NCBI GenBank assembly: GCA_938031175.1
Contig: CALHGZ010000009.1
Location: forward strand, 1 to 64,000
DNA length: 64,000 bases
DNA from: Candidatus Kapaibacterium sp.
Lineage (GTDB): Bacteria; Bacteroidota; Ignavibacteria; Kapaibacteriales; UBA2268
Reading direction: 5' to 3'
Part shown: piece after piece, positions 1-64,000 of the stretch
Layout of the letters: every line of letters begins with the position of its first letter
How positions within the stretch are numbered: position 1 is the stretch's first letter
Program-made: the position numbers and the translations under genes
Notes under the pieces: generated by a model
Seen by the model: the letters and a program-made list of their open reading frames with translations, nothing else
Database searches by the model: none
Told to the model about the DNA's origin: nothing

Positions 1-165
1 TTACAAGTAGTTACGGCTACTGTTATTGGGGCTGGCTTGCCTCTTTTAGTAAAATGCTTTGGTGGCGACCCCGCTGTGGCGGCAAGCCCTGCCATTACTA
101 CCGTGGTGGACATTACAGGATTGCTCATCTATTTCGGAATGGCAACACTTTTCTTTTCACTTTAA
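1..165 (+). CDS. mgtE: Magnesium transporter MgtE, C-terminal fragment (cut by window start)
   Basis: Frame 1 is open from the first base to a TAA at 163-165 and encodes 54 residues. They carry the hallmark end of the MgtE membrane domain: a GxxLP turn, then GGDPAVAASPAITTVVD and a last hydrophobic helix. In MgtE this part forms the Mg2+ pore in the inner membrane. The DP-A-x-S-P and T-x-x-D pattern is specific to the family. Only the end is visible, so the N-terminal and CBS gating domains cannot be assessed. The stretch is richer in G+C than most of the window. An outer-membrane protein gene follows 25 bases downstream on the same strand. Confidence 0.88.
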   Translation, partial: LQVVTATVIGAGLPLLVKCFGGDPAVAASPAITTVVDITGLLIYFGMATLFFSL

Positions 166-190
166 TTTTAATCAACAAAAAATAGAGACA

Positions 191-1657
191 ATGAAAAAGT
201 TATTTACAATCTTAATCGGTGGAGTAATAAGCCTGAATGCTTATGCTCAAGCCAGTGACACCGTTCAAGTAAAAAAAGAATTACCATTTTTTATTCACCC
301 TTCAAAACGAATGAGTGATGACGAGCTGATATACAAAAAGGAGGGGTACTTTGTTACAGGCTTGCCTGAAATAGAGAACAACCCTATCAATGGTTTCGGG
401 ATTGGTGGAAATTTTTATCTCTATAACAACAGCACAAAAGAAGACCCGTTTTTTGCTTACACACCCTACCGAGCCAGATATACCGGTTTCTTTAAAGTTT
501 TTCAGAGCGGTAAATGGCAAGGTGCCATCAATATGGATTTCCCTTACATATTTGACAGCGAATGGAGGGTAAGAATTGATGGCGTTTTTGAAAACGACCC
601 CAACTTTCAATATTTTGGTTTTGGAACAAACACTATGCGTCCGCTTCGTTTTATAGATAAAGCAACAGGTGTAGATAAGGAATATAATAGGTTCGATCCG
701 TATTTCAACAATCTCGCCATAGTGCGACAAGGAAACACCGCTATTGGTGAAGCTGCTTTGGTTACAGATCGTCATTACAATGAACTAGACTACACCGAAA
801 ATCTCTATAATATTTTGGGTGAAAGAACTTTTGCCGGAGGTCGCGGTAGATTCATGTTTGGCTACGAATTGCTCTACATCAAAATAAGAGATTATTTCAA
901 CCGAGAAGCCGAAGAAGCTTTAGATGTAAATGGAAATGAAGTTTCAGGTGTGGTTAATGGAAGAACTCGCCTTACCGAAGATTACTTGGGCGTTTCGCCG
1001 GGAAATCCCTGGCAGAAATACAACATTGCCGGGAAGGGGGAAGAGAAGGAATTTTTGCCTTTGCTATTATGTACGATACGCGAGACTTTGAACCCGACCC
1101 TACTTCAGGTTTTTTTGTGGAATATTCGCATGAACACTCCCGCCCTTGGCTTTTTTCTGAATTTGGCTTTGATAAAAACCTTATTCAAGGTTCGTTCTTT
1201 CAGAAATTATTTCCCAGTAAAATTAAACGAATGGTACTAGCAGTAAATGCAGATATTGGCTATATTTGGGGCAAAAAAAATACCATTCTACGAAGCTTTT
1301 GATTTGTCTAGTCAAGCAGAAGCAGGAGGCACAGAAGTGCTCGGAGGGGCTAGGTCTTTAAGAGGTTTTCGCGAATATCGCTTTGTTGGTCCGCTTACTG
1401 CATTAGTAAACCTCGAACTTAGAATAAGAATTGCTGAAGAAGATTTCCTTAATCAACACTTTGCCTTTGATTTAGTACCTTTTTACGATACAGGCAGAGT
1501 TTGGAACGAAATCAAAGAATTTAATTTCAGAGACTACAGACACAGCTATGGTATCGGTGCACGTGTCGCATGGAACCAATCTACCATATTACGTGGCGAT
1601 TTGGGATTCAGTAAAGAAAGTACGCAATTTTTCTTAGGGGTTGCACATATATTCTAA
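191..1657 (+). pseudogene. Omp85/surface-antigen-like outer-membrane barrel protein, broken by two compensating frameshifts
   Basis: The ATG at 191 starts a signal peptide (MKKLFTILIGG...NAYAQ) and a protein of about 485 residues rich in aromatic beta-strand segments. It ends in a barrel-type C-terminus (FFLGVAHIF). The end resembles the 16-strand barrel of Omp85/BamA-type surface antigens, including a GGARSLRGFREYRFVGP segment like the conserved RGF/RGY loop. Reading needs two shifts. One is in the G5 run near 1036-1040 (one base too few). The other is in the A8 run near 1273-1280 (one base too many), after which the first frame resumes. Both are homopolymer indels, so sequencing or assembly error is as likely as a true pseudogene. 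It follows mgtE directly. The exact substrate or role is unknown. Confidence 0.7.
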
Positions 1658-1860
1658 AAAAATAAACGCACAGTGACAGGCACATACCGATGAAAAATCG
1701 GGAAGAACTTGCCCTTCTATTGCCCAGACGAAATTATTTTTTAACTTTCCTCCACTTCTAATTTTTTTTAAACTTCTAACGAACAACCGTCACAGAAAAT
1801 GCAACATAAACAGACGGCAAAAACCTTATCAGAACTGACTATCAAGACACGACAGTCAGA

Positions 1861-2008
1861 ACGCCAGCTGGTAACACGGGTTTGGCAAAAGTGGCGGTTC
1901 AGTGCATCGTATGACAGTTTGGTGGTAGGTTCAAGTGCAGTTCTTCGATTGAAATTTTGTACTTCTAAATCCGCCACTACGCCAAGCTGCGAAACGTTAG
2001 GCGAAATT
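1861..2008. repeat. Long imperfect hairpin element resembling an integron attC site
   Basis: AGTGGCGG (1890-1897) is mirrored by CCGCCACT (1971-1978). Outside these, GTTTGGC (1880-1886) pairs imperfectly with GCCAAGC (1981-1987). The right edge is GTTAGGC at 1996-2002, which matches the GTTRRRY core of attC sites. The left counterpart (GGTAAC, about 1870-1875) is only approximate. The loop is about 70 bases. It is more G+C-rich than the DNA to its right and carries no convincing gene. It may be a Bacteroidota intergenic hairpin repeat rather than a true attC; no integrase is visible. Confidence 0.5.
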
Positions 2009-2011
2009 TAA

Positions 2012-2563
2012 TTAGTTATTTTAAAGTACGTTTTTATAAAAAATAATGTTAGTAACATTATTTTAAAATTGAAACGAATTAACGATGACGATATTAGAAA
2101 CAACTTAATAAAATATTCACTTTTAATAGATAAAAATACATATTATATTACAATTTCTTGTTAAGATACTACTAAATTTATATCATCATTAGTTAATGAA
2201 GTATTTTTTAAGGCTAAAGCAATTAATATACCGCAAAAATAGCTTGAGATAAGCCGTTTGCCTTCTGATTTTGTATTTCCTCCATATTTTACCTTTGTTT
2301 ATATATGTAACAATTATCTTGAAGATGGTCTTGACATCTTAGGAAACAAATATTCTTTCAACTTATAAAACGGGAAATTTAGAAACGAATAAAAAAATGA
2401 ATCAGATACCATAGCACAGCTGATACGTAATATACTTTGCGATGGTATATTTTATTTTGATTAAAACTTATGGGAGATAAAATTTATTGATGAAAACCCT
2501 AGACCAAAAGTTATGGGGAGTTTTAATATTAGCATTGAGGATTTACACTTTTTTGCAAAATAA
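2012..2563 (+). pseudogene. Decayed reading frame with five in-frame stops
   Basis: One frame (codons at positions 2 mod 3) reads as plausible protein for about 183 codons, with stops at 2162 (TAA), 2240 (TAG), 2366 (TAA), 2390 (TAA) and 2462 (TAA), ending at TAA 2561. Protein-like pieces include RLPSDFVFPPYFTFVYICN, NESDTIAQLIRNILCDG and KVMGSFNISIEDLHFFAK. No frameshift is needed. At this base composition a random frame would be expected to hold more stops (my rough estimate is one per 12 codons), but the choice among frames weakens that argument. It begins directly after the attC-like element, as a cassette gene would. No family was recognised and no ATG start is present. Confidence 0.35.
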
Positions 2564-2858
2564 TGTATTGTTTTTACTTTAATGCATTTGAATCAGAAAA
2601 TTAAGTATTAATAACATAGTGAATGAGAATTAGTTGTCATAGCTTTCGCGATGCATTATTTATCTTCCAATATTTTTTCTCCATTTTTAGCATTGTTTTA
2701 TTCTAACTAAAAATCATTGTATTAATTTTTTGTGCACAGTTTTTATATGTTTAATTTAAATCGAGAAATACCATCATTTGTATTATGGTTTTTTGGTAAA
2801 AAGTGGTTATATTTAGAACAATTGATAGATTATAAATAATTAATATGATCGTGGACTT
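2564..2858. other. AT-rich intergenic region before the DUF389 gene
   Basis: No gene is seen. The DNA is strongly A+T-rich with no strong hairpin. It presumably holds the promoter of the downstream membrane protein, but no motif stands out enough to call. Confidence 0.5.
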
Positions 2859-4175
2859 ATGAATACAATTAGTTTAGTAAGGAAATTTTTTCACTACCTG
2901 AATTTAGAATCTGAACTTGAAAATCACGATACAATTTATGAAGAGATTAAAAAAGCGGTAGTTTTTAAGGGAACAAATCTATGGATATTGATATTTGCAA
3001 TAATTGTAGCTTCAGTAGGTTTGAATATGAACTCAACTGCAGTGATAATAGGTGCAATGCTTATATCTCCATTAATGGGTCCCATAAATGGTATGGGATA
3101 TAGTATTGCAACCTTTGATTTTGAATTATTCAGAAAATCAGTTAAAAACTTTACATTTGCAATACTTGCAAGTCTTGGTGCATCGGCTGCCTACTTTGCC
3201 TTGAGTCCTGTTTCAACAGCTCAATCTGAATTATTAGCAAGGACAAGTCCGACAATTTATGATGTAATGATTGCATTATTTGGAGGTTTAGCCGGTATAG
3301 TAGCGATTTGCAGTAAACAGAAAGGTAATGTTATACCCGGTGTTGCCATAGCGACAGCTCTTATGCCTCCTTTGTGTACAGCGGGTTATGGAATTGCAAC
3401 GATGCAATTTAATTTTTTTTTCGGAGCTTTGTATTTATTTACTATCAATACAATTTTCATAGCGATCGCATCAGTTTGGATTTCTCAATTATTAAAATTC
3501 CCGATTAGGTCTATTGTTGATGAAGCTAAAAAGAAGCGAGTAAACAGGATTGTAACTTATGTCATTATTGTTGTACTATTGCCAAGTATTTATTTTGGAT
3601 ACAAACTTGTAAAGAAAGAAGAATTCAAAATTAATGCTAATAAATATATTTCGAATGTATCAATTTATGAAGGAAATTTTCTGTTGAGGTACGAGATAGA
3701 TGAAAATTCAGATCATATTACATTAATTTATGGCGGTTCATCGCTCACTGAAAATCAGAAAAATGCAATAATTGAAAAAGCAAAAGATTTTGACATCAAT
3801 CCAGTTAATGTCATTATTCAACAAGGATTGGCATTGAAAATAGATGATGCAAATATTGAATTGTATAGATTGAAAGAACAGATTTTCAATCTTAATAATC
3901 TATTAAATAAGAAAAATTCGGAAATAGATAGTTTGTTAGGAAGACAAAAATTTGGCCAAACAATATTAAATGAAATCAAAGCAATCTTTCCACAAATAAA
4001 TGGATGCTTATACTCTGAATCAATAAATTACCATGATACAGTCAAAACACCACAGACCATACCTGTTGTAATTTTGTCAACTAGTTCCAGGATTCAAGAT
4101 GCAGATAAAATAAAAATAAATGAATGGTTAAAGCAAAGATTAAAAACCGAGAATTTAAAAATATACTATGAATAG
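2859..4175 (+). CDS. DUF389 (TIGR00341-type) integral membrane protein
   Basis: This is a protein of 438 residues. About six to seven membrane helices lie between residues 40 and 255, followed by a soluble C-terminal tail of about 180 residues. Residues 45-80 carry the family's signature stretches (VASVGLNMNS, AVIIGAMLISPLMGPI), and residues 165-180 carry GVAIATALMPPLCTAGY. These glycine/proline-rich half-helices identify DUF389. Members are inner-membrane proteins with no agreed biochemical function. The tail contains a short predicted coiled stretch (RLKEQIFNLNNLLNKKNSEI). The gene stands alone, with no clear Shine-Dalgarno sequence, beside other transporter genes. Family assignment is firm; the substrate is unknown. 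Confidence 0.88.
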   Translation: MNTISLVRKFFHYLNLESELENHDTIYEEIKKAVVFKGTNLWILIFAIIVASVGLNMNSTAVIIGAMLISPLMGPINGMGYSIATFDFELFRKSVKNFTFAILASLGASAAYFALSPVSTAQSELLARTSPTIYDVMIALFGGLAGIVAICSKQKGNVIPGVAIATALMPPLCTAGYGIATMQFNFFFGALYLFTINTIFIAIASVWISQLLKFPIRSIVDEAKKKRVNRIVTYVIIVVLLPSIYFGYKLVKKEEFKINANKYISNVSIYEGNFLLRYEIDENSDHITLIYGGSSLTENQKNAIIEKAKDFDINPVNVIIQQGLALKIDDANIELYRLKEQIFNLNNLLNKKNSEIDSLLGRQKFGQTILNEIKAIFPQINGCLYSESINYHDTVKTPQTIPVVILSTSSRIQDADKIKINEWLKQRLKTENLKIYYE

Positions 4176-4351
4176 TGGAAAACAATTAACTCACGTAAAC
4201 TATTCTAAGATTGACTGGTTTACCACAAAATAAGCTTACGAAGTTGCAAAAAAAATCATGATTTAATAATAAAAATATTTGTTCTTTACCCAAATTAGGA
4301 TATTATACGTTTAAAATATGAATAATCATAACAAAAAGAAAGGATAAGAAA

Positions 4352-4483
4352 ATGAGGGGAGAGTCAATTTTCTCAAGTATTCCAATCAAAGACTTTAAAA
4401 GGACAAAGGACCTTTGGACGAGAATAGGCTTTTGGTTTGACGAAAATTTAACTGAAGATAAAGTTTTTTTTCATTGCTTATAA
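4352..4483 (+). pseudogene. Truncated VOC/glyoxalase-family N-terminus (43 codons)
   Basis: A short frame of 43 residues starts at ATG 4352 behind a purine-rich AAAGGATAAG. Its sequence, with IPIKDFKRTKDLWTRIGFWF then FDENLTEDKV, follows the first beta-alpha-beta unit of vicinal-oxygen-chelate proteins (typically L/I-P-V-K-D-L-x-x-S-x-x-F-x-x-LGF). VOC proteins are usually about 120-140 residues, so two thirds is missing. Its TAA (4481-4483) overlaps the ATG of the exporter gene by one base (TAATG), so it may still be translated and coupled. It could be a leftover of a deletion joining two genes or a functional leader ORF; I favour a remnant. Confidence 0.5.
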
Positions 4484-5466
4484 TGATTAGCAAGATAAAA
4501 ATTGAAAAATACCAGGGATTTCTTTACTTCGTTTCAGTCATAGTCGGTATTTTAATTGGTGCTACTTATCCGGAATTTTCAAATTCGTTTGAGATAATCT
4601 TATGGCCTGTTTTGGCTTTTCTTCTTTATATTACTTTTTCTCAAATACCAATATCTCATATTCCCAAGGCTTATATTGACTATAAATTTATAACAGCTGC
4701 ATTAACTGGAAATTTTGTCTTGATTCCAATACTTGTAGCTATTTTAATTAACCTTGTAGGGTCGGACGATATTGTATTGAAATTAGGTATTGCATTAGTA
4801 TTGTTAGTTCCGTGTACTGATTGGTTTATAACGTTTAGCCATTTAGGTAAAGGAGATACAAAATACGCTGTGGCACTTGCTCCTATAATTTTATTTGCTC
4901 AGTTTCTGTTTTTGCCGATTTTTATATACTTAATGTTTGGTAAAAGCCTGACTTTTGATATTGCACAAGGGAAATTAATTGTAATCTTTGTATGGTTTAT
5001 TGCCATTCCTTTATTTACAGCTTTCATCACTCAAAAACTTGCCGAAAGACATAAATTTTGGAAAAATTCCCTAAATTTTTTGGAATGGTTGCCTGTGCCG
5101 CTATTAACTATAATAGTTTTTATAATTTTTAGTTCACAATTTCAGACTATTATCGCTTCACAAAATATTTTTGATATTTTAGTTACAGTATTTCTACTAT
5201 TTCTAATAATTTCAATATTTTTTGCAAAATTTCTCACAAAAATTTTCAAATTACCTACAGAACAAGGAAGGGTATTGGCTTTTAGCTTTGGTACAAGGAA
5301 CTCATTTGTAGTGTTACCGATAGCACTTGCTCTTCCTGAACAATATCAAACAGCAGTTGTGGTAGTGGCATTTCAGCCACTAATAGAACTTGTTGGAATG
5401 TTAATTTATATAAAAATTATACCGAATAAAATATTTAAAATGAAGGAAATTATTGTTGAAAAATAA
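4483..5466 (+). CDS. Arsenite/bile-acid:Na+ symporter superfamily exporter (ACR3-like)
   Basis: This protein of 327 residues has about ten membrane helices. The diagnostic segment is VPCTDWFITFSHLGKGD near residue 110, which corresponds to the conserved Pro-Cys-Thr motif of ACR3-type arsenite permeases and related 'arsenic resistance protein' members of the SBF/BART superfamily. A second conserved segment near residue 270 is SFGTRNSFVVLPIALALP. Family knowledge suggests a proton- or sodium-coupled inner-membrane transporter, with arsenite efflux the best guess. No arsR or arsC lies nearby, so the substrate remains open. I chose ATG 4483 because it overlaps the stop of the upstream fragment; an in-frame TTG lies 9 bases earlier. 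Confidence 0.75.
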   Translation: MISKIKIEKYQGFLYFVSVIVGILIGATYPEFSNSFEIILWPVLAFLLYITFSQIPISHIPKAYIDYKFITAALTGNFVLIPILVAILINLVGSDDIVLKLGIALVLLVPCTDWFITFSHLGKGDTKYAVALAPIILFAQFLFLPIFIYLMFGKSLTFDIAQGKLIVIFVWFIAIPLFTAFITQKLAERHKFWKNSLNFLEWLPVPLLTIIVFIIFSSQFQTIIASQNIFDILVTVFLLFLIISIFFAKFLTKIFKLPTEQGRVLAFSFGTRNSFVVLPIALALPEQYQTAVVVVAFQPLIELVGMLIYIKIIPNKIFKMKEIIVEK

Positions 5467-5534
5467 TTACAGCTGTATTTATTTTGTTTATAAAAATGTT
5501 ATCGCTTGATTTAACTATTCCTAATAGCAAGGGG

Positions 5535-5559
5535 GCAAATTATGAATATAATAATTTGC
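5535..5559 (+). terminator. Hairpin downstream of the ACR3-like gene
   Basis: GCAAATTAT and ATAATTTGC form a perfect 9-bp stem around a 7-base loop, 68 bases after the exporter stop codon. There is no good T-run, so it may be a weak terminator or an RNA 3'-end stabiliser. The rest of 5467-5787 is A+T-rich and shows nothing else. Confidence 0.4.
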
Positions 5560-5787
5560 TCAATTTCAAGATTTTCTAAATTCGAAAATAAAAATTTTGT
5601 GATCTACCCAAAATGCAAACTAAAACAAGCTTAAATATATTTGATATTCAAATTTGCAATTATTTATCATTTTATTAAGTAATTGATTTATCTTTGAATT
5701 AATCTCTTAAAAAAAATTTAATCTTTGTTACTATTTGCATTAACAATTAGATTTTGTAGATTGAAATAAATTTAGTATTTTAGAGTA

Positions 5788-5882
5788 TTATAGGTGATGG
5801 GGTTCACCTTAAACCGCAATAATGCTGATAACTCCTACCAAAATGTTATAAAAATTATTATTATTTTGTAGGAGTTATTTTC
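5788..5882 (+). promoter_or_regulatory. Fluoride riboswitch (crcB RNA) with overlapping expression hairpin
   Basis: The aptamer runs from about 5788 to 5840. GGTGATGGGGTTCACC (5793-5808) forms the first stem-loop, AAACCGC (5811-5817) supplies the pseudoknot strand, and GCTGATAACTCCTAC (5824-5838) closes it. These are the conserved blocks of the fluoride aptamer. Right after it, AACTCCTACCAAAAT (5830-5844) can pair with ATTTTGTAGGAGTT (5863-5876). That second hairpin uses the CTCCTAC strand of the aptamer and buries the AGGAG ribosome-binding site (5870-5874), which lies 8 bases before the antiporter ATG. A fold exclusive with the ligand-bound aptamer fits fluoride-induced expression. The short U-rich tail is a poor terminator, so control of translation is more likely. 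Confidence 0.93.
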
Positions 5883-7094
5883 ATGCTTAATATTTTTTCC
5901 ATTGCTAGTTTTTGGTTTTTTGCTGCGGTTTTATCAACAATTCTAGCCAATCGCTTAAAAATATCAATGGCTCTAATGGAAATAATCATTGGGGGGATAA
6001 TAGGATATGCAGCTTTCGAATTAAATTTCATAGAAAAACTTGATTTAAATGCAGATTGGCTGAGATTTTGCACAGGGGTTGGTGCTATTATGCTAACATT
6101 TCTGGCTGGAGCAGAATTAAATCCAGATGCAATGAAATCAAAACTAAAAGAGGTTTCGATAATTGGAATAATAGGTTTTTTTGCACCTTTTATGGGCTGC
6201 ACTCTTATAGCTTACTATTTAATTGGTTGGGATTTGAAAGCAAGTTTGCTAAGCGGTATTGCACTCTCCACAACCTCAATGGCAGTTGTTTATGCAGTGA
6301 TGCTTGAATATGGTTTTAATAAAACTGAATATGGTAAAGGAATATTAGGTGCTTGTTTTGTAAATGATTTAGGTACAGTTATAGGTTTGGGTTTATTATT
6401 TTCTCCTTTTAACTATAAGACAATTATCTTTATTTTAGTAATGATAGCTTTAATATTTGTTCTACCTAAAATAACTAATTTCCTTATACAACATTTTGCC
6501 TACAAAACTGCTGCAATCCGTACAAAATGGATCATTTTTGTACTATTGTCATTGGGAGTACTTTCTTTATGGTCAGGTAGTGAACCTGTTTTGCCTGCAT
6601 ATATAATTGGAATGCTTTTAGCAAGAACAATGGAAGAGGATCATCATTTTGTTAGAAGATTGAGAACTTTAACAGTTGGATTTTTGACTCCTTTATATTT
6701 TCTCAGAGCAGGTGCACTAATGTCAATACCTTCATTATTTTCCGCACCCGTAATTTTTATACTTCTTTTTTTGGGGAAGATAATTTCAAAAATTTTCGGT
6801 TTATATCCGGTTATAAGTAATTTCAGGAGTGATAAAAGGGAAAAATGGTATTACACTTTGTTAATGTCAACAGGTTTGACTTTTGGTACAATTTCAGCAT
6901 TGTTCGGACTTTCTCACAATATTATTAATCAGGAGCAATATTCCTATATTGTTGGGACAGTAATTGCAAGTGCCATTATACCTACTTTGATAGCCAATAA
7001 ATTTTTCTTACCTAAACATCTAATAGAAAAACCTGTCTTAGATGATCAGCTTCAGGATGAATTAGAGATGATAGAAAACAAAAAGCAATATTAG
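5883..7094 (+). CDS. Cation:proton antiporter (CPA/Kef-type, Na_H_exchanger family) under fluoride control
   Basis: This protein of 403 residues has about 12-13 membrane helices spread over its full length and a short acidic tail (residues 380-403). It belongs to the monovalent cation:proton antiporter fold (PF00999). Visible family features are a glycine-rich LTFLAGAELNPD segment near residue 75, the STTSMAVVYAVMLE helix near 130-145, and the ion-binding pair Asn-Asp in CFVNDLGTV near residue 160. An N-D rather than D-D pair is usually linked to electroneutral exchange. No RCK/TrkA-N regulatory domain is attached. Fluoride riboswitches are known to control Na+/H+ antiporters as well as crcB and eriC-F. 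Here the gene likely helps restore pH or ion balance when HF enters, or exports fluoride itself. The start is fixed by AGGAG 8 bases upstream. Confidence 0.87.
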   Translation: MLNIFSIASFWFFAAVLSTILANRLKISMALMEIIIGGIIGYAAFELNFIEKLDLNADWLRFCTGVGAIMLTFLAGAELNPDAMKSKLKEVSIIGIIGFFAPFMGCTLIAYYLIGWDLKASLLSGIALSTTSMAVVYAVMLEYGFNKTEYGKGILGACFVNDLGTVIGLGLLFSPFNYKTIIFILVMIALIFVLPKITNFLIQHFAYKTAAIRTKWIIFVLLSLGVLSLWSGSEPVLPAYIIGMLLARTMEEDHHFVRRLRTLTVGFLTPLYFLRAGALMSIPSLFSAPVIFILLFLGKIISKIFGLYPVISNFRSDKREKWYYTLLMSTGLTFGTISALFGLSHNIINQEQYSYIVGTVIASAIIPTLIANKFFLPKHLIEKPVLDDQLQDELEMIENKKQY

Positions 7095-7680
7095 TCTTAT
7101 TTCATTTAAAGTTTTATATTATTCTAGTGATTGACTCCAATTGATTAAGATTAGATAATCCCTAAACTTGTAAAAGAAGGTGACACAAAGAATATTTACA
7201 ATGCAGAAATTATTGAAGAAATAAAAAAAGAGATAATTAGACTTAAACAAATCAATTAGCTATTCGACCAATTTAGAGAGCCAAATTAAAGGAATAATGG
7301 GATAAATTTAGAACAATTCAATAAAACAAAAACAACTATTTTTTTATAAAAAGCTTTTTTTAAATAATGGAAAATTTACATTCTAACAAAAACAATAGCC
7401 TCAGCCGATTTGTATTTAGAATGATAAACTAGTAATGAAATTTTGAAATATGAAAAAATTGCAGTACATTCAGACAATTAATTTATTTTATGAACCAATC
7501 CCAACCAGACTGAGTATAAAGTAACAACATTAATTGTTAAAAATAATCAAAAGGTATAATTTAAGTATTATAGAAATTTAAATTTTTCCTAATTTAGATG
7601 ATTAAAGTTTATGAAAATTTGGTTTAAAATATGCAATAATGTCACTCAATGATTTGTGATAGGGGAATTTAATTCTGGCA
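7095..7680. other. 586-base AT-rich gap with possible gene remnants
   Basis: There is no intact gene. A protein-like stretch at 7149-7259 (ending LKQIN and TAG) is free of stops for about 36 codons and is Glu/Lys/Ile-rich. The same frame resumes near 7431-7556 with pieces such as TNPNQTEYKVTTLIVKNNQ but is full of stops. Stop density over the whole gap is about what chance predicts, so only the first piece hints at a dead gene. No clear promoter or terminator was seen. Confidence 0.35.
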
Positions 7681-9030
7681 ATGGATAAGATTAAGACAAT
7701 TTTTGCAATAATGATTTTATTATTTTATTATTCACAAATAATTTTTGCAAGGTCAGATAGTACAAAATTATTTTTTGATCTGATTGTTCGTTATCGTTTT
7801 GAAGCCTGGAATGGGATGAATGCAAAAAATTATGGAGATAATAGTCCTGATGCCATTGGCTCATTAGATGATAAACTTATTTATCAAAGAATAATAGCCG
7901 GTCTTAGATATAAACCAACAAACGTTTTAACAATCTCAGCTCATTTATATGATGCTCGAGCTTTCGGGTGGTCATTGAGTAATAATAAGTATCCTGATTT
8001 ATTCAAAATTAAAGATAATGCACCGCAAGAATCTTTCTATATAATGAATCCACAAGAAGAATTTTTTGAAATTTATGACCTCAATGTTGAATATCAAGAA
8101 ATAATTGAAAACATTACTTTGAAGTTCGGAAGACAGAAGATTTCTTATGGTGATTATCGAGTATTCGGTCCAGGAGAATGGGGTAATACAGGGCGTTGGA
8201 CCTGGGATGCTTTTAAAATCGCATATAGACAAAAGAAAAATTTCATAGATTTATTTGTTGGAGGTACCAAAACACATAATCCTAATAAATTATCTATTCC
8301 ATTTACCGATACGGAATTTTTTGGTGGTGGTATCTATAGCCATTTTGAGATAAATGATTACTTAATTGTTGAACCATTTTATTCATTAAAAGTCCAGGGG
8401 TCCGCAGATTACATTAAAATGCAAAAAATCAATCGAAATTGGTTAGGCGTAAGAATTTTTAATGAAAATATCAATGATTTCATATATGATTTTACTTTTG
8501 TGAAACAATTCGGACGTGAAAGAGCTAAAAGAATTTTAGCATATGGTTGGGTTGGGAAAATTGGATACAAATTTGATTTCTTGCCAGCCAAACCAATATT
8601 AAGTATTCGGGAAACTTATGCAAGCGGTGGGAAAAAATCAGACGAAACAATAAAAACTTTTGAACCTGCCTTTGGTGCCAGTGATAGATACTATGGTTGG
8701 ATGAATGTTGCTTCCTGGACTAATTTAGACGATCGCGAAATAATTTTAGAGCTTTTCCCCAAAGAAAATCTTTGGATAGAAATTAAGCAGAATTGGTTCT
8801 ACATCCCTGAACCTACTGATTTTAAGTTTTTAAATGCAAGGCAAATTCAAGATGGAAAAAATCATTTAGGAGACGAATTTAATATACATGCCCGTTATCA
8901 GTTCTCCGAAAATTGGCAATTTATTGTAGCTTTTGGATATTTTTGGGCTGGCGATCTAAAGCCGATTAATAATGAATCTGTTAAAAATGCTTCTTGGTTT
9001 GCTTTTCAGGTTTTATATACTTTGAATTAG
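7681..9030 (+). CDS. Alginate-export-family outer-membrane porin
   Basis: This is a protein of 449 residues with an N-terminal signal peptide (hydrophobic residues 5-20, cleavage likely after FAR at about 23). The rest alternates like transmembrane beta strands and ends in the aromatic C-terminus [10 protein letters not shown]. The central block [25 protein letters not shown]-like (about residues 142-168) is the hallmark of the alginate_exp family (PF13372, AlgE-like 18-strand barrels). Such proteins conduct anionic polysaccharides or other solutes through the outer membrane. No alginate synthesis genes are nearby, so alginate itself is not implied. The gene stands alone between AT-rich gaps. 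Confidence 0.8.
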   Translation: [449 protein letters not shown]

Positions 9031-9131
9031 TTGTTGAATTCAAGATCGTTTAGTACAATAATTTGATTAATTATTAATTAAATGTAAATATAAAAATATT
9101 TAAAAATGGAATGAAAATATAACCTGCAATT

Positions 9132-9245
9132 ATGATGCTAATTATTAATTCGTTGCTAACATTTTCGAGTGTTACGATAAACAGAGGTTTTAAAGATCAA
9201 TTAACATTATATCTTGTTGAAAATCTCAAGGCATATCCTATATAA
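9132..9245 (+). CDS. Possible small ORF (37 codons), unrecognised
   Basis: ATG 9132 opens a 37-codon frame that begins hydrophobic (MMLIINSLLTFSSV) and ends with a polar part (GFKDQLTLYLVENLKAYPI). It ends 17 bases before the DUF169 gene. No ribosome-binding site is evident. It could be a small membrane peptide, a remnant of a larger gene, or chance; the residue composition looks more coding-like than its surroundings. Confidence 0.25.
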   Translation: MMLIINSLLTFSSVTINRGFKDQLTLYLVENLKAYPI

Positions 9246-9262
9246 TCACTTTACCGATTGAT

Positions 9263-10060
9263 ATGTTAGCTATGCCAATTATTAGAAAATCTATAACTAA
9301 AATATATAGAGAAATGATTGATATACAATATAAATCAAAGAAAATAAGGCAAATACTTAGCTTGACAACATCATTAGTGGGTATAAAGTTTTATTTCACT
9401 GAAAACTACATTCCAAAGGAAGTGCAGAGACTTAAAGGTTACCGTTATTGTCAGGCATTAATGAAAGCAAGGCACGGGATGCACGCATTAATCGATGCTG
9501 AAGGAATTGCCTGTCCTGCTGCATCAGCTGCATTTGGTTTCAAGAAATTACCAGAGGGTTTAGAAACGGGTAAGGGTTTAGTTGGTTTCGGTATTGTAAA
9601 ACAAGAACATATTGGTAGGAAAATGTTCGAAGGGATGACAATTTTACCTCGAGGAAAATTGAAAGCACTGTATCTATATCCTTTGGAAACTGCTCAAATC
9701 GAGCCAGATGTTATAGTTGTAGAAGGGGAACCAGAACAGCTTATGTGGATAGCCCTTGCTAATCTTAATGCAAAAGATGGACATCGAATTGAGAGCAATA
9801 CAGCAATTTTGCAGGCAACTTGTGTTGATGCCACAATTATACCATACATTAATCAAAAGTTAAATATGAGTATGGGCTGTTATGGCTGTCGGGATGCTTC
9901 CGATTTAGCAAGCAACGAAACCGTTCTTGGATTCCCATTTAAAGATTTTTATGAAATTGCCGAATATATTGAATTTCTCAATGAAAAAGCCATACCCAGT
10001 TCACGAAGCAAAAATGCTTTGAAAGCAATTAATCACAAAGATTTTGATAATGAAAGCTGA
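9263..10060 (+). CDS. DUF169 family protein (COG2043)
   Basis: This is a protein of 265 residues if the ATG at 9263 is used. The ATG at 9314 (MIDIQYKSKKIRQ...), preceded by AGAGAA, fits the usual family start better. The family core is visible: VGIKFY near residue 35, RYCQALMKARHG near 55-66, a Cys in GIACPAASAAFGF, CVDATI near 195, and MGCYGCRDASD near 212-222. DUF169 proteins are cytosolic and of unknown function, and their conserved cysteines suggest metal or cluster binding. After the TGA the same frame stays open for about 36 more coding-like codons (INQLINENSKLLG...), so the stop may be premature or the tail lost. Confidence 0.8.
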   Translation: MLAMPIIRKSITKIYREMIDIQYKSKKIRQILSLTTSLVGIKFYFTENYIPKEVQRLKGYRYCQALMKARHGMHALIDAEGIACPAASAAFGFKKLPEGLETGKGLVGFGIVKQEHIGRKMFEGMTILPRGKLKALYLYPLETAQIEPDVIVVEGEPEQLMWIALANLNAKDGHRIESNTAILQATCVDATIIPYINQKLNMSMGCYGCRDASDLASNETVLGFPFKDFYEIAEYIEFLNEKAIPSSRSKNALKAINHKDFDNES

Positions 10061-10374
10061 ATAAATCAATTAATAAATGAGAATTCAAAATTATTGGGAA
10101 TTAAACAAAATAATGAAAGATATGGAACCCTGATTAAATCTTTAAAAACGATATAGTAGGATTTATTGTTTTACAATTATTATAAAGCTAGATTTTAAAT
10201 TTAACTTTGGTATTAAAAGGATAAAATATTAATTGGAACATCACTCATTTATAATTTTCAAAATGCATCTTATAAAAGTTAAATTTTTTTGATTATAAAA
10301 ATTTAAAAAAATTTTCAAATTTATATATTTTATCCCGATAAGAGTTAATTTTGCAATTATTTTCTTGGAGTAAC
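10061..10374. other. Intergenic region between the DUF169 gene and the heptose kinase gene
   Basis: The first 110 bases keep a protein-like frame in phase with the upstream gene until a TAG-TAG pair. The remainder is very A+T-rich and should hold the promoter of the heptose operon. No distinct promoter or terminator motif could be singled out. Confidence 0.4.
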
Positions 10375-11367
10375 ATGAAAGAGTTAAATTATAATAGGGC
10401 ATTAGAAATATTAAACAATTGCAAAGGTAAAACGATTGTTATAATAGGTGATGTTATGCTCGATCGCTACTTCTGGGGTTCAGTATCGAGGATATCACCG
10501 GAATCACCAGTACCAATAGTTGATCTCGAAGAAGAAACTTTTCATTTGGGTGGAGCAGCCAATGTTGCAAATAATTTAATTAATTTAGGCATTCATTCTT
10601 TTTTATGTGGAGTTATTGGAGATGATAATTCTGGTAAAAAATTCAATGAAATAGCAAGACAAATTGGAATTGATATATCAGGAATATATATAGATTCATC
10701 AAGGCCTACGACAGTAAAAACACGTATTATAGGTAATAATCAACATATAGCTCGATTGGACAGGGAATTAAGAACTCCTTGCAACGACAAGTATATTGAT
10801 CATGTAATTAGTTCAATTACAAATATCCAATCACTTGCAGCAGTGATAATGCAGGATTATAATAAAGGTGCAATTACACCTGAATTAATACACGCTGTTA
10901 TTGAATTTTGTAGTCAAAAAAACCTACCAATTTTTGTTGATCCTAAATTCGATCATTTCTTTAAATATCAGGGGGTTTACTTGTTTAAACCAAACAGGAA
11001 AGAGGCTGAACAAGCATTAAACAGAAATTTGAAAACTTACGATGAAATTATCGAAGGTGGTTTAACTTTACTTGCTCGTTTGAATTGCGAAAATTTGCTT
11101 TTGACACTTGGTAAAGATGGTATGGTACTTTTTCAATCAAATGGCTCAATCTCAAATTTACCTACCCGAGCAAGGCATATAGCAGATGTTTCTGGTGCTG
11201 GTGATACTGCAATCGCCACTCTTGCAGCTGCTTATACCGGTGGAGCTAACATATTAGAAGCATCCTCATTAGCTAATTATGCTGCCGGGACAGTGTGCGA
11301 AAAACCTGGTATAGTTGCTGTAAAAATTGAAGATATTTTAGAAAGTATTTTATATAATTCGAGATAA
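10375..11367 (+). CDS. rfaE1: D-glycero-beta-D-manno-heptose-7-phosphate kinase (RfaE1/HldE kinase domain)
   Basis: This PfkB/ribokinase-family sugar kinase of 330 residues phosphorylates heptose 7-phosphate at C1 in ADP-heptose synthesis for the LPS inner core. Visible motifs are VIGDVMLDRYFWGSVSRISPESPVPIV at the N-terminus (the HldE substrate-binding segment), LGGAANVANNL near residue 57-67, DPK near residue 183, KPNRKEAE near 206 and the catalytic DVSGAGDTAIA near residue 262-272. ATG 10375 is preferred because GGAG lies 5 bases upstream; a TTG 24 bases earlier is in frame. The adenylyltransferase partner follows after a 2-base gap, so the two HldE functions are separate proteins in one operon. 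Confidence 0.94.
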   Translation: MKELNYNRALEILNNCKGKTIVIIGDVMLDRYFWGSVSRISPESPVPIVDLEEETFHLGGAANVANNLINLGIHSFLCGVIGDDNSGKKFNEIARQIGIDISGIYIDSSRPTTVKTRIIGNNQHIARLDRELRTPCNDKYIDHVISSITNIQSLAAVIMQDYNKGAITPELIHAVIEFCSQKNLPIFVDPKFDHFFKYQGVYLFKPNRKEAEQALNRNLKTYDEIIEGGLTLLARLNCENLLLTLGKDGMVLFQSNGSISNLPTRARHIADVSGAGDTAIATLAAAYTGGANILEASSLANYAAGTVCEKPGIVAVKIEDILESILYNSR

Positions 11368-11369
11368 AT

Positions 11370-11834
11370 ATGATACTTACTATTAATACATTTATTACTG
11401 AAAAAAAGAGTTTAATTTCCATTAATGATGTTTTGGTATTTACAAACGGCTGTTTTGACATACTTCATCGCGGACATATTGAATACCTTAATGAAGCAAA
11501 AAAGCTTGGAGATAAATTAATTATTGGTATTAATACTGATCTTTCTGTAAAACGGCTTAAAGGAAATAGCAGGCCTATTTTCACATTAATGGATAGAGCA
11601 TTCGCTTTGGATAATTTGAAAGCTGTTGACTTTGTTATCCCATTTAATGAGGATACTCCTCTAAAACTTATTGAAGAAATCCAGCCAAATGTTTTAGTTA
11701 AGGGTGGAGATTACAATCCCGAGGAAATAGTTGGCTATGAACAAGTTAGACAATATGGCGGTAAAGTCATAACTATACCTTTCGTTAAGGGTTATTCAAC
11801 TTCTTTGATAATAGAAAAAATTAAAAATCTATAA
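11370..11834 (+). CDS. rfaE2: D-glycero-beta-D-manno-heptose 1-phosphate adenylyltransferase (RfaE2)
   Basis: This nucleotidyltransferase of 154 residues attaches AMP to heptose 1-phosphate, giving ADP-heptose for LPS. The cytidylyltransferase-fold signatures are complete: TNGCFDILHRGH at residues 26-37, GINTDLSVKRLKG near 52-64, NVLVKGGDYNPEEIVG near 109-124 and the late GYSTSLIIEKI motif. Length is typical for the stand-alone enzyme. It directly follows the kinase gene (2-base spacing), so translation is probably coupled, and a hairpin terminator lies 20 bases after its stop. Confidence 0.95.
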   Translation: MILTINTFITEKKSLISINDVLVFTNGCFDILHRGHIEYLNEAKKLGDKLIIGINTDLSVKRLKGNSRPIFTLMDRAFALDNLKAVDFVIPFNEDTPLKLIEEIQPNVLVKGGDYNPEEIVGYEQVRQYGGKVITIPFVKGYSTSLIIEKIKNL

Positions 11835-11853
11835 GGATTAATTCGTAAAGCAA

Positions 11854-11878
11854 AAAGGGCGTGAGGCTCACGCCCTTT
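11854..11878. terminator. Bidirectional terminator between rfaE2 and the redoxin gene
   Basis: AAAGGGCGTGA and TCACGCCCTTT form an 11-bp perfect stem around a GGC loop, flanked by A-rich sequence on the left and TTTGAAAT on the right. It sits between two convergent genes and can serve both. Confidence 0.85.
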
Positions 11879-11896
11879 GAAATAATCTTGACCCAT

Positions 11897-12508
11897 TTAA
11901 TTAGCGTATTTAACACTACACCCATAAGGTTTAGTAACTTTATCTTTTATTGGTTTATTATTTAAAGCATAATTCAATGCTTCGTCAACATAGTTTCTTG
12001 CGTTTTTTATATCATCTTTGCTTGTAGTAGCTTTATCATCAATTGCTCCTGCATATATCAAAATTCCATCAGGATTAATTATTCTCATATCAGGAGTAGT
12101 TTTAGCAGCATAAGCTTTGCCAACAGTACCATCTTCGTCTATTAAATATGCGTTAGGATTTGTTTTGTAATTTTTCATTCTTTTATGAATTTCATCTATA
12201 TCGAAATGTCCTTGTTTTCCGGGTGCTGAGGAGCAAATAAGTAACCATACGACCCCTTGCTTTATATATTTATTTTGCAGTTTTTGCATATTATCGGTAT
12301 CGTAGTGCTTTTGGACAAAAGGGCAATCGAAATTAATCCATTCCAAAACAACAAATTTACCTCGAAAATCAGAAAGTGATACTGTTTCGCCTGTAGTGCT
12401 TTTTAGAGTGAAATCAGGTGCAGGTTCGTCAATCCTAATGTTTGCTAATGCTGAAAGATTTAATGTGAATAAAATTAAAATAAATGCTTTAATTGTGTGG
12501 AAAATCAT
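11897..12508 (-). CDS. Secreted AhpC/TSA-type redoxin (thioredoxin-like)
   Basis: This is a protein of 203 residues with a signal peptide (MIFHTIKAFILILFTLNLSALA). A thioredoxin-fold domain of the peroxiredoxin-like redoxin type follows: APDFTLKSTTGETVSLSDFRGK at about 29-50, FVVLEWINFDCPFVQKHY near 52-69, and a late TTPDMRIINPDG segment. A single Cys (C-P-F-V) replaces a CxxC, as in many 'thioredoxin family' redoxins with a CPFV motif. A second Cys is near the C-terminus (YGCSVKY). The likely role is periplasmic thiol or peroxide chemistry. It overlaps the preceding gene by 4 bases (ATGA), so both are co-translated. Confidence 0.85.
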   Translation of the reverse strand: MIFHTIKAFILILFTLNLSALANIRIDEPAPDFTLKSTTGETVSLSDFRGKFVVLEWINFDCPFVQKHYDTDNMQKLQNKYIKQGVVWLLICSSAPGKQGHFDIDEIHKRMKNYKTNPNAYLIDEDGTVGKAYAAKTTPDMRIINPDGILIYAGAIDDKATTSKDDIKNARNYVDEALNYALNNKPIKDKVTKPYGCSVKYAN

Positions 12509-13353
12509 TTTAACTCCTTGTAATTATTAATGATAGGTACATTGATTTCGTATGCAATTTGTTCTTTATCATCGTCTTTGACAAGCTTGATTATTCCAAA
12601 TAAATTTTCAGGTTCTTTGACTTTCAAATTACTTAATGGAATATCAACAGTGGCTTTATTTGAAGAAATAGCAAAAATCTGTTCCTCAGCTAATTCATAT
12701 ATTCCTTGTTCATAAGGAAAAAACAGAACTTTTTTTACTGAGCCATTTTTTGTTAAAATGTCCGAATTAAAAGTTAATAGAATAGAATTTTCATTTCTAA
12801 TCGCTTTTGGAGCAAGTGATTCTGTTTGAATTGGTAAAGAATTGACTGCATTTTCAATTATTTTTGCCCATTTGTTGTTAATTTTAGATTTATTTCCGAT
12901 TTTAATTACTAATGAGGCTTTGGCAGAGTCTGCTGTACAAATTTCTTTACAAGCAAGCCATTCAACATTTGCATAAATCGAAAAGTCCTTAGAATTGAAC
13001 GACTCAGGAACATAAATTTTAATTGGGACTATTATTTCATCTTCATAAATTAAACTGGCAATACCGGTTTCAATAGATAATTTTGGGACAGGGAAAAAAA
13101 CTTTCGCCGGGGGAAAACCATCGGGCAAATTTATCTTTATTTTGGTTGGGATACCAACATCACCTGGATTTGTCCAATATATATGGCATTTATTTTTCAT
13201 TTTTAATCTTATTCCAGCCCAAAATTCCGATCCTGCTATGATAGCAGTGAATTCACTTATTAACTCAGTATCGACATCAGGAGTTTTAACAACTTTAGCT
13301 GTTGTTAGTTGGATATTTGAAAAAATAAATATTATTAAAATTATTATTTTCAT
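12505..13353 (-). CDS. DsbD alpha-domain-like secreted protein without the membrane domain
   Basis: The start at 13353 gives a clean signal peptide (MKIIILIIFIFSNIQLTTAK); an upstream in-frame ATG at 13383 is less likely. The mature part (about 260 residues) matches the DsbD N-terminal, or thiol:disulfide interchange 'DsbC' domain (PF11412): WAGIRLKMKNKCHIYWTNPGDVGIPTKI-type start, YEDEIIVPIKI, and VEWLACKEICTADSA near residue 140-155. The CxxxC in that last motif corresponds to the active-site pair of the DsbD alpha domain. The eight-helix membrane domain and C-terminal thioredoxin domain are absent. The redoxin translated after it (4-base overlap) may be its partner. Confidence 0.8.
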   Translation of the reverse strand: MKIIILIIFIFSNIQLTTAKVVKTPDVDTELISEFTAIIAGSEFWAGIRLKMKNKCHIYWTNPGDVGIPTKIKINLPDGFPPAKVFFPVPKLSIETGIASLIYEDEIIVPIKIYVPESFNSKDFSIYANVEWLACKEICTADSAKASLVIKIGNKSKINNKWAKIIENAVNSLPIQTESLAPKAIRNENSILLTFNSDILTKNGSVKKVLFFPYEQGIYELAEEQIFAISSNKATVDIPLSNLKVKEPENLFGIIKLVKDDDKEQIAYEINVPIINNYKELK

Positions 13354-13383
13354 AATTTCGCCAAATATAAATACAAATTTCAA

Positions 13384-13910
13384 AGACGCTAAATTTAAAT
13401 AATAATTTTTAAGAATGATAATAATTATCGTTGAAAACTTGTGGAAAATTATATTTGCAATTTAGAATTATGATTATTAAAACTGGGAAAATAATGAAAG
13501 AAAAATTTATGTTACTGTTTGTAATGATGTTTTGGAAAAAAAATATATTTATCAAAACCAAAGATATAAGCAAGGGCGAAGACTGCGAATTCACTAACTC
13601 AAGGTATTATATAGAATTACCCCCCCCTTAAGAATCCCTATGGAATTCAATTTCCTCAAAACGCAAGAATGTATCAGATATGTATCGCCCAAATAAAAAT
13701 CATCACTTTTCAAATTTTCAATATTTTATTTTGCCTATTATTTTGTTGTACAATAAATATTTTCGCAAAATCATTCTACCCGACAGGTTTTACATAGCTT
13801 GGCAAAAAAAGCAATAAAATTAAAGACTGATGGAATTGCTTCCATCAGCCCTTCAATTGATGCTTTGCTGAGTAAACTCGGACAGAGCAAAAATAAAAAT
13901 AAGAAAAATT
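13384..13910. other. Region of broken small frames, with a C8 tract and a 9-bp hairpin
   Basis: Two short plus-strand frames begin like secreted proteins but stop quickly. One is 13494-13631 (MKEKFMLLFVMMFW...), ending at a run of eight C at 13620-13627. The other is 13669-13797 (MYQICIAQIKII..., very hydrophobic). A third frame near 13760-13940 reads as coding (KTDGIASISPSIDALLSKLG). CTGATGGAA (13827-13835) and TTCCATCAG (13840-13848) form a hairpin inside it. Together these look like the frameshifted 5' part of the gene remnant that follows. Confidence 0.4.
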
Positions 13911-14874
13911 GTGTTTTTTTATCAATTTTTCAAGTTAATAAGTAAAACAAATCAAAAAGGAAATAAAATAAAGAAGATAATTATTGAATACTGGGATATG
14001 ACATATGACAAATTTAAAGATTTCGTATATCCTTATGTGATATACTCATTTCATAATACAAACTTTAAAGCAATAATAGGTATCATTAGTGATTACTCTT
14101 TCGATAGCTCGAAGAAAGAAGTTATGTGGCATAGAACTAACTCAATTTTTGATTATGATAATAATAATAGAAAAATGTCCCCAATTACGTGGTTTTATAA
14201 TTTTAATAAATCCTCAAATAAATTTATAGCTCAACTAAATGATTCACTATTTGTATTATCAGTTAATAATTACTCTCATAAACAAATGTTTATGATTTTA
14301 AACTCGAAAAGTGATTTAATTGTTGATTCATTAGATATAAGTATCGGCGGTAAAGAATTTCTTTTCTGCTCAGATAAGGAAGGCAATTTTCTTGTCTTAG
14401 ATTTTGATAAAAAAACAATATTTCATTACAGATATAACCAAGATAAGTTAAATTTAGGAAAGACAGTTACGAACGGATTGTCTAAAATAAATTTCACTCA
14501 AATTTACGATATATTAACTCATAATGGCAATATCTTTTTTGTTTACTATGTTGGTAGTGATGAAAATCAACTCTACATTGATGAATACTCATTAAATGAA
14601 TTCGAATATAAAAGAGGATTCATTTTAAACAACGAAAAAAACTATACTACTAAAAATTTATTTTTTGATTTCAAAGATGATGGATTATTTGTATTCTCAT
14701 CAAATGAAGATGGTGAATGGATAATAGAAAATTTTCCGATTAAATCCGATAAAAGATAATCCAATTCTATTAAAGCAAGTAATTGAATATAAAGAGTTGT
14801 TCGATTCCGCAGGTATAAAAAAGAATAACGCATTATTAGAATTAATAAATGATGAATTTCATTTTTTGATATAA
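13911..14874 (+). pseudogene. Frameshifted hypothetical protein, beta-propeller-like
   Basis: The main frame (13911-14759, GTG or internal starts, 282 codons) encodes strand-rich repeats such as FVLSVNNYSHKQMFMILNS, KEFLFCSDKEGNFLVLDF and LFVFSSNEDGEWIIENF, reminiscent of a beta-propeller. No family is recognised. At 14751-14754 an AAAA run appears to carry one extra A. Dropping it lets the frame continue to TAA 14872-14874 with coding-like sequence (DNPILLKQVIEYKELFDSAG). The N-terminus is also unnatural (no signal peptide in frame), while upstream fragments in other frames supply hydrophobic starts. I read it as a decayed secreted-protein gene; homopolymer sequencing errors are an alternative. 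Confidence 0.45.
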
Positions 14875-15212
14875 TTCTAAGTTATAAATAGATTTAAAAT
14901 TGAAAAATTTATTGCTATCTATCTTTAATACAATGTTTAAGAATTATTCATTCATCTAAAGATAGTCTTTAAAGCCTATTTAAACAGAACATTATGAAAG
15001 AAATATATTTTAGAAAACAATATTGATTTTATGATAGGAATTTTGATGCAGTAGAAATAAAATTCAATAAATTTATTAATTATCGGTAAATTGGATTAAA
15101 AAAGTTTATGATATAAAAAATATTTTAATTTTAATAAGACTTTTCTTCAATGTTGATGGCAAATAAATTGGCAAGCGGAATCATATTTATAGATAGGGAA
15201 TTAAAATTTTTG
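14875..15212. other. AT-rich intergenic region
   Basis: No gene, repeat or strong hairpin was seen in these 338 bases between the decayed gene and the tRNA. Confidence 0.5.
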
Positions 15213-15286
15213 TGCTCCCTGGGGGATTCGAACCCCCGGCCCGCTGATTAAGAGTCAGCTGCTCTGGCCAGCTGAGCTAAGGGAGC
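15213..15286 (-). tRNA. tRNA-Lys (anticodon CTT)
   Basis: The minus strand folds into a full cloverleaf of 74 nt. The acceptor stem is GCTCCCT/AGGGAGC with discriminator A. T8-A9 is followed by a D arm with GCTC...GAGC. The anticodon stem GCTGA/TCAGC holds loop CTCTTAA, giving anticodon CTT (lysine, codon AAG). The T arm is CGGGGGTTCGAATCCCCC. CCA is not encoded. Confidence 0.95.
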
Positions 15287-15325
15287 ATTCAAAATTAATA
15301 ATTATCGTTGAATGTTCCAAATTTA

Positions 15326-17263
15326 TTATTTTATTAATTCATCAAGTTCTATGTGTAGCTTTTCCCATTGAACATTTTTTAGGGCTAGCTCAGATTTGAG
15401 GTTTTCGTATTCTTTTCTTAATTTCTTTATTTTTTCTTGGTTTGTATAAATTTCGGGCATTGAAAATCGAATCTCTACATCATTAAGTTTTTCTTCGAGT
15501 TCGACAATGGAATTTTCAATTAAAGAGATTTGTTTTTTTAATTGATTGATTTTCCGGAGATGTGCTTTTTGATTTTCGCGTTCGATTTTAGCTTTTTTGA
15601 CAATTTGAATTTTTTTTAGGTCGCTATCTGATTTGTTTTCAATGTTTGTATCAGGATCAGTATTTTTAACTATGAAGTATTCTTTAATATTTCCAGGGTA
15701 TTCTATTAATTTTTTATTCTTGAATTCGATAGTTTTGTTTGTTAATCCTTCCAAGAAATCTCTGTCGTGTGAAACAATTACAAGAGTGCCATCAAATTGG
15801 ATAAGGGCATCTTTCAGAACTGATTTTGATATTATATCAAGATGGTTAGTTGGTTCGTCCAAAATTAAGAAATTTTTGGGTTCAAGTAGTAATCTTGCTA
15901 ATGCTAATCTTGATTTTTCACCACCGGAAAGTACTTTAACTTTTTTATAAACACTTTCGCCACTGAAAAGAAATGCACCGAGTAAACTTCTAATTTGGTT
16001 GCGTATGTCACCAGTTGCAATTGAATCAATAGTTTCGAGAACATTCAAATTCCCATCGAGCATTTCTGCTTGATGTTGGGCATAATAGCCTAGGTGGACA
16101 TTATGGCCATATACAAGGGTACCTTGATAATTTTCTAATCCAGCGATAATTTTTGAAAGAGTTGATTTTCCTTCTCCGTTTCTTCCTAGAAAAGCAATTT
16201 TATCGCCTCTTTCAATTGTCAGATTGATATTTTTTAATACTTCTTTTGAAGGGTAAGATTTAGAGAGATTTTTAATTTCGAGTACGATTCTCCCGGAGCG
16301 AGGTGGTTGTTGGAATTTGAATCGTATGGATTTATAATCTTCTTCCTCTATTTCAATTTTTTCTAATTTTTCTAGCTGTTTGATTCTTGATTGAACTCTT
16401 GAAGCTAATGTCGCTTTGTATCTAAAACGCTCGATAAAATTTTGTGTTTGTTTAATCATCTTTTGCTGATTTTTAAATGCAGATATTTGCTGTTCTCTTT
16501 GTTTTTCGCGGGCAGCGATGAACTGTGAATAGGGTAGAGGTAAATCATAAATTTTGCCAGCATTGATCTCAATAGTGCGGTTTGTTATATTATCAAGGAA
16601 TTTTGTATCGTGTGATACTATAATCATTGAATCGTTGTAATTTTTTAGGAAATTTTCAAGCCAAGCAATAGATTCTATGTCGAGATGATTTGTAGGCTCG
16701 TCGAGTAAAATCAAATTGGGTTTACTTAGCAGAATTTTTGCTAATTCTATTCTCATTTGCCATCCACCACTGAATTCGTTTACTTTTCGACTGAAATCAG
16801 TACGTTCGAAGCCGAGTCCTAATAATACCTTTTCGATTTCTGCATCTTTGTTTTTAATACCTAAAATATCGGCTCTATCATTAAGTACATGCAACTCTTC
16901 GAGTAATCTTAGATATTCTTTAGAGTTGTAATCATAGCTAAGATTTAATTGATTAGTCAATTCATTTATTTTTTCTTCGATTATGTTTAATTCTCTCAAA
17001 GCCTCTGAAGCTTGTTTGAAAATTGTGTCGATTGAATCAAATTTACCTTCTTGCGGTAAATAACCGATTTTGAAATCGTTTGGTTTAGTAATGAAACCAG
17101 TTTCAGGCTCTTCTAATCCATAGATAATTCGTAATAGAGTAGATTTACCAGAGCCATTTCTGCCGATTAGTCCTATTTTATCTTTCGGTCCGATATGTAG
17201 ATTGATATTGTCGAATAAATATTTTCCGGCGTAATATATGGAGAGATTGGAAATTGATAACAT
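15326..17263 (-). CDS. ABC-F family ATPase (Uup/YheS/EttA-like ribosome-associated factor)
   Basis: This protein of 645 residues carries two ABC domains and no membrane segments. The first has Walker A GRNGSGKST near residue 35-43, signature FSGGW and LLDEPTNHLD. The second has GRNGEGKST, LSGGEKSRLA and a second LDEPTNHLD. The linker between them is charged, as expected for the P-site tRNA interaction motif. A Lys/Glu-rich coiled coil ends the protein (about 550-645), typical of Uup/YheS. These factors act on the ribosome (stall relief, antibiotic protection). The start at 17263 (MLSISNLSIYY) matches the family; an ATG 18 bases upstream gives an odd extension. It lies 20 bases behind dnaJ in the same operon. 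Confidence 0.88.
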   Translation of the reverse strand: MLSISNLSIYYAGKYLFDNINLHIGPKDKIGLIGRNGSGKSTLLRIIYGLEEPETGFITKPNDFKIGYLPQEGKFDSIDTIFKQASEALRELNIIEEKINELTNQLNLSYDYNSKEYLRLLEELHVLNDRADILGIKNKDAEIEKVLLGLGFERTDFSRKVNEFSGGWQMRIELAKILLSKPNLILLDEPTNHLDIESIAWLENFLKNYNDSMIIVSHDTKFLDNITNRTIEINAGKIYDLPLPYSQFIAAREKQREQQISAFKNQQKMIKQTQNFIERFRYKATLASRVQSRIKQLEKLEKIEIEEEDYKSIRFKFQQPPRSGRIVLEIKNLSKSYPSKEVLKNINLTIERGDKIAFLGRNGEGKSTLSKIIAGLENYQGTLVYGHNVHLGYYAQHQAEMLDGNLNVLETIDSIATGDIRNQIRSLLGAFLFSGESVYKKVKVLSGGEKSRLALARLLLEPKNFLILDEPTNHLDIISKSVLKDALIQFDGTLVIVSHDRDFLEGLTNKTIEFKNKKLIEYPGNIKEYFIVKNTDPDTNIENKSDSDLKKIQIVKKAKIERENQKAHLRKINQLKKQISLIENSIVELEEKLNDVEIRFSMPEIYTNQEKIKKLRKEYENLKSELALKNVQWEKLHIELDELIK

Positions 17264-17283
17264 AATTTCATATATAAACAAAC

Positions 17284-18438
17284 TTACATAAATAAATCCT
17301 TGATCTTACCGAGCCAATCCTTTGATTTTGAAGAATCTTTCTTTCTTGGGCAAATATTAGGACTATTTTCAAGATCTTTGAGCATTGATTTTTCTTTGGG
17401 GTCAAGTTTTTGAGGCACGTAAATATTGATGATTACAAATTGATCTCCCTTGTGATAAGTATTTAAATTCGGTAAGCCATGTTCCTTTATGCTAATGGTA
17501 GTACCTGGTTGAGTGCCGGGTTCGATAGTTATTTTATGTGGGCCATAAAGAGTAGGCACTTCAATAGTGCCTCCTAATGCAGCTGTGGGAAAGCTGATTA
17601 AATGGTGATATATGATGTCGTTACCTCTTCTTGAAAATAGCTCGTGTTCTTTTTCTTCGATTATAACAATCAAATCGCCTGTTGTTCCTCCTCTTCTACC
17701 AGTATTTCCTTTGCCTTGAATGGGCAAATAATTTCCTTGCTCGACGCCAGCAGGTATAGTTACTTTAACGGTGTCTTCGATTTGTACTCGTCCTTCTCCA
17801 TTGCAGGCTGGGCATTTTTCTTTTATAATTTGTCCCGTTCCGTTGCAGGTTGGACAAGTAGAGATATTGACCATTTGTCCGAAAATTGATCTTGTAACTT
17901 GTCTTATTTCGCCTGTTCCGTGGCAAGAGTAACAAGTTGTATAACCAGTACCTGATTTAGCTCCTGTTCCATTGCAAGTATTACATTTAACGTATCGGTT
18001 TAATTTAATTGTTTTTTCGGTGCCGGTTGCTATTTCTTCAAGGCTTAGCTTTAATCTGATTTTAATATCAGAGCCTCTTTCGACGTAAGTTCTTCTATTT
18101 GTAGTTCTTCTGCTTGTTCCGAAGAAATCATCGAATATACTTCCACCAAATATATCGCTGAATGTGGAGAATATATCGTCGATATTTGTGAAGTCGGGCG
18201 AATAACCGGCATTTCTTAATCCATCGTGTCCATATCGATCGTATTGTCGGCGTTTATTTTCATCGATTAGTACTCCATATGCTTCTGTAGCTTCTTTGAA
18301 TTTTTCTTCTGCTTCTTTATTGCCGGGATTTCTGTCGGGGTGGTATTGCATTGCAAGTTTTCTGTACTGGGATTTAATTTCTTCAATACTAGCATTTCTA
18401 TCCACACCAAGTATTTCATAGTAGTCTCTTTTTGCCAT
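17284..18438 (-). CDS. dnaJ: Chaperone protein DnaJ (Hsp40)
   Basis: This is a full-length type I J-protein of 384 residues. The J domain (residues 4-70) has the HPD tripeptide in YHPDRNPG. A Gly/Phe-rich linker follows (about 75-115). The zinc-binding domain has four CxxCxGxG repeats: [24 protein letters not shown] and CPACNGEG, near residues 145-215. The substrate-binding C-terminal domains follow. It stimulates DnaK and delivers unfolded clients in the cytosol. It lies 29 bases downstream of grpE. dnaK is not in the window. Confidence 0.97.
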
Positions 18439-18467
18439 ACGCTTGTTGTTTTGTTGTTTGACAGAAA

Positions 18468-19148
18468 TTAATTTTTATCTGTATTTCCTGCAGATGTTAC
18501 CACTTTCGCATGTCTAAGAACCTTGTTCTTAATCATGTAACCGGGCTGAATAACTTGAACAATGCTTCCTTCAGGTAATTCTGAAGGTATATGCATAAGT
18601 GCTTCATGATATTCCACATTAAATGGTTTTCCGACAGGATCTTCCATTCTTTTTACACCCGCGTCATTGAATAATTTCTCGGCTTTTTGGTGAATCATTT
18701 CAATGCCTTGAATTAATGAATTCCTATCGTCAGAGTTTTTTGCTGCATTTAATGCGTTGCTTAAATCATCGAGCAATTCTAGTAATGAATAAAGTAATCG
18801 TTCATTTGCATACTCAATGATTTCTAATTTTTCTTTTGCTGTTCTACGTCTTAGATTTTCAAGTTCTGCGGCGGTTCTTAAATACTTTTCCTTGAATTCG
18901 TCTCTTTCAGCCGTTAATTCAATTATCAAGTTATTTTTTTCTTCTTCGATTAGTTCCTGTTGGGTGTTTTGTTGTTCTGTTTTAATTTCATCGCTATTGC
19001 TAAGATTTTCTTCCATTGATTCTTTTTGAGTTTTGAATAAATCCTCACTTTTAATAGTTTTCTTTTCTTCTTGTTTTATATAGGTATCCATTAAGTCCTT
19101 CATCTTATTTGCTGTAGGTCTTAGTGGTTTACTACCTTTTTCTTCCAT
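18468..19148 (-). CDS. grpE: Nucleotide exchange factor GrpE
   Basis: This is a protein of 226 residues with a long charged N-terminal helix region (residues 1-110, Lys/Glu/Gln-rich coiled coil). The GrpE core follows: [22 protein letters not shown] near 90-112, then [22 protein letters not shown] near 165-186 and the final [21 protein letters not shown] beta domain. GrpE releases ADP from DnaK. It is the first gene of the grpE-dnaJ-abcF operon. I searched the 163-base upstream gap for a CIRCE inverted repeat and saw none, so heat control, if present, uses another signal. Confidence 0.95.
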
Positions 19149-19311
19149 TTTTACTCACTTTTTAAATTGTTTTACTTTTTAACATACAATAAGACGTTTA
19201 ATATACCATTTTTGTTAAAATTGAAAATTTATAAAATTTAATATAAATCAAACAATACAAAATAAAATATTAATTTTAGTATTATTTTATTTGAATGTTT
19301 TGTAAAAGATT

Positions 19312-21987
19312 ATGAAATTTAATAAAATTATAAAAGAAATATATGTTTTTTTGATTTTATTGTTTTTGATTTTCGATGCTGATGACTTATTCTGTCAAGA
19401 AATTAAATATACGATAATCAAACGAGAAGAAATTTATCCCAAAATAGCATTAGTATTAAGCGGTGGCGGAGCAAGGGGAGTTTCACAGATCGGAGCAATT
19501 GGTGAGCTTGAAAAAGCGGGAATTGAGTTTAAATACATTATTGGTACTAGTATTGGCGCATTAGTTGGTGGTTTATATTCAGTCGGATATACTTCCGGTG
19601 AGCTTGATTCAATTATGCGTACGACAAATTGGAGTGATATTTTATCTCTACGTGCTGAGGAACGTAGGACTGAACTATTCTTAGATCAAAAGATTATACT
19701 CGATAGGAGTTTGCTAACTTTAAAATTTAATGGTTTTAAGCCAATTTTACCTGAAGCAATCTCATTTGGAACTAAATTTAATTTGTTTTTACAGAATTTG
19801 GTTTGGAATGGTGTTTTTAGAAACGCTAATTTCGATTCATTGAAATATATTTACCGCGCAGTTACAACAGACCTCGTGTCAGGTAAAACAATTTCTATCA
19901 ATTCAGGTAATATTGTAACAGCGATGAGGGCTAGCTCAACTGTACCACTTAGATTCACCCCTGTGCGAATAAATGATATGGTTCTTGTTGATGGCGGTAT
20001 TATGGCAAATCTGCCTGTAGCAATTGCTCAGGAATTTAATCCAGATATTATAATTGCTATAAATACTGTTTCACCATTATATGATTTAGAGGAATTGGAC
20101 AATCCTCTCAATATTGCTGATCAGGCAATTTCTGTTGCGATGATAAATTTCACAGAGTTGGCTAGCAAGTTAACACATTTTACAATCACACCTGAGATTG
20201 GTAAGCATAAAAATACTGATTTCAGTAATTTTGATATATTAATATTGAAAGGTCAAGAAGCGGCGAAAAGATATTTGTGGCAAATTAAAGAATTAATTGA
20301 CCTTAAGAAGGACTCCATCGTTAACAACATCTTAAACAGAATAGCACAAAATAAATTCAACGAGATTAATGAGTATTATGAGAATAAATCACTTGCGAAA
20401 AATTTTAAAAATTATGAAATTAATGATTTACAATTACTTAAAGATTCAATAATTAATGTTTTCAATGACCCTGAGCTGGATTTTGTTATAGTTGGTTTCA
20501 ATGAAGTAAACAATAGGTATGTTCTAATTATACCTGAGAGAAATAAATTGAAACAAATTATTATTAATTCGCCAATATCTGAACTTTCGAGAAATATTTC
20601 GGATTCTCTTAAAAAATATCATTTAAATAAAATTATTTGCAATAAAAATATTGATTTGTTAAAAACAGATTTAATTAAAAGATTACGAATATTAGGTTAT
20701 TCTTTTGCTGAAATTAGTGAATTTAAAATAACAGAAGACAATGTGATAGAAATTGCAATTTTACTTGGAGAGCTGAAAGATATTGAAATTCAAGGTATAA
20801 AGGATAAACATAAATTCCTTGCTCGCCGGGAATTGGTATTTAAAGAAAATCAAATATTAACAGCTAAGGGATTAATAGATTCGTGGGAAAATTTAATCAA
20901 TTCCGATTATTTTTATGATGCAGAGATTAATCCGACAATGGACGAGAATTTAAATGGCATCAAACTTATGGTCAAATTAAATGAAGAAGGTAATCAAACA
21001 CTTAGGTTAGGGGCTAGAGTTGATAATGAGAGGAATTTACAAGTAGGTATTGATATATTTCATGATAATTTATACAATATTGGTGATAGGTATACATTAA
21101 GGCTTGTCGGTGGCGGGCGTAATTTTTTTATAAAATCAGGTTTCCAAATTCCCAGAATTTTTAATACTCTACTTACTATTAAAGCAAAAGCATATTATGA
21201 TTGGAATATGATTAATAATTATTACATTAAAAAAGATCTGAGCATCAACAAATATGATATTATGGTAGTTAACCAAACGCATATAGAACGATATGGTTTA
21301 AGGCTTGTTGGAGGTCAGAAAATTTACAAAAGTGGCACAATTGAAGCCGAATATCGTTACGAGATGCAAAGGGATTACTTTAGTGACTCCTCTGCTACTA
21401 ATTACAGCCCGATTTCGACATTAAAAATAGGTACAGTTTTTGATTCTGAGGATAATTCAGATTTTCCAACAAAGGGCGGATATATAGAAATATCTCTCGA
21501 AAGTTCTTTGTTATTTCCAACAATAGCAGCAAGTTATTCAAAAGCTTTTTATAATCACAGATTTAATTTCAGCTATGGGATACATACTATATCCCAATCA
21601 ATGCTATTTGGTTTTGCAGACAAAACTTTACCTTTCCCCGAATTTTTCTTCATTGGTGGGCAAAATCTATTCTATGGAAGCAGGGAAGCTGAATATCGTG
21701 GAAGACAGGTTTTGAAAACTTCAATAGATTACCGGATTAAAATACCGTATAAATTATTTTTTGATACTTATTTCTCATTAAGATATGACCTTGGTGGTAG
21801 CTGGATAGTACCGGAAAATATCAAACTATCTACTCTTCGGCATGGAATTGGCTCATCATTAATGTTTGATACACCTTTAGGACCAGCACTTTTTTCACTT
21901 GGCAAATCATTTTATTTTGTCAAGGATCCCGATAAAGTTATTTTCGGACCTACCTTGTTTTATTTCAGTATTGGTACAAGGATTTGA
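19312..21987 (+). CDS. Patatin-like phospholipase fused to POTRA and Omp85-type barrel (PlpD-like, type Vd)
   Basis: This protein of 891 residues has a signal peptide or anchor (about 10-28). The patatin domain (about 44-310) shows the oxyanion loop GGGARG at 51-56, nucleophile elbow GTSIG (Ser80) and the DGG motif (LVDGGIMANLPV, near 225). A POTRA-like region follows (about 490-570), then a C-terminal barrel (about 570-891) with surface-antigen features and the end FYFSIGTRI. This architecture is that of PlpD/FplA-type Vd autotransporters, in which the barrel inserts in the outer membrane and the lipase is surface-exposed or released. The catalytic dyad Ser80-Asp appears complete. A region near 340-480 is unassigned. 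Confidence 0.9.
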   Translation: MKFNKIIKEIYVFLILLFLIFDADDLFCQEIKYTIIKREEIYPKIALVLSGGGARGVSQIGAIGELEKAGIEFKYIIGTSIGALVGGLYSVGYTSGELDSIMRTTNWSDILSLRAEERRTELFLDQKIILDRSLLTLKFNGFKPILPEAISFGTKFNLFLQNLVWNGVFRNANFDSLKYIYRAVTTDLVSGKTISINSGNIVTAMRASSTVPLRFTPVRINDMVLVDGGIMANLPVAIAQEFNPDIIIAINTVSPLYDLEELDNPLNIADQAISVAMINFTELASKLTHFTITPEIGKHKNTDFSNFDILILKGQEAAKRYLWQIKELIDLKKDSIVNNILNRIAQNKFNEINEYYENKSLAKNFKNYEINDLQLLKDSIINVFNDPELDFVIVGFNEVNNRYVLIIPERNKLKQIIINSPISELSRNISDSLKKYHLNKIICNKNIDLLKTDLIKRLRILGYSFAEISEFKITEDNVIEIAILLGELKDIEIQGIKDKHKFLARRELVFKENQILTAKGLIDSWENLINSDYFYDAEINPTMDENLNGIKLMVKLNEEGNQTLRLGARVDNERNLQVGIDIFHDNLYNIGDRYTLRLVGGGRNFFIKSGFQIPRIFNTLLTIKAKAYYDWNMINNYYIKKDLSINKYDIMVVNQTHIERYGLRLVGGQKIYKSGTIEAEYRYEMQRDYFSDSSATNYSPISTLKIGTVFDSEDNSDFPTKGGYIEISLESSLLFPTIAASYSKAFYNHRFNFSYGIHTISQSMLFGFADKTLPFPEFFFIGGQNLFYGSREAEYRGRQVLKTSIDYRIKIPYKLFFDTYFSLRYDLGGSWIVPENIKLSTLRHGIGSSLMFDTPLGPALFSLGKSFYFVKDPDKVIFGPTLFYFSIGTRI

Positions 21988-22087
21988 TAAGTTTGAGAAG
22001 AATATAGTATTATCTAAAAACAAACATCATAAATTTACACTGTATTAATTATGAAGTAAGGTGTATAGAGAGGCTTATAAAACTTAC

Positions 22088-22116
22088 CGGACAATGGGAT
22101 TTAATCCCATTATCCG
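22088..22116. terminator. Bidirectional terminator hairpin
   Basis: CGGACAATGGGA and TCCCATTATCCG pair over 12 positions with one mismatch around a TTTAA loop, between the convergent patatin and lipoprotein genes. The minus-strand side is followed by GTAAGTTTTAT. Confidence 0.75.
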
Positions 22117-22127
22117 TTGTAGTTAAT

Positions 22128-22838
22128 CTATTTTAAAATGTAGTCAATTAATTCGTGTTCTTCGCCATACATTTTATTAATTATACCCCCGATATTTATT
22201 TCGCTTGGCTCCGCCACTTGTAATACCATACCAACATTTTTGCCGTACCAAAATTGGATTCTATTTTTAAAGTTTATAGGAATCTTCATTGTTTCGTCAA
22301 TATATCCGTAGCCTTGGAGTGTCATTTCAAATACGAATTGCTGCGATTCGACGGGTTTACCTTTGATAATTTTGTTCTCTTTTTTTCCTTTTGAACAAGT
22401 TACTATTAATGTTCCATTAATTGGCAATCCATCGTATTCAGTTTCAATTTCTTTTTCAAGCAGTGTCCATTTTGAACCTTTCAGATCGGCAATTAAGAGC
22501 CATTTCATACTTTCATCATCATCAAAAGCTCCCCAGGCATAAAGCTTCGAACCTTCGATAGCCCAATATTCAATAGAACCATCATTATCAATTTTTACAG
22601 CTTTTTTACCTTGATAGAAAAGTGTATCCATTACTTTTATAATGTATGAGTCTGTGTTTGCAATACGTTTGCCAGAGGTATCGGTTTGGTAAACATCAAA
22701 TTTCCAGTAGTTACCGATTAATAAAGGTAGGTATTGCGCGAAATCAGTATCTGATTCAACTGGGTTGTTCTTTTGGCACGATATGAATGAAAATATAAAT
22801 ATCGCAAATATAATTGCGAAAAAGTTTAATTTTGACAT
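22128..22838 (-). CDS. Hypothetical lipoprotein
   Basis: The ATG at 22838 gives a typical lipoprotein signal (MSKLNFFAIIFAIFIFSFISC) with a Cys about 21 residues in; an upstream ATG at 22895 would bury it and is unlikely. The mature part (about 216 residues) is beta-strand-rich and starts with YLPLLIGNYWKFDVYQTDTSGKR, a 'NYW' opening common in Bacteroidota/Ignavibacteria lipoproteins of unknown function. It has no catalytic motif that I recognise. Export to the inner face of the outer membrane or the cell surface is expected. Confidence 0.75.
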   Translation of the reverse strand: MSKLNFFAIIFAIFIFSFISCQKNNPVESDTDFAQYLPLLIGNYWKFDVYQTDTSGKRIANTDSYIIKVMDTLFYQGKKAVKIDNDGSIEYWAIEGSKLYAWGAFDDDESMKWLLIADLKGSKWTLLEKEIETEYDGLPINGTLIVTCSKGKKENKIIKGKPVESQQFVFEMTLQGYGYIDETMKIPINFKNRIQFWYGKNVGMVLQVAEPSEINIGGIINKMYGEEHELIDYILK

Positions 22839-22906
22839 AATTAACTCTAAATTAGTTTGTAAAAACTTTTTAAATATTTTAGAGTAATTTAACACTAATT
22901 TTTAAG

Positions 22907-23998
22907 TTAGGCAAGTAGTTTTATTTTGTTAAATATATAATCGAGACTATCAGATTTTAAAATAGCTTTGTAATAATCAGTATTAGCGAGATTTTCTGTT
23001 TTGACACCTTTGTATTTTATGTATCTCTGGCTTCTTTTAATATCAAACCAGTAAACAAGTGAAATTTTACCATTAGTTATTTCAATACCTGTGATTCCTC
23101 TTTTCCCGATAACAGAGCCACTGTTGAATAAACATGGAACTAGAGGTTCATTATTGAATATGTTGTCATTTATTAGATTACTATTGTATTTTTCTATATC
23201 CAGACTTTGCAATTCTTTTTTGAACTTGCTTATTTGCTTTCGTATCTTACGTTTTTTTTCAAGGGTAGCGAAAGGGTATTTACGAATAAGCTTTTCAATG
23301 TAATATTTCAATGTGTCCTTGCGTGACAAAGATTCAAATAATGGCTTGTGTGTATGACCGATAATGGATATGATCTTTTTCTGAATGGAAAATTGATATG
23401 AACGCTGTTCTGTTATGGAGATTTTTTTCCCATTAACGTTTAGTGTAGAATTTTTAATCCCGAGCAATTTAGCAAAATGTCTTACAACAAATAAACTTAT
23501 AGGATTATATTGTTCTAAATAATTTGATGTCTGATGTCCGTGGAAAATGAAAATAGTATTGTTGTTATAAATTAATCGAATAGCTTCATATAAAACGGAA
23601 TTTATAATATGACTTTTGTTGTTGATTATTTCCCAATCATGATTTCCGATGAGTTTGATTAAATTACCTTCACTGTAAAATTTTTCGAATAGATCATATA
23701 ATTCTTTCCAAGCATCTAAAATTTCATTTACTTTGAATTTATATAGCTCTTCAATATCACCATTAAGGATTAATTTGAAATTTGAAGGTAAATAGTAATT
23801 TGCAAGTATATATTGAAAAAGGGCTGCGTTTTTCAGGAAATCGTCATTACCGTTCCCATTTCCAAGATGTAAATCACTAAATATTATATAATTGTCATAT
23901 TTTTTTAATTTAAATTTTGGACTCTTTTCATAAAGATTATCAAGAATTTTAATTGTCCGATTAATTTCTCCATTCTGATTAATTGTTAATTTCAGCAA
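22907..23998 (-). CDS. Calcineurin-like metallophosphoesterase
   Basis: This cytosolic protein of 363 residues has all five metallophosphatase blocks in order: FSDLHLG near 44-50, NGDIEE near 84, GNHDWE near 120, FHGHQ near 150, and GHTHKP near 222. These supply the two-metal site. An inserted, basic helical segment (about residues 235-275, KYYIEKLIRKYPFATLEKKRKIRK) separates the last motif from a C-terminal part containing FNSGSVIGKRGITGIEI. The overall arrangement resembles UDP-2,3-diacylglucosamine hydrolase-type or other YbbF/serine-threonine-phosphatase-like members, but the substrate cannot be decided. No signal peptide. Confidence 0.82.
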   Translation of the reverse strand: MLKLTINQNGEINRTIKILDNLYEKSPKFKLKKYDNYIIFSDLHLGNGNGNDDFLKNAALFQYILANYYLPSNFKLILNGDIEELYKFKVNEILDAWKELYDLFEKFYSEGNLIKLIGNHDWEIINNKSHIINSVLYEAIRLIYNNNTIFIFHGHQTSNYLEQYNPISLFVVRHFAKLLGIKNSTLNVNGKKISITEQRSYQFSIQKKIISIIGHTHKPLFESLSRKDTLKYYIEKLIRKYPFATLEKKRKIRKQISKFKKELQSLDIEKYNSNLINDNIFNNEPLVPCLFNSGSVIGKRGITGIEITNGKISLVYWFDIKRSQRYIKYKGVKTENLANTDYYKAILKSDSLDYIFNKIKLLA

Positions 23999-24118
23999 TT
24001 CAGAATATCAGTTTATATAACATATCAAATCGCTAAATTATGCTAAAATTGTGAAGTATTTGTGAATTATGGCTTTACAATTAGTTGATTTTTATGTTAT
24101 TAAGGCGTGAAGAAGTAG

Positions 24119-24841
24119 TTATTTATTGCTAATTCTATCTTTTATTGTTTCAATAATTTCTGATAGTTCATTAAATTCATTGAGAAAGAATGATGAATAG
24201 AGATAGCTTTTGCTGCTTTTGATTATAAGGGTGAAATTCATTTGTTCTTCATCTGAATGCAATCGTATCTGGAATTTACCCATTTGAAAATCATCGGAAA
24301 TTTTGGGTGTAGTATTTGAATCTAATATTTGTTGGGTCATGTGTTGATTTATTAAAGCGTATTCTTCCTCATATTCGATATCTGGGGGTAGAATTGGTTC
24401 AGATGCAAGTTGGCGGGCAATTTTATCGCATTGTTCATTTTCTTTAATACCGGAATGTCCTTTGACCCATACAAATTCAATCATATGAGGTTTAGCAAGA
24501 GTGAGGAGTCTTTTCCATAAATCAACATTTAATACTCTATTGCCTTCTTTCTTTTTCCAGTTCTTTTTCTCCCAATTCCTGATCCAATTTTGATTGAATG
24601 CATCTACAATGAGCTTTGAATCTGTATAAATTCTAATACTGAGTCCTTCCTTATCAGCTAAATAGTTAAGGGCTGCAATTACAGCCATCAATTCCATTCT
24701 GTTATTGGTTGTAAGACGAAATGCTCCTGAAATAGTTTCAGTTTTTTCACTTGTTTTAATTACAGCAGCAAAGCCTCCTGGTCCAGGATTTCGTAAGCAA
24801 GCACCATCAGTGAAAATAGTTACATCAACATCATTATCCAT
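24119..24841 (-). CDS. rnhA: Ribonuclease HI with C-terminal extension
   Basis: Residues 1-150 are a complete RNase HI: FTDGACLRNPGPGGFA (first catalytic Asp), TTNNRMELMAV (catalytic Glu), IYTDSKLIVDAF (Asp), a basic handle IRNWEKKNWKKKEG, and VKGHSGIKENEQCD (His and last Asp). It removes RNA from RNA-DNA hybrids. About 90 further residues form an extra domain (about 160-240) containing a strand pattern around FQIRLHSDEEQMNFTLIIK, absent from standard 155-residue RNases HI; I do not recognise it. The gene is divergent from the umuD-like pair. Confidence 0.93.
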   Translation of the reverse strand: MDNDVDVTIFTDGACLRNPGPGGFAAVIKTSEKTETISGAFRLTTNNRMELMAVIAALNYLADKEGLSIRIYTDSKLIVDAFNQNWIRNWEKKNWKKKEGNRVLNVDLWKRLLTLAKPHMIEFVWVKGHSGIKENEQCDKIARQLASEPILPPDIEYEEEYALINQHMTQQILDSNTTPKISDDFQMGKFQIRLHSDEEQMNFTLIIKSSKSYLYSSFFLNEFNELSEIIETIKDRISNK

Positions 24842-24942
24842 ATTAGAATCTCAAAATACTTTGCAAATTTTGCAAATATAATATTTTAATTCAAAAAAAT
24901 TTTATTATATTTACGATGCTATTCCGGGGGGGACGGCAGTAT

Positions 24943-24958
24943 TACTCTTTCAGGAGTA
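24943..24958. promoter_or_regulatory. Inverted repeat upstream of the first umuD-like gene, candidate operator
   Basis: TACTC-N6-GAGTA lies 31 bases before the ATG at 24989, downstream of a possible -7 element TATATTTA (24906-24913). It may be a repressor site for this presumably damage-inducible operon, or simply a leader hairpin. The LexA consensus of this lineage is unknown to me. Confidence 0.3.
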
Positions 24959-24988
24959 GAAATGATGAATTAAATAATTGGAGGCTTA

Positions 24989-25417
24989 ATGGGACACTAC
25001 CTTGAGTTATTGCGTATAAAATTCTCAGAATCTGAGAAGGTCCCTTTATTCTCAATGTCGGTATCAGCAGGCAAACCGATACCTGTTGAAGATGATATCG
25101 AGATGGAGATTGATCTCAATGAATTTTTAGTGGAGCATCCTGCTTCTACTTTCTTTGCTCGTTTCCATAGCAATAATGAATCATTTGCTGGAATATCTAA
25201 TGGTGATCTACTTATAATTGATACTGCTATATCACCTAAAGATGGCAAAATCGTCGTTGTCGGATATAATAATGAAATCACCTTGAAAATATACCGTGTA
25301 ATTAATGGCGAGGAATTTTTCGAATCTTACGATGGTAAATTAATGACAAGGCAGATTGAACCTTTGATCGAGCTTAAATTGCTCGGGGTAGTAACTAAGG
25401 TTATTCACTCTCTATAG
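24989..25417 (+). CDS. UmuD-like protein with cleavage site but catalytic Ser replaced by Asn
   Basis: This S24/UmuD-family protein of 142 residues aligns without gaps to E. coli UmuD (offset 3, from memory of that sequence). PLFS, IDLN, HP, NGDLLIID, K-D-G and the final GVVTKVIHSL all fall in register. The self-cleavage position (Cys24-Gly25 in UmuD) is Ala27-Gly28. The general base Lys97 is Lys100. The catalytic Ser60 position (in GDSM) is Asn63, within SNNE. A Ser two residues later (Ser65) would require a gap. The protein therefore looks like a cleavable but inactive substrate. GGAGG precedes the ATG by 6 bases. It is followed after 23 bases by a second UmuD homologue with the opposite defect. 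Confidence 0.85.
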   Translation: MGHYLELLRIKFSESEKVPLFSMSVSAGKPIPVEDDIEMEIDLNEFLVEHPASTFFARFHSNNESFAGISNGDLLIIDTAISPKDGKIVVVGYNNEITLKIYRVINGEEFFESYDGKLMTRQIEPLIELKLLGVVTKVIHSL

Positions 25418-25440
25418 TTGAATAATTAGTTCAATAAATT

Positions 25441-25863
25441 ATGAGAGCTAGAAAAAAGGGAGCCATCAAAAAGAAATATTATTTCGAAGCGGAGTTATTT
25501 CCAGCATCCGTTCCATTGTCACTATCAAAGTTTGAACCGACATTGCAACAAATTGATCTGACAAATGTTTTGGCACCTCAGTCTAAAAATATCTACCTCG
25601 TGAAAGTTAACGGTGAAAGTATGATTGATGAGCATATTTACGATGGGGATATTCTCATTGTGGATAAAAATGAAGTGCCTAAGGATGGGTCAATAGTTAT
25701 CGCCGCTTTAAACGGAGAATTAACAGTAAAAACCTTTAGGATGATAGAGGGCAAACCTTATCTTTTCTCTGCGAATAAAAAGTTTTTGCCAATTGAAATA
25801 GGTGATTTAATGCAATTCGAAATACAAGGGGTTGTAAAACACGTAATTAAAAATCTTGTTTAA
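25441..25863 (+). CDS. UmuD-like protease with intact Ser-Lys dyad but Val-Pro at the cleavage site
   Basis: This S24-family protein of 140 residues happens to number exactly like E. coli UmuD: VNGESM places Ser60, and GELTVK places Lys97. The downstream strands (YDGDILIVD, IQGVVKHVIKNLV) are typical. At residues 24-25, where UmuD has Cys-Gly, it has Val-Pro (ASVPLS); a Pro after the scissile bond would normally block cleavage. The N-terminus is unusually basic (MRARKKGAIKKKYY). It should be an active peptidase unable to process itself. Its partner with an A-G site but no Ser lies directly upstream. Its stop overlaps the stop of the convergent dinB by 4 bases. Confidence 0.87.
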   Translation: MRARKKGAIKKKYYFEAELFPASVPLSLSKFEPTLQQIDLTNVLAPQSKNIYLVKVNGESMIDEHIYDGDILIVDKNEVPKDGSIVIAALNGELTVKTFRMIEGKPYLFSANKKFLPIEIGDLMQFEIQGVVKHVIKNLV

Positions 25864-26939
25864 AAATCAAGGCTTAGCTGGCTGGTTAATTTATCATCTT
25901 CATTCTTCAATGTGGAAAGTTGTAAACCTAGTAGTCTTACCGGTTTGACTGGTGCAACTGGAGTAAACAAAAGTTCTTTTGCTATTGTAAATAGTTCGTA
26001 TTCTGGATTAATAAGAAAATTAAAGGTTTTACTTCTTGTTTTGGTTTCAAAGTCGGAATAGCGGATTTTTAATGTTACAGTTTTGCCACGAAGATTTCTT
26101 TTTTTGATCCTATTAATCAAGATATCACATATACTTTTCAAAGCCTCGAGTAATTCATCCAGCTCAATTATGTCTTCGTCGAAAGTTCTTTCCGCACCTA
26201 TTGATTTTCGTTCATATTCAATTGTAACCGGACTAAACCATTGATTCCTAATAACTTTATAGTAATAAATTCCTGTTTTGCCAAAGAATTTAGTTAATTC
26301 TTCGAGAGAGAATTTTTTTAAATCAGCACCATTATAAATTCCTAACTTGTGCATTTTTCTCTCAGTGACTTCACCTATATATGGTATTTTCCCTATGGGT
26401 AATTTATCAATGAATTTATCAGCTTTTTCAGGTGGAATAACCATTAATCCATCTGGCTTTTTATAGTCGGAAGCAATTTTAGCTAAAAATTTATTAAATG
26501 ACACTCCGGCAGAAGCAGTCAATTTTGTTTGCTTTTTTATTTCAGCCTTAATTAATTTAGCAATAGTTGTTGCTGAAGGGATATTTTTTTTGTTTTGTGT
26601 AACGTCGAGATATGCTTCATCGAGAGACATAGGTTCGACAAGGTCAGTATATTCAAAGAAAATATTCATAATTTGCAGTGAAACTTCCCTATATACATCG
26701 AAACGTGGTTTTACAAATATTAATTGCGGGCATTTTTTCATTGCAATTACAGAGGGCATAGCTGAATAAATTCCGTATTTTCGGGCTTCATAGCTAGAGG
26801 CAGCTACAACACTTCTCCGCTCGGGATAACCAACAGCAACGGGTTTTCCTCTTAATTCTGGATGGTCTCTTTGCTCAATGGATGCAAAAAAAGCATCCAT
26901 ATCAATATGGATTATCTTATGACTATAAAGGTCATCCAA
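25860..26939 (-). CDS. dinB: DNA polymerase IV (DinB, Y-family)
   Basis: This translesion polymerase has 359 residues. Y-family motifs are HIDMDAFFASIEQ (11-23, first metal Asp), AASSYEARKYGI (about 46-57), and SLDEAYLDVT near 102-111 (catalytic Asp-Glu). The helix-hairpin-helix thumb region lies near 170-205 and the little-finger domain after about 235. The extreme C-terminus QLSLDF is a sliding-clamp-binding motif. It ends tail-to-tail with the second umuD-like gene (4-base overlap). It is downstream of the ADP-forming synthetase gene with 13 bases between, so it may be co-transcribed with housekeeping genes. No umuC is in the window, so this polymerase could be the partner of the UmuD-like pair. 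Confidence 0.95.
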   Translation of the reverse strand: MDDLYSHKIIHIDMDAFFASIEQRDHPELRGKPVAVGYPERRSVVAASSYEARKYGIYSAMPSVIAMKKCPQLIFVKPRFDVYREVSLQIMNIFFEYTDLVEPMSLDEAYLDVTQNKKNIPSATTIAKLIKAEIKKQTKLTASAGVSFNKFLAKIASDYKKPDGLMVIPPEKADKFIDKLPIGKIPYIGEVTERKMHKLGIYNGADLKKFSLEELTKFFGKTGIYYYKVIRNQWFSPVTIEYERKSIGAERTFDEDIIELDELLEALKSICDILINRIKKRNLRGKTVTLKIRYSDFETKTRSKTFNFLINPEYELFTIAKELLFTPVAPVKPVRLLGLQLSTLKNEDDKLTSQLSLDF

Positions 26940-26952
26940 TGAATTAATAGAT

Positions 26953-29010
26953 TTATAATTTTTTAACTTTTATTCTTGCATCGACTGTAATGATATTATT
27001 CCCTCGTGCGATTAATGGGTTTAAATCAAGTTCAATTATTTCGGGGGCTATTTGCAAAAGTGCAGAGGTACGATTGATTAGTTCAGCCCAACGATTTTCG
27101 TCAATGGGTTCCATACCTCTAATCCCTTTAACAATATCATAAGCATTTAACTTTCTAATCATTGATAAGCCTTCTTCAATTGACACAGGAGTAAGAGACG
27201 CTGAAAAATCTTTCATAATTTCGATGAAAATACCACCAAGTCCAGTAAGTATTATGTGACCAAAATTTTTTTCATATTTTGCACCTATAAATATTTCAGT
27301 GCCTGAATACATTGGCTGTAATAAAATAGCCCGTACTTTCGGTAGCTTTAATAATTTATTGAAGTTAATTTCTACTTCATCAGCTCCTTTAATATTTGTA
27401 ACAACTCCACCTATATCAGTTTTATGTATAGGTCCAACAACTTTCATAACTAATGGGTATCCAAGTTTTTCGGCTTCGACTAAAGCATCATCGAGATTAT
27501 GCACAACTGATTCTTTTGCGATTGGAATACCAGCGATATTGAGCAATTCATTAGAGGTTTGTGGACTAAGGAAACCATAAACTGAATTTTCAATAATTTT
27601 ACGAATTCCTTTTGAATCAATTTCGGGTAGAACTCCGTTTTCAAAGGGTTTATTGCTATTAAGAACTTTTGCTAATGCTGTACCGGTTAATACCTCATCA
27701 AAAAAGCATATATTTCCTAGATCTTTAAAATATTCAATTGCTTCGTGTGCTTGTATTACAGAAGGTAGGACAGAATATATCGGTTTTTTTGCAATTTTTA
27801 TTTTTTTGTCGAGAACTTTATAGGCATCTTTTACATCATATAAACCGGGAGTGCCAAATATAACAACTGAAGCATCAATATTATCAAATTTATTATCAAC
27901 ATAATCGAGAATTAAACCAAGTTGCTCGGGCGTACCGGTTGCAAGAAAATCAATTGGATTGGCTACTGAGGAGCCTGGATGTAATTTTTTTTGTAGTTCA
28001 TTTGCAATATTGCCTTCAATTAATGGAGTTGAGATTCCATTTTTATTTAAAACATCAACCAACATAACACCTGGACCACCGGCATGAGTAACAACTGCAA
28101 TATTTTTTCCTAAAGGTATTTTGTTCATTAATATACCAGCGGTATAAACCATATCAGTACGACCGTAGCATCTGATAATTCCGGCTTTGCTAAATAATGC
28201 GTCCACAGCAGTATCGGAACCAGCTAAAGCACCAGTGTGAGAAGAAACAGCTCTTGAACCTGCTTCTGTGGTGCCTGCTTTAATTGCAATAATTTTGCAT
28301 CCTTTTTTTACAAGGGAACGTGAATGATGAAGGAACAAGTCAGGCTTATTAATTTGTTCGAGGTAAATCAATTTGACTTTTGAGCTTTTACCTTCTATAT
28401 AATTTTCATCCCAGAATTTTAGGATTTCCTCAACTCCAATCCAAGCACTGTTTCCGACTGAGTATATAGAAGAAAATTTAAGTCCCATCTGGATAGCAGT
28501 TTCAAGGATGAAAACAGCAGTAGCTCCGGAACCAGTTACAAAATCACATCCGAGTGGATCCAATTTAGGTATAGGACCGGCAAAGACACCGGCGTAATTT
28601 GTATTGATAATTCCTATACAATTCGGACCAATCATCGTTGCATTGTTATCTCTGACTAAATTGACTAATTTCTTTTCTAATTCCTTGCCTTCTTTTCCGG
28701 TTTCGCTAAAGCCGGCGGATAAAACAATAAAAGCTTTTGTGTTTTTATATTTTACGAGATATTCCATAGCTTCCGGTATGAATTTTGCGGCTATTGCAAA
28801 AATAGCCAAATCTGTATCATCTACCTCTGCAACAGAGGAGAAGCATTGAATACCTTGCACCATTTTTTCTTTTGGGTTTATTGCTTTCAAAACTCCTTTG
28901 TAACCGCCATCGATAAGATTTTTAATTATTTTACCGCCAGGTTTTGTTAAATCATTTGAAGCACCTACTACAACAATACTTTTGGGGTCTAATAACTCAC
29001 GATTAATCAT
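26953..29010 (-). CDS. Acetate/acyl-CoA ligase (ADP-forming), fused alpha-beta subunits
   Basis: This is an NDP-forming acyl-CoA synthetase of 685 residues. The CoA-binding Rossmann domain starts with KSIVVVGASNDLTKPGG (9-25). IGPNCIGI (near 127) and VTGSGATAVF follow. SSHTGALAGS near residue 255 carries the phosphorylated His. The ATP-grasp part (about 470-685) shows GYPLVMKVVGPIHKTDIGGV and LTGLGGIF. Such enzymes convert acetyl-CoA, ADP and phosphate to acetate, CoA and ATP (substrate-level phosphorylation), or act on other acyl groups. Both subunits are fused in the alpha-beta order. It sits in a leftward block between the TOPRIM gene and dinB. sucD near 41 kb is a distinct relative. Confidence 0.9.
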   Translation of the reverse strand: MINRELLDPKSIVVVGASNDLTKPGGKIIKNLIDGGYKGVLKAINPKEKMVQGIQCFSSVAEVDDTDLAIFAIAAKFIPEAMEYLVKYKNTKAFIVLSAGFSETGKEGKELEKKLVNLVRDNNATMIGPNCIGIINTNYAGVFAGPIPKLDPLGCDFVTGSGATAVFILETAIQMGLKFSSIYSVGNSAWIGVEEILKFWDENYIEGKSSKVKLIYLEQINKPDLFLHHSRSLVKKGCKIIAIKAGTTEAGSRAVSSHTGALAGSDTAVDALFSKAGIIRCYGRTDMVYTAGILMNKIPLGKNIAVVTHAGGPGVMLVDVLNKNGISTPLIEGNIANELQKKLHPGSSVANPIDFLATGTPEQLGLILDYVDNKFDNIDASVVIFGTPGLYDVKDAYKVLDKKIKIAKKPIYSVLPSVIQAHEAIEYFKDLGNICFFDEVLTGTALAKVLNSNKPFENGVLPEIDSKGIRKIIENSVYGFLSPQTSNELLNIAGIPIAKESVVHNLDDALVEAEKLGYPLVMKVVGPIHKTDIGGVVTNIKGADEVEINFNKLLKLPKVRAILLQPMYSGTEIFIGAKYEKNFGHIILTGLGGIFIEIMKDFSASLTPVSIEEGLSMIRKLNAYDIVKGIRGMEPIDENRWAELINRTSALLQIAPEIIELDLNPLIARGNNIITVDARIKVKKL

Positions 29011-29047
29011 ATTTATTCCTGTTAATATTGATAATATATTCTAAACA

Positions 29048-29572
29048 TTAGTGAATATACTCATTATAAAAATATGAAAAAGATTTATTTTTTTGTTTTG
29101 CTTTTTCAATTACATATAATTTTATTATTTCGTAGATAAAATCAATACGTGAGTTAAAACGACCATGGTACAAGCGGTTGAAATCTTCCTTGCTTAGATT
29201 GTCTGTATTTGTGAAATAATTTATATGTAGTGTTTCAGATGCAGTTTCATCCAAGCCTGCAAGGTACCAGCTCTCAATTTCTAGGACAACAATTATAATA
29301 TTTTCTTTTGCAAGTTGTTCAAATTTTTCGGAAAGCTTTTCTTTTTTTTGTTTAATGCTCAGGTATTCGTCTTTATCTGCGAAAAAAAGGTAATCAAAAT
29401 TTAGTGTTCTTATGCTCAATAAAAAAAGATTGACCTTATCTTTTTTCATTTGGGCATATTTGATTATCTCTATATTTTTATAATATTTACTTAAAATTGG
29501 AGTGATTAACTTTCGGAAAAAAATTTCATCATCATTACCTTCGACAAATAGATAAATTTTTTCTTTCGGCAT
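29048..29572 (-). CDS. TOPRIM-fold protein (DUF4276/DUF4435-like), partner of the adjacent ATPase
   Basis: This protein of 174 residues has TOPRIM-like features. LFVEGNDDEIFF places the conserved Glu at residue 11. FADKDEY gives the acidic D-x-D at residues 66 and 68. VLEIESWYLAG near 95-105 is a motif seen in the DUF4276/RloB-like families. These residues would bind a metal for nuclease activity. It starts one base after the stop of the upstream ATPase gene, so the two are translationally coupled. ATPase/TOPRIM pairs of this type occur in anti-phage systems (PARIS AriA/AriB, AbiL, OLD when fused). Its small size and weak similarity prevent assignment to one named system. Confidence 0.72.
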   Translation of the reverse strand: MPKEKIYLFVEGNDDEIFFRKLITPILSKYYKNIEIIKYAQMKKDKVNLFLLSIRTLNFDYLFFADKDEYLSIKQKKEKLSEKFEQLAKENIIIVVLEIESWYLAGLDETASETLHINYFTNTDNLSKEDFNRLYHGRFNSRIDFIYEIIKLYVIEKAKQKNKSFSYFYNEYIH

Positions 29573-29573
29573 A

Positions 29574-30839
29574 TTATAATTTCAATAAGTTATTGACGTA
29601 TAGCTCTTCTATCCCAATTTCATTTTTTAAGAAAACTTTTATTTGTTCAATTTCAGCAGGACGGTCAATAGTTGAAAATCCTCTTTCATTTCGTGAAATA
29701 AGCAAGAGGTTTTCAATATCAGCGTGTTTTACTGCTTCGGGATTATGGGTGCTGATAATAATTTGTTTGTTGGAGGATGCATCACGCATCATATCTATAA
29801 TTTTTGATATGAGATATGGATGTATCCGCCGCTCTGGTTCTTCGAATATTGCGCAAGGTTTATTTTCAAAGTAAATAGCAATAATTAATGCAATTATGAA
29901 TATTGTTCCATCCGAAATCATTGAGGACGGTATGAATTGGCCTTTAGCAAAGGATTCTTCGATTAGAAATTGTAAATATTTATCTAAAAAACTTTTGACC
30001 TCAATATTTTCAATAAGAGGTAAGACATTATTTACTAAATTAAAAAATGCACGCCTTTTTTCGATATCCGATAAAATTTTCCGCAGTACAATAGCTAAAT
30101 TTTCACCATTTTCTTCCAGTTCAGCTTTGCCTAAGAATTGTGTGGCTTTTTTTGGCAATCTTGTATCAAAATCGTACATTGAAATATTTTTCATAAAGTA
30201 GGCAATTTTCTCGAAAGGGAAGGTATATATCAAAGGCGATTCAATAATTAATGATTTATGTATCCTCTCATTTAGAAATTTTTGCATATCTGGAAGAGTA
30301 GGAAAGAGTTCATTTGCTTCTATCTTTTTGAGTTTGCTTTTGAAATTTATTTCATAGCTGTTTTTTAAGAGATTGATATATAGATTGGCAGTTCCGTAAT
30401 CAAAAGTCTTATTATCTTTTTTATATTCAATGAAGTGTAAGCCTGCTGTAAGCTCATCTTTAATGACATAATACGTATTATTTTTAAGATTTAGTTTTAT
30501 TTTAAAAGTATAATAGAAATTTTTGAGCTTAGCCTCTAATATTCCGATTTTGGTATTTCTTTTGATTCCATATTCCTTTAAAATATCAAATTTTAGGCCG
30601 AGTCCAACGATATTATTTCCTCTTTTCAAGTTGATATTTCTTAAATATTCATTACCTCCTTGAAGTGAGATAGCATTTTCCAAACCGAATTGGCTAATAT
30701 CTCTAATGAATTTAAATAGTTGCAATAGGTTAGATTTACCAGCGGCGTTAGCTCCTATTAATACATTAAATTTGCGCAGCTTTATATTGGCACGATGGAA
30801 ACTTTTGAAATTAGATATGCTTAATTGCGATATATACAT
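29574..30839 (-). CDS. ABC-type/OLD-like AAA ATPase (AAA_15/AAA_21)
   Basis: This protein of 421 residues has an SMC/ABC-like ATPase core split by a central insertion. The start ISQLSISNFKSFHRANIKL is the typical 'NFKS' strand. Walker A is GANAAGKS (29-36). MISDGT near 308 is the ABC-like signature, CAIFEEPERRIHP near 330-342 is Walker B with the catalytic Glu, and IISTHNPEAV is the switch His. This matches stand-alone OLD-family ATPases (COG4637/COG1106-like). The TOPRIM protein encoded one base downstream would complete an OLD-like nuclease complex in two chains. The gene begins 14 bases after the metG stop, which places a probable defence module inside a tRNA-synthetase operon. Confidence 0.82.
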   Translation of the reverse strand: MYISQLSISNFKSFHRANIKLRKFNVLIGANAAGKSNLLQLFKFIRDISQFGLENAISLQGGNEYLRNINLKRGNNIVGLGLKFDILKEYGIKRNTKIGILEAKLKNFYYTFKIKLNLKNNTYYVIKDELTAGLHFIEYKKDNKTFDYGTANLYINLLKNSYEINFKSKLKKIEANELFPTLPDMQKFLNERIHKSLIIESPLIYTFPFEKIAYFMKNISMYDFDTRLPKKATQFLGKAELEENGENLAIVLRKILSDIEKRRAFFNLVNNVLPLIENIEVKSFLDKYLQFLIEESFAKGQFIPSSMISDGTIFIIALIIAIYFENKPCAIFEEPERRIHPYLISKIIDMMRDASSNKQIIISTHNPEAVKHADIENLLLISRNERGFSTIDRPAEIEQIKVFLKNEIGIEELYVNNLLKL

Positions 30840-30853
30840 ATATATTCAGTATT

Positions 30854-33007
30854 TTATCTTACGTCAGCACCGGAATCAATATCAGATCTGTCAGGTACAA
30901 TAAGTGCTAATTTGCCGTTTTGCGTATTAGCAGCTAATAGCATTCCTTCAGAGATCTCTCCCATTAATTTTGTGGGCTTCAAATTTGCTACGACAACGAT
31001 TATTTTCCCAATCAATTCATTTATAGAATAATGTTCGGCAATTCCTGCAACAATTTGTCGCTTTGAGCCTTCAATTTCAATCTCTAACTTAAGCAATTTT
31101 TTTGCTTTTGGTAATTTTTCGGCTTTAATGATTTTAGCAGTTTTTAGTTGTATTTTAGAAAATTCATCGATTGTAATTAGATTATTGTTTTTTTCTGAAT
31201 CACCAGCTAATTTCTTAATTTGTTCTTCGATTGTTTGATCTTCGATCCGTGCAAACAATATTTTTGGGGCTTGTAATGAATGTCCTTCAGGAAGTTTGAA
31301 TTCTAATGCAGTACTCCAAATATCCTTGCCGGGTACATAGGAATTAACTCCGCCGGTATAATCGGGAATAGCTATTAATTTGTTGATTTTACTGCAAGTA
31401 AAAGGAATTACTGGAGTAAAAACGATTGATAAAGTTCTGATAAGTTGTGCTGATATAAAAAGTGATTTAGCGCACCTTGCTTTGTCATTTTTAAAAGTTT
31501 GCCAAGGCTCTTCGTCGTTAAAATATTTATTGGCGGCTCGGGCTACATTCATTGTCTCAGTTATAGCATCACGAAAACGAAAATTAGAATAATTTTTAGA
31601 TATATTAAAAAAGCAGGTTTTAAGTGTATCAATTAGTTGAATTTCGTTTTCATTCAAGAAGCCCTTCTTTTTATTTAAATCATTATTATCTAAATGAATA
31701 ATTTCGTTCCATATTTCAGGTAATTTTTTATCTTTTTCATCAAGGACAGGAACTTTGCCATCGAAATTTTTATGAATAAATTGGAGTGTTCTATTTATGA
31801 AATTACCTAAAATGTTTGCTAATTCATTGTTGTTACGATTCTGAAAATCTTTCCATGTAAAATCAGAATCCCTGGTTTCAGGTAAATTCATTGCTAAAGT
31901 ATAACGTAAGGAATCAACATAATCAGGGAATTCATTTAAAAAATCTTTTAAATCAATGCTCCAATTTCGGGATTTTGAGAATTTTTGTCCTTCAAGATTT
32001 AAGAATTCGTTAGCTGGTACATTGTGGGGTAATATGTATCCATCATTTTTTGCATAAAGTAATGCGGGGAAAATGAGTGTATGGAATACAATGTTATCTT
32101 TACCGATAAAAGCAATATATTTAGTATCAGGATTTTGCCACCATTTTTTCCAATCCTCGGGATTTTTATCCTGATAATAATGCTTTGTTGCAGAAATATA
32201 ACCCAATACAGCTTCGAACCAAACGTACAGGACTTTTCCAGCAGTTTTTTCAGGAGCTAATTTATCTATGCCATCGAGTTTTATTCCCCAATTGAGGTCT
32301 CTTGTGATTGGACGTTCGCTAAGTCCTTGCTTAAGCCAGCTTCGGGATTGCTGTAAGACATTTTCTTTCCAATATGATGCTTTGCTTTCAATATAATCTT
32401 CCAAAAATTTTTGGAAATGATTGAATTGCATATACCAATGTATAGTTTTTTTAGCTATTGGTGGTTTGCCAGAGACTAGGCTTATAGGGTTTTTCAATTC
32501 GAGCTGATTATAGTAAGCTCCGCAATTGTCACATTGATCACCCCGAGCTTTTTCATATCCACAGTTTGGGCATGTACCCTCGACGTATCTATCAGGCAAG
32601 AACATTTTGGCATATTCATCATAGAATTGTTCTTCTTCACGTTCAACGAGATAGCCCTTTTGTAAAAAATCTTCAAAAAATTCACGTGCAGTGTGATGAT
32701 GCAAGTCGAGTGAAGTGCGGGAGTATATATCAAAGCTCATTCCAAATTTAGCAAAGGCGTTTTCATTCGCATGATGATATTTATCAATAATTTGTTTTGG
32801 TGTTACTTTCTCTTTTTCGGCAGCAATAGTAATTGCGACGCCGTGTTCATCAGAACCGCATACCCATAGTACATTTTCACCTTTCATTCTTAGATAGCGT
32901 ACAAATATATCCGCTGGTAAATAGGCACCAGCACAATGCCCCAGATGTAGATAACCATTTGCATAAGGTAAAGCTGAAGTTATTAGATAATTACTCATAT
33001 TACTCAA
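30854..33007 (-). CDS. metG: Methionine-tRNA ligase with C-terminal tRNA-binding domain
   Basis: This is a class I synthetase of 717 residues. The HIGH-type motif is LPYANGYLHLGH (14-25). Four cysteines of the zinc knuckle, CPNCGY...CDNCG, are near 144-160, and the KMSKS-type loop is KFSKS near 341. The anticodon-binding helical domain follows, and residues from about 615 to the end form an EMAPII/Trbp111-like OB domain (IVAGIAEHYSINELIGKIIVVVANLKP) that dimerises and binds tRNA. All parts are intact. A second ATG three codons in (32998) is an alternative start. It is the first gene of a leftward run continuing into the ATPase/TOPRIM pair. Confidence 0.96.
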   Translation of the reverse strand: MSNMSNYLITSALPYANGYLHLGHCAGAYLPADIFVRYLRMKGENVLWVCGSDEHGVAITIAAEKEKVTPKQIIDKYHHANENAFAKFGMSFDIYSRTSLDLHHHTAREFFEDFLQKGYLVEREEEQFYDEYAKMFLPDRYVEGTCPNCGYEKARGDQCDNCGAYYNQLELKNPISLVSGKPPIAKKTIHWYMQFNHFQKFLEDYIESKASYWKENVLQQSRSWLKQGLSERPITRDLNWGIKLDGIDKLAPEKTAGKVLYVWFEAVLGYISATKHYYQDKNPEDWKKWWQNPDTKYIAFIGKDNIVFHTLIFPALLYAKNDGYILPHNVPANEFLNLEGQKFSKSRNWSIDLKDFLNEFPDYVDSLRYTLAMNLPETRDSDFTWKDFQNRNNNELANILGNFINRTLQFIHKNFDGKVPVLDEKDKKLPEIWNEIIHLDNNDLNKKKGFLNENEIQLIDTLKTCFFNISKNYSNFRFRDAITETMNVARAANKYFNDEEPWQTFKNDKARCAKSLFISAQLIRTLSIVFTPVIPFTCSKINKLIAIPDYTGGVNSYVPGKDIWSTALEFKLPEGHSLQAPKILFARIEDQTIEEQIKKLAGDSEKNNNLITIDEFSKIQLKTAKIIKAEKLPKAKKLLKLEIEIEGSKRQIVAGIAEHYSINELIGKIIVVVANLKPTKLMGEISEGMLLAANTQNGKLALIVPDRSDIDSGADVR

Positions 33008-33253
33008 ATCTTTAACAGAAATAAAATATCAAAATTAATGATTATCAATTATTTAAAGAAAATAAATTTATTGAACTCGGGATATAATTATTATTTTTTG
33101 ATTATGAAAGAATTTGTATCTAAATGATATGAAAGCGATAATTATTATTTTAAAAAATTTGTTAATTCCGCGATAATGAATCTGGTGATATAAATATAAT
33201 CACTTAAATGGAGTTAAATGTTTTTAAATTTTTTGTAATCTATACAGTGCTAT

Positions 33254-34930
33254 TTAAAAATCATAAGTCGTATTTAAATCTGTCGGCACGTTTTTGAGCT
33301 TAGCTAATTCATTTTTAATTTCATCACTTGTATTACAATATTTATCCATAAATTTTCCAGCCTCGTTGTAATCGCCTTTAGCTTGAATTGTAAGAATTAT
33401 ATTAGCTAATTCAGCAACTGAATTAAAGAATTTATTTTCGTCAATAGCAAGTTTCCCATCTTTTGTTTTGAAAATAGCTCCTTTTTCTCTTAGAAAGTTG
33501 AGTTGCATCATATTAGCTTTTCCATGAGCAGACTCAGTGCCGAATCTTATAGAACGATAAAGTCCCGCCATATATGTTGCCATCGCTTTTTTTAAATATG
33601 TTTCATCAATTTCTTTCAAATCGAGTAGGTGTTTATGATTATACATACTGAGTATATCTGCTTTACATTCTTCGATAGCTGAATAACGTTCTTTTAAAGC
33701 TTTCCTAACAGTGAGTTCTTTATTGCCGTAAACATATCCCCGGCCTAAAGTATGTGATACTTCATGCAATGTGACAAAACTAGTGAATGCTTTTTTATCT
33801 ACATATTCAACCCAATTAGGGTCGAGCAATATTTGAGCAATTGGAAGAACTATATTTTCGAATTTGGCTTCCATCATATTTTTGAACATAGATTTTTTAC
33901 TGCCCTTTTTTTCGTAAACTCGAGGATCGTTAGGTAAAGCAGCAGCAATCGTTTTAATTCCTCGTTGACAATCACCACCGAAATACACGACATTAACGAC
34001 TTGTAAAATTGTTCCTGAAGCAGCAACTTCTCCGATATATTTTTTGTCACAGGGTAAATTTTTTTGTAAGTACGGAATGTTGCGATTAAACATTTCTAGT
34101 TCTTTGCTTGCTTCAAAATCTTTGACCATAATGACAGCTTCGTAAGCAGTTTTGTAGTTAAAAAGAGCATCTTCATAATTTTCAATTGGTCCGATGATTA
34201 AATCAATATCACCATCCTTCATATCCATCCAAATCATATCACTTTCATAATAATCGTCTGTCAATATAGCTTTAGCTCTTGCATATAAATATTTTTTTAA
34301 TATTGGGTCATCAGCAAGTTCTGCGGCTTCTTCTAATTTTTTAGCTAATTCGCTTACTTGTGGGTATTCTTGGTGATAAGGTATTGCTATTAGTTGACTA
34401 TTTATTCGTTTTATGACAGTATATTGATTTTCAAAATCAGTTTTTTTATCTGGATTTTCTATAATAAATTTTGCAAATTCTTCTTTTGTCATATCAACGG
34501 GATAGAAATTACCACCAGCTGGTCTTTTTTCGGGACCATTGCCGATAAATCTCATGTCCTCGTCAATTGCATCATAAGGTCCATAATTTATCATAACATA
34601 ATCAATTACATCTTTATATAGCTCTTGATTGAGTGATTTTACGAATTCGCGTGTTTCAATTGCATCTGGTGAAGTCTGCTGCCAAAAAATTTCATCGGCT
34701 AGCCTGCCAGCTTCTACCAATTTTAAAATTAATTGGCGTTGACGCTCGGTTAGATTTGTTAAATCTGCACTAATGTGCGTTGGCACGTATTGTTTGATTT
34801 TTTCTTTAATTATGTCTAAAGTAACATTGTCAATTGTTATGTCCAAATCTTCTTTCATTTGATCGCTTTCTTTGCAATTGAGTAAAATAATAATTGATAA
34901 TAATGTGATATAGAATAAGATTCTTTTCAT
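33254..34930 (-). CDS. Dipeptidyl-peptidase III-like zinc peptidase lipoprotein (M49-type, pentapeptide motif)
   Basis: The ATG at 34930 gives a lipoprotein signal (MKRILFYITLLSIIILLNC); the upstream ATG at 34972 would hide it. The mature protein of about 540 residues has a zinc site of the gluzincin kind: LHEVSH (HExxH, near residue 387) and EECKAD near 418, where Glu and Asp continue the M49 pattern EECRAE/D. YFGGDCQRG and the Tyr-rich N-terminal lobe also resemble M49 proteins. Most M49 enzymes have the six-residue HExxGH; a five-residue HExxH version is known in a few bacteria. It should release dipeptides from peptides in the periplasm or on the cell surface. Confidence 0.8.
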   Translation of the reverse strand: MKRILFYITLLSIIILLNCKESDQMKEDLDITIDNVTLDIIKEKIKQYVPTHISADLTNLTERQRQLILKLVEAGRLADEIFWQQTSPDAIETREFVKSLNQELYKDVIDYVMINYGPYDAIDEDMRFIGNGPEKRPAGGNFYPVDMTKEEFAKFIIENPDKKTDFENQYTVIKRINSQLIAIPYHQEYPQVSELAKKLEEAAELADDPILKKYLYARAKAILTDDYYESDMIWMDMKDGDIDLIIGPIENYEDALFNYKTAYEAVIMVKDFEASKELEMFNRNIPYLQKNLPCDKKYIGEVAASGTILQVVNVVYFGGDCQRGIKTIAAALPNDPRVYEKKGSKKSMFKNMMEAKFENIVLPIAQILLDPNWVEYVDKKAFTSFVTLHEVSHTLGRGYVYGNKELTVRKALKERYSAIEECKADILSMYNHKHLLDLKEIDETYLKKAMATYMAGLYRSIRFGTESAHGKANMMQLNFLREKGAIFKTKDGKLAIDENKFFNSVAELANIILTIQAKGDYNEAGKFMDKYCNTSDEIKNELAKLKNVPTDLNTTYDF

Positions 34931-35065
34931 ATAATTGCCTGCAAGTAAGTTTATAAGTTTATTAAAATTCAATTTTCAAATCATTCAAAATTATTTAGAT
35001 TGCAATAATAAAAAATTTTTTAGAAAATATAATATGATTTTAGGAAATAATTCTGGTTTTTGATA

Positions 35066-36193
35066 ATGAAAATAGCATTTTTGTCAGTATTTTATCCTTA
35101 TCGTGGCGGAATAGCTCAATTCAATGCACAATTGTACAAGGCTTTGGTAAGAAAACACAATGTAACAGCATATAATTTCATCCGACTTTATCCCAAATTA
35201 ATATTCCCCGGTAAAAGTCAATTTGTCAGTCCCGATGACGATGCTGAAAGGATAGAAACTATCAGAATTCTTGATGCTATCAATCCAATCACATACAATC
35301 GAACAATCTTAAAAATTCTTGATGAGAAGCCTGATTTTTTACTTATTCAATACTGGAATCCAATTGTAGCTCCCTGCCTCGGATATATAGCAGGAAAAAT
35401 TAAAAGTAAGAATATTATAACACTAAGTATAATTGCTAATATCAAAAGTCACGAGTCAATCCCCTTTGATCAATTGGTTACAAAGTGGTATATTAATCGC
35501 AATGATGGAATTATAATACTTGCTGAAGCAAGTAAAAAAGAATTGCTAAAATTAAAGCCAGATGTTAAATACATTATTCATCCTCATCCTAATTATAGTC
35601 ATTTCGGTGCTAGAATGAACAAGATTGAAGCGAGGAATATGCTAGGTATTCCTATCGAGAAAAAGGTTTTACTTTATTTTGGATTTATAAGACATTACAA
35701 GGGATTGGATATATTATTGGAAGCATTTTCAGGTCTAAGCGATGATTATTATCTGATTATAGCTGGTGAATGTTACGGTAGTTTCGATAAATATCAAAAA
35801 ATTATAGACAGTAAAAATCTACGAAGAAGAATCTTTTTGCAATTGGAATATCTAAAAGATAGTCAAATATCACCATATTTTTCGTCTGCTGATGTATGTG
35901 TATTACCTTATCGGAGTGCAACACAAAGCGGTATTGTTGGTATTGCATATCATTTCGGCTTGCCTGTTATTGCTACTGATGTTGGGGGGCTCAGGGAAGT
36001 AATCGAGCCTTTTGATACAGGGATAATTGTCGAAAAACCCGAAAGTAATTTACTTAAAAATGCTATAGTAAGTTTTTTTCAGCAAAATCTGGCGGATCGT
36101 TTTATCGTTAACGTTAATAAATTCGCCGAAAGATATAATTGGGATACATTAGCCGAGGAAATTATAAATTTTGCTGAAAAACTAAAAAAATAG
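35066..36193 (+). CDS. Glycosyltransferase family 4 protein
   Basis: This is a GT-B glycosyltransferase of 375 residues. The N-terminal lobe starts with KIAFLSVFYPYRGGIAQFNAQLY, where the Gly-Gly-x-Ala loop contacts the acceptor. The C-terminal lobe has LYFGFIRHYKGLDILLEAF near 205-223 and the nucleotide-sugar segment RSATQSGIVGIAYHFGLPVIATDVGGLREVI near 290-320, with the E-x7-E-type site reduced to a Ser/Gln version. Donor and acceptor cannot be inferred. The ATG at 35066 is preferred over an in-frame TTG two codons upstream. It stands alone, so linkage to LPS or glycolipid synthesis is only a guess. Confidence 0.87.
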   Translation: MKIAFLSVFYPYRGGIAQFNAQLYKALVRKHNVTAYNFIRLYPKLIFPGKSQFVSPDDDAERIETIRILDAINPITYNRTILKILDEKPDFLLIQYWNPIVAPCLGYIAGKIKSKNIITLSIIANIKSHESIPFDQLVTKWYINRNDGIIILAEASKKELLKLKPDVKYIIHPHPNYSHFGARMNKIEARNMLGIPIEKKVLLYFGFIRHYKGLDILLEAFSGLSDDYYLIIAGECYGSFDKYQKIIDSKNLRRRIFLQLEYLKDSQISPYFSSADVCVLPYRSATQSGIVGIAYHFGLPVIATDVGGLREVIEPFDTGIIVEKPESNLLKNAIVSFFQQNLADRFIVNVNKFAERYNWDTLAEEIINFAEKLKK

Positions 36194-36491
36194 TAAGGTA
36201 AGCTATCTCAATGGGATAAAAATTAAATTTATAAAACCTGTTTAGATAAGTTGAAATTTAACCTCATTTTGATATTAATTCTTCTGTAATTTTGCTTGAA
36301 AATGATTTAATTGGGTTGAGGTCAGTAGCTTTTATTTTAAATTAAAACACATTGAAAATTACAAAATCTCAAAAAAATTTTGATTTATTTCCTTTTATGG
36401 TGAAGTTATATTAGTTATTAATACTTATTAACAACCCAAATAGTCAATCTCAAAATATTATAAAAATTATTTATTAATCAGAGAGAAAAAA

Positions 36492-38930
36492 ATGAAATTT
36501 TTCACCAAATTTACAGTATTGTCTGTATTATTATCTATTCTTCTGGTATCCTGCCCTGAAGTCAATAATCCGACAGATATAAGTAACAAAATTCAAACAG
36601 GGGAGCAACAAATATTGCCAATAAAGTCTATCAGCTCAGTTGGTGGTACAATTATTTTCGGTGATGAAGCCAAGGAACTCAAGGGGATGAAAATAAATGT
36701 ACCAGCAAATAGTTATCAACAATCCAGGACATTTTCAGTATCTTTCGCTAAGATTGAAACCCACAAGTTTGGCGAACGATTTAAACCAATATCACCATTA
36801 ATCAAAATCAGTAATGGAGGTGGTTATTCAGAACGAATTATGACACTTGAAATACCGGCTGAGTTAACAGATAAATCAATAGCAGTAGCTTTCTTTTATA
36901 ATGATAAGACTGGTGAATTAGAACCATTGCCGGTAATTCGTTATACAGGTGGTAAAGTTGTGATTGCAACACGACATTTTATGACTAATGGATTGAATCA
37001 ATCAAAAATAGCCAAATTAAAACAGCCCGAGGTGCTTGTAGATGAATTATATTCCCATATTGTACTTTCGGAAGTGAAAGAAGAGGATTTAATCAAAGCT
37101 GGCATTATGTCGTCGGGTTTTGAGCCGGGTGTTGATGACTGGGAATTTACTAATTGGGGTTCAATAGCTACACCAGGGGGTAATTGCTCAGGGCATACAC
37201 TTAGTTCCTTATGGTATTATTCATATAAGAAGAAAACTACCGGTAAGGGTCTATATCATTTATATGATAAATATGATAAGGCAAGTAAGCCTGATCCATT
37301 TTGGCAGGACAATCCACTTGGCATAAAATTAGTATCAGTTGTTCAAAAAGATCAATTTTTATACTGGGATAAACTTTTGAGTGACTTTTATACAATCACA
37401 CGAGCTAATTACGATGATCTTCCTCATTTCTTTACTGCATATTCCAGTGAAGGTATCAAAGCCGCTGCAGCACAGATTTTTATAACCGGCGAACCGATGT
37501 TTACAATTGTCGCAAATGATGAGGTGGGTACTATCTCTCATGCAGTGGTGGCATATTCTGTTGATTATGTAAATGGGAAAATTAATGTAGCCGATCCGAA
37601 TTTTCCTTCGACAAAAGGAAGATTTATTGAATTTGCTGATGGTAAATTCAAAACTTATTTATCAGGGGAAAATGCTTCCCAGCCAAATAGTACTTCATAC
37701 AAATATTTTGCATTTTTTGGCAAATCTGCGTTATTTAATTGGGAAAATATTGCATTTAACTGGGCTGAATTGGAGAATAAAACAATCGGTAGCAAAATAT
37801 TCCCCAAAGTCGAATATTTTACTTATGATAAAAATGGAAACGAAATTGAATTACCCGATAATATGCCTTTAGAAGCCAATGAACAAATCAAAATTATTTG
37901 CAGAATAGATCCCAAAGGAGTAAAATTAGATGATACTTATATCTCACTATATGATAATGATGTTGAACTAGTGCGTTCCGATAAAGGAAAACTCGAAGTT
38001 AGTTATATTTTAGATGTTGAAAGAAAGAATAAAACCTTTGGAATTTTTGTATGGGATTTAGACAATGAGAATAAAGTGATGTGGATAGATTTCCGCTGGC
38101 TTAAGGTTCAGGATTTATCAATAAACCCCCCAAAGATGAACGGCGAGAAGAATAAGGAATATACCTGGAGTGCAGTGATTAATAATCCACCATCTAATGC
38201 ACGATATGAATGGAATTTCGGCGATAAGACCCCGATTGTTAAAATAAAGAATAATAAAGATGTAAAGCATATATATACAGAGGATGGAGTGTTTCCAATT
38301 ATCCTTGAAATTTATGATGAAAGCAACAATCAACTTTTTGGAGTAGCAACAGCCTATGCTATAATAGGAGCCGGATTAATAGATACGACTTATATTTTGG
38401 AATTTACACCTGGGTGGTTAGCCGATAAATATCCGACATTCGAAATAACAATAAAAGGGGTTATTACTGCAAATGATCTACAATTAAAGGATAAACTTAA
38501 GTTTTATAAATATCCTTATTATGTTTATCAATGTAAGGTACCGACTGACTTTAATCTCGAACTTTCAATTTCAATAAAATACATTAGCGGCATAATTACA
38601 GAAAAAACTGGTTTTTATTATGGATTGTACAAATCTGAGTATGAATTTGAAGTATTGAACAAAGGATTTACAATGTTTACTGACCCAGATAAAACTTTCA
38701 GCAAAATGCAGAATTACCGTTGCGATTCCACAAGTAACATATTTAGGATTAAAGGTACAATGAAAAATTTACCCTCAAATAATGGTAATGCTATGGTGGT
38801 ATTGAGATTCTATAATATGCTAAAGTCAACAGATTATTATCGAGAGAATGACGGTACAGAATATACCAAAGTATCATATTATGAAGGAGCAGATATGTTT
38901 TTTGGGTTTACGGTTTTATTTACGAAATAA
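36492..38930 (+). CDS. Lipoprotein with cysteine-peptidase-like domain and PKD domain
   Basis: This is a protein of 812 residues with a lipoprotein signal (LLSILLVSC). Residues about 45-170 form a ZU5-like strand domain (SVGGTIIFGDEAKELKGMKINVPANS). Near 225-370 there is a papain-fold pattern: GGNCSGHTLSSLWYY (candidate nucleophile Cys about 230), ISHAVVAYSVD (candidate His about 349) and VADPNFP (candidate Asp/Asn). PKD-type sequence YEWNFGD...HIYTEDGVFPIILEIYD lies near 565-610. The C-terminal 190 residues are strand-rich and unassigned. It is probably a surface or outer-membrane-anchored protease-like protein; activity is inferred only from the Cys-His-Asp order. The 298-base gap upstream is AT-rich without visible signals. 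AGAGAG precedes the ATG. Confidence 0.72.
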   Translation: MKFFTKFTVLSVLLSILLVSCPEVNNPTDISNKIQTGEQQILPIKSISSVGGTIIFGDEAKELKGMKINVPANSYQQSRTFSVSFAKIETHKFGERFKPISPLIKISNGGGYSERIMTLEIPAELTDKSIAVAFFYNDKTGELEPLPVIRYTGGKVVIATRHFMTNGLNQSKIAKLKQPEVLVDELYSHIVLSEVKEEDLIKAGIMSSGFEPGVDDWEFTNWGSIATPGGNCSGHTLSSLWYYSYKKKTTGKGLYHLYDKYDKASKPDPFWQDNPLGIKLVSVVQKDQFLYWDKLLSDFYTITRANYDDLPHFFTAYSSEGIKAAAAQIFITGEPMFTIVANDEVGTISHAVVAYSVDYVNGKINVADPNFPSTKGRFIEFADGKFKTYLSGENASQPNSTSYKYFAFFGKSALFNWENIAFNWAELENKTIGSKIFPKVEYFTYDKNGNEIELPDNMPLEANEQIKIICRIDPKGVKLDDTYISLYDNDVELVRSDKGKLEVSYILDVERKNKTFGIFVWDLDNENKVMWIDFRWLKVQDLSINPPKMNGEKNKEYTWSAVINNPPSNARYEWNFGDKTPIVKIKNNKDVKHIYTEDGVFPIILEIYDESNNQLFGVATAYAIIGAGLIDTTYILEFTPGWLADKYPTFEITIKGVITANDLQLKDKLKFYKYPYYVYQCKVPTDFNLELSISIKYISGIITEKTGFYYGLYKSEYEFEVLNKGFTMFTDPDKTFSKMQNYRCDSTSNIFRIKGTMKNLPSNNGNAMVVLRFYNMLKSTDYYRENDGTEYTKVSYYEGADMFFGFTVLFTK

Positions 38931-39075
38931 AGAGTAAATTTAAATTAAAAAAACACACAAGGCCTTGTTTTAATTACAATTTGGAATATAGCTAAATTAC
39001 AGGTTGCAGATTTAGATTTATTCTCGGATCATAAAAAATTAGTAAATTGGATATAGAGTAAATTATTTATTAAAC

Positions 39076-40404
39076 TTATGCCTTTCTAAATATAAACTTG
39101 TTTTGTTTATCAATATCAATAAAAATTTTATCACCAGCTTTGAATTCGGCAGCTAATAATTGATAGGAAAGCTTATCAACAATATGTTTTTGAATGGCTC
39201 GCTTTAGTGGTCTTGCTCCATATTGAACATCAAATCCAATTGTTGCTAACCAATCGAGTGCTTCGGGAGTTATTTCAAGTTCTAAATCTTTTTCTTTTAA
39301 GATATTTTTGATTTTATTTATTTGTAATTCAGTTATTTTGATGATTTCATTCTTCGTAAGTGGTTTGAATAGAATAATTTCATCAACTCTATTGAGAAAT
39401 TCTGGTCTCAATCTTTTTTTTAACAAATCGAGAATCTGGATTTTTAAGTTGTCGAAAATTTCATCACGATTGTATTCATTGACATCAAGCAATCTATCTT
39501 GTATAATTTCGGTACCTAAATTTGAAGTCATAATGACAATAGTATTTTTAAAATTGACAGTTCTTCCTTTTCCATCGGTTAATCTTCCGTCATCGAGCAG
39601 TTGAAGTAGAACGTTAAAAACTTCTGAATGTGCTTTTTCAATTTCATCGAGCAGAACAACTGAATATGGTCTTTGACGAATTGCTTCAGTCAATTGTCCC
39701 CCCTCTTCATAACCAACGTATCCTGGAGGTGCGCCAATCAGACGTGAAACGGTATGCTTTTCCATATACTCGCTCATATCAATTCTGACGAGGGCATTTT
39801 CGTCGTCGAAGAGAAATTCTGCTAATGCACGAGCCATTTCTGTTTTGCCAACACCTGTGGTGCCTAAAAATATAAAAGATCCGATTGGTTTTGCTTTGTC
39901 CTGCAATCCTGCACGAGAACGCCTGATGGCATTTGCAACAGCTTTAACAGCATCCTCTTGATTAATTAGCCTTTGATGGATTCTTTCTTCCATTTTCAAA
40001 AGTTTTGTTCTCTCGGTTTCAAGCATTTTTTGGACAGGGATACCTGTCCATTTTGCTACTATTTCAGCAATATCTTCGGGTTCGACTTCTTCTTTGAGTA
40101 ACTTACCATCTTTTTGTATTTCGACTAATTTTTCATTGGCTTCGTTTAATTTTTTTTGTAAATCAATTAAAAGGCCGTAACGGATTTCAGCAACTTTAGC
40201 AAGCAGTCCTTGCCGTTCGTATTCGTCAGCCTTAATTTTTAATTCTTCAATTTCTTTTTTGTAAGAGCGAATTTTTTGTATATAACTTTTCTCTAATTCC
40301 CATCTTTTTTTTAATTCATCCCTTTCTATTTTTAGTTGTTCGAGTTCTTTTTCGAGTTCTTCAAGTCTTTTTTTTGTGGATTCATAAGTTAAATTTTCTC
40401 CCAT
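39076..40404 (-). CDS. ClpB-derived AAA+ ATPase: partial middle domain plus second ATPase domain only
   Basis: This is a protein of 442 residues. Residues 8-100 match the later part of the ClpB middle coiled coil (KKRLEELEKELEQLK..., LAKVAEIRYGLLIDLQKKL). From about 108 (EPEDIAEIVAKWTGIPVQKM) it is a complete second AAA+ module: Walker A GTTGVGKT (181-188), the pore-loop segment GAPPGYVGYEEGGQL, Walker B VVLLDEIEKAH near 245-256, sensor-1 VIMTSNLG, arginine finger region RPEFLNRVDEII and sensor-2 GARPLKRAI. The N domain and first ATPase domain (about 400 residues) of a normal ClpB are missing. The divergent sucD lies only 150 bases upstream, so they are not encoded here. It is a natural D2-only form or a 5'-truncated gene. 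Confidence 0.85.
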   Translation of the reverse strand: MGENLTYESTKKRLEELEKELEQLKIERDELKKRWELEKSYIQKIRSYKKEIEELKIKADEYERQGLLAKVAEIRYGLLIDLQKKLNEANEKLVEIQKDGKLLKEEVEPEDIAEIVAKWTGIPVQKMLETERTKLLKMEERIHQRLINQEDAVKAVANAIRRSRAGLQDKAKPIGSFIFLGTTGVGKTEMARALAEFLFDDENALVRIDMSEYMEKHTVSRLIGAPPGYVGYEEGGQLTEAIRQRPYSVVLLDEIEKAHSEVFNVLLQLLDDGRLTDGKGRTVNFKNTIVIMTSNLGTEIIQDRLLDVNEYNRDEIFDNLKIQILDLLKKRLRPEFLNRVDEIILFKPLTKNEIIKITELQINKIKNILKEKDLELEITPEALDWLATIGFDVQYGARPLKRAIQKHIVDKLSYQLLAAEFKAGDKIFIDIDKQNKFIFRKA

Positions 40405-40557
40405 AGCAATACCAAAGATATTTTGAATATTTTTTTATTGACGATTTAATTAAATAAAAATTAAATTTTATTGACAGAGGTTTATATAAATTCACTAAAT
40501 TTATTATTTTTGTAATTTACATGTAATTATGATTGATACTAAAAATTGGGATTTGAA

Positions 40558-41562
40558 ATGAGTATATTAGTAAACAGAAAAACAAGAGTTTTGGTGCAAG
40601 GTATAACAGGAAGCGAGGGTACTTTTCATACCGCACAAATGATTGAATATGGTACAAAAGTAGTAGCAGGTGTAACCCCTGGGAAAGGTGGTATTAATTA
40701 CGAAGGTAAAGAAAATATCAAGTTTAAAAAGCCAGTGCCGGTTTTCAATACTGTTGAAGAAGCAGTCCGAGAAACCAAGGCTAAAGCTTCGGTTATTTTT
40801 GTGCCACCAAACCTTGCAGCAGATGCAATATTGGAATCAATAGATGCAGGAATCGAGCTTATTGTTTGTATATCGGAAGGAATACCAACGCGGGATATGA
40901 TAACGGTCTATGAAGCTTTAAAGCGTTCGAAAAGTAGATTAATCGGACCAAACTGCCCCGGTATTATAACACCAGGCGAGTGTAAAATCGGAATTATGCC
41001 TGGATTTATTCATCGTCCTGGCACTATTGGGGTTGTCTCTCGAAGTGGCACATTAACTTACGAAGCTGTAAAGCAATTGACAGACCTTGGTTTGGGACAA
41101 AGTACTTGCATTGGTATTGGCGGTGATCCTATAATCGGTAGTCAATTTATTGATATTATTGAATTATTTAATATGGATAGAGGAACTGAAGCGATACTAA
41201 TGATTGGGGAAATCGGAGGTAATGCCGAAGAGACAGCTGCCGAATACATCAAAAAATATGTCAAAAAGCCGGTAATTGGTTTCATTGCTGGCAGAACTGC
41301 ACCTCCTGGACGTAGGATGGGTCACGCAGGTGCAATAATTTCCGGCGGTAAAGGTACTGCTGAAGATAAAATTAAAGCACTTAAAGATGCTGGAATTTAT
41401 GTTGTTGATTCTCCTGCGGATATTGGATTAAAAGTTATGGAAGTTATTCTGAAAATGCCTAAGAAACGCGGACCAAAACCTGGTTCGGCAAGAAGAAAAT
41501 CAAAGCTAAAAAAGAATCCAAAAGAAATTATAAAAGAAATTGAAGATTCAATTAAGAAGTAG
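40558..41562 (+). CDS. sucD: Succinate-CoA ligase alpha subunit with lysine-rich tail
   Basis: This protein of 334 residues carries the CoA-binding Rossmann start ([22 protein letters not shown]), the GGINYEGK-like region, [21 protein letters not shown] near 125-145, [11 protein letters not shown], and [17 protein letters not shown] near 250-266, whose His is phosphorylated during catalysis. Residues about 303-334 form a strongly basic extension ([18 protein letters not shown]...) not found in the usual 290-residue subunit. The enzyme makes ATP or GTP from succinyl-CoA in the TCA cycle. The beta subunit gene sucC is not adjacent. ATG 40558 follows GGGATTTGAA; an in-frame TTG lies 12 bases earlier. 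A terminator follows. Confidence 0.94.
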
Positions 41563-41584
41563 GAGAGGAATTTAATTTTCAGTC

Positions 41585-41612
41585 AAGAAAGGGGGGTAAC
41601 CCCCTTCTTTTA
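41585..41612 (+). terminator. Rho-independent terminator after sucD
   Basis: AAGAAAGGGGG and CCCCCTTCTT form an 10-bp stem with one bulged base around a short GTAA-type loop, followed by TTATATAAATT. It lies 23 bases after the sucD stop. Confidence 0.8.
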
Positions 41613-41668
41613 TATAAATTATGAGACCAAATTGAGTTTTATGTGTCATTAAAAATATGGAGTTACTG

Positions 41669-42094
41669 ATGGGGAATAAAACTTTAGCTATAATCAAGCC
41701 CGATGCTGTGAGGAAGAACGTGATCGGCAAGATTATATCAATGATTACAAAAGCGGGATTCAAAATTAAGGCAATGAAATATACCCGAATTACCAAAGAA
41801 CAGGCAGCCATTTTTTACGAAGTTCATAAAGAACGGCCTTTTTATGGCGAATTATTAGAATATATTTCGTCAGGACCGATAATACCAATAGTATTAGAAA
41901 AGGAAAATGCTGTAAATGAATTTAGAAAATTGATTGGTGATACAGATCCTTTAAAAGCAGAGGAAGATACTATACGCAAGTTATTTGGTGAATCAAAAGC
42001 AATTAATGCTATTCATGGATCTGATTCAGACGAAAATGCGGAAATTGAAATAGGATTTTTCTTCAGCAAAAGTGAATTAATTTTTAATCAATAA
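41669..42094 (+). CDS. ndk: Nucleoside diphosphate kinase
   Basis: This enzyme of 141 residues transfers phosphate among nucleoside di- and triphosphates. The family start [20 protein letters not shown] is clear, and [20 protein letters not shown] near residue 115-134 contains the phosphorylated His (His118-type). Length is normal. I prefer ATG 41669 ([10 protein letters not shown]), with GGAG 7 bases upstream, over the in-frame ATG at 41657. It follows sucD after a terminator and precedes the Nudix gene by 15 bases, so it may begin a small operon. Confidence 0.96.
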
Positions 42095-42109
42095 AATTAT
42101 GAAAATTCA

Positions 42110-42640
42110 ATGTTAAATAAATTAAAAAGAATATCAAGCAGGTTACAATATTCCAATCCTTACTGGGATTATCGTATTGATGAATATACATTACCGAATG
42201 GAGAAACAGGTCAATATTTTTACGTGGATTCAAGAGGCTCAACTTTCATAATTCCTCGATTAAATCAAAGCAAATATGTTATGGTTCGTCAATATAGATA
42301 CTTGAATCAAAGGGAAAGTCTTGAATTTCCTGGTGGAGGAATAAAAGTAAACCTTGATCCATTAAATAATGCAAAAGAGGAATTGATTGAGGAAACTGGA
42401 TACATAAGCAACAAATGGGAATTACTTGGAGAGTTTAATCCTTTCAATGGTGTAACTAATGAGATTTGTTTTGTTTTTTTTGCAGATGATGTAGTTTTGG
42501 ATAAAAAAAAGCCTGAATTAAATGAGCAAACTGAGATTGAAATTTTAAGTGAAGCAGATATTATTCAAAAAATAAAAAGGGGCGAAATATGGGATGGAAT
42601 GACACTTGCCGCATGGATGCTTTACCAGTCAAAGCATTGA
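42110..42640 (+). CDS. Nudix hydrolase (ADP-ribose pyrophosphatase type)
   Basis: This protein of 176 residues has the Nudix box in the form GGGI...-x-NAKEELIEETGYIS near residue 75-104 (consensus GX5EX7REUXEEXGU), preceded by MVRQYRYLNQRESLEFPGG, the segment typical of ADP-ribose/ADP-sugar pyrophosphatases. It probably hydrolyses a nucleoside-diphosphate sugar in the cytosol. It is 15 bases downstream of ndk, and its 3' end overlaps the next gene, which suggests a common mRNA. Confidence 0.9.
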   Translation: MLNKLKRISSRLQYSNPYWDYRIDEYTLPNGETGQYFYVDSRGSTFIIPRLNQSKYVMVRQYRYLNQRESLEFPGGGIKVNLDPLNNAKEELIEETGYISNKWELLGEFNPFNGVTNEICFVFFADDVVLDKKKPELNEQTEIEILSEADIIQKIKRGEIWDGMTLAAWMLYQSKH

Positions 42641-43608
42641 AGTTCTTATTAATTTTAATTTTAACATTTTTTTTCTCAACTGATCTATATGCTCAAGCTG
42701 TACCTCAAAAAGGTGACCCAAAACTTGATACAATGCAATATCGCATTACGCTAAGGTATCCAACAAATGTTTATACTGCTTACAAATTGATTGAAACTAC
42801 TGAAGTTAAGAGAACATACAGCGACGGCTCTGCTAAAGATTATAAAAGAGAAGTTATATATTATTTCACAACATTAGTTTCAAAATTACCGGAAGACGGA
42901 TTTAATACTTTAACTGTAACAGTTGATTCTATGAAATATCAATTCAAAGACGGTGCGAAAACATATGAATTTGATTCACAAGATCATGAAAAAGAGATTC
43001 CGAACATATTAGATCTCACAGTTCAAGCCGTCCCACTCGGACGTACTTTTGATATGATTTATTCGCCCTATCATGAGGTTGCCTCTATCGAAAGCGAGGA
43101 ATTTGAAAGTTTAAAAGAACAGATTCTAAATGTTGGTAAAGGGTTAATGGATGAAGTGAATCAAACAATTTGGCTTAGAGGATTTTCAGTTGAAACATTA
43201 ACTCATATTGCTGACTTGGCTAAAGGTACTATACCATTTGCAAGAGTTAGCAAAGATACTGTTTGGAAAAATCAATTTAGATTTCAAATTGATGGAATAA
43301 ACTTTTTTGATACAGCTTATTGCAGATTAGCTGATTATCAGGCTGGTGTATTTACAATTGAAGTAAAAGCCGACAGTCTCAAACCAATACCTGAAGGAGT
43401 TGTTTTGCATGATATACGAGCTATTGTTACTGTGGATTCTGGACTCGTTCAGGGAACTTATAAATATCAAATTAGACCCAATGGAGCAATAAGCTATGCT
43501 GAAGCAAATTTTGAAGGCTTAGTATATCCAAGACTCAGAAATGAGGTTTTTACACAATATATGAGGAAAAAATCTGTCTGGGAATTGATAAAACAATATA
43601 GATGGTGA
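42613..43608 (+). CDS. Secreted hypothetical protein (about 320 residues)
   Basis: The product has a signal peptide ending DLYAQ-A and a mature region of about 300 residues. It is strand-rich with a patterned first domain (YRITLRYPTNVYTAYKLIETTEVKRTY) and no catalytic motif that I recognise. The general look fits periplasmic proteins of the DUF6263 type. Start choice is uncertain. ATG 42613 overlaps the Nudix gene by 28 bases and places ten residues before the hydrophobic core. A TTG at 42637 would overlap the Nudix stop as TTGA and give an ideal signal peptide (KFLLILILTFFF). Translational coupling to the Nudix gene is likely either way. Confidence 0.72.
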   Translation: MDALPVKALKFLLILILTFFFSTDLYAQAVPQKGDPKLDTMQYRITLRYPTNVYTAYKLIETTEVKRTYSDGSAKDYKREVIYYFTTLVSKLPEDGFNTLTVTVDSMKYQFKDGAKTYEFDSQDHEKEIPNILDLTVQAVPLGRTFDMIYSPYHEVASIESEEFESLKEQILNVGKGLMDEVNQTIWLRGFSVETLTHIADLAKGTIPFARVSKDTVWKNQFRFQIDGINFFDTAYCRLADYQAGVFTIEVKADSLKPIPEGVVLHDIRAIVTVDSGLVQGTYKYQIRPNGAISYAEANFEGLVYPRLRNEVFTQYMRKKSVWELIKQYRW

Positions 43609-43829
43609 AGAAAAACGACTATTTTTAAGGGAAGTATAAATCAATATCAATGCTTGATAAATCCACAAGAGTATTTAATTATTTAAAATTAGAAAATATA
43701 TTTAGCATAAATAGACGCAATTTTATATGCAAATTACCTATTCCACTACTTATGGGGAGGGTAAAATTGCAAATTATATTAATGTTGTCTAAGCCTCAAA
43801 CCCGAGCTGGATCAAATTTTTATTCACAT

Positions 43830-44063
43830 TTATGTCAAATATTTTTTAATCTCAGTTGGATTGATTACTCTACCCACGGAAACGACCTTTCCATCAATCA
43901 CTAATCCCGGAGTCATCATTATACCAGATGAAATTATCTGGTTTAGATCAGTTATCTTTTTTATTGTACAGTCAAGATTCAGCTCGTGTACAGCTTGTTG
44001 AACATTTTGATAAAGTTTTTCACATTTAGCACATCCGGGACCTATGATTAAAATTTCACGCAT
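43830..44063 (-). CDS. Small thioredoxin-like redox-active disulfide protein (TIGR00412 type)
   Basis: This cytosolic thioredoxin-fold protein of 77 residues begins MREILIIGPGCAKCEKLYQ: CAKC is the redox pair, and MMTPGLVIDGKVVSVGRV near 49-66 carries the cis-Pro loop and closing strands. This is the 'redox-active disulfide protein 2' family. The ATG at 44063 is chosen because GAGGAT lies 5 bases upstream; a GTG 12 bases earlier is in frame. It is the last gene of the operon containing the YeeE/YedE permease (33-base gap), so it may receive sulfur or electrons from the transported substrate. Confidence 0.9.
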   Translation of the reverse strand: MREILIIGPGCAKCEKLYQNVQQAVHELNLDCTIKKITDLNQIISSGIMMTPGLVIDGKVVSVGRVINPTEIKKYLT

Positions 44064-44096
44064 TTTTATCCTCACAAATGTTATACATAGTTTTGT

Positions 44097-45299
44097 TTAT
44101 TGATTTTTAATACCAATTAAATAAACGAGTGTAGTTAAATAAGCAGCAAATATGGTGAATATACCAAAGACAAAATTTCCCAGGCTCATCAAAGCCCAGC
44201 CAGATAATATATTACCGATAGAACACCCACCTGTCAATCCAGCACCTATACCAATTAACAAACCTCCTAATAAAGCTATAAACGTTTGAGAAGGTTCTTT
44301 AGGTAAAAATTTTGCTGTTCCTGATGAGAAGCCTGAGACAAAGGCACCGATCACTAGACCAACAACATTTAACACTAGCCAGACGTTAATCTTTTTCTTT
44401 TCAACAATAGGTTCTGGATTATTAGCTGGTGATTTTACTTCAGTTTTTGGTTGTTGCTGGTTTTTTGAAAATATATATTGCAGATTTGAACTTTTTTCAG
44501 TGAGAATTAATTGAAATTGCAAAACACCGTGGGTTATGCCCAAAGGGTAATTTCTGCCAGTTGTAGCAGATGTTATATATGCAACTGCACCAATTACACC
44601 AATTGCTATACCCGCAATCCAGGGCTTCCATCGTCTGAATAGAATATTTTTGTCAGATTTATTGGTTTGTTTGGATTTTTCTTTTTTATTTTTTCGAGTT
44701 ATCATAAAAACAATAGTTGCTAAAAGAAATATTAGAGACAAAATCCAATAAGGTATTCCTGTAACATAATAAAGAGATAAAGCAGTACCCTCATCACCTT
44801 TGATAACAAATGAATTGAGGAATTTGTTCATTTCGGTTAATGGACCAAATTCAACTAAAGCAATTCCAATGGGAATGGCTAATATTGCCATAATTGAATT
44901 GATGTTACCAGTCGCACCTTTATATAAACATCCGCTGATGCATCCACCGGCTAAAACTATTCCGATACCAAAACTTAAACCTCCGACAATTGCTGCAAGC
45001 CAAAAAAAATGTTTGGGATTAAGCGTTACCCAGCCCAACAAGCTGATTATAGAAAATGCAATCATCGAGGTTACAATTGCAACCCAAAAGCCAAATAGCT
45101 TACTCCTGTCTCTGAACATAATTGTTTCGCTTATGGCTGAAGCAAAGCATAAATCGCCTTTTTGAAGAGAAAAACCAAAAATAAAACCTACAGGAAGTGA
45201 TAATAAATACCATTGCTGTTCTGATATTGCATAAATTGCTATGATTAATAAAATAAATAATGATGCATACAATACAAATCGTTGAAAACTATTAACCAT
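44097..45299 (-). CDS. YeeE/YedE family sulfur-compound permease (TsuA-like)
   Basis: This inner-membrane protein of 400 residues has about ten helices in two related halves. The family signatures are FGFSLQKGDLCFASAI (Cys51), LAGGCISGCLYKGATGN (Cys120, Cys124) and LTGGCSIGNILSGWA (Cys near 358). In TsuA such cysteines relay thiosulfate through the membrane. Between the halves, about 30 polar residues (near 265-310, Pro/Lys/Asn-rich) form a loop. TsuA normally works with a TusA/TsuB-type sulfur carrier; here the neighbour is instead a small CAKC protein. Two bases separate it from the upstream barrel gene. Substrate could be thiosulfate, another sulfur species or selenium. Confidence 0.88.
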   Translation of the reverse strand: MVNSFQRFVLYASLFILLIIAIYAISEQQWYLLSLPVGFIFGFSLQKGDLCFASAISETIMFRDRSKLFGFWVAIVTSMIAFSIISLLGWVTLNPKHFFWLAAIVGGLSFGIGIVLAGGCISGCLYKGATGNINSIMAILAIPIGIALVEFGPLTEMNKFLNSFVIKGDEGTALSLYYVTGIPYWILSLIFLLATIVFMITRKNKKEKSKQTNKSDKNILFRRWKPWIAGIAIGVIGAVAYITSATTGRNYPLGITHGVLQFQLILTEKSSNLQYIFSKNQQQPKTEVKSPANNPEPIVEKKKINVWLVLNVVGLVIGAFVSGFSSGTAKFLPKEPSQTFIALLGGLLIGIGAGLTGGCSIGNILSGWALMSLGNFVFGIFTIFAAYLTTLVYLIGIKNQ

Positions 45300-45301
45300 T
45301 T

Positions 45302-46255
45302 TTAATCTCCTTTTATATCAATTTGGTATGTTAAATTTAAACCAAAATTATAATTCATAGACAACTGTTCGCCGAAATAATATTTATATATTGGAATTGT
45401 TGCATAAAGGGCAATATTTAGCTCATTAAAAACAAAATAAATTTGTGGTGAAAGACTGATTAAATTAGAACCAGAGTCATTAATTATCTCATTTTGATAT
45501 TTATCTCTTGCATAGTGTTCGTATCGTACTTCAAGTATTCCGCTGAAATTTCTGGAGAAACCTTGAGATATAAACAATGAATTGTGCAAACTGTAACCTT
45601 GCTTATAATTGCGGGTTTGTGCAAAATTATAATTAAATTTATTGTAAAGTATCAGGTGGAAATTTGTATTCTTAAACCCTTTGTGGAAGAAAGACTGGGC
45701 ATTGAAAGCATAATTTCCATTCGATGGATAGAGATTATATGGCAATTCATCATTAAAAAAATCTAATGGAAGAGTTAATCCACCACCGAGTGTAAATTCT
45801 ATATCATTAGTTAAATCATAAAAGATATTATATTTGGTTGATAAAGTCAGATGAGACAAACCACGACTAATCTTATCAAAAAAAGGGGAATTATACTCAG
45901 AGATATTTTGAAATTTTTCGGGGAAGTAGCCCATTTCAGCTTCCAATGTCAATTTGTTTGTAAAGCCATAGGCTAACAAAGCACCAGTAAATTGATTCCT
46001 AAATTTTTTTGAAATAATTATTTTTTCGCTTGTAAAATCTGAGATACCAATTTTTATATCATTATGAAAATGCTCATTACCATAGGCGTAGTTGTAAAAG
46101 ATAGAAGTACGGAGAAAGCCTTCCCTTAATACACCATTATTCATAGTGCCACCGACGGGTGTTAATCCACCGACAGCAGCACCCATTGAACAAGGACATT
46201 GTGAATGTGCATAAAATAAATTAATAATGAATATGAAAAGTACTAATTTTAGCAT
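45302..46255 (-). CDS. Outer-membrane beta-barrel transporter-like protein
   Basis: This is a protein of 317 residues with a signal peptide (MLKLVLFIFIINLFYAHS), then a cysteine-bearing start CPCSMGAAVGGLTPVGG, and a chain of amphipathic strands (FLRTSIFYNYAYG, TNKLTLEAEMGYF, IEFTLGGGLTLP) ending YNFGLNLTYQIDIKGD. This resembles the 'transporter'/phenol-MetA-degradation-like barrel family (PF13557 kind). Its ATG overlaps the stop of the preceding thioredoxin lipoprotein (TAATG), and the permease starts 2 bases after it. It presumably passes or scaffolds a substrate at the outer membrane for the permease. The C-P-C pair at the mature N-terminus could bind metal or be redox-active. Confidence 0.75.
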   Translation of the reverse strand: MLKLVLFIFIINLFYAHSQCPCSMGAAVGGLTPVGGTMNNGVLREGFLRTSIFYNYAYGNEHFHNDIKIGISDFTSEKIIISKKFRNQFTGALLAYGFTNKLTLEAEMGYFPEKFQNISEYNSPFFDKISRGLSHLTLSTKYNIFYDLTNDIEFTLGGGLTLPLDFFNDELPYNLYPSNGNYAFNAQSFFHKGFKNTNFHLILYNKFNYNFAQTRNYKQGYSLHNSLFISQGFSRNFSGILEVRYEHYARDKYQNEIINDSGSNLISLSPQIYFVFNELNIALYATIPIYKYYFGEQLSMNYNFGLNLTYQIDIKGD

Positions 46256-46725
46256 TATTTCCCCAAGCATTTAATCATTGCATCAAGCCAATTAAACTGT
46301 GGATATTCAACCTTACAGAGAAGTTCGTCATTTCTCAAAATAATCAGGGTTGGAACACTGACTACCTTATATTGTTTATAATCACCAGTTGGTTCTTTTA
46401 GTAATTCATCCATTCCGTAAATATAAATTTTATTAATGTCATAGTTTGCTAATTTAAGTAACTTAACAATTCTCGGTGTATGTTTTGTACATTCATCGCA
46501 AGAAGTACTTGCAAAAATTAAAAATCTATAATCATTTTGTTTCAATAATGTTTGTAACAACTGAACTTTTTCGATGGAAGGTTGATAATCGTAAGCTTCA
46601 TAGTCAGCCCAAGCGGCATTTAATTTCCAGTAATTCCAGTCGTATTTACCTATTATTTTTGATTTTGATACTTGCGTTGTGCTGCAGGATACAAAAAATA
46701 TGAGCAATATTATTATTTTGGGCAT
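46255..46725 (-). CDS. Thioredoxin-fold lipoprotein (CDEC motif)
   Basis: This protein of 156 residues has a short lipoprotein signal (MPKIIILLIFFVSC, Cys14). The mature part contains FLIFASTSCDECTKHTPRIVKLL near residue 69-91, in which CDEC is the redox pair, and VVSVPTLIILRNDELL with the cis-Pro expected of thioredoxins. It would sit in the periplasm, anchored to a membrane. It is the first gene of a four-gene operon (thioredoxin lipoprotein, barrel, YeeE permease, small thioredoxin), and its stop overlaps the next start. Confidence 0.83.
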   Translation of the reverse strand: MPKIIILLIFFVSCSTTQVSKSKIIGKYDWNYWKLNAAWADYEAYDYQPSIEKVQLLQTLLKQNDYRFLIFASTSCDECTKHTPRIVKLLKLANYDINKIYIYGMDELLKEPTGDYKQYKVVSVPTLIILRNDELLCKVEYPQFNWLDAMIKCLGK

Positions 46726-47097
46726 ATATTTAGAATTTTCTATCTAAACCACAAGTTAATTTTATAAAACGTCAAATATTTTAAATTATTTTAGCTAAAT
46801 AGCTTAAATATATGAATTTACAATAGCTTAATTATTGAATATAATGAGTTTACTATGTTTAGGATAAATAGGATATAACAATTTTAATGGAAATTGATGC
46901 ATAATGCAATGAGTTTACCTGAAATTAAGATAAATAGCATTAAATTAATTCATTATCATAAGCTTATAAATAAAAATAAATTTAATAAATAATCTTGCTT
47001 CCCTTTGCATAATTTTAGATATAAAAAAAATGAATAAATTTTTTAAGTGAATGATAATTAATTTAAACAATAAATTTTGAATAATTAATGCTTAAAT
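46726..47097. other. AT-rich intergenic region
   Basis: These 372 bases hold no gene that I can support. They separate two leftward transcription units and should contain the promoter of the thioredoxin/permease operon, but no motif or terminator hairpin stands out. Confidence 0.5.
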
Positions 47098-48453
47098 TTA
47101 GATGAGTAATTCTTTTGCAAGGCGAGGAAATGTATAAACTGCCTGACCATTTTCATTGAGTTTTAATTCTCCTTGCAATTCGATTACTAATTTGTTCATC
47201 ATCTGTAATGCCTTTTCTTCTTCTTCAGGTTTAATTTTTGCTTTTTGTTTAATTGTATTCCAGTCGATTTCTTCGTCTGGTCGATTAATAAAAGCTGAAA
47301 ATAGTCTTTTACGGAGTATATTCATTTCTCTTTTCGCATTTTTCCTTGCGATAATTGGGATTCTAATAAGTGGAATAACAAAAAATAAAATTGAAAAAAT
47401 GAAGGGGAAATATCCTAGCCCGTATAGAATTACGGGAGAAACATTAACTATTTCAGTGAACAAATCAGCATTTGATGCTCCGCCTTCAGTGAAAATAAGG
47501 ATAATGAAATATGACATCAAAAAATTGAAAGTATTCATAGCTCCAATGAAAAGATTTCTTCCGGAACTATTTCCTGTTAATACGTATGGAGGATCGACTT
47601 CATCAATATAGAATTCGATTTTTCCTCCTTTAAGTTCTTGACTTAATCTGTCGAGTAATTGGTAGAATTCAGCAACTACAATTCCATCTTGATTAATTTC
47701 GAGAGAGCCGTTAAATTTTGCAGCATATTGGGCTAGTCTTGACTCAGCTTCTTCATAGGTTACACCGGTGAGAGCAACAATTTGACCGGCGGTTAATCTG
47801 CCATTGTTTTTTTGAATGAATGCAATAGCTTCTTTAGTATCATTTAATGGGTTATAATCGGGATGTTCTGGACCAAAGACGAAATGATATATGGATTGGA
47901 TGAAATTTTTCCCTTTATTTTTTTCAGGTATTGCTTTTTTATATCTAAATCCTGCTGGATCCTGTACGTATTGAAAAGCCTGTGTCCATGCATAAAATCT
48001 CATCCCTTCGAAAATTGCTTTGAAAGCCCCACTGATTATATTACCAAATGGATTCCGGTCCCTGTCCCTTGAAGAACCGCCGAACATTAAACCGATAAGA
48101 ATTATTACAAAAATAATTGTATAAAATATTAAGATTATTCCAATAGCTGCTTTGTAAATAAGCTGAAAAATTTTCCATAAATAGTTTAAAATTTCAAAAG
48201 CTATTTCTTTTAATTTTTTTTTACCGCGTTTTCTAAGTGGATAAGTGAAAATGAATTGTAAAGCACCGGTTTCGTTATTCATTGTAACGCGACTTTCATA
48301 TAACTCAATTAGTCGTGATAATCCGGATTTAATGTCTTCCCACGGGAAACCGGTTTCGGCAACCAAATCAGCAGGTGAAACTTTGCCACGTGCTTTTTTG
48401 ATCAAAGGTTCCAGTGTTGATACAATTTTTTCTTCAGATAAATTCAATTTCAT
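47098..48453 (-). CDS. Membrane protein with three winged-helix-like segments, function unknown
   Basis: This is a protein of 451 residues. Three segments share the pattern helix-turn-helix then strand: residues about 7-70 (KVSPADLVAETGFPWEDIKSG), 205-268 (LTAGQIVALTGVTYEEAESRL) and 400-448 (IDWNTIKQKAKIKPEEEEKAL). Each ends with a Gly-rich hairpin such as LEINQDGIVVAEF. Between them are hydrophobic helices near 90-122, 300-325 and 335-370. No enzyme motif is seen. The arrangement suggests wHTH modules on the cytosolic face of the inner membrane, used for protein contact rather than DNA binding. The 3' neighbour gap has no shared transcript evidence. Confidence 0.7.
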   Translation of the reverse strand: MKLNLSEEKIVSTLEPLIKKARGKVSPADLVAETGFPWEDIKSGLSRLIELYESRVTMNNETGALQFIFTYPLRKRGKKKLKEIAFEILNYLWKIFQLIYKAAIGIILIFYTIIFVIILIGLMFGGSSRDRDRNPFGNIISGAFKAIFEGMRFYAWTQAFQYVQDPAGFRYKKAIPEKNKGKNFIQSIYHFVFGPEHPDYNPLNDTKEAIAFIQKNNGRLTAGQIVALTGVTYEEAESRLAQYAAKFNGSLEINQDGIVVAEFYQLLDRLSQELKGGKIEFYIDEVDPPYVLTGNSSGRNLFIGAMNTFNFLMSYFIILIFTEGGASNADLFTEIVNVSPVILYGLGYFPFIFSILFFVIPLIRIPIIARKNAKREMNILRKRLFSAFINRPDEEIDWNTIKQKAKIKPEEEEKALQMMNKLVIELQGELKLNENGQAVYTFPRLAKELLI

Positions 48454-48501
48454 CTTTTTGCCAGAATTTTTAACTCATTAACGAAAAATTATTTGAAGTA
48501 T

Positions 48502-49803
48502 TTATTTTAAAATGGTTCCGGTTAAGAGTAAGATTTCTATTTCAGCTAATTTAGCAGCATATTCGGCTTCGTTAATTGCATTTTTGCTTCGGAGGAGGTT
48601 CAATTGCGCTTCCCGGAGTTCGAGACTTGTTGCCTGACCTAAATTGAATAATTCGTATGTTCTTTCATAATTAATTTCAGCAGTTTTCAAATTATTTTTA
48701 TTCATATTCAATATTTTCAATCTATTCAGATAGTTTTCATAAGCTGATAATATAGATGAATGTACTTGTTCTTTCAATTGTTCGAGGGATAATTCATTGA
48801 TTTCGAGTAAAAGATTTAAATTTTGCAGTGAAGTATTTGTTCGTAAACCATCAAATATATTCCAGGAGAAGACAAGTGAAGCATTGAAACCTTTGCTTGA
48901 GTTCTTCAAAATAAAACCGGCATCAGATTGAGTCATGGTACCAGAATATCCACCTCTGAATGCAATTCGGGGATAGATTGAAGATGCAATCAATCGCTTG
49001 TCAGCTTCAGTTACTTTTCGTTCCTGAATTGCCTTATTGATTGAAGTATTGTTCTTAAGGGCTAATTCCAAAATTTCGTTGAAATTGTCAATTAATTTAA
49101 AATCGGGAGTATCATCAATTTCAAAATCGTAAGTTGCTGGTTTTCCAATGGATATTGCAATGGCTCTTTTAGTATTAAGATAATTTAATTGTGTTTGTAA
49201 ATATAGGGTGCTATCGAAATTCAGATCAACTTCAGCTTTCATTACCTCTAATCCTAAAGCAGTACCGAAATCGGCTCTGCTTTTTACTCTTTGTAAACGT
49301 TCATTTGTCAGGATTATATTTTCATTTTGGGAATTGAGTAATTTTTTTAATGCGAGAGCAGTGTAGTATAAATTTGCTAATTGTCTGATGGATTGTTCAA
49401 TTGCAATTTGTAGTTCAATATCAGATTTGTTTAATAATTGTTTATTTTTATCGTAATTAGCAAACATTGCATATCCATCAAAAAGAGTCCAATTCATTTC
49501 AATGCCATAGTTTGATGTTGTTGAGACGTTTCCCTCGCCCTTTATTTTTTGGCCTGTAACTAAATCTAATTCTATATCGGTATTAGAATATTGCCCGCTT
49601 AAATTAATATCAATCCGTGGCAGGATCCCAGCAGTTCCCCAATTAACATTATTAGAGGCAATTTCTCTTTGTTTTTGCATTATTTTGATTGAATAATTAT
49701 TTTCGAGTGCTATTGAGATTACATCTTTGAAAGATAGTGTTTCAGCATATATTTTGTTTATGCTAATTATCAGCAATAACAATATCAAAATAAGATTTTG
49801 CAT
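48502..49803 (-). CDS. TolC-family outer-membrane efflux protein
   Basis: This protein of 433 residues has a signal peptide (MQNLILILLLLIISINKIYA) and two homologous OEP halves: SFKDVISIALENNYSIKIMQKQ at the mature start and ELALKNNTSINKAIQERKV near 245. Long coiled-coil helices and the closing AAKLAEIEILLLTG follow. TolC-like trimers form the outer-membrane and periplasmic duct of tripartite pumps. It is the last gene of the marR-MFP-RND-tolC cluster, 24 bases after the RND gene. Confidence 0.93.
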   Translation of the reverse strand: MQNLILILLLLIISINKIYAETLSFKDVISIALENNYSIKIMQKQREIASNNVNWGTAGILPRIDINLSGQYSNTDIELDLVTGQKIKGEGNVSTTSNYGIEMNWTLFDGYAMFANYDKNKQLLNKSDIELQIAIEQSIRQLANLYYTALALKKLLNSQNENIILTNERLQRVKSRADFGTALGLEVMKAEVDLNFDSTLYLQTQLNYLNTKRAIAISIGKPATYDFEIDDTPDFKLIDNFNEILELALKNNTSINKAIQERKVTEADKRLIASSIYPRIAFRGGYSGTMTQSDAGFILKNSSKGFNASLVFSWNIFDGLRTNTSLQNLNLLLEINELSLEQLKEQVHSSILSAYENYLNRLKILNMNKNNLKTAEINYERTYELFNLGQATSLELREAQLNLLRSKNAINEAEYAAKLAEIEILLLTGTILK

Positions 49804-49827
49804 ATTTTCATTTCCTGATTTTATAGA

Positions 49828-52800
49828 TTAATCAATTTTTATAATTGTTGAATTCTTTTCCATCCATAATTTTTCTTTAATAGCAGGTTCGACTTCTTCT
49901 GGTTCAGGTTTCACTCCTGTTAAAAGTTTTTTCATATAAACCTTTATTTTATTGAAGATCAATATGAAAATGGGTAGAAAAATAAGTGTCAAAATAGTTC
50001 CAAATAATAGTCCATAAGCAACGGAAGCAGCCATAGGCTTTAGGAATTGAGCCTGCCTACTTTTTTCGTATAATAATGGGAATAATCCCAAGAATGTAGT
50101 AAATGTTGTTAACAATATGGGTCTAAATCTATCAATTGCAGATCTGATGACAGAGTCTTCTAATTTAAAACCGTTTCGCAAATAATCATTCATTGTATTT
50201 ATGAATACAATAGAATTATTGACAATAACACCCATGAGAGCTAAGAATCCATAGGCTGACATTATGCTGATTGGCATTCCTTGGATGAAATGTCCCCATG
50301 CAGCACCAATAAATCCTAATGGTACAAGCATTATGACAATTATTGCATAACTATAAGAGCGGAAGCTAAGTATAATAAGTATGAACCAAGCTACAAGTGC
50401 CACTGAAAGTGCAGTTCGCGAAGATACAGCAGTTTTGGTAATTTCACGTTCCTGCCCGGATAAAGCTGTTTTTACACTCGGATATTTATTTAGAATTTCT
50501 TTGAGCATATCATTTTTTACTTTATTTAAAATTGGGGGTACTTCGGCGGTTTGGTCAACGAGTTCAGCTTCGATTTTTATTTCTCTCATACCGTTTAAGT
50601 GATTTATGGAGATGCTACCTCTTTGAATTTCATAATCCGCTATTTCGATCAATGGAAATTCTTGCCCTGAAAGTGTTCTGATTCTCATTTTTTCGAAATT
50701 TTGCAATGTGGAACGATCTTCTTCAGAGTATTTAACCCATACTTTTATTTCATCAATTCCGCGTTGCAGTCTTTGAACTTCGTCACCGAAGTAACCCTGA
50801 CGGATTTGACGAGCTATATCGAGATTTGTCAATCCTAATATATGTGCTTTTGCATTTGGTTTTATAATAATTTCGCGTAAACCTTGAGGGTCATTGTCAG
50901 TTATGTCTCTTAAATCAGGTAGTGTTCTCATTTTTTCTTTTAGTTCATCTTTTGCATTCTCTAAGTCGTCCAAGTTAAATCCAACAAGCGATATAGAAAT
51001 TGGTTTACCAAAAAGTGAACCTTCGCCGTAGGCTAATTTTTCAGCTTCATAAACAGGTCCAACTTTTTCGCGTATTGCATTAATAATTATGTAACTATCT
51101 AAGTTTCTTTCTTCACCACTAAGCATATATATACGCAATGTCCCGACATTTGAGCCACCGGTTTCGACAGCTCCAAACAGGCTTGTTGCGCCTATACCGA
51201 CAGATTTTCTAATATGTAATATTATATTTCCACGGTCGGGGTATTTCAATTTGAGTTCTTCATTGACTTCCCAGGCAGCTTTTTCAATTTTATTTAAGAT
51301 TTCAAGAGTTTTAGCTTCGCGATTCCCAGCTGGCAGAACAAGGCTTATCTCAAAAGTATCAGCATCTAAGAAAGGGAAAAATGTGGCGCCGATTATACCT
51401 CCTTGAAAGGCTCCTATAGTAATTAGTGTCATAAAAAGAGCAATAGCAAAGACAAGAATTTTGTTTTTAATGAAAAATCGCAATGTCCCATTATACCAGT
51501 AATCCCTTGGATACATAAGGATTTTATCAATGATAGTACGGATTTTGCTTTTTTTATTGTTCATAATCAATGCTTTTGAATGGGCAAGGTGTACAGGAAG
51601 AATAAATAAAGCTTCAATTAGAGAGAAAATGAGAGCAAAAATTACTACAAAAGCCATCTCTGGCATTTGTGTACCGCTGCGTCCTTCAAGGAAGAATAAT
51701 GGTATAAACATTATTATAGTTGTCAAAACTGCAAAAAATACAGATACAGCGACAGTTGTGGAGCCGTTTAGTGCTGATAAATATGGATTCAAACCTTTTT
51801 CGGTGTATTGATAAGCCTGTTCGGATACAACAATACTGTTATCAACTAACATTCCGATAACGACAATACAACCAAAGAGAGATATAACATTTATTGTTAT
51901 CCCGAAAATAAAGCCGGCTAAAAACATTCCTAAAAATGAAAATGGTATTGATAAAGCAACCCACAATGCTAAACGTAGGTTTATAAATAAGGATAATGCT
52001 AACAGGACTAATACGGCTCCAGCCAATCCATTATTAATAAGTAAATTGAGACGTTGTTGCAAGCTTATTGTGATATCATCTAATACAGTTGCTCTAATTT
52101 TATCATTCTTTGAATTGAACTCATTTATGTAGTTAATTACTTTTTCTTTGATTTTTAAAATATCTTCACCGAGTATTTTGCTAACGTTTACAATGACTGC
52201 TGGTTTCCCATCCACAAATATTCTTTGAGGTACGTCAGCCCATTCATTGCGGACGTTTGCAATATCTTTTAGTTTTATTAAACTGCCGTCTGGACTTGTT
52301 TTAATTGGTATGTCGAGAAGTTCTTCTGCATAATAACTTTTATTTTTCAGTCTGATGATTAATTCTTCATCGAAGGTTTTTAGATTTCCAGCCGTTATAT
52401 CTTGATTAGCAGAGCGTATTGCCCTTGTAATATTATCAAAAGTTATATTATATTTTCGCAGGTTTTCTTCATTGACATATATGATAATTTCTTCGTTAGG
52501 GAAACCTGCAAGTGATATTTGTGAAATTCCTTCGTTTTGTCTTAAGTCTTGTTCGATTTGCTGAGCAACTCTTTTCAAAGTAAAAAGGTCAACATCTCCG
52601 CTAATTGAGAAACTTAGAGCAAAATCAACTTGTGGTGCTTTAAAAATCACTGGTGGCTCCATTCCAATAGGGAATGAAGGTATTCTATCTACCGCATTTT
52701 TTACTTCTTGCAATACTTCATCAACATCGGAATTTTGAAAAACATCAATAGTTATTGTAGCTGTATTCTCCCTTGATGTAGAAACGTATCGCTCTATTCC

Positions 52801-53028
52801 TAATATTCCTTTAAGATTGTCTTCAATTATTTGAACAACGCCTTTTTCAATTTCTTCAGGTGAAGCACCCGGATAGACAATTTGAATAAATATAATTTTG
52901 CGTTCAATTTCAGGGAAGAATGAAAACTTGATACTTAATAAAGCGATTATACCAAATATTGCTATAAATATTTTTATTACATTTGTCCATATAGGATATT
53001 TAATGAAATAAGCTAATAGAGATTTCAT
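49828..53028 (-). CDS. RND-type efflux transporter (AcrB/MMPL superfamily)
   Basis: This inner-membrane proton-driven pump of 1066 residues has the RND layout: helix 1 (12-30), a large periplasmic porter loop (VYPGASPEEIEKGVVQIIED at 50-69; RIPSFPIGMEPPVIFKAPQVD near 116-136), helices 2-6 near 335-490, a second porter loop and helices 8-12 (about 870-1030). In helix 4, VVIGMLVDNSIVV carries Asp-Asn where many HAE pumps have Asp-Asp. The second half has ALMGVIVNNSIVFI. It works with the MFP and TolC encoded beside it. The substrate is unknown. The 28-base spacing to the MFP gene supports co-transcription. Confidence 0.95.
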   Translation of the reverse strand: MKSLLAYFIKYPIWTNVIKIFIAIFGIIALLSIKFSFFPEIERKIIFIQIVYPGASPEEIEKGVVQIIEDNLKGILGIERYVSTSRENTATITIDVFQNSDVDEVLQEVKNAVDRIPSFPIGMEPPVIFKAPQVDFALSFSISGDVDLFTLKRVAQQIEQDLRQNEGISQISLAGFPNEEIIIYVNEENLRKYNITFDNITRAIRSANQDITAGNLKTFDEELIIRLKNKSYYAEELLDIPIKTSPDGSLIKLKDIANVRNEWADVPQRIFVDGKPAVIVNVSKILGEDILKIKEKVINYINEFNSKNDKIRATVLDDITISLQQRLNLLINNGLAGAVLVLLALSLFINLRLALWVALSIPFSFLGMFLAGFIFGITINVISLFGCIVVIGMLVDNSIVVSEQAYQYTEKGLNPYLSALNGSTTVAVSVFFAVLTTIIMFIPLFFLEGRSGTQMPEMAFVVIFALIFSLIEALFILPVHLAHSKALIMNNKKSKIRTIIDKILMYPRDYWYNGTLRFFIKNKILVFAIALFMTLITIGAFQGGIIGATFFPFLDADTFEISLVLPAGNREAKTLEILNKIEKAAWEVNEELKLKYPDRGNIILHIRKSVGIGATSLFGAVETGGSNVGTLRIYMLSGEERNLDSYIIINAIREKVGPVYEAEKLAYGEGSLFGKPISISLVGFNLDDLENAKDELKEKMRTLPDLRDITDNDPQGLREIIIKPNAKAHILGLTNLDIARQIRQGYFGDEVQRLQRGIDEIKVWVKYSEEDRSTLQNFEKMRIRTLSGQEFPLIEIADYEIQRGSISINHLNGMREIKIEAELVDQTAEVPPILNKVKNDMLKEILNKYPSVKTALSGQEREITKTAVSSRTALSVALVAWFILIILSFRSYSYAIIVIMLVPLGFIGAAWGHFIQGMPISIMSAYGFLALMGVIVNNSIVFINTMNDYLRNGFKLEDSVIRSAIDRFRPILLTTFTTFLGLFPLLYEKSRQAQFLKPMAASVAYGLLFGTILTLIFLPIFILIFNKIKVYMKKLLTGVKPEPEEVEPAIKEKLWMEKNSTIIKID

Positions 53029-53055
53029 AATTTTTCAGATTAATTTAGGACATAT

Positions 53056-54174
53056 TTAGTTTTTTGGTAAGGCTTCGAATTTTGAACCTAAAATAACATT
53101 AGTAAGAGATTCTTCAATAACTTTTACATTATTATCTATTCCTCTAAGGTACGCATATTTTTCATCTAATCTGACCACATCAACTTCTTTTTTGTCAATA
53201 ACACCATTATTGATAACATATACAAATTGATTATTGTATAAAGCTTTTCGTGGAATTCTCAATACATTTTGTATTTCTTCCCCTTCGATTTCAGCTTTAA
53301 GGTACATACCATCCTTTAATTCAGTACCTTTCAAAGCAACAAAGACTTTAATAGTTTGGGTATTTTGATCAATATTTTTTGCGATGCGTGTAATAGGTCC
53401 TGTTAACTCATAATTTAATTCTGCACCTGTTACTTTCGCAATGTTGTATGTTTTAAGATATGGTAATTCTTTTGCTTCGACTGAAAGCTCAAGTTCAAAG
53501 TCATTGGTACCAGCGAACTCAGCAAGTTTTATAAGAGGGCGTACTAAAGCACCTTGATTAATCATTACTGCTGTTAAAGTTCCCGAAAATGGGGCTCGGA
53601 TAGTATGTTTATCTAATCTTGTTTCTAAGCTTTTTATTGAATAATAAAGTTTGTAAATGTTTCTGGAAGCAAGAAAATATTTTTCTTTTGGTGAGTTAGG
53701 TTGAGGTAAGTCAGCTAATTTATTTTCAAAATCAAAATTTTCAAGGTATTTTTCCCATTTATTGAAAGCATCAGGAAAATCATATTTCAAATCGGGCAGA
53801 ATTTTAGCCAAAGTATTTAGAAAATCACTTTTAGTCGAATAAAGATTCATTCTTAGCTCAGAATCATCAATTCTTAGCATAATTTCACCTTTGGCGAAAT
53901 AAGTACCTACTTTAAAAGGCTTTGATGATTCTTCAACGATACCTGTAACTTCTGATAATAATTCGATTTTGTAGGTCGAGGTTAATCTTCCGTAAGCTGT
54001 AATGATAGCTTTATAATCGGAATATTTGACGTCGCTTGCATTGACAAACCTAACAGGTGGAGGTAATTTTTTTTCTTCTGGTGTTTCTTTCATCCCTCTG
54101 AAAACTCTCATAATAAAAAAGCCAATTGCAATAATTAATATTGCAATGATTATCATTAAAATGCGCTTGTTCAT
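53056..54174 (-). CDS. Periplasmic adaptor (membrane fusion protein, HlyD/AcrA family)
   Basis: This adaptor of 372 residues has one N-terminal membrane anchor (MNKRILMIIIAILIIAIGFFI). A biotinyl-lipoyl-like half follows (IELLSEVTGIVEESSKPFKVGTYFAKGEIMLRID near 70-103). A helical hairpin lies near 105-190, the second lipoyl half is IRAPFSGTLTAVMINQGALV near 192, and beta-barrel and membrane-proximal parts follow. It links the RND pump to TolC. A MarR operator-like site lies 46 bases upstream of its ATG, inside the end of marR, so it may also have its own controlled promoter. Confidence 0.93.
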   Translation of the reverse strand: MNKRILMIIIAILIIAIGFFIMRVFRGMKETPEEKKLPPPVRFVNASDVKYSDYKAIITAYGRLTSTYKIELLSEVTGIVEESSKPFKVGTYFAKGEIMLRIDDSELRMNLYSTKSDFLNTLAKILPDLKYDFPDAFNKWEKYLENFDFENKLADLPQPNSPKEKYFLASRNIYKLYYSIKSLETRLDKHTIRAPFSGTLTAVMINQGALVRPLIKLAEFAGTNDFELELSVEAKELPYLKTYNIAKVTGAELNYELTGPITRIAKNIDQNTQTIKVFVALKGTELKDGMYLKAEIEGEEIQNVLRIPRKALYNNQFVYVINNGVIDKKEVDVVRLDEKYAYLRGIDNNVKVIEESLTNVILGSKFEALPKN

Positions 54175-54219
54175 AATGTATTAATTCCATTTTCTGTTGA
54201 TAATAATTTTTTAAATGAT

Positions 54220-54233
54220 GTTGTATATGCAAC
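54220..54233. promoter_or_regulatory. MarR-type operator candidate before the adaptor gene
   Basis: GTTGTATATGCAAC is a near-palindrome (the reverse complement differs at two positions). The identical 14-mer occurs once more, just upstream of marR (54684-54697), and flanking bases match when one copy is inverted (ATGTT...AACTAAATTT). Size and symmetry fit a MarR dimer. Confidence 0.65.
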
Positions 54234-54676
54234 TAAATTTCAATTAAATTATTGTGTATTTTTCTTAAAATTCTTTTAAGTTCTGAAATTTCGTTTTCGT
54301 TAAGATTATAGATAGCTTTTTCTTGAATGTTTTCAGCAATTGGAACCAACTTATTCTGTAATTCCTTACCATAGTGAGTCAAATAAATTAGATTATTTCT
54401 TCGATTTTTTCTATCTGGTACTCTGATGATTAAATTACGCCGTTCCATATTGTTTATAATACGGGTAATTGTTGTTTTTTCTTTGCCTATGCAATTGATT
54501 ATTTCTTGCTGAGATAAACCGTTTTTGTACCAAAGCATCATCAGAACTTGCCACATTTCAACAGTAATGTCGAATCCGGACTCTTGAAATACTTTCGTAG
54601 TTGTATTTCTAAATAATCGAGCTGTATAAGCTATATAAAACCAAATATTGTCGTGTATTTTTTCTAATTCATTCAT
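54233..54676 (-). CDS. MarR family transcriptional regulator
   Basis: This winged-helix regulator of 147 residues has the typical order: an N-terminal dimer helix (NIWFYIAYTARLFRNTTTKVF), MWQVLMMLWYKNGLSQQEI, recognition region KTTITRIINNMERRNLIIRV, and the wing VPDRKNRRNNLIYLTHYG with the DxR motif. ATG 54676 is chosen; longer in-frame TTG starts run through the operator. It heads the efflux operon, and two copies of a GTTGTATATGCAAC palindrome flank it. It is therefore probably an autorepressor of marR and the pump genes, relieved by a pump substrate. Confidence 0.92.
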   Translation of the reverse strand: MNELEKIHDNIWFYIAYTARLFRNTTTKVFQESGFDITVEMWQVLMMLWYKNGLSQQEIINCIGKEKTTITRIINNMERRNLIIRVPDRKNRRNNLIYLTHYGKELQNKLVPIAENIQEKAIYNLNENEISELKRILRKIHNNLIEI

Positions 54677-54683
54677 AAATTTA

Positions 54684-54697
54684 GTTGTATATGCAAC
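54684..54697. promoter_or_regulatory. MarR-type operator candidate before marR
   Basis: This second copy of GTTGTATATGCAAC ends 7 bases upstream of the marR ATG, where bound repressor would block initiation. It matches the copy at 54220-54233 exactly. Apart from this site and the dapA promoter, the 54677-55004 gap shows only AT-rich DNA. Confidence 0.7.
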
Positions 54698-54930
54698 ATA
54701 CAAAATTAAATATTTTTTTTGTTAAAAAAAAATTTGAAATTATTTAAAATTTTAGTTAATCAGTTTTGAATAAATAAAAGTAAGGTCTATATTAATTATA
54801 TTTAGGAAATAAGCTATTTATCATTAATAAATATATAATTATTAAAAACTATAACTTGATGGAAATATTGTAATTTCTTTTTATAAAGTTATTTAGGCTC
54901 AGCAATAGTTATTAGATAAGAATAAAAATT

Positions 54931-54963
54931 TTTGGCAATATATATGAAAAATTATTATCTTTA
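54931..54963 (+). promoter_or_regulatory. Bacteroidota-type promoter of dapA
   Basis: TTTG (54931-54934), 21 bases, then TATCTTTA (54956-54963). This fits the Bacteroidetes sigma-ABfr consensus TTTG-N19-21-TAnnTTTG except for the last base. It is 41 bases upstream of the dapA ATG. Confidence 0.5.
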
Positions 54964-55004
54964 CGTAATATAAATTTAACAATACTAATTATAGAGGATG
55001 TTAG

Positions 55005-55916
55005 ATGAGTGACCCATTGTTTGTAGGCACAGCAACAGCGATAGTAACTCCATTCAAGGAAAATGGTAGTATAGATTATAGAGCATTCAAGAAATTAATA
55101 GAAGATCAAATAGCTAATCAGATAGAAGCGATTGTAGTTTGTGGCTCAACTGGCGAGAGCGCTACGCTCTCAAATAAAGAGAAAATATCTTTAATAACGA
55201 GTGCAATTGAATACGCAGATAAACGAATAAAAATTATAGCAGGAACAGGTTCTAATAATACACAGCAAACTATAGATTTGACTTTAATAGCTAAAGAACA
55301 CGGTGCTGATGGTGTTCTACTTGTAGCTCCATATTATAACAAGCCTAATCAGGAAGGTATTTTTCGTCATTTCAAAGCAATTGCTGATTTAGTTAATATT
55401 CCACAGATTATATATAATGTACCATCGCGCACTGGGGTTAACATCACTGCTGAAACCCAGATTAGGATTGCAAATGAATGTATAAATGTGGTTGGGACTA
55501 AGGAAGCAAGTGGTAATTTGGAACAAATTGCACATATAATTAAAAATGCTCCATCTCATTTTTATGTTTATAGTGGAGATGATGTATTAACATTGCCGGC
55601 AATAGCCATAGGAGCTAAAGGAGTTATATCTGTAATTTCGAATTATGCACCAAAGCAGTTTGGGGATATGGTTCGTTATGCATTAAATCAGCAATTTGCT
55701 GAAGCTCAAATTATTTTTTATGAACTACTTGAACTTATGACCCTCAATTTTGTTGAAAGTAATCCTGCACCTGTTAAAGCAATAATGAAGTTACTTGGAA
55801 TGTGCAATGAAACTTTACGCCTACCTCTTATACCGATAAAAAGCGAAAATCGCCTGCGTATTCTTAATGCTTTAAATAGTGTCGGATTTACAGTTAAACG
55901 CTCAGCTAAGCCATAG
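55005..55916 (+). CDS. dapA: 4-hydroxy-tetrahydrodipicolinate synthase
   Basis: This class I aldolase of 303 residues condenses pyruvate with aspartate semialdehyde in lysine and diaminopimelate synthesis. Visible motifs are VCGSTGESATLS near 45-56 (substrate-binding Thr-Gly-Glu), YYNKPNQEGIFRHF near 109-122, YNVPSRTGVN near 136-145 (active Tyr), and VGTKEASGNLEQ near 162-173, whose Lys forms the Schiff base. Length is standard. GAGGATGTTAG precedes the ATG. It is the only gene of the pathway in the window and is probably transcribed alone. Confidence 0.96.
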   Translation: MSDPLFVGTATAIVTPFKENGSIDYRAFKKLIEDQIANQIEAIVVCGSTGESATLSNKEKISLITSAIEYADKRIKIIAGTGSNNTQQTIDLTLIAKEHGADGVLLVAPYYNKPNQEGIFRHFKAIADLVNIPQIIYNVPSRTGVNITAETQIRIANECINVVGTKEASGNLEQIAHIIKNAPSHFYVYSGDDVLTLPAIAIGAKGVISVISNYAPKQFGDMVRYALNQQFAEAQIIFYELLELMTLNFVESNPAPVKAIMKLLGMCNETLRLPLIPIKSENRLRILNALNSVGFTVKRSAKP

Positions 55917-55923
55917 TTTGTGT

Positions 55924-56610
55924 TTAAAGTTCAGGTAATATAACTGCTTTTTCAATAAGTACATCGTATCTATAGCCAGCGCCGAAATCTTTATTTATGG
56001 CAATTTGTCCACGAACAATTATAATATCACCAACGTTAACAAATGCATCGGAGGTTACGAGTAAATCGAAACTATTTTTATCTCCTGTGCCATCTTGTAG
56101 ATGAATCCAATTCATACCTAAAATGTCGTCATTGAATTTAGTAACTTTCCCCTTCACAGTAACTATTTTACCATTTAAATTTTCTTTATCTTTATAAATT
56201 TGTTCAATAGTTAACCCTCCGGGTAATGGTTCAATTTTTATTGTTGTATCTTGTAGATTACCAATTTCAGGATGAATAAATTCAGGAGTTTTATATGGGG
56301 TTCTAGAGGCATCTTCAACGAATAAAATATGCTTAAATTCTTTTTCTAATGATTTACTGAAAAAATTTGTCATTTCCATAGCATTGGAATAATATAATGT
56401 ATCGCCTGTATTAACATCTTCCATAAAATTTGTAGCAATCCAATACTTATCTCCATTTTCTTTAACAAAGAAATAGCTGTAATTACCGCCAGAGGCTTTT
56501 TCTAATACTACTACCCTGTGATAACCTTCGGGTATTTCTTCTTCTTTTTGGCAAGAAACAACTATAATTGATACTAAAAAATATGATAGTAATTTAAAGA
56601 TTGCTTTCAT
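55924..56610 (-). CDS. Lipoprotein with OB-fold nucleic-acid-binding-like domain
   Basis: The ATG at 56610 gives a lipoprotein signal (MKAIFKLLSYFLVSIIVVSC); a start 39 bases upstream is less likely. The first domain (about 25-100) contains VVVLEKASGGNYSYFFVKENGDKYWIA. The second (about 140-228) looks like an OB fold, LNGKIVTVKGKVTKFNDDILGMNWIHLQDGTG then VNVGDIIIVRGQI, as in secreted 'tRNA_anti-like' proteins. Its ligand is unknown. It ends 8 bases from the dapA stop on the opposite strand. Confidence 0.8.
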   Translation of the reverse strand: MKAIFKLLSYFLVSIIVVSCQKEEEIPEGYHRVVVLEKASGGNYSYFFVKENGDKYWIATNFMEDVNTGDTLYYSNAMEMTNFFSKSLEKEFKHILFVEDASRTPYKTPEFIHPEIGNLQDTTIKIEPLPGGLTIEQIYKDKENLNGKIVTVKGKVTKFNDDILGMNWIHLQDGTGDKNSFDLLVTSDAFVNVGDIIIVRGQIAINKDFGAGYRYDVLIEKAVILPEL

Positions 56611-56745
56611 AGAACTCAATTTGATAGTGATTATAATTCTAATATGCAAAATAATAAAAAATTATAAATTGTTGGAATTAATCAGTAACTAAGTTAATGT
56701 TTAGTTGTTATTAAATTCAGTTGTATAACTTTTTTGGAACTTTAT

Positions 56746-57420
56746 ATGAAGTACATTATACTAATATTTTTTATAACTTATTTAATGAATTTAAATTTTA
56801 GCGATGCAAGAGAATTTAGGGTAGCTCAGATTCCTAATGGTAATAAATTCCAGTGTTTAACTTGTCATATTACTCAAGGAGGACCGAGAAATAATTTTGG
56901 TAAGGATGTGGGGACTAAATTTTTAGATATGAGTGGAAATGTAAAATGGGGACCAGACTTAGCTAAGCTTGATTCGGATGGTGATGGATTTACTAATGGT
57001 GAAGAACTTGGCGATCCGGAAGGTATTTGGGAAATTGGCAATCCAGACCCTATTGTGATGGGTGGTGTATATAACCCCGGTGATAAAAATAGTAAGCCAA
57101 ATGTTGGATTTGTTGTGGATGCTGATAATATTCCAGATGATGCAAAAATTTCCTTATTTGAAGTTATGCCCTCGACTATTTATGATTTGGCTGAAATTAC
57201 TATTAGCGTTAGGAACGGGTATCATTTCAAAATTGAAATATTTAATCTATTTGGTTTAAGGGTCGGAACTATTTTGAATGACTACATTGTACCTGGCGAA
57301 TGTAGAATTCCAATTAATATTAATGATTTTGAGAAAGAGAAGATTGGGTCTGGATTTTATATCTTAAGGCTATCTTATGATTCGAATGCTATTATTCGCA
57401 AAATTTTTATTTTAAAATAA
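56746..57420 (+). CDS. Secreted cytochrome-like protein with Ca-binding repeat and T9SS sorting domain
   Basis: This is a protein of 224 residues with a signal peptide (residues 1-21). KFQCLTCHITQGGPRNNFG holds one heme-attachment motif CxxCH (Cys37, Cys40, His41). LDSDGDGFTNGEELGDPEG near 75-93 is a calcium-binding, thrombospondin-type-3-like loop. The last 75 residues match a type A T9SS C-terminal domain: IEIFNLFGLRVG, then KIGSGFYILRLSYDSNAIIRKIFILK-like ending. No Met suited as distal heme ligand is obvious in the short domain. It should be exported by Sec, loaded with heme in the periplasm, then moved to the surface by T9SS. Function in redox sensing or electron transfer is inference. 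Confidence 0.8.
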   Translation: MKYIILIFFITYLMNLNFSDAREFRVAQIPNGNKFQCLTCHITQGGPRNNFGKDVGTKFLDMSGNVKWGPDLAKLDSDGDGFTNGEELGDPEGIWEIGNPDPIVMGGVYNPGDKNSKPNVGFVVDADNIPDDAKISLFEVMPSTIYDLAEITISVRNGYHFKIEIFNLFGLRVGTILNDYIVPGECRIPININDFEKEKIGSGFYILRLSYDSNAIIRKIFILK

Positions 57421-57694
57421 TTTTATCTTTAAGCAAAGAAATAAAGAAAATATGAAAAATGCAAGTATGTGAATCGGGTAAATTTGAGTTGTCGCAAATG
57501 TAATTAAAATTACAAGTGGTACTGTATTAGTCTATATGCTTTTTTTTATTCACTGGATTATTTCAGTTTTAATTTATTACTTGAAGGCTGTTAAATAATA
57601 TTATTTTAAAATAGACTCATCGTTTTATGGTGCATTTTCACAAATTTTTATTCTAAAAATTTGATACAAGTTTTAAGAATTAATATATCATAAA

Positions 57695-57723
57695 AAAGAG
57701 GCACTGAAATTCAGTGCCTCTTT
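57695..57723. terminator. Terminator hairpin after nrdJ (bidirectional)
   Basis: AAAGAGGCACTGA and TCAGTGCCTCTTT form a perfect 13-bp stem around AAT. It lies 25 bases past the nrdJ stop on the minus strand (A-run on the left reads as U-run there) and also faces the plus-strand cytochrome-like gene. 57421-57694 shows nothing else. Confidence 0.88.
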
Positions 57724-57747
57724 GAATTTACTTCAGTAATATAAGAT

Positions 57748-60700
57748 TTAAGAACAGCCGGTTGTAGATCCGCATTCTTCGCAAACACTACAATTTCCAT
57801 TACGTTTTACCCGCATCGAACCACAATTTTCGCATTGTTCACCAGTATAACCTTGTTGAACTGCAACGTTGGGATTGATTTTTATTTTTGTGCCATTAGA
57901 TACTAAAGCAACAGGTATTTCAACTGGTACATTTGTTGTTATTGTTTGAGCGAATGTTTCTTTCTGTTTAGTTGATTCGTTATCGTTTTTTTCTTTATTC
58001 TGTTCAATTGGATTAATTTGTTTGGAAATTTCTTGTGATTCGCTTGGAGTATTTTCAGGTTGTTTATCGGTAAAATCTTCGTTATGAATATCATCAACAG
58101 GTTTCACATGGACAAAATCGGTTCTTTTTAGATAGTCATAGCCAAGAGAGCGGAAAACATAGTCAAGTATAGATGTGGCATTTTTGATAGCTTCGTGACC
58201 GGAGACAACCCCTGAGGGATCGAACCTGGTGTACACGAAAGTATCAACTAATTCTTCAAGTGGTATTCCGTATTGTAAAGCTTTTGATGCTAATATTGCA
58301 AAGCTATTAAGTAATCCTCTGAAAGCAGCTCCTTCTTTGTACATATCTATAAAGATTTCACCAAGCGAGCCGTCATCGTATTCTCCTGTTCTAAGATATA
58401 CCTTGTGTCTTCCAATATATGCTTCTCTAATGTGTCCGTGACGTTTAGGGGGTAATTTGTATCTTTCTGGTCTGGGACGCATACGTTGGTTAATCATTTT
58501 TTGAACAGCTTCAGCTCCGATTGTTTCATCAATAGTTTCTTCATCACCAAGCATAACAACTTCGTCTATTTCATCATAATTAGCTGAATTCAATGGCTGG
58601 GATAATTTAGAACCATCTCTGTAAATTGAAATAGCCTTGAGCATCATTTTCCAAGATTTTAGATATACCTCACCTATTTCAGCAACAGAAACATTCGAGG
58701 GCATATTAACAGTTTTAGATATGGCTCCGGATATGAATGGTTGAGCAGCAGCAATGATTTTTATATGCGCCATGTAATGAATAAATCTTTTCCCTTTTTT
58801 TCCACATTTATTAGCGGTATCGAAAATAGGCAAATGTTCATCTTTTAGGTGTGGGGCTCCTTCGAGCATTAAAGTTCCGCATATATATTCATTTGCAGTT
58901 TCAATATCATTATCGCTGAAGCCCAAAGCTTTGAGTAAATCGAATTTGGGGTCACTTATTTCTTCGTCGGTGAAGCTTAACTTCTTAAGGAAATCATCAC
59001 CGAGCACCCAACGATTAAATGCAAATTTGATATCGAAAACGTTATCGAGCATATTTTCAACAGCTTCTATTTTTTCATCTGTGAATCCTTTTTCTTTTAG
59101 AGTCTTTTTATTTATGGATGGGCATCCAATCAATGTTCCGTGTCCTTTGCAATATTTTTCAATATCTTCAATTTGTTTTTCTGAGTAACCTAGACGAGCT
59201 AAAGCTTTTCTGACTGATTGATTGACAATTTTAAAGTATCCGCCTCCGGCTAGTTTTTTATATTTCACTATTGCGAAATCTGGTTCAATGCCAGTTGTAT
59301 CGCAATCCATGACCAGCCCGATAGTGCCTGTTGGAGCTAGTACAGTAACTTGGGCATTTCTGAAGCCGTATAATTCACCTAATTCAAGAGCTTTATCCCA
59401 AGTTTGCTTAGCTGCGTAAGCTAAGTATTCAGGACAATATTTTGGATTAATACCCATTGGTCGAATTGAAAGTCCTTCGTACTCAGAATAAGGAGCATTA
59501 TATGCAGCTCGTCGGTGATTACGAATGACTCTTAGCATATGTTTTTTGTTTAATTCATATTTTTGGAATGGCCCTAATTCTTTAGCCATTTCCGCAGATG
59601 TTGCGTAAGCTTCGCCAGTCATTATTGCTGTTATAGCTCCTGTAAGAGCAAGGGCTTCAGGAGAATCATAAGGGATACCGCTAACCATGAGTAAACTACC
59701 TAAATTTGCGTATCCTAAACCTAAAGTTCGAAATTCATAGCTCAATTGAGCAATTTTTTTCGATGGGAAGTGAGCCATCAATACTGAGATTTCCAGTATT
59801 ACTGTCCAAATTCTGACTGTATGTTTGAAATCTTCAATTTTAAACATACCAGTTTCTTCGTCTAAGAAATGAATTAAATTAATGCTGGCTAAATTACATG
59901 CCGTATCATCGAGAAACATATATTCGCTACAAGGATTGCTTGCATTGATTCGTCCGGATTCAGGGCAAGTATGCCATTCGTTAATAGTTGTGTCGAATTG
60001 TAAACCTGGGTCAGCAGATTTCCATGCAGAGAGAATGATTTTATCCCATAATTCTCTTGCCCTTACTCTCCGGGCAATACCGCCGTCTGTTCGCCAGTGA
60101 AGTTCCCACATTTCGTCATTTTCGACTGCGTTTAAAAATTCATTTGTGACGCGAACGGAATTATTAGAATTTTGTCCACTTACTGTATTATAAGCTTCAC
60201 TTTCGTAATGAGTGTCATAAACGGGGAAATTTAATGAGGTAAAGCCTTGTTTGACAAGCTCGAGTGTTCGATGTATGTAATTAAGTGGTATTCCACGATG
60301 GATAGCTCTTTTGATTAGTTTGTTAAGATTTTTATTCTCTTTGGGGTCAGTACCATTAGCAATTGCTTCTTCCATAATTGCTTGTAAAAACTTAGCAGCG
60401 ACTTTTGAACCGGCAACTAAAGCAGCAACTTTTTCTTCTTCTTTAGCTTTCCATTCGATGAATTCTTCGATATCCGGATGGTCAATATCCACAATGACCA
60501 TTTTTGCGGCTCTTCGTGTTGTACCACCGGATTTGATAGCACCTGCAGCTCGATCAAATATTTTCAAGAAGCTCATAAGTCCTGATGAATAACCACCGCC
60601 AGATAATTTTTCGCCACAGCCACGTAGAGTAGAAAAGTTAGTACCGGAGCCGCTTCCATATTTAAAGATGCGTGCTTCACGTGTGGCTAAATCAAAAATT

Positions 60701-61290
60701 CCACCTTCATTAACTAAATCGTCGTTAATTGATTGAATAAAGCAAGCATGTGGTTGTGGTCTTGAATATGCATCTTGAGATTCTTTTAGTTCTCCACTAT
60801 CTGGATCAACATAGTAATGTCCCTGTTTGTTTCCGGTGATACCATAGACTTGATACAAGCCAGTATTGAACCACTGAGGAGAATTTGGAGCTGCGATTTG
60901 TTTGAGAAGCATATAGACGGTTTCGTCATAGAAAATTTGGGCGTCTTCAGGTGTATCGAAATAATTATATTTTTCTCCCCAGAATTTCCAAGTATATGCA
61001 AGTCGATGAACAACCTGCTTAATCGAGGTTTCGGAACCAGTAATATGATTGCCTTGCTCGTCTAGTATAGGATTTCCATTGTTATCATATTGAGGAACAC
61101 CCGTTTTACGAAAATATTTTTGTGCAAGGATGTCAGTAGCTAATTGAGACCAATGGCTCGGTACTTCTACTTCCTGCATTTCAAAAACAATCGTTCCATC
61201 AGGATTTCGCAGAATTGATGTACGTTTTTTATATGTAAACATATCATAAGGTGAGATCCCATCTTTGGTATATTTTCTATAAAATTTCAT
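57748..61290 (-). CDS. nrdJ: Adenosylcobalamin-dependent ribonucleotide reductase (class II)
   Basis: This is a class II reductase of 1180 residues that makes deoxynucleotides without oxygen, using a B12-derived radical. HACFIQSINDDL and GSGSGTNFSTLRG near 190-225 form the active-site barrel start. NPCSEYMFLDDTACNLASINL near 450 carries the catalytic Cys and Glu. VTVLAPTGTIGLVMDCDTTG near 645-665 and a TSCPD-type region (LNSFAILASKALQYGIP near 990) follow. The C-terminal tail has CENCGSMRVKRNGNCSVCEECG, the redox or zinc cysteines typical of this large form. A strong GGAGGT lies 6 bases before the ATG. No intein or intron interrupts it. Confidence 0.96.
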   Translation of the reverse strand: MKFYRKYTKDGISPYDMFTYKKRTSILRNPDGTIVFEMQEVEVPSHWSQLATDILAQKYFRKTGVPQYDNNGNPILDEQGNHITGSETSIKQVVHRLAYTWKFWGEKYNYFDTPEDAQIFYDETVYMLLKQIAAPNSPQWFNTGLYQVYGITGNKQGHYYVDPDSGELKESQDAYSRPQPHACFIQSINDDLVNEGGIFDLATREARIFKYGSGSGTNFSTLRGCGEKLSGGGYSSGLMSFLKIFDRAAGAIKSGGTTRRAAKMVIVDIDHPDIEEFIEWKAKEEEKVAALVAGSKVAAKFLQAIMEEAIANGTDPKENKNLNKLIKRAIHRGIPLNYIHRTLELVKQGFTSLNFPVYDTHYESEAYNTVSGQNSNNSVRVTNEFLNAVENDEMWELHWRTDGGIARRVRARELWDKIILSAWKSADPGLQFDTTINEWHTCPESGRINASNPCSEYMFLDDTACNLASINLIHFLDEETGMFKIEDFKHTVRIWTVILEISVLMAHFPSKKIAQLSYEFRTLGLGYANLGSLLMVSGIPYDSPEALALTGAITAIMTGEAYATSAEMAKELGPFQKYELNKKHMLRVIRNHRRAAYNAPYSEYEGLSIRPMGINPKYCPEYLAYAAKQTWDKALELGELYGFRNAQVTVLAPTGTIGLVMDCDTTGIEPDFAIVKYKKLAGGGYFKIVNQSVRKALARLGYSEKQIEDIEKYCKGHGTLIGCPSINKKTLKEKGFTDEKIEAVENMLDNVFDIKFAFNRWVLGDDFLKKLSFTDEEISDPKFDLLKALGFSDNDIETANEYICGTLMLEGAPHLKDEHLPIFDTANKCGKKGKRFIHYMAHIKIIAAAQPFISGAISKTVNMPSNVSVAEIGEVYLKSWKMMLKAISIYRDGSKLSQPLNSANYDEIDEVVMLGDEETIDETIGAEAVQKMINQRMRPRPERYKLPPKRHGHIREAYIGRHKVYLRTGEYDDGSLGEIFIDMYKEGAAFRGLLNSFAILASKALQYGIPLEELVDTFVYTRFDPSGVVSGHEAIKNATSILDYVFRSLGYDYLKRTDFVHVKPVDDIHNEDFTDKQPENTPSESQEISKQINPIEQNKEKNDNESTKQKETFAQTITTNVPVEIPVALVSNGTKIKINPNVAVQQGYTGEQCENCGSMRVKRNGNCSVCEECGSTTGCS

Positions 61291-61652
61291 CAGACCTCCG
61301 TTTTTGGTGTATATAAGATTTTTTGCCGGATTACAGCAATTAAATTTAATTTGATTTTAATCTATTTATTTAAAAAATGATTGCCTCTTTATGCTTCATT
61401 TTTACTGCTAAGTTAAAAAAACCTATCAAAGTTAGAAAAATTTTCTTTTATAGAAAAAGAAAAGTTTTCAACAATTTTATTGTAATGAATTGAGTAAATA
61501 ATTGAAAAAAATGAAATAACAATTATAATTTGTGAAAATTTTAGCTACAACTAAATTTATATCATCAATTATTTATTTCGAGTTAAACCTGAGTTTAGTA
61601 TATATTAAAAAGAGAAGTAGAATTGCAGTAATTTTGTACAATTAAACATAAT
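61291..61652. other. Leader and intergenic region upstream of nrdJ
   Basis: The region is AT-rich with no gene. I looked on the minus strand for a cobalamin riboswitch (B12 box) and for paired NrdR boxes and recognised neither. It must hold the nrdJ promoter. Confidence 0.45.
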
Positions 61653-61678
61653 TAGCCACGGCTTTAGTGTCGTGGCTA
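61653..61678 (-). terminator. Terminator hairpin after the response regulator gene
   Basis: TAGCCACG and CGTGGCTA form an 8-bp stem with a 10-base loop, 31 bases downstream of the response-regulator stop; the minus strand continues ATTATGTTTAATT. It separates that gene from nrdJ. Confidence 0.65.
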
Positions 61679-61709
61679 TAAAAAGATGATTTTTTTATGA
61701 GTTTATGAA

Positions 61710-62408
61710 TTATCTTTTTATTTCATCCTCATTTTGTTGTGGTTCCCGTATTCTATATCCAACACCTCTGATACTTTGTATAAGTTTTCGTGAATTTTCG
61801 CTTTCGATCTTTGCTCTTAATCTTTTGATATAAACATCAATAATGTTGGATTCTGGGTCGAAATTGTGTTTCCATACGTGCTGAGTAATTGTTGCACGGC
61901 TTAGAATTCTGTTTTTATGACGCATAAGGTATTCGAGTAAAGCATATTCTTTTGTTGTTAATTCGATTTCCCGACCGAAACGATAGGCAAGGTGAGAAAC
62001 AGTATCAAGCACAAGGTCAGCACATCTGAGTTTTGTTGATTTTTCGGTGCTTGAACGTCTCATAATTGCTCTCAGTCTTGCAGCGAGTTCATCGAAGTTA
62101 AATGGTTTAGCTAAATAGTCATCAGCTCCCAAATCGAGTCCAGCAATTTTATCTTCTGCAGCTCCTCTTGCTGTTACCATAATAACAGGTGTTTGAACTC
62201 CGGCATCCCGTAATTCTTTTAGAATAGAGAACCCATCTCTTCCGGGAAGCATAATATCTAATAAAATGGCATCGAATGGGTTATTCATTGCCATTTCCAA
62301 ACCGGTGATACCATCGGCGGCTGTTTCTACAATATATCTTTCTTCTTCCAGCCCTTGTTTAATAAAGGAAGCAACTTTTCTGTCGTCTTCGATTATTAAT
62401 AATCTCAT
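61710..62408 (-). CDS. OmpR/PhoB-family response regulator
   Basis: This is a protein of 232 residues. The receiver domain has the acidic pair in IIEDDRKVA (Asp8-Asp9), phospho-acceptor Asp51 in ILLDIMLPGRDG, Thr in VIMVTARG and Lys in YLAKPFNFDEL. The C-terminal winged helix (about 128-222) has the family pattern ELTTKEYALLEYLMRHKNRILSR, SNIIDVYIKRLRAKI and IRGVGYRI. It binds DNA when phosphorylated. No histidine kinase is adjacent, so it is an orphan here. Closest known types are CusR/CopR-like regulators by motif style, but targets are unknown. Confidence 0.94.
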   Translation of the reverse strand: MRLLIIEDDRKVASFIKQGLEEERYIVETAADGITGLEMAMNNPFDAILLDIMLPGRDGFSILKELRDAGVQTPVIMVTARGAAEDKIAGLDLGADDYLAKPFNFDELAARLRAIMRRSSTEKSTKLRCADLVLDTVSHLAYRFGREIELTTKEYALLEYLMRHKNRILSRATITQHVWKHNFDPESNIIDVYIKRLRAKIESENSRKLIQSIRGVGYRIREPQQNEDEIKR

Positions 62409-62447
62409 AATTTTACCTTTCTATTAGTTCATAATTTATTTTTGGAA

Positions 62448-64000
62448 TTATTTTCTTACATAAATATGATATATTTCTCTTTTACCGTTCGATAACTCGA
62501 GGCTTAAATAGTATAAACCGTTTGAGGCAATAGAGCCGGCAAATGTGTTACCATCCCACTTATCACAATAGGCTAATCCAGGTTTGCGTAAAATATTGCT
62601 AACCGGCTCAGCAATCAATCTATTGGCTGCATCGTAGATTCGAATTGATGCATATACCTCTTCAGGGACTTCGTAAATAATTTCGAGAGTTTCGTTTGTG
62701 GGATTAAATGGGTTCGGAGCTACTATACTTATATAATTAGGTTTATAATTTTTAATTAATGTATCCAGTTGGAGACATGAATTTGTACAGCAAAAACGTA
62801 AATTAATTTCATTTGGTAAATTTGTCGGTATCTGCCATATGTATTCACCTAAAGAGGAAGGAATTTTATCAATTATCGTGTAAGATATGCCTCCGTCTAA
62901 AGAATATAATATTTCAACTGTATCGCAGGAACTTGCAAGTGCTTGTAGCATCCATTTGAAAGTTATTGAAGGACAACTTGTCTGTGATTCATAATATACC
63001 AAGGGTAGCAAAGCAGGTGTTAATTTAATTGAATCTGTTAAAAAAGTATCTACAAGGAAAGATTTTTGTGCTATAATACCTAAATATATAGTAGTTTTGT
63101 TGTAGCTTAGACAATTTTTGTAAGGAATACAAGGTAATTGGCATATTATAGTATAATTTCCATTTTGTATGTTAATTGTTTGGAAATCGAGTGTAAACCA
63201 TTCGAGTTGATTGATGCTATAGACTGCAAAAATTGAATCTATACAGTCAGTTTTTCCTTGAAGCACTATCCAAGAATTAGCTGGATATGAACTTCGGGGT
63301 AGTGACTGAGGATTTACGAACATTTTACCAACTGATATGATTATGGTAGAATCCTGAAAAGTTAAGTTTCTTTTACTTTGAATCAAAAATCTTCCTGTTT
63401 TATCAATAAAACGTTCATCAATAATAAAGCTAAATTGAATTGTATCACCTAAATTTGCTATATCTTGAGCAATTAATATAAGTTCATCATCAGGTAATCC
63501 ATTTTGATATTCCCTGAAATAAATGGAAATTTTGCTGTTCCCTTCGATGATGTTCTTCCATGTTAGGTTAATTGTATCCCCAATGCAATAATTTAGTACT
63601 GGATAATTAGATTGTGGATAAATGAAGCTGATAGTACCGGGAATTTCGCTTCCAATGACATATAAACTATCCCAAGTAACTACTATTATGTCGTTTTTTC
63701 CATCTCCTTCAAGATCGGCAATAGCTATATTAGAGATAAATTCATAATCGAATTTAATTACAAACACAGTGTCGAATGGTATTCCAATTTGGAATTCAAA
63801 ATCTTTATAGTCACGCATTCTGAGGATGAGTAGATTTGAGCCGTCAACAATGAAGATTTCATCTTTGCCATCTGGCGCGCCATCAATATCATTAACAGCG
63901 GCTACCCAACCATTTATTTGCATAGTAGCAATTGTGTCAAATGGTTTAAGGTAAGTATTTGGTGGGGATGATTTTGGTATTGTGTCTCTAGGATTATACC
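62448..64000 (-). CDS. Surface or secreted FG-GAP/VCBS-like protein with T9SS sorting domain (5' end outside window)
   Basis: The frame is open to the window edge, so the N-terminus is missing. The visible 517 residues start with FG-GAP-like calcium loops (NDIDGAPDGKDEIFIVDG, IADLEGDGKNDIIVVTWDSL). They continue through several Ig-like strand domains (SNYPVLNYCIGDTINLTWKN; CPSITFKWMLQALASSCDTVEI), and end in a type A T9SS C-terminal domain preceded by the linker APNPFNPTNETLEI. The terminal YYLSLELSNGKREIYHIYVRK-like strand is typical of T9SS cargo. It is presumably exported to the surface; ligand or enzymatic role cannot be told. The gene ends 39 bases upstream of the response-regulator start. 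Confidence 0.88.
   Translation of the reverse strand, partial: YNPRDTIPKSSPPNTYLKPFDTIATMQINGWVAAVNDIDGAPDGKDEIFIVDGSNLLILRMRDYKDFEFQIGIPFDTVFVIKFDYEFISNIAIADLEGDGKNDIIVVTWDSLYVIGSEIPGTISFIYPQSNYPVLNYCIGDTINLTWKNIIEGNSKISIYFREYQNGLPDDELILIAQDIANLGDTIQFSFIIDERFIDKTGRFLIQSKRNLTFQDSTIIISVGKMFVNPQSLPRSSYPANSWIVLQGKTDCIDSIFAVYSINQLEWFTLDFQTINIQNGNYTIICQLPCIPYKNCLSYNKTTIYLGIIAQKSFLVDTFLTDSIKLTPALLPLVYYESQTSCPSITFKWMLQALASSCDTVEILYSLDGGISYTIIDKIPSSLGEYIWQIPTNLPNEINLRFCCTNSCLQLDTLIKNYKPNYISIVAPNPFNPTNETLEIIYEVPEEVYASIRIYDAANRLIAEPVSNILRKPGLAYCDKWDGNTFAGSIASNGLYYLSLELSNGKREIYHIYVRK

Follow-up and report, generated by a model that had tools for sequence, protein, structure and literature searches.

The CLC-F antiporters and the Fluc channels are the two bacterial fluoride exporters named in a review that treats the Na+/H+ antiporters linked to fluoride riboswitches as pH helpers (PMC11139923). 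CLC-F and Fluc belong to unrelated protein families, and fluoride transport is proven for those two alone. More than 85% of strains carry CLC-F or Fluc, and the two exclude each other, with about 3% of strains containing both (PMC11139923). The association between fluoride riboswitches and Na+/H+ antiporters is credited to Baker et al. (2012), and the antiporters are described as the next-most common riboswitch target after the exporters (Baker et al., 2012, as cited in PMC11139923). In 2010, the crcB motif had been linked to K+ and Cl- transport genes, and many published examples of the riboswitch overlap a terminator (PMC2864571).

The window analyzed here is a stretch of 64,000 nucleotides from Candidatus Kapaibacterium sp. 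(GCA_938031175.1, contig CALHGZ010000009.1, positions 1-64,000, forward strand), which belongs to a genome of 2.69 Mb that is 97% complete. A cmscan of the window revealed a + strand match to the crcB riboswitch model RF01734 at 5784-5844 (score 59.3 bits, gathering threshold 34, E = 6.5e-14), spanning the full model (positions 1-64 of 64). It is the single copy found by an Rfam search of the whole genome. Both the P1 stem and the loop-to-3' pseudoknot can form (GGUG/CACC and GGGGUU/AACUCC, respectively). The initial annotation had claimed a complete fluoride aptamer, and the covariance search bears out the claim and the locus, with the start moved from 5788 to 5784. Judging from this match, the element is almost certainly a fluoride riboswitch, which would be expected to respond to fluoride. 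The features of the locus are as follows:

5784-5844, + strand: fluoride riboswitch aptamer (RF01734, full-length match)
5793-5808, + strand: aptamer stem P1 (GGTG at 5793-5796 with CACC at 5805-5808) and its loop, from the cmscan alignment
5799-5804, + strand: 5' strand of the pseudoknot, GGGGTT, complementary to 5830-5835
5816-5825, + strand: second aptamer hairpin, GCA-ATAA-TGC, from the sequence and the cmscan alignment
5830-5835, + strand: 3' pseudoknot strand, AACTCC, which doubles as the 5' arm of the hairpin masking the Shine-Dalgarno sequence (pairing analysis)
5827-5879, + strand: expression platform hairpin of 12 bp and 6 bp with one bulged C, predicted by RNAfold to bury the ribosome-binding site
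5868-5874, + strand: Shine-Dalgarno sequence GTAGGAG
5883-7094, + strand: antiporter gene, 403 amino acids, Na_H_Exchanger (PF00999), NapA-like fold, with N161-D162, R275, K299 and K303 (Pfam, AlphaFold)

The aptamer has the same parts as the crcB riboswitch, without differences, and its pseudoknot strand likewise extends into the expression platform. In the predicted stem of 18 bp, 5827-5838 pairs with 5868-5879, followed by 5840-5845 with 5862-5867. The pairing of CTCCTAC (5832-5838) with GTAGGAG that had been pointed out earlier is contained within this longer stem. The leader folds at -31.2 kcal/mol, in comparison to -17.3 +/- 3.1 for shuffled sequences (RNAfold; z = -4.5), and none of the 200 shuffles reached so low a value. 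Because AACTCC at 5830-5835 is common to both structures, the aptamer pseudoknot and the masking hairpin are mutually exclusive. When the two pseudoknot strands were withheld from pairing, as a stand-in for the fluoride-bound state, the masking hairpin was lost from the computed fold and the Shine-Dalgarno sequence was partly freed, its unpaired probability rising from about 0 in the free fold to 0.04-0.90 per base. The sequence evidence supports the proposal that a strand of the aptamer masks the ribosome-binding site. In the absence of fluoride, AACUCC(UAC) would pair with the Shine-Dalgarno sequence GUAGGAG(UU) and shut the start site, while Mg-bound fluoride would hold AACUCC in the aptamer pseudoknot, blocking the hairpin and allowing the antiporter to be made.

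The Shine-Dalgarno sequence lies 8 nt upstream of the ATG at 5883, the ATG is 3 nt beyond the end of the stem, and the window leader contains no clean T-run after it; translational control is therefore the likeliest mode, and it is very probable that the switch acts on translation. In this, the platform appears to differ from the many published examples that overlap a terminator. The layout of ACTCCT, AGGAGT and then ATG is found in most homologues, and transcriptional platforms, in which a GC-rich hairpin is followed by a T-run, are found in seven relatives (L107, L108, L111, L112, L120, L122 and L123). Since both the aptamer and the Shine-Dalgarno sequence fix the stem core ACTCCT/AGGAGT, no compensatory changes are expected in it. 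Across the window, genes make little use of Shine-Dalgarno sequences (10 of 42, compared with about 11% in shuffles), so the bulky stem itself, placed beside the start codon, may be as important for masking as Shine-Dalgarno pairing, or more so.

The gene behind the switch encodes a protein matching PF00999 at 130.2 bits (cut-off 26.2). TIGR00932, the CPA2 family of NCBIfam, matches at 105.3 bits, under its curated cut-off of 238, and by these scores the protein is CPA2-like yet outside the curated family. Neither PF02537 (CRCB) nor PF00654 (Voltage_CLC) matches it. The GC content of the gene (0.322) and its GC3 (0.228) fit the surrounding window (0.32 and 0.247 +/- 0.033), and on this basis contamination or a recent foreign origin was rejected. 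The antiporter stands alone behind the switch. An SBF/ACR3-like transporter gene (4474-5466), also on the + strand and scoring under the ACR3 cut-off, immediately precedes the riboswitch; this gene and a DUF389 neighbor both lie upstream of the riboswitch. At the beginning of the window, two adjacent + strand ORFs (59-1240 and 1247-1657) read as though a change of frame had divided a single outer-membrane protein of the surface-antigen type.

The pairing of riboswitch and antiporter, which had been suggested as something to look for in relatives, recurs across many phyla, with a fluoride riboswitch upstream of about 59 of 64 clade members (four duplicate genomes counted once) and five lacking one at threshold. 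In a scan of genome_contigs, RF01734 was found at threshold upstream of the antiporter at 43 of 45 loci (exceptions L110 and L119), typically no more than about 250 nt from it. Within the class of the window, 12 of 15 further members have RF01734, two of them at the head of an operon (G156 and G180), and those without it at threshold are L058, L061 and the fragment L068. The riboswitch match of L058 (G596) is decayed, at 23.1 bits. This locus, from the window's own family, looks decayed in its gene as well, with an in-frame TGA and the catalytic Asp replaced by Asn. RF01734 is also present in all seven additional members of the clade from a Smithella/Syntrophus-type family, whereas none of 15 loci encoding different CPA proteins of the class has it, one of them being the locus of the window genome's second CPA protein. 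Published riboswitch-linked Na+/H+ antiporters are of the same gene class and lie behind the same riboswitch.

Some relatives carry further genes in the same operon: enolase in two cases (L126 and L062), and a dynamin-like GTPase, UspA and a CYTH protein in another (L060). Among the known targets of fluoride is enolase, which occurs frequently in fluoride-riboswitch operons (PMC11139923). Genes for dynamin-like GTPases recur directly behind fluoride riboswitches of the class (L060, L013, L024 and L041). At L126, three fluoride riboswitches lie within 450 bases (969-1420), two of them preceding the antiporter-enolase operon on the + strand and a third, on the - strand, oriented the opposite way. 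At another locus, an nhaA-I RNA (RF03057, a riboswitch according to Rfam) is found at L099:4417-4473, about 220 bases downstream of a fluoride-switched antiporter.

Record annotations place clade members in Syntrophaceae, Smithella, Bacteroidota, Spirochaetota, Omnitrophota, Goldbacteria, Hyphomicrobiales, Peptococcaceae and one Thermoplasmatota (archaeal) MAG, a spread taken from record titles, in which single cases are open to binning errors. The gene tree mixes phyla, and the window protein groups with a Syntrophaceae/Smithella branch and Bacteroidales rather than with the other representatives of its family, a pattern that suggests lateral transfer. By sequence, these antiporters form a distinct riboswitch-linked clade that is widespread and apparently laterally moving.

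The AlphaFold model of the window protein (pLDDT 87.5) has Thermus NapA (4bwz, 5bz2) as its best structural match (Z 41, 366 residues, rmsd 3.1, 20% identity), and NapA and KefC are the nearest solved relatives by sequence. Beyond the fold, the window protein and NapA share the catalytic Asp and Lys, D162 aligning with D157 of NapA and K303 with K305, and both residues are kept in the clade. However, N161 replaces D156 of NapA, with Thr instead of Asn in 13 of 58 clade members, and basic residues occupy positions 275 and 299, where NapA is hydrophobic. K299, one helical turn before K303, is invariant in all 58 members, and position 275, within a YFLRAG motif, is Arg or Lys in 54 and Val in four. 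Neither position is basic in any of 15 comparators, namely NapA, KefC and 13 proteins of the class aligned at these columns. In comparison to the K+/H+ exchanger KefC, the window antiporter has the same membrane domain with Asp and Lys kept, while it has ND instead of QD, the extra basic residues, and no RCK (KTN) domain. As previously annotated, the ion site is an Asn-Asp pair and RCK/TrkA-N is missing; PF00999 is its sole domain match, and the chain stops at residue 403. The Asn-Asp site alone is no argument for fluoride, and the extra basic residues are more telling. Additional positive charge beside a protonatable Asp might be expected if the site took an anion.

To our knowledge, every characterized member of this fold moves cations, and electroneutral exchangers have an Asn-Asp pair similar to N161-D162. 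Together with the fold, D162 and K303, which match cation antiporters, this residue pair speaks for a conventional Na+(K+)/H+ exchange activity, which would aid fluoride tolerance indirectly by correcting the cytoplasmic acidification caused by HF entry, with fluoride leaving by another route or being tolerated. Riboswitch-linked Na+/H+ antiporters have been interpreted as such pH helpers in the literature (PMC11139923), yet this role is somewhat doubtful for this clade. The cation-antiporter comparators are without its basic residues, and a pH helper should accompany the fluoride exporters, whereas, in the class of the window, the clade described here occurs almost only where both exporters are absent. 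As the published view does not predict such exclusion, the exclusion counts against it.

Another substrate linked to fluoride, such as divalent metals or metal-fluoride complexes, is an unlikely explanation. Fluoride disturbs the balance of divalent cations (PMC11139923), and K299 and R275, instead of binding an anion, could be salt-bridged to E33, E78 or E234, which are conserved; in that case the basic residues would be regulatory or stabilizing. However, nothing positive was found for another substrate, which also would not by itself explain the exporter exclusion.

The exclusion begins with the window genome itself, in which neither Fluc (PF02537) nor CLC (PF00654) was matched anywhere, while the same searches were positive in 10 and 12 of 14 control genomes, respectively. 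The earlier remark that no crcB is nearby therefore extends to the whole genome and to both exporters. Fluc is present in 287 of the 391 genomes of the class, distributed as 1 of the 16 with the antiporter and 286 of the 375 others (Fisher 1.3e-8); the contrast holds among good-quality genomes (7.8e-10) and by genus (2.7e-7), in tests where the species are related and most genomes are drafts. Within the window's family, Fluc occurs in none of seven genomes with the antiporter and in 21 of 30 without it (p = 0.001). Additionally, a CLC-F query returned about 20 CLC-F-like genes in the class (at least 32% identity and at least 165 bits), none of them in an antiporter-bearing genome. In the genus g206, three species have Fluc (G412, G449 and G475), one has a CLC-F-like gene (G472) and one has the antiporter (G434). 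As a rule, a genome of the class encodes one of the antiporter, Fluc and CLC-F, similar to the exclusion between CLC-F and Fluc, and the antiporter shares with these two both the riboswitch and the genomic niche. The sole genome of the class with Fluc and the antiporter is G569, in which one Fluc copy adjoins the antiporter. This locus (L063) is a fluoride gene cluster with three riboswitches, where Fluc, a DUF190 protein and the antiporter occur together.

Among the 61 antiporter genomes overall, Fluc is found in 3 and CLC in 13. The CLC proteins of these 13 genomes were weighed as possible hidden fluoride exporters and rejected, as they have no GNNLI/GMGLI, GREGT/V or GEVTP signature, an imperfect test in that the CLC-F-like proteins L164 and L165 from elsewhere also miss most signatures. 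That the exclusion is a by-product of common ancestry or incomplete genomes, with no special link to exporter loss, is very improbable. In its favor are the relatedness of the species, the draft state of the genomes and a Smithella/Syntrophus-type family in which Fluc is generally scarce (2 of 51), whether the antiporter is present or not, so that no contrast is seen there. However, the exclusion holds by genus and inside the window's family, antiporter-bearing genomes of the class are 93-100% complete, the single-contig genome G520 (CP058732) has the antiporter and neither exporter, and the mixing of phyla in the gene tree shows that presence is not simple descent.

The preferred reading, to which a probability of roughly 50% is assigned, is that a fluoride-responsive translational ON switch drives an antiporter that replaces the known exporters, perhaps through F-/H+ exchange. 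Its parts differ in strength. From these comparisons, the antiporter probably stands in for Fluc and CLC-F as the main fluoride-induced defense in this lineage. The recurrence of the pair and the near-exclusion of exporters lend further weight to the suggestion that it acts directly in fluoride tolerance, and the family extends well beyond one lineage. That the protein itself transports fluoride is put forward tentatively. The most likely route would be the exit of fluoride in exchange for protons at the NapA-like site, where D162 and K303 would handle the proton and the clade-specific K299 and R/K275 would help to hold the anion. The retained cation-site Asp, the Val at position 275 in four members, the five members lacking a riboswitch at threshold, the weak use of Shine-Dalgarno sequences in the window and the co-occurrence with Fluc in G569 speak against the preferred reading.

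The presence of a fluoride riboswitch upstream of Na+/H+ antiporters is already a published association. New from comparative genomics are the distinct clade, its near-exclusion of exporters in one class, its operon partners and its clade-specific basic residues. A literature search, with subscription papers and preprints outside its scope, turned up neither a functional assay of an antiporter of this kind nor any account of the exclusion. It is conceivable, at a little under even odds, that the clade constitutes a third bacterial family of fluoride exporters, F-/H+ antiporters built on the cation:proton antiporter fold, with anion selectivity arising from the added basic residues and lateral spread together with the riboswitch in replacement of Fluc or CLC-F. 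If the clade exports fluoride, it would add a third exporter family and an example of anion transport on a cation-antiporter scaffold. In that case, it may also explain how some genomes seemingly without fluoride defense cope, among them those of Syntrophus- and Smithella-like bacteria, some spirochaetes and the relatives of Kapaibacterium.

Follow-up and report, generated by a model that had tools for sequence, protein, structure and literature searches.

UmuD, LexA and lambda CI are textbook self-cleaving switches in which protease and substrate reside in one chain. The window analysed here, a stretch of 64,000 nucleotides from a Candidatus Kapaibacterium genome, holds two adjacent UmuD-like genes and raises the question of whether these two roles can be divided between two proteins. 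The first gene (P1; 24989-25417, forward strand, 142 aa) encodes a UmuD-like S24 pseudo-protease that is a candidate dedicated substrate. The second (P2; 25441-25863, forward strand, 140 aa) encodes a UmuD-like S24 protease with the Ser60-Lys97 dyad and without the cleavage site, a candidate trans-acting protease. Both reading frames were present as described in the first-pass annotation, on the same strand with 23 bases between them. They are flanked by rnhA (24119-24841, reverse strand), divergent from P1, and by dinB (Pol IV; 25860-26939, reverse strand), which is convergent with P2 and overlaps its final 4 bases. The earlier remark that the pair abuts dinB thus holds in the window but not elsewhere: in no other genome does dinB lie next to the pair, and because this adjacency is not conserved in relatives we left dinB out of the system. 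No conserved neighbour gene was found among the pair loci of relatives; rnhA lies near the pair in some of them too.

Both proteins match the Pfam family Peptidase_S24 (PF00717; P1, 1.9e-14; P2, 1.5e-23). It is the sole Pfam family to reach the cut-off in either, and both are single-domain proteins; no DNA-binding family was detected in them by Pfam, and neither has an N-terminal domain of the LexA or UmuDAb type. A sequence search of the PDB matched both to E. coli UmuD/UmuD', and their top fold matches were the UmuD/UmuD' structures 1umu, 1ay9 and 8gmt; both stay below the NCBIfam cut-offs. AlphaFold models, made from few input sequences, have cores that match UmuD' and arms with pLDDT <50.

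From the cleavage site to Lys97, the alignment of P1 to E. coli UmuD is gapless, with Ala-Gly at positions 24/25, Asn in place of Ser60 and Lys at Lys97. In its own numbering, Ala27-Gly28 lies within V25-S-A-G-K-P30 (codons at 25061-25078, forward strand), which corresponds to the cleavage motif V-x-A-G-x-P in the alignment to the UmuD site; Asn63 (codon AAT, 25175-25177, forward strand) replaces the catalytic Ser, and Lys100 is retained, all as originally claimed. P2 carries Ser60-Met-Ile (Ser codon AGT, 25618-25620, forward strand) and Lys97 (codon AAA, 25729-25731, forward strand) and lacks the Ala-Gly site, again in agreement with the initial reading, but the Val24-Pro25 reported at the site depends on the alignment. 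The P2 arm aligns uncertainly around the site, where ungapped numbering gives Val-Pro and MAFFT gives Leu-Ser, and by no alignment does V-x-A-G-x-P appear. Compared with the features expected of UmuD, both proteins have the S24/UmuD' fold and the sequence similarity; P1 has the C/A-G site and lacks the Ser-Lys dyad, and P2 has the dyad and lacks the site.

Separate P1 and P2 profiles were searched over the family of the window genome (54 genomes), its order (123) and a class sample (391); many of these genomes are fragmented draft assemblies, and absences should be read accordingly. P1 was detected in 38 genomes, namely 37/54 of the family and one genome of another family in the same order (G044), and P2 was detected in the same 38. 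At the thresholds used, G044 was the only genome with the pair outside the family in the 123-genome order set and the 391-genome class sample. The two genes are adjacent and on the same strand in 36/38 genomes; in G003 and G027 they lie on different contigs, and both are still present. Some P2 copies are incomplete or odd (truncated in G030, cut by a contig end in G077, and identical to a sister copy over the last 90 residues in G072), and P2 occurred without P1 only as a broken copy in a 76% complete genome (G011). Among reasonably complete genomes, co-occurrence of P1 and P2 is exceptionless, unlinked cases included. Among the records that carry the pair is JANJUO010000367.1 (G012:C98, L036), from the MAG bacterium isolate RXS1_metabat.bin.37.

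Across these orthologues, the site and the dyad are conserved reciprocally. In P1, the V, A, G and P of the cleavage motif are invariant (38/38 orthologues, 17 genera), while position 60 holds Ser in 8/38 and one of N, A, M, D, E and F in the rest; at position 97, K is found in 26/38 and R in 12/38, and the dyad as a whole is intact in 8/38. In P2, Ser60 is kept in 37/37 orthologues and Lys97 in 36/36 with data; the full V-x-A-G-x-P occurs in no copy, and an A-G dipeptide lies near the site in 8/37, the nearest approach to the motif being F-K-A-G-K-P in genus g20. Weighting by genus (17 genera) placed V22, A24, G25 and P27 (E. coli numbering) as the top four of 129 P1 columns by conservation and S60 as 111th, and in P2 it left S60, M61 and G58 invariant, the catalytic loop as a whole invariant or almost so, and site columns 22, 23, 24, 25 and 27 at ranks 105th-121st. 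Tree-based site rates gave a similar picture, with V22 at rank 1, A24 at rank 4 and S60 at rank 106 of 129 in P1, and S60 at rank 2 and columns 24/25 at ranks 122/120 of 127 in P2, where the cleavage-site region is among the fastest-evolving parts of the protein. P2 orthologues also carry a conserved arm motif, [FY]-x-F-E-A-P-x-x-x-A (25477-25506 in the window, where E stands in place of P), which was not seen in UmuD and is possibly a new docking segment; the linker after it is hypervariable and contains indels.

As controls, 71 non-redundant phage UmuD-like proteins had Ser60 in 71/71, Lys97 in 70/71 and C/A-G in 71/71, and canonical UmuD homologues of the same order had site and dyad intact in 11/11. 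Loss of the Ser is exceptional outside P1 (0/71 phage relatives, 0/11 canonical homologues of the order), and the orthologues together with the 71 phage controls rule out chance or mis-alignment as the source of the pattern. Asn63 and Val-Pro, which the first-pass annotation took as states that might be conserved and always co-occur, did not prove to be so: the genes co-occur in 38 genomes, but position 60 of P1 varies, and what P2 conserves is the absence of V-x-A-G-x-P. The proposed split, with one protein as substrate only and the other as protease only, fared better, and we consider it supported by evolutionary evidence in the form of reciprocal conservation over 17 genera and almost perfect co-occurrence.

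In a quick tree (SH-aLRT 93, 99 and 94), P1 forms one clade and P2 another, sisters to each other and not to the canonical UmuD of the same genomes; a single tandem duplication produced both P1 and P2 from a umuD-like gene. Position 60 underwent at least 12 residue changes on the P1 tree. The P1 copy of G044 is basal and has an intact dyad, and the P2 of that genome is already without V-x-A-G-x-P, from which it appears that site loss in P2 came before dyad loss in P1 and freed the P1 Ser to go. An intact Ser in the first protein, treated earlier as an observation that would speak against the division, was indeed found in the eight copies counted above, but the basal G044 copy is among them, and we read this as a likely ancestral Ser followed by repeated later loss.

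On the sequence evidence, it is probable that a UmuD-like gene was duplicated and its jobs divided, with P1 as a pseudo-protease substrate and P2 as a protease that cuts P1 in trans. P1 would be kept as a substrate, with the arm and its V-x-A-G-x-P preserved and the catalytic Ser and Lys not, and P2 would be kept as a protease, with its dyad preserved and no longer cuttable at the UmuD site. P2 would most likely pair with P1, as UmuD subunits do, and cut it between Ala27 and Gly28, probably under stimulation by RecA-ssDNA, and the product P1' would resemble UmuD'. One conceivable output might be the removal of a replisome-contacting P1 arm. Trans-cleavage would most simply explain why the chain lacking the dyad keeps V-A-G-P and the chain lacking the site keeps the dyad. 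Eleven genomes with the pair have no detected canonical UmuD, and four of them, in g24, have a P1 that has lost both Ser and Lys; P2 is therefore the natural candidate for the protease.

A precedent comes from E. coli, where intersubunit cleavage is established for engineered UmuD variants (PMC5342242; see also McDonald et al. 1998 on intersubunit UmuD cleavage, as cited in PMC4552617). Specifically, the arm of UmuD S60A is efficiently cut in vitro by the non-self-cleaving UmuD18 in heterodimers, in a manner dependent on RecA-ssDNA (PMC5342242). As in the pair, one partner is active and not self-cleaved and the other is dead and cleavable, so that the P1 and P2 states look like this experiment made by evolution; however, UmuD18 and UmuD S60A are lab mutants of one gene, whereas P1 and P2 are two natural, diverged paralogues. 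Against trans-cleavage, the eight P1 with Ser and Lys might cleave themselves, eight P2 have an A-G dipeptide near the site, and the g20 sequence comes close to the motif.

It is also conceivable that the P1 motif is conserved for docking and not for cutting, the P1 arm sitting in the P2 active site and being rarely or never cut, with P1 as an inhibitor or dimer partner. Docking and cutting are indistinguishable from motif conservation alone, and AlphaFold places the P1 arm without confidence, yet we regard such a pseudosubstrate as unlikely: V, P and the scissile Ala-Gly itself are all invariant, just as they are in canonical UmuD copies of the order, and the full dyad of P2 (37/37 Ser, 36/36 Lys) would be needless in an inhibited scaffold. 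Another S24 protein of these genomes could instead be the protease, P2 having some other substrate or role. Besides an intact UmuD (C1:119652), the window genome does encode two additional S24 proteins, but the eleven pair genomes without a detected canonical UmuD, and the exceptionless co-occurrence of P1 and P2 in reasonably complete genomes even when unlinked, make this rather improbable. Both docking without cutting and another S24 protease appear less likely to us than cleavage of P1 by P2 in trans.

A third reading dispenses with proteolytic coupling altogether: P2 would be permanently UmuD'-like, P1 permanently uncleaved, the two a fixed heterodimer and the motifs structural. HumD of phage P1, a UmuD homologue that lacks the cleaved arm, shows that UmuD'-like forms can have a gene of their own, although both proteins of the pair score below the cut-off of the NCBIfam HumD model; we know of no dedicated substrate partner of HumD. 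The arm motif that P2 gained would also fit this reading. Nonetheless, we find it very unlikely, as a structural dyad would then be invariant in P2 yet drifting in P1, although both proteins share one fold. That P1 is an ordinary decaying duplicate, as its degenerate catalytic loop might suggest, is scarcely credible and already contradicted by its dN/dS of 0.01-0.10 in eleven congeneric comparisons, its retention in 37/54 family genomes and its invariant columns over 17 genera. These dN/dS values are as low as those of P2, so P1 is under strong purifying selection, functional and maintained rather than a pseudogene.

The output of the pair probably does not act as a subunit of Pol V. The initial proposal of a translesion-synthesis switch was not borne out: UmuC was found in 29/37 genomes with the pair versus 12/17 without it (Fisher p = 0.73, independent), and the pair was likewise independent of any Y-family (IMS-domain) polymerase (p = 0.70). 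Canonical UmuD, in contrast, called by profile score and by eye, tracks UmuC (36/37 UmuD genomes with UmuC, Fisher p = 2e-7). We did not find umuC beside the pair in these genomes, nor co-occurrence of the two beyond chance. Seven genomes with P1 and P2 had no IMS-domain match at E 1e-15, with sub-threshold ImuB-like proteins possible; they include G016 and G019 (both 99% complete), G062 (98%), and G027 and G034 (both 92%). It is the retention of the pair where no Y-family polymerase was detected that argues against a Pol V subunit.

The P1 arm retains P-[LF]-[FY] (cf. P16-L17-F18 of UmuD), and in E. coli the uncleaved UmuD arm is important where the contact between Pol III alpha and beta is disrupted (PMC5342242); a replisome-facing role of uncleaved P1 is therefore possible by analogy. 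More tentatively, and leaning against rather than towards it, one may picture a bipartite system of a RecA-activated S24 protease and a pseudo-protease substrate that arose by UmuD duplication and would serve DNA-damage signalling without a Y-family polymerase, for example by timing a replication checkpoint.

The pair shares its fold and size with E. coli UmuD/UmuD' (and MucA), the autoproteolytic subunit of translesion polymerase V, and the parts of P1 and P2 combined make up one UmuD. It differs in that UmuD is one gene, whereas here two genes each have half the chemistry, without an adjacent umuC. Other S24 proteins have been re-purposed for the DNA damage response, such as UmuDAb of Acinetobacter and LexA-like repressors of Bacteroidetes (PMC8565304); these combine a DNA-binding domain with self-cleavage, whereas P1 and P2 consist of the S24 domain alone. 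In the open-access literature, no earlier description of such a split UmuD pair was found. The pair would represent a lineage in which the two roles of a self-cleaving switch lie in two genes, and offers a direct test of why self-cleavage usually stays in one chain. It also bears on the extent of natural intersubunit cleavage and on how RecA chooses protease and substrate. That the pair persists where no Y-family polymerase was detected suggests that UmuD can have a role outside Pol V.

Upstream of P1, an inverted repeat TACTC-N6-GAGTA (24943-24958) is present in the window and absent from relatives. Inspection by eye of 37 upstream regions showed no common palindrome as a candidate LexA-type operator. 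A GGGGGGA or GGGGGA run often lies directly 5' of the P1 start codon in relatives. In the window, a run of this type is found at 24927-24933, ~60 bases 5' of P1; the pattern is no more frequent in the window than expected by chance.

The window genome has five S24 proteins in total (canonical UmuD, P1, P2 and two more), and a LexA DNA-binding domain was recognised in none of them. The two further proteins (L002, G000:C4:117339-117638; L004, G000:C1:33165-33446), of 142 and 220 aa, have the Ser and Lys, but an Ala-Gly site is not apparent in either. Proteins of the 220-aa type, 210-238 aa long, turn up in many genomes of the family and show no known DNA-binding domain in Pfam. A full-length umuC (L138, G000:C4:216670-217914) has no adjoining umuD, and the canonical umuD (L129, G000:C1:119652) lies on another contig, between prohibitin-like and aminotransferase genes. 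In other genomes of the family (g8, g25, G003 and G060), umuD and umuC are adjacent.

Follow-up and report, generated by a model that had tools for sequence, protein, structure and literature searches.

On the minus strand of the window, by which we mean the whole 64,000-nucleotide stretch of DNA analysed here, genes for an OLD/RecF-like ABC ATPase and for a small, stand-alone predicted TOPRIM nuclease follow one another within a gene series that runs from metG through this pair to an acyl-CoA synthetase (ADP-forming)-like gene and then to a gene for a Y-family polymerase (Table 1). The ATPase and TOPRIM reading frames are separated by a single base (29573), and 14 bases (30840-30853) lie between the end of metG and the start of the ATPase gene, with no terminator predicted between metG and the pair. 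Downstream, 37 bases separate the TOPRIM gene from the acyl-CoA synthetase-like gene, and 13 more intervene before the polymerase gene. The coordinates, motifs and the 1-base and 14-base spacings given in a first-pass annotation of this DNA proved exact to the base. We also observed two tandem S24 (UmuD/LexA-like) peptidase genes (24989-25863) facing the polymerase gene (25860-26939), the end of which overlaps the second peptidase gene by 4 bases.

Table 1. Genes and predicted functional residues at the ATPase-TOPRIM locus, with positions in the window
Feature	Positions	Strand	Basis or remark
metG (methionyl-tRNA synthetase), upstream neighbour	30854..33007	-	Adjacency to the pair specific to this genome
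OLD/RecF-like ABC ATPase (AAA_21), 421 aa	29574..30839	-	ORF; AAA_21, AAA_15 and HEC-01A profiles
Walker A GANAAGKS, ATPase residues 29-36	30732..30755	-	Sequence; family alignment
Walker B CAIFEEPE, ATPase residues 329-336	29832..29855	-	Family alignment
H-loop His365 of ISTHNPE, ATPase	29745..29747	-	Family alignment
Stand-alone TOPRIM nuclease (predicted), 174 aa, DUF4276/OLD-like	29048..29572	-	ORF; profile comparison
TOPRIM Glu11 (metal A, predicted), with Asp15 (metal B, predicted) at +4	29540..29542	-	Conservation; BpOLD E400/E404
TOPRIM D66-x-D68 motif	29369..29377	-	Conservation; BpOLD D455/D457
TOPRIM E98-x-E100 of EIESW, predicted metal B	29273..29281	-	Conservation; BpOLD T506/E508
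TOPRIM Lys128, possible counterpart of the catalytic K562 of BpOLD	29189..29191	-	Conservation; equivalence inferred
Acyl-CoA synthetase (ADP-forming)-like gene, downstream neighbour	26953..29010	-	Adjacency to the pair otherwise only in genome G025

The GC content of the pair is 29.1%, compared with a window mean of 31.9% (rank 14 of 104), and this somewhat AT-richer composition is not decisive as to a horizontal origin. No noteworthy repeats or attachment-like sites flank the pair, the sole tRNA gene of the window lies at 15212, and the genes listed for the 64,000 nucleotides include no signs of a mobile element.

The ATPase is readily assigned, with 98 bits to Pfam AAA_21 (cut-off 27) and 67 bits to AAA_15. 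Walker A residues G29, N31, G34, K35 and S36 and Walker B residues E333, E334 and P335 are conserved in at least 97% of 72 family members and, with the H-loop, give the protein the ABC ATPase motifs of the OLD family in the broad sense. Its best match in the defence-model library is PADLOC HEC-01A, at 161 bits over the whole length, a score read without PADLOC's own thresholds.

The window's TOPRIM protein falls under every Pfam cut-off, its weak best matches being DUF4276 (PF14103; 21.4 bits, below the gathering cut-off of 30.2), DUF3226 and OLD-like TOPRIM. We therefore rely here on a profile-profile comparison, for which the query was an alignment (A3) of 50 family TOPRIM members. This comparison returned a probability of 97.9% for six DUF4276 proteins from related genomes and 81.7% for ten OLD C-terminal regions, against 0.2% for an unrelated ATPase alignment used as a control; DUF4435 proteins, represented by two sequences only, gave 12.5%. 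By this measure the predicted TOPRIM homology of the small protein is confirmed, upholding the similarity first proposed from the letters of the sequence. A search of the PDB with the TOPRIM protein, as a single sequence and as a profile, gave no relevant match. Pfam scans detected no RloB match in the window TOPRIM or its relatives, and no DUF4435 match in the window TOPRIM; one of 50 relatives matched DUF4435, at E 0.0015. Among the defence models, HEC-01B is matched by 49 of the 50 family TOPRIMs, weakly but consistently (E 1.8e-10 in the best relatives), and by the window protein at 21 bits, with E 4.7e-5 over roughly half of the model's length; the window protein reaches 15 bits to AriB. 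The first-pass annotation could name no type matching a 174-residue TOPRIM partner with housekeeping flanks; there is indeed no exact fit, but HEC-01 is the nearest type and the length is normal for a family in which most loci encode about 166-194 residues.

The class 2 OLD nuclease BpOLD uses E400, E404, D455-x-D457, T506-x-E508 and K562 (PMC6755086). Across 91 TOPRIM sequences of the present family, E11, G12, D66, E98, E100, W102 and K128 are invariant and D15 is found in 90, whereas position 68 holds D in 69 sequences and N in the other 22. The family thus has the invariant Glu and the DxD (DxN in those 22 relatives) that characterise OLD family TOPRIM domains in the broad sense. Since EIESW and FVEG served as search patterns when the loci were collected, the invariance of these two stretches is partly circular; E, D, ExE and Lys recur at these positions in DUF4276 proteins found independently, with the Lys invariant in the DUF4276 alignment. 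Set against the residues of the BpOLD site, E11, D15, D66-x-D/N68, E98-x-E100 and K128 appear to match all of the class 2 OLD two-metal positions, a correspondence that is complete at the level of the pattern and in which K128 would be the counterpart of K562.

We scanned 84,980 species genomes and kept 80 loci, which come from a wide range of phyla in both Bacteria and Archaea. With few exceptions the ATPase gene lies immediately upstream of the TOPRIM gene, most often at a distance of -4 to +16 bases, and the pairwise distances of the two proteins correlate strongly (Mantel r 0.90, a value reached in 0 of 1000 permutations). The ATPase and TOPRIM genes co-diverge and form a conserved operon. 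The presence of orthologues in both bacteria and archaea, the recurrent ATPase-TOPRIM order and the AAA_21 score together indicate that the pairing is more than chance. Four of the 80 loci (L166, L093, L101 and L138) had no ATPase gene within the fetched stretch. L166 starts close to a contig end, and the genomes of the other three (that of L093 being G006) encode an orthologous ATPase elsewhere, without an adjoining TOPRIM gene, so that these apparently solitary TOPRIM genes were rejected as orphans. The separate loci are L093 with L226, L101 with L225, and L138 with L061 and L224; the L138 genome has the same ATPase locus as G022. Mis-binning is possible in these cases, but the unlinked genes lie within contigs beside other neighbours. 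L101 and L138 have some TOPRIM neighbours in common. Two further arrangements were seen alongside the family: genome G003 carries a canonical DUF4276-ATPase pair (L177, 413-2148) in addition to a distant family member, and several relatives of the window's genome encode single-chain OLD-like ATPase-TOPRIM proteins (L212-L221).

Within the window's own phylum the pair is rare. The TOPRIM gene was found in 7 of 394 genomes, a strong orthologue is present in a minority among the 60 nearest genomes, and conservation across the phylum in the manner of a housekeeping gene, which would have refuted the reading of the first-pass annotation, was not found. In the ATPase tree the window's family makes up a single supported clade (100/98) of 13 rows, within which the long branches are uncertain. 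For four of its genomes (G010, G001, G019 and G034) the branching matches the MetG tree, which suggests some vertical descent; G007 and G028, the nearest genomes to the window in that tree, both lack the pair. Going by gene names assigned by eye, the pair is located in different relatives between an accC-like and a gcvH-like gene, downstream of an MgtC-like or a symporter gene and, in G001, G019 and G034 alike, downstream of the gene for a large TPR-like protein; only in the window and in G025 is it upstream of an acyl-CoA synthetase gene. Besides that of the window, 30 metG loci were compared, and the pair is absent from all of them. We also looked for a relative with the two flanking genes side by side and no pair in between, but metG and the acyl-CoA synthetase gene are not adjacent in any relative examined. 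Given the varied locations and the 30 other metG loci without the pair, its position next to metG is incidental.

A different pattern of inheritance is seen in the archaeal Methanoregulaceae, where 76 of 108 genomes contain the TOPRIM gene, almost always as a single copy (three of the matches are weak or partial). In about 24 species of Methanoregula the pair occupies one locus, with TspO-like and FprA-like genes on either side and Trk and nitrogenase-like genes nearby (genes named by eye from their sequences), and the other genera of the family that were sampled have different, recurring loci. Between Methanoregula species both genes show a dN/dS of about 0.07-0.22, which slightly exceeds that of the flanking metabolic genes, and their dS is broadly similar to that of the flanking genes. 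The pair in Methanoregula is thus inherited vertically at one locus and is under purifying selection. The gene is missing from 32 of the 108 genomes, some of them perhaps incomplete, which speaks against the pair being essential throughout the family. We note that an FprA-like (F420H2 oxidase/flavodiiron) gene repeatedly follows the pair (L135, L140 and other Methanoregula loci; L200, L201 and L203), including in deeper-branching relatives, and a link to oxidative stress through this neighbour is possible.

The pair is nearly absent from mobile elements. Two TOPRIM queries found no match in 50,697 phage records and three found none in 72,556 plasmid records; a canonical DUF4276 protein used as a control matched 12 plasmids and no phage records. 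Among 2.9 million viral contigs (IMG/VR) a single one, L176, carries the pair (4733-6525), between ssb-like and RuvC-like genes and with a terminase-like gene downstream; by analogy with the old gene of P2, this copy could possibly be a superinfection-exclusion cassette. Of the families that could be recognised in 138 genes neighbouring diverse members, most belong to metabolism, and there are few matches to PADLOC defence models (E <= 1e-15), counts that stand without a matched random-gene control.

The reading best supported by these data is that the pair is a split OLD, that is, a TOPRIM nuclease gated by a separate ATPase. It draws on the family assignment, the class 2 OLD site pattern, the intact Walker A, Walker B and H-loop motifs, the operon and the correlated divergence of the two proteins. 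In such a scheme the ABC ATPase would oligomerise and either restrain or position the small TOPRIM nuclease until a trigger, perhaps an aberrant or foreign nucleic acid or a protein of an invader, is encountered. Nucleotide binding or hydrolysis would then free or align the two-metal TOPRIM site, which would nick or cut DNA or RNA. In the window's organism, a Kapabacteria-like bacterium, the pair is most likely an accessory module of an immunity type, exchanged and lost over evolutionary time, which would have landed in a housekeeping transcription unit and, given that no terminator is predicted after metG, is probably expressed by read-through. We consider this explanation as a whole, a split-OLD nuclease serving as an accessory immunity module, to have about an even chance of being right. 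An immune role is favoured by the folds, by the rarity and patchiness of the pair in the window's phylum and by the phage-borne L176, and agrees with the character of the named relatives that pair an ATPase gene with a TOPRIM gene, which either serve in defence or combine a toxin with its neutraliser (PMC12409363, PMC10440598); the accessory distribution follows from the few phylum genomes with the pair and its absence from G007 and G028. Weighing against the explanation are the mostly metabolic neighbours with few PADLOC matches, the lack of a match in phage or plasmid records where the DUF4276 control hits 12 plasmids, the vertical inheritance at one locus under purifying selection in Methanoregula, and the three genomes with unlinked genes, which would be unusual for a module resembling a toxin-antitoxin system.

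Much of this contrary evidence would be expected if the pair were instead a resident nuclease for genome maintenance or the cell cycle. Like the archaeal OLD protein Cran1, it would have the same ATPase-gated TOPRIM chemistry but direct it at the DNA of its own cell, and dependent lineages would pass it on vertically. There is a precedent for this in Cran1 itself (PMC12796447), and the prevalence and recurring loci in Methanoregulaceae, the low dN/dS with a dS broadly like that of flanking genes, the retention of both genes though unlinked in three genomes, the near absence from mobile elements and the metabolic gene context all point in the same direction. The rarity in the window's phylum, the Methanoregulaceae genomes without the gene, the one phage-borne member and the fact that the nearest relatives by profile are defence candidates point the other way. 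We thus slightly favour accessory immunity and regard the resident function, though somewhat less probable, as a serious rival. The two may also be combined: we tentatively suggest that a split OLD-type ATPase-TOPRIM pair could have been domesticated in the Methanoregulaceae as a near-core, vertically inherited nuclease for genome maintenance or stress, and retained even when unlinked in three other genomes, in which case one family would span both an immunity-like accessory and a resident function.

A stricter version of the immunity reading, with which it overlaps, is an abortive-infection pair of the HEC-01 or PARIS type, in which the TOPRIM protein would be a toxin, for example a tRNA nuclease, that the ATPase keeps sequestered until a phage protein sets it free. 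The HEC-01A score of the ATPase and the near-universal HEC-01B matches of the family TOPRIMs speak for such a pair, as does the example of AriB, which is released from AriA and cuts tRNA (PMC12409363). We nevertheless think it unlikely in view of the weak scores of the window TOPRIM to HEC-01B and AriB, the low probability for DUF4435 in the profile comparison (from those two sequences only) and the unlinked genes in three genomes, an arrangement that would be costly with a free toxin. Finally, the first-pass annotation had suggested that the pair could be kept silent in the metG operon or be tied to translation stress. Such a functional metG setting, with methionine charging as a further possible stress, was rejected as very improbable, since the 14-base spacing on the same strand is all that favours it, no relative has the pair at metG, homologues adjoin unrelated genes and there is no sign of either silencing or coupling.

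What is new here is the near-core archaeal branch and the three unlinked cases, rather than the window locus itself. Pairs of an ATPase and a TOPRIM protein are usually classed as phage defence; this family has the folds of defence systems and yet, in Methanoregulaceae, is inherited like a resident gene, in most genomes, in single copy and nearly absent from mobile elements. With Cran1 as a precedent, the family offers a direct test of whether such nucleases pass from immunity to cell maintenance or back, and it shows that folds alone are a poor ground for assigning every ATPase-TOPRIM pair to defence.

Compared with systems already named, the pair is nearest to PADLOC HEC-01, a candidate defence system made up of an AAA ATPase and a DUF4276-like protein, which has the same gene pair and folds; the differences lie in the weak score of the window TOPRIM and in the lack of a defence-island context here. 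In the literature collection that we searched, HEC-01 and DUF4276 gave no result. PARIS (AriA/AriB; OLD class 4), in which AriA forms a hexamer that keeps AriB sequestered until a phage trigger is met, likewise consists of adjacent, separate ATPase and TOPRIM genes, but AriB has a DUF4435 TOPRIM domain and the window TOPRIM has no DUF4435 match, so strict membership in PARIS was rejected; moreover, OLD class 4 has been reported from bacteria only (PMC12796447), whereas the present family is abundant in archaea. The same two-gene layout is found in AbiL (AbiLi/AbiLii) and in other NetFlax ATPase-TOPRIM pairs, which act as toxin and neutraliser (PMC10440598). AbiL differs in its AbiLii/RloB-type TOPRIM, and the ATPase fits AbiLi (80.6 bits) less well than HEC-01A. 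In the case of MADS, the ATPase reaches 86 bits to mad3 and 15 of the 50 family TOPRIMs match mad4, but the ATPase remains below the NCBIfam MAD3 cut-off (127 against 420) and the window has no MADS operon. The class 2 OLD proteins GajA, BpOLD and XccOLD share the pattern of E, E/D at +4, DxD, xE of ExE and Lys; they are single chains, with a UvrD-like partner in Gabija, whereas here the two domains, which in the OLD family typically share one chain, are split. No UvrD-like helicase was found adjoining the pair, and this absence, together with the two chains, rules out its identity with Gabija. With Cran1 (OLD class 5, Sulfolobales) the pair has in common an OLD chemistry (predicted for the pair), an ExE motif, vertical conservation within an archaeal lineage and the lack of a defence-like spread. 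Class 2 OLD proteins and Cran1 cut or nick DNA, and Cran1 requires its ATPase to do so (PMC12796447); Cran1 is, however, a single chain that is not deletable in its hosts and has a conserved membrane-protein partner gene, a partner that the two-chain window pair lacks. The original view of an OLD-like ATPase with a stand-alone TOPRIM protein, as in PARIS, AbiL and MADS, and with an exact fit to no named type, therefore stands, and on the basis of sequence comparison the pair would best be described as a split OLD that is close to HEC-01 and distinct from both PARIS and Gabija.
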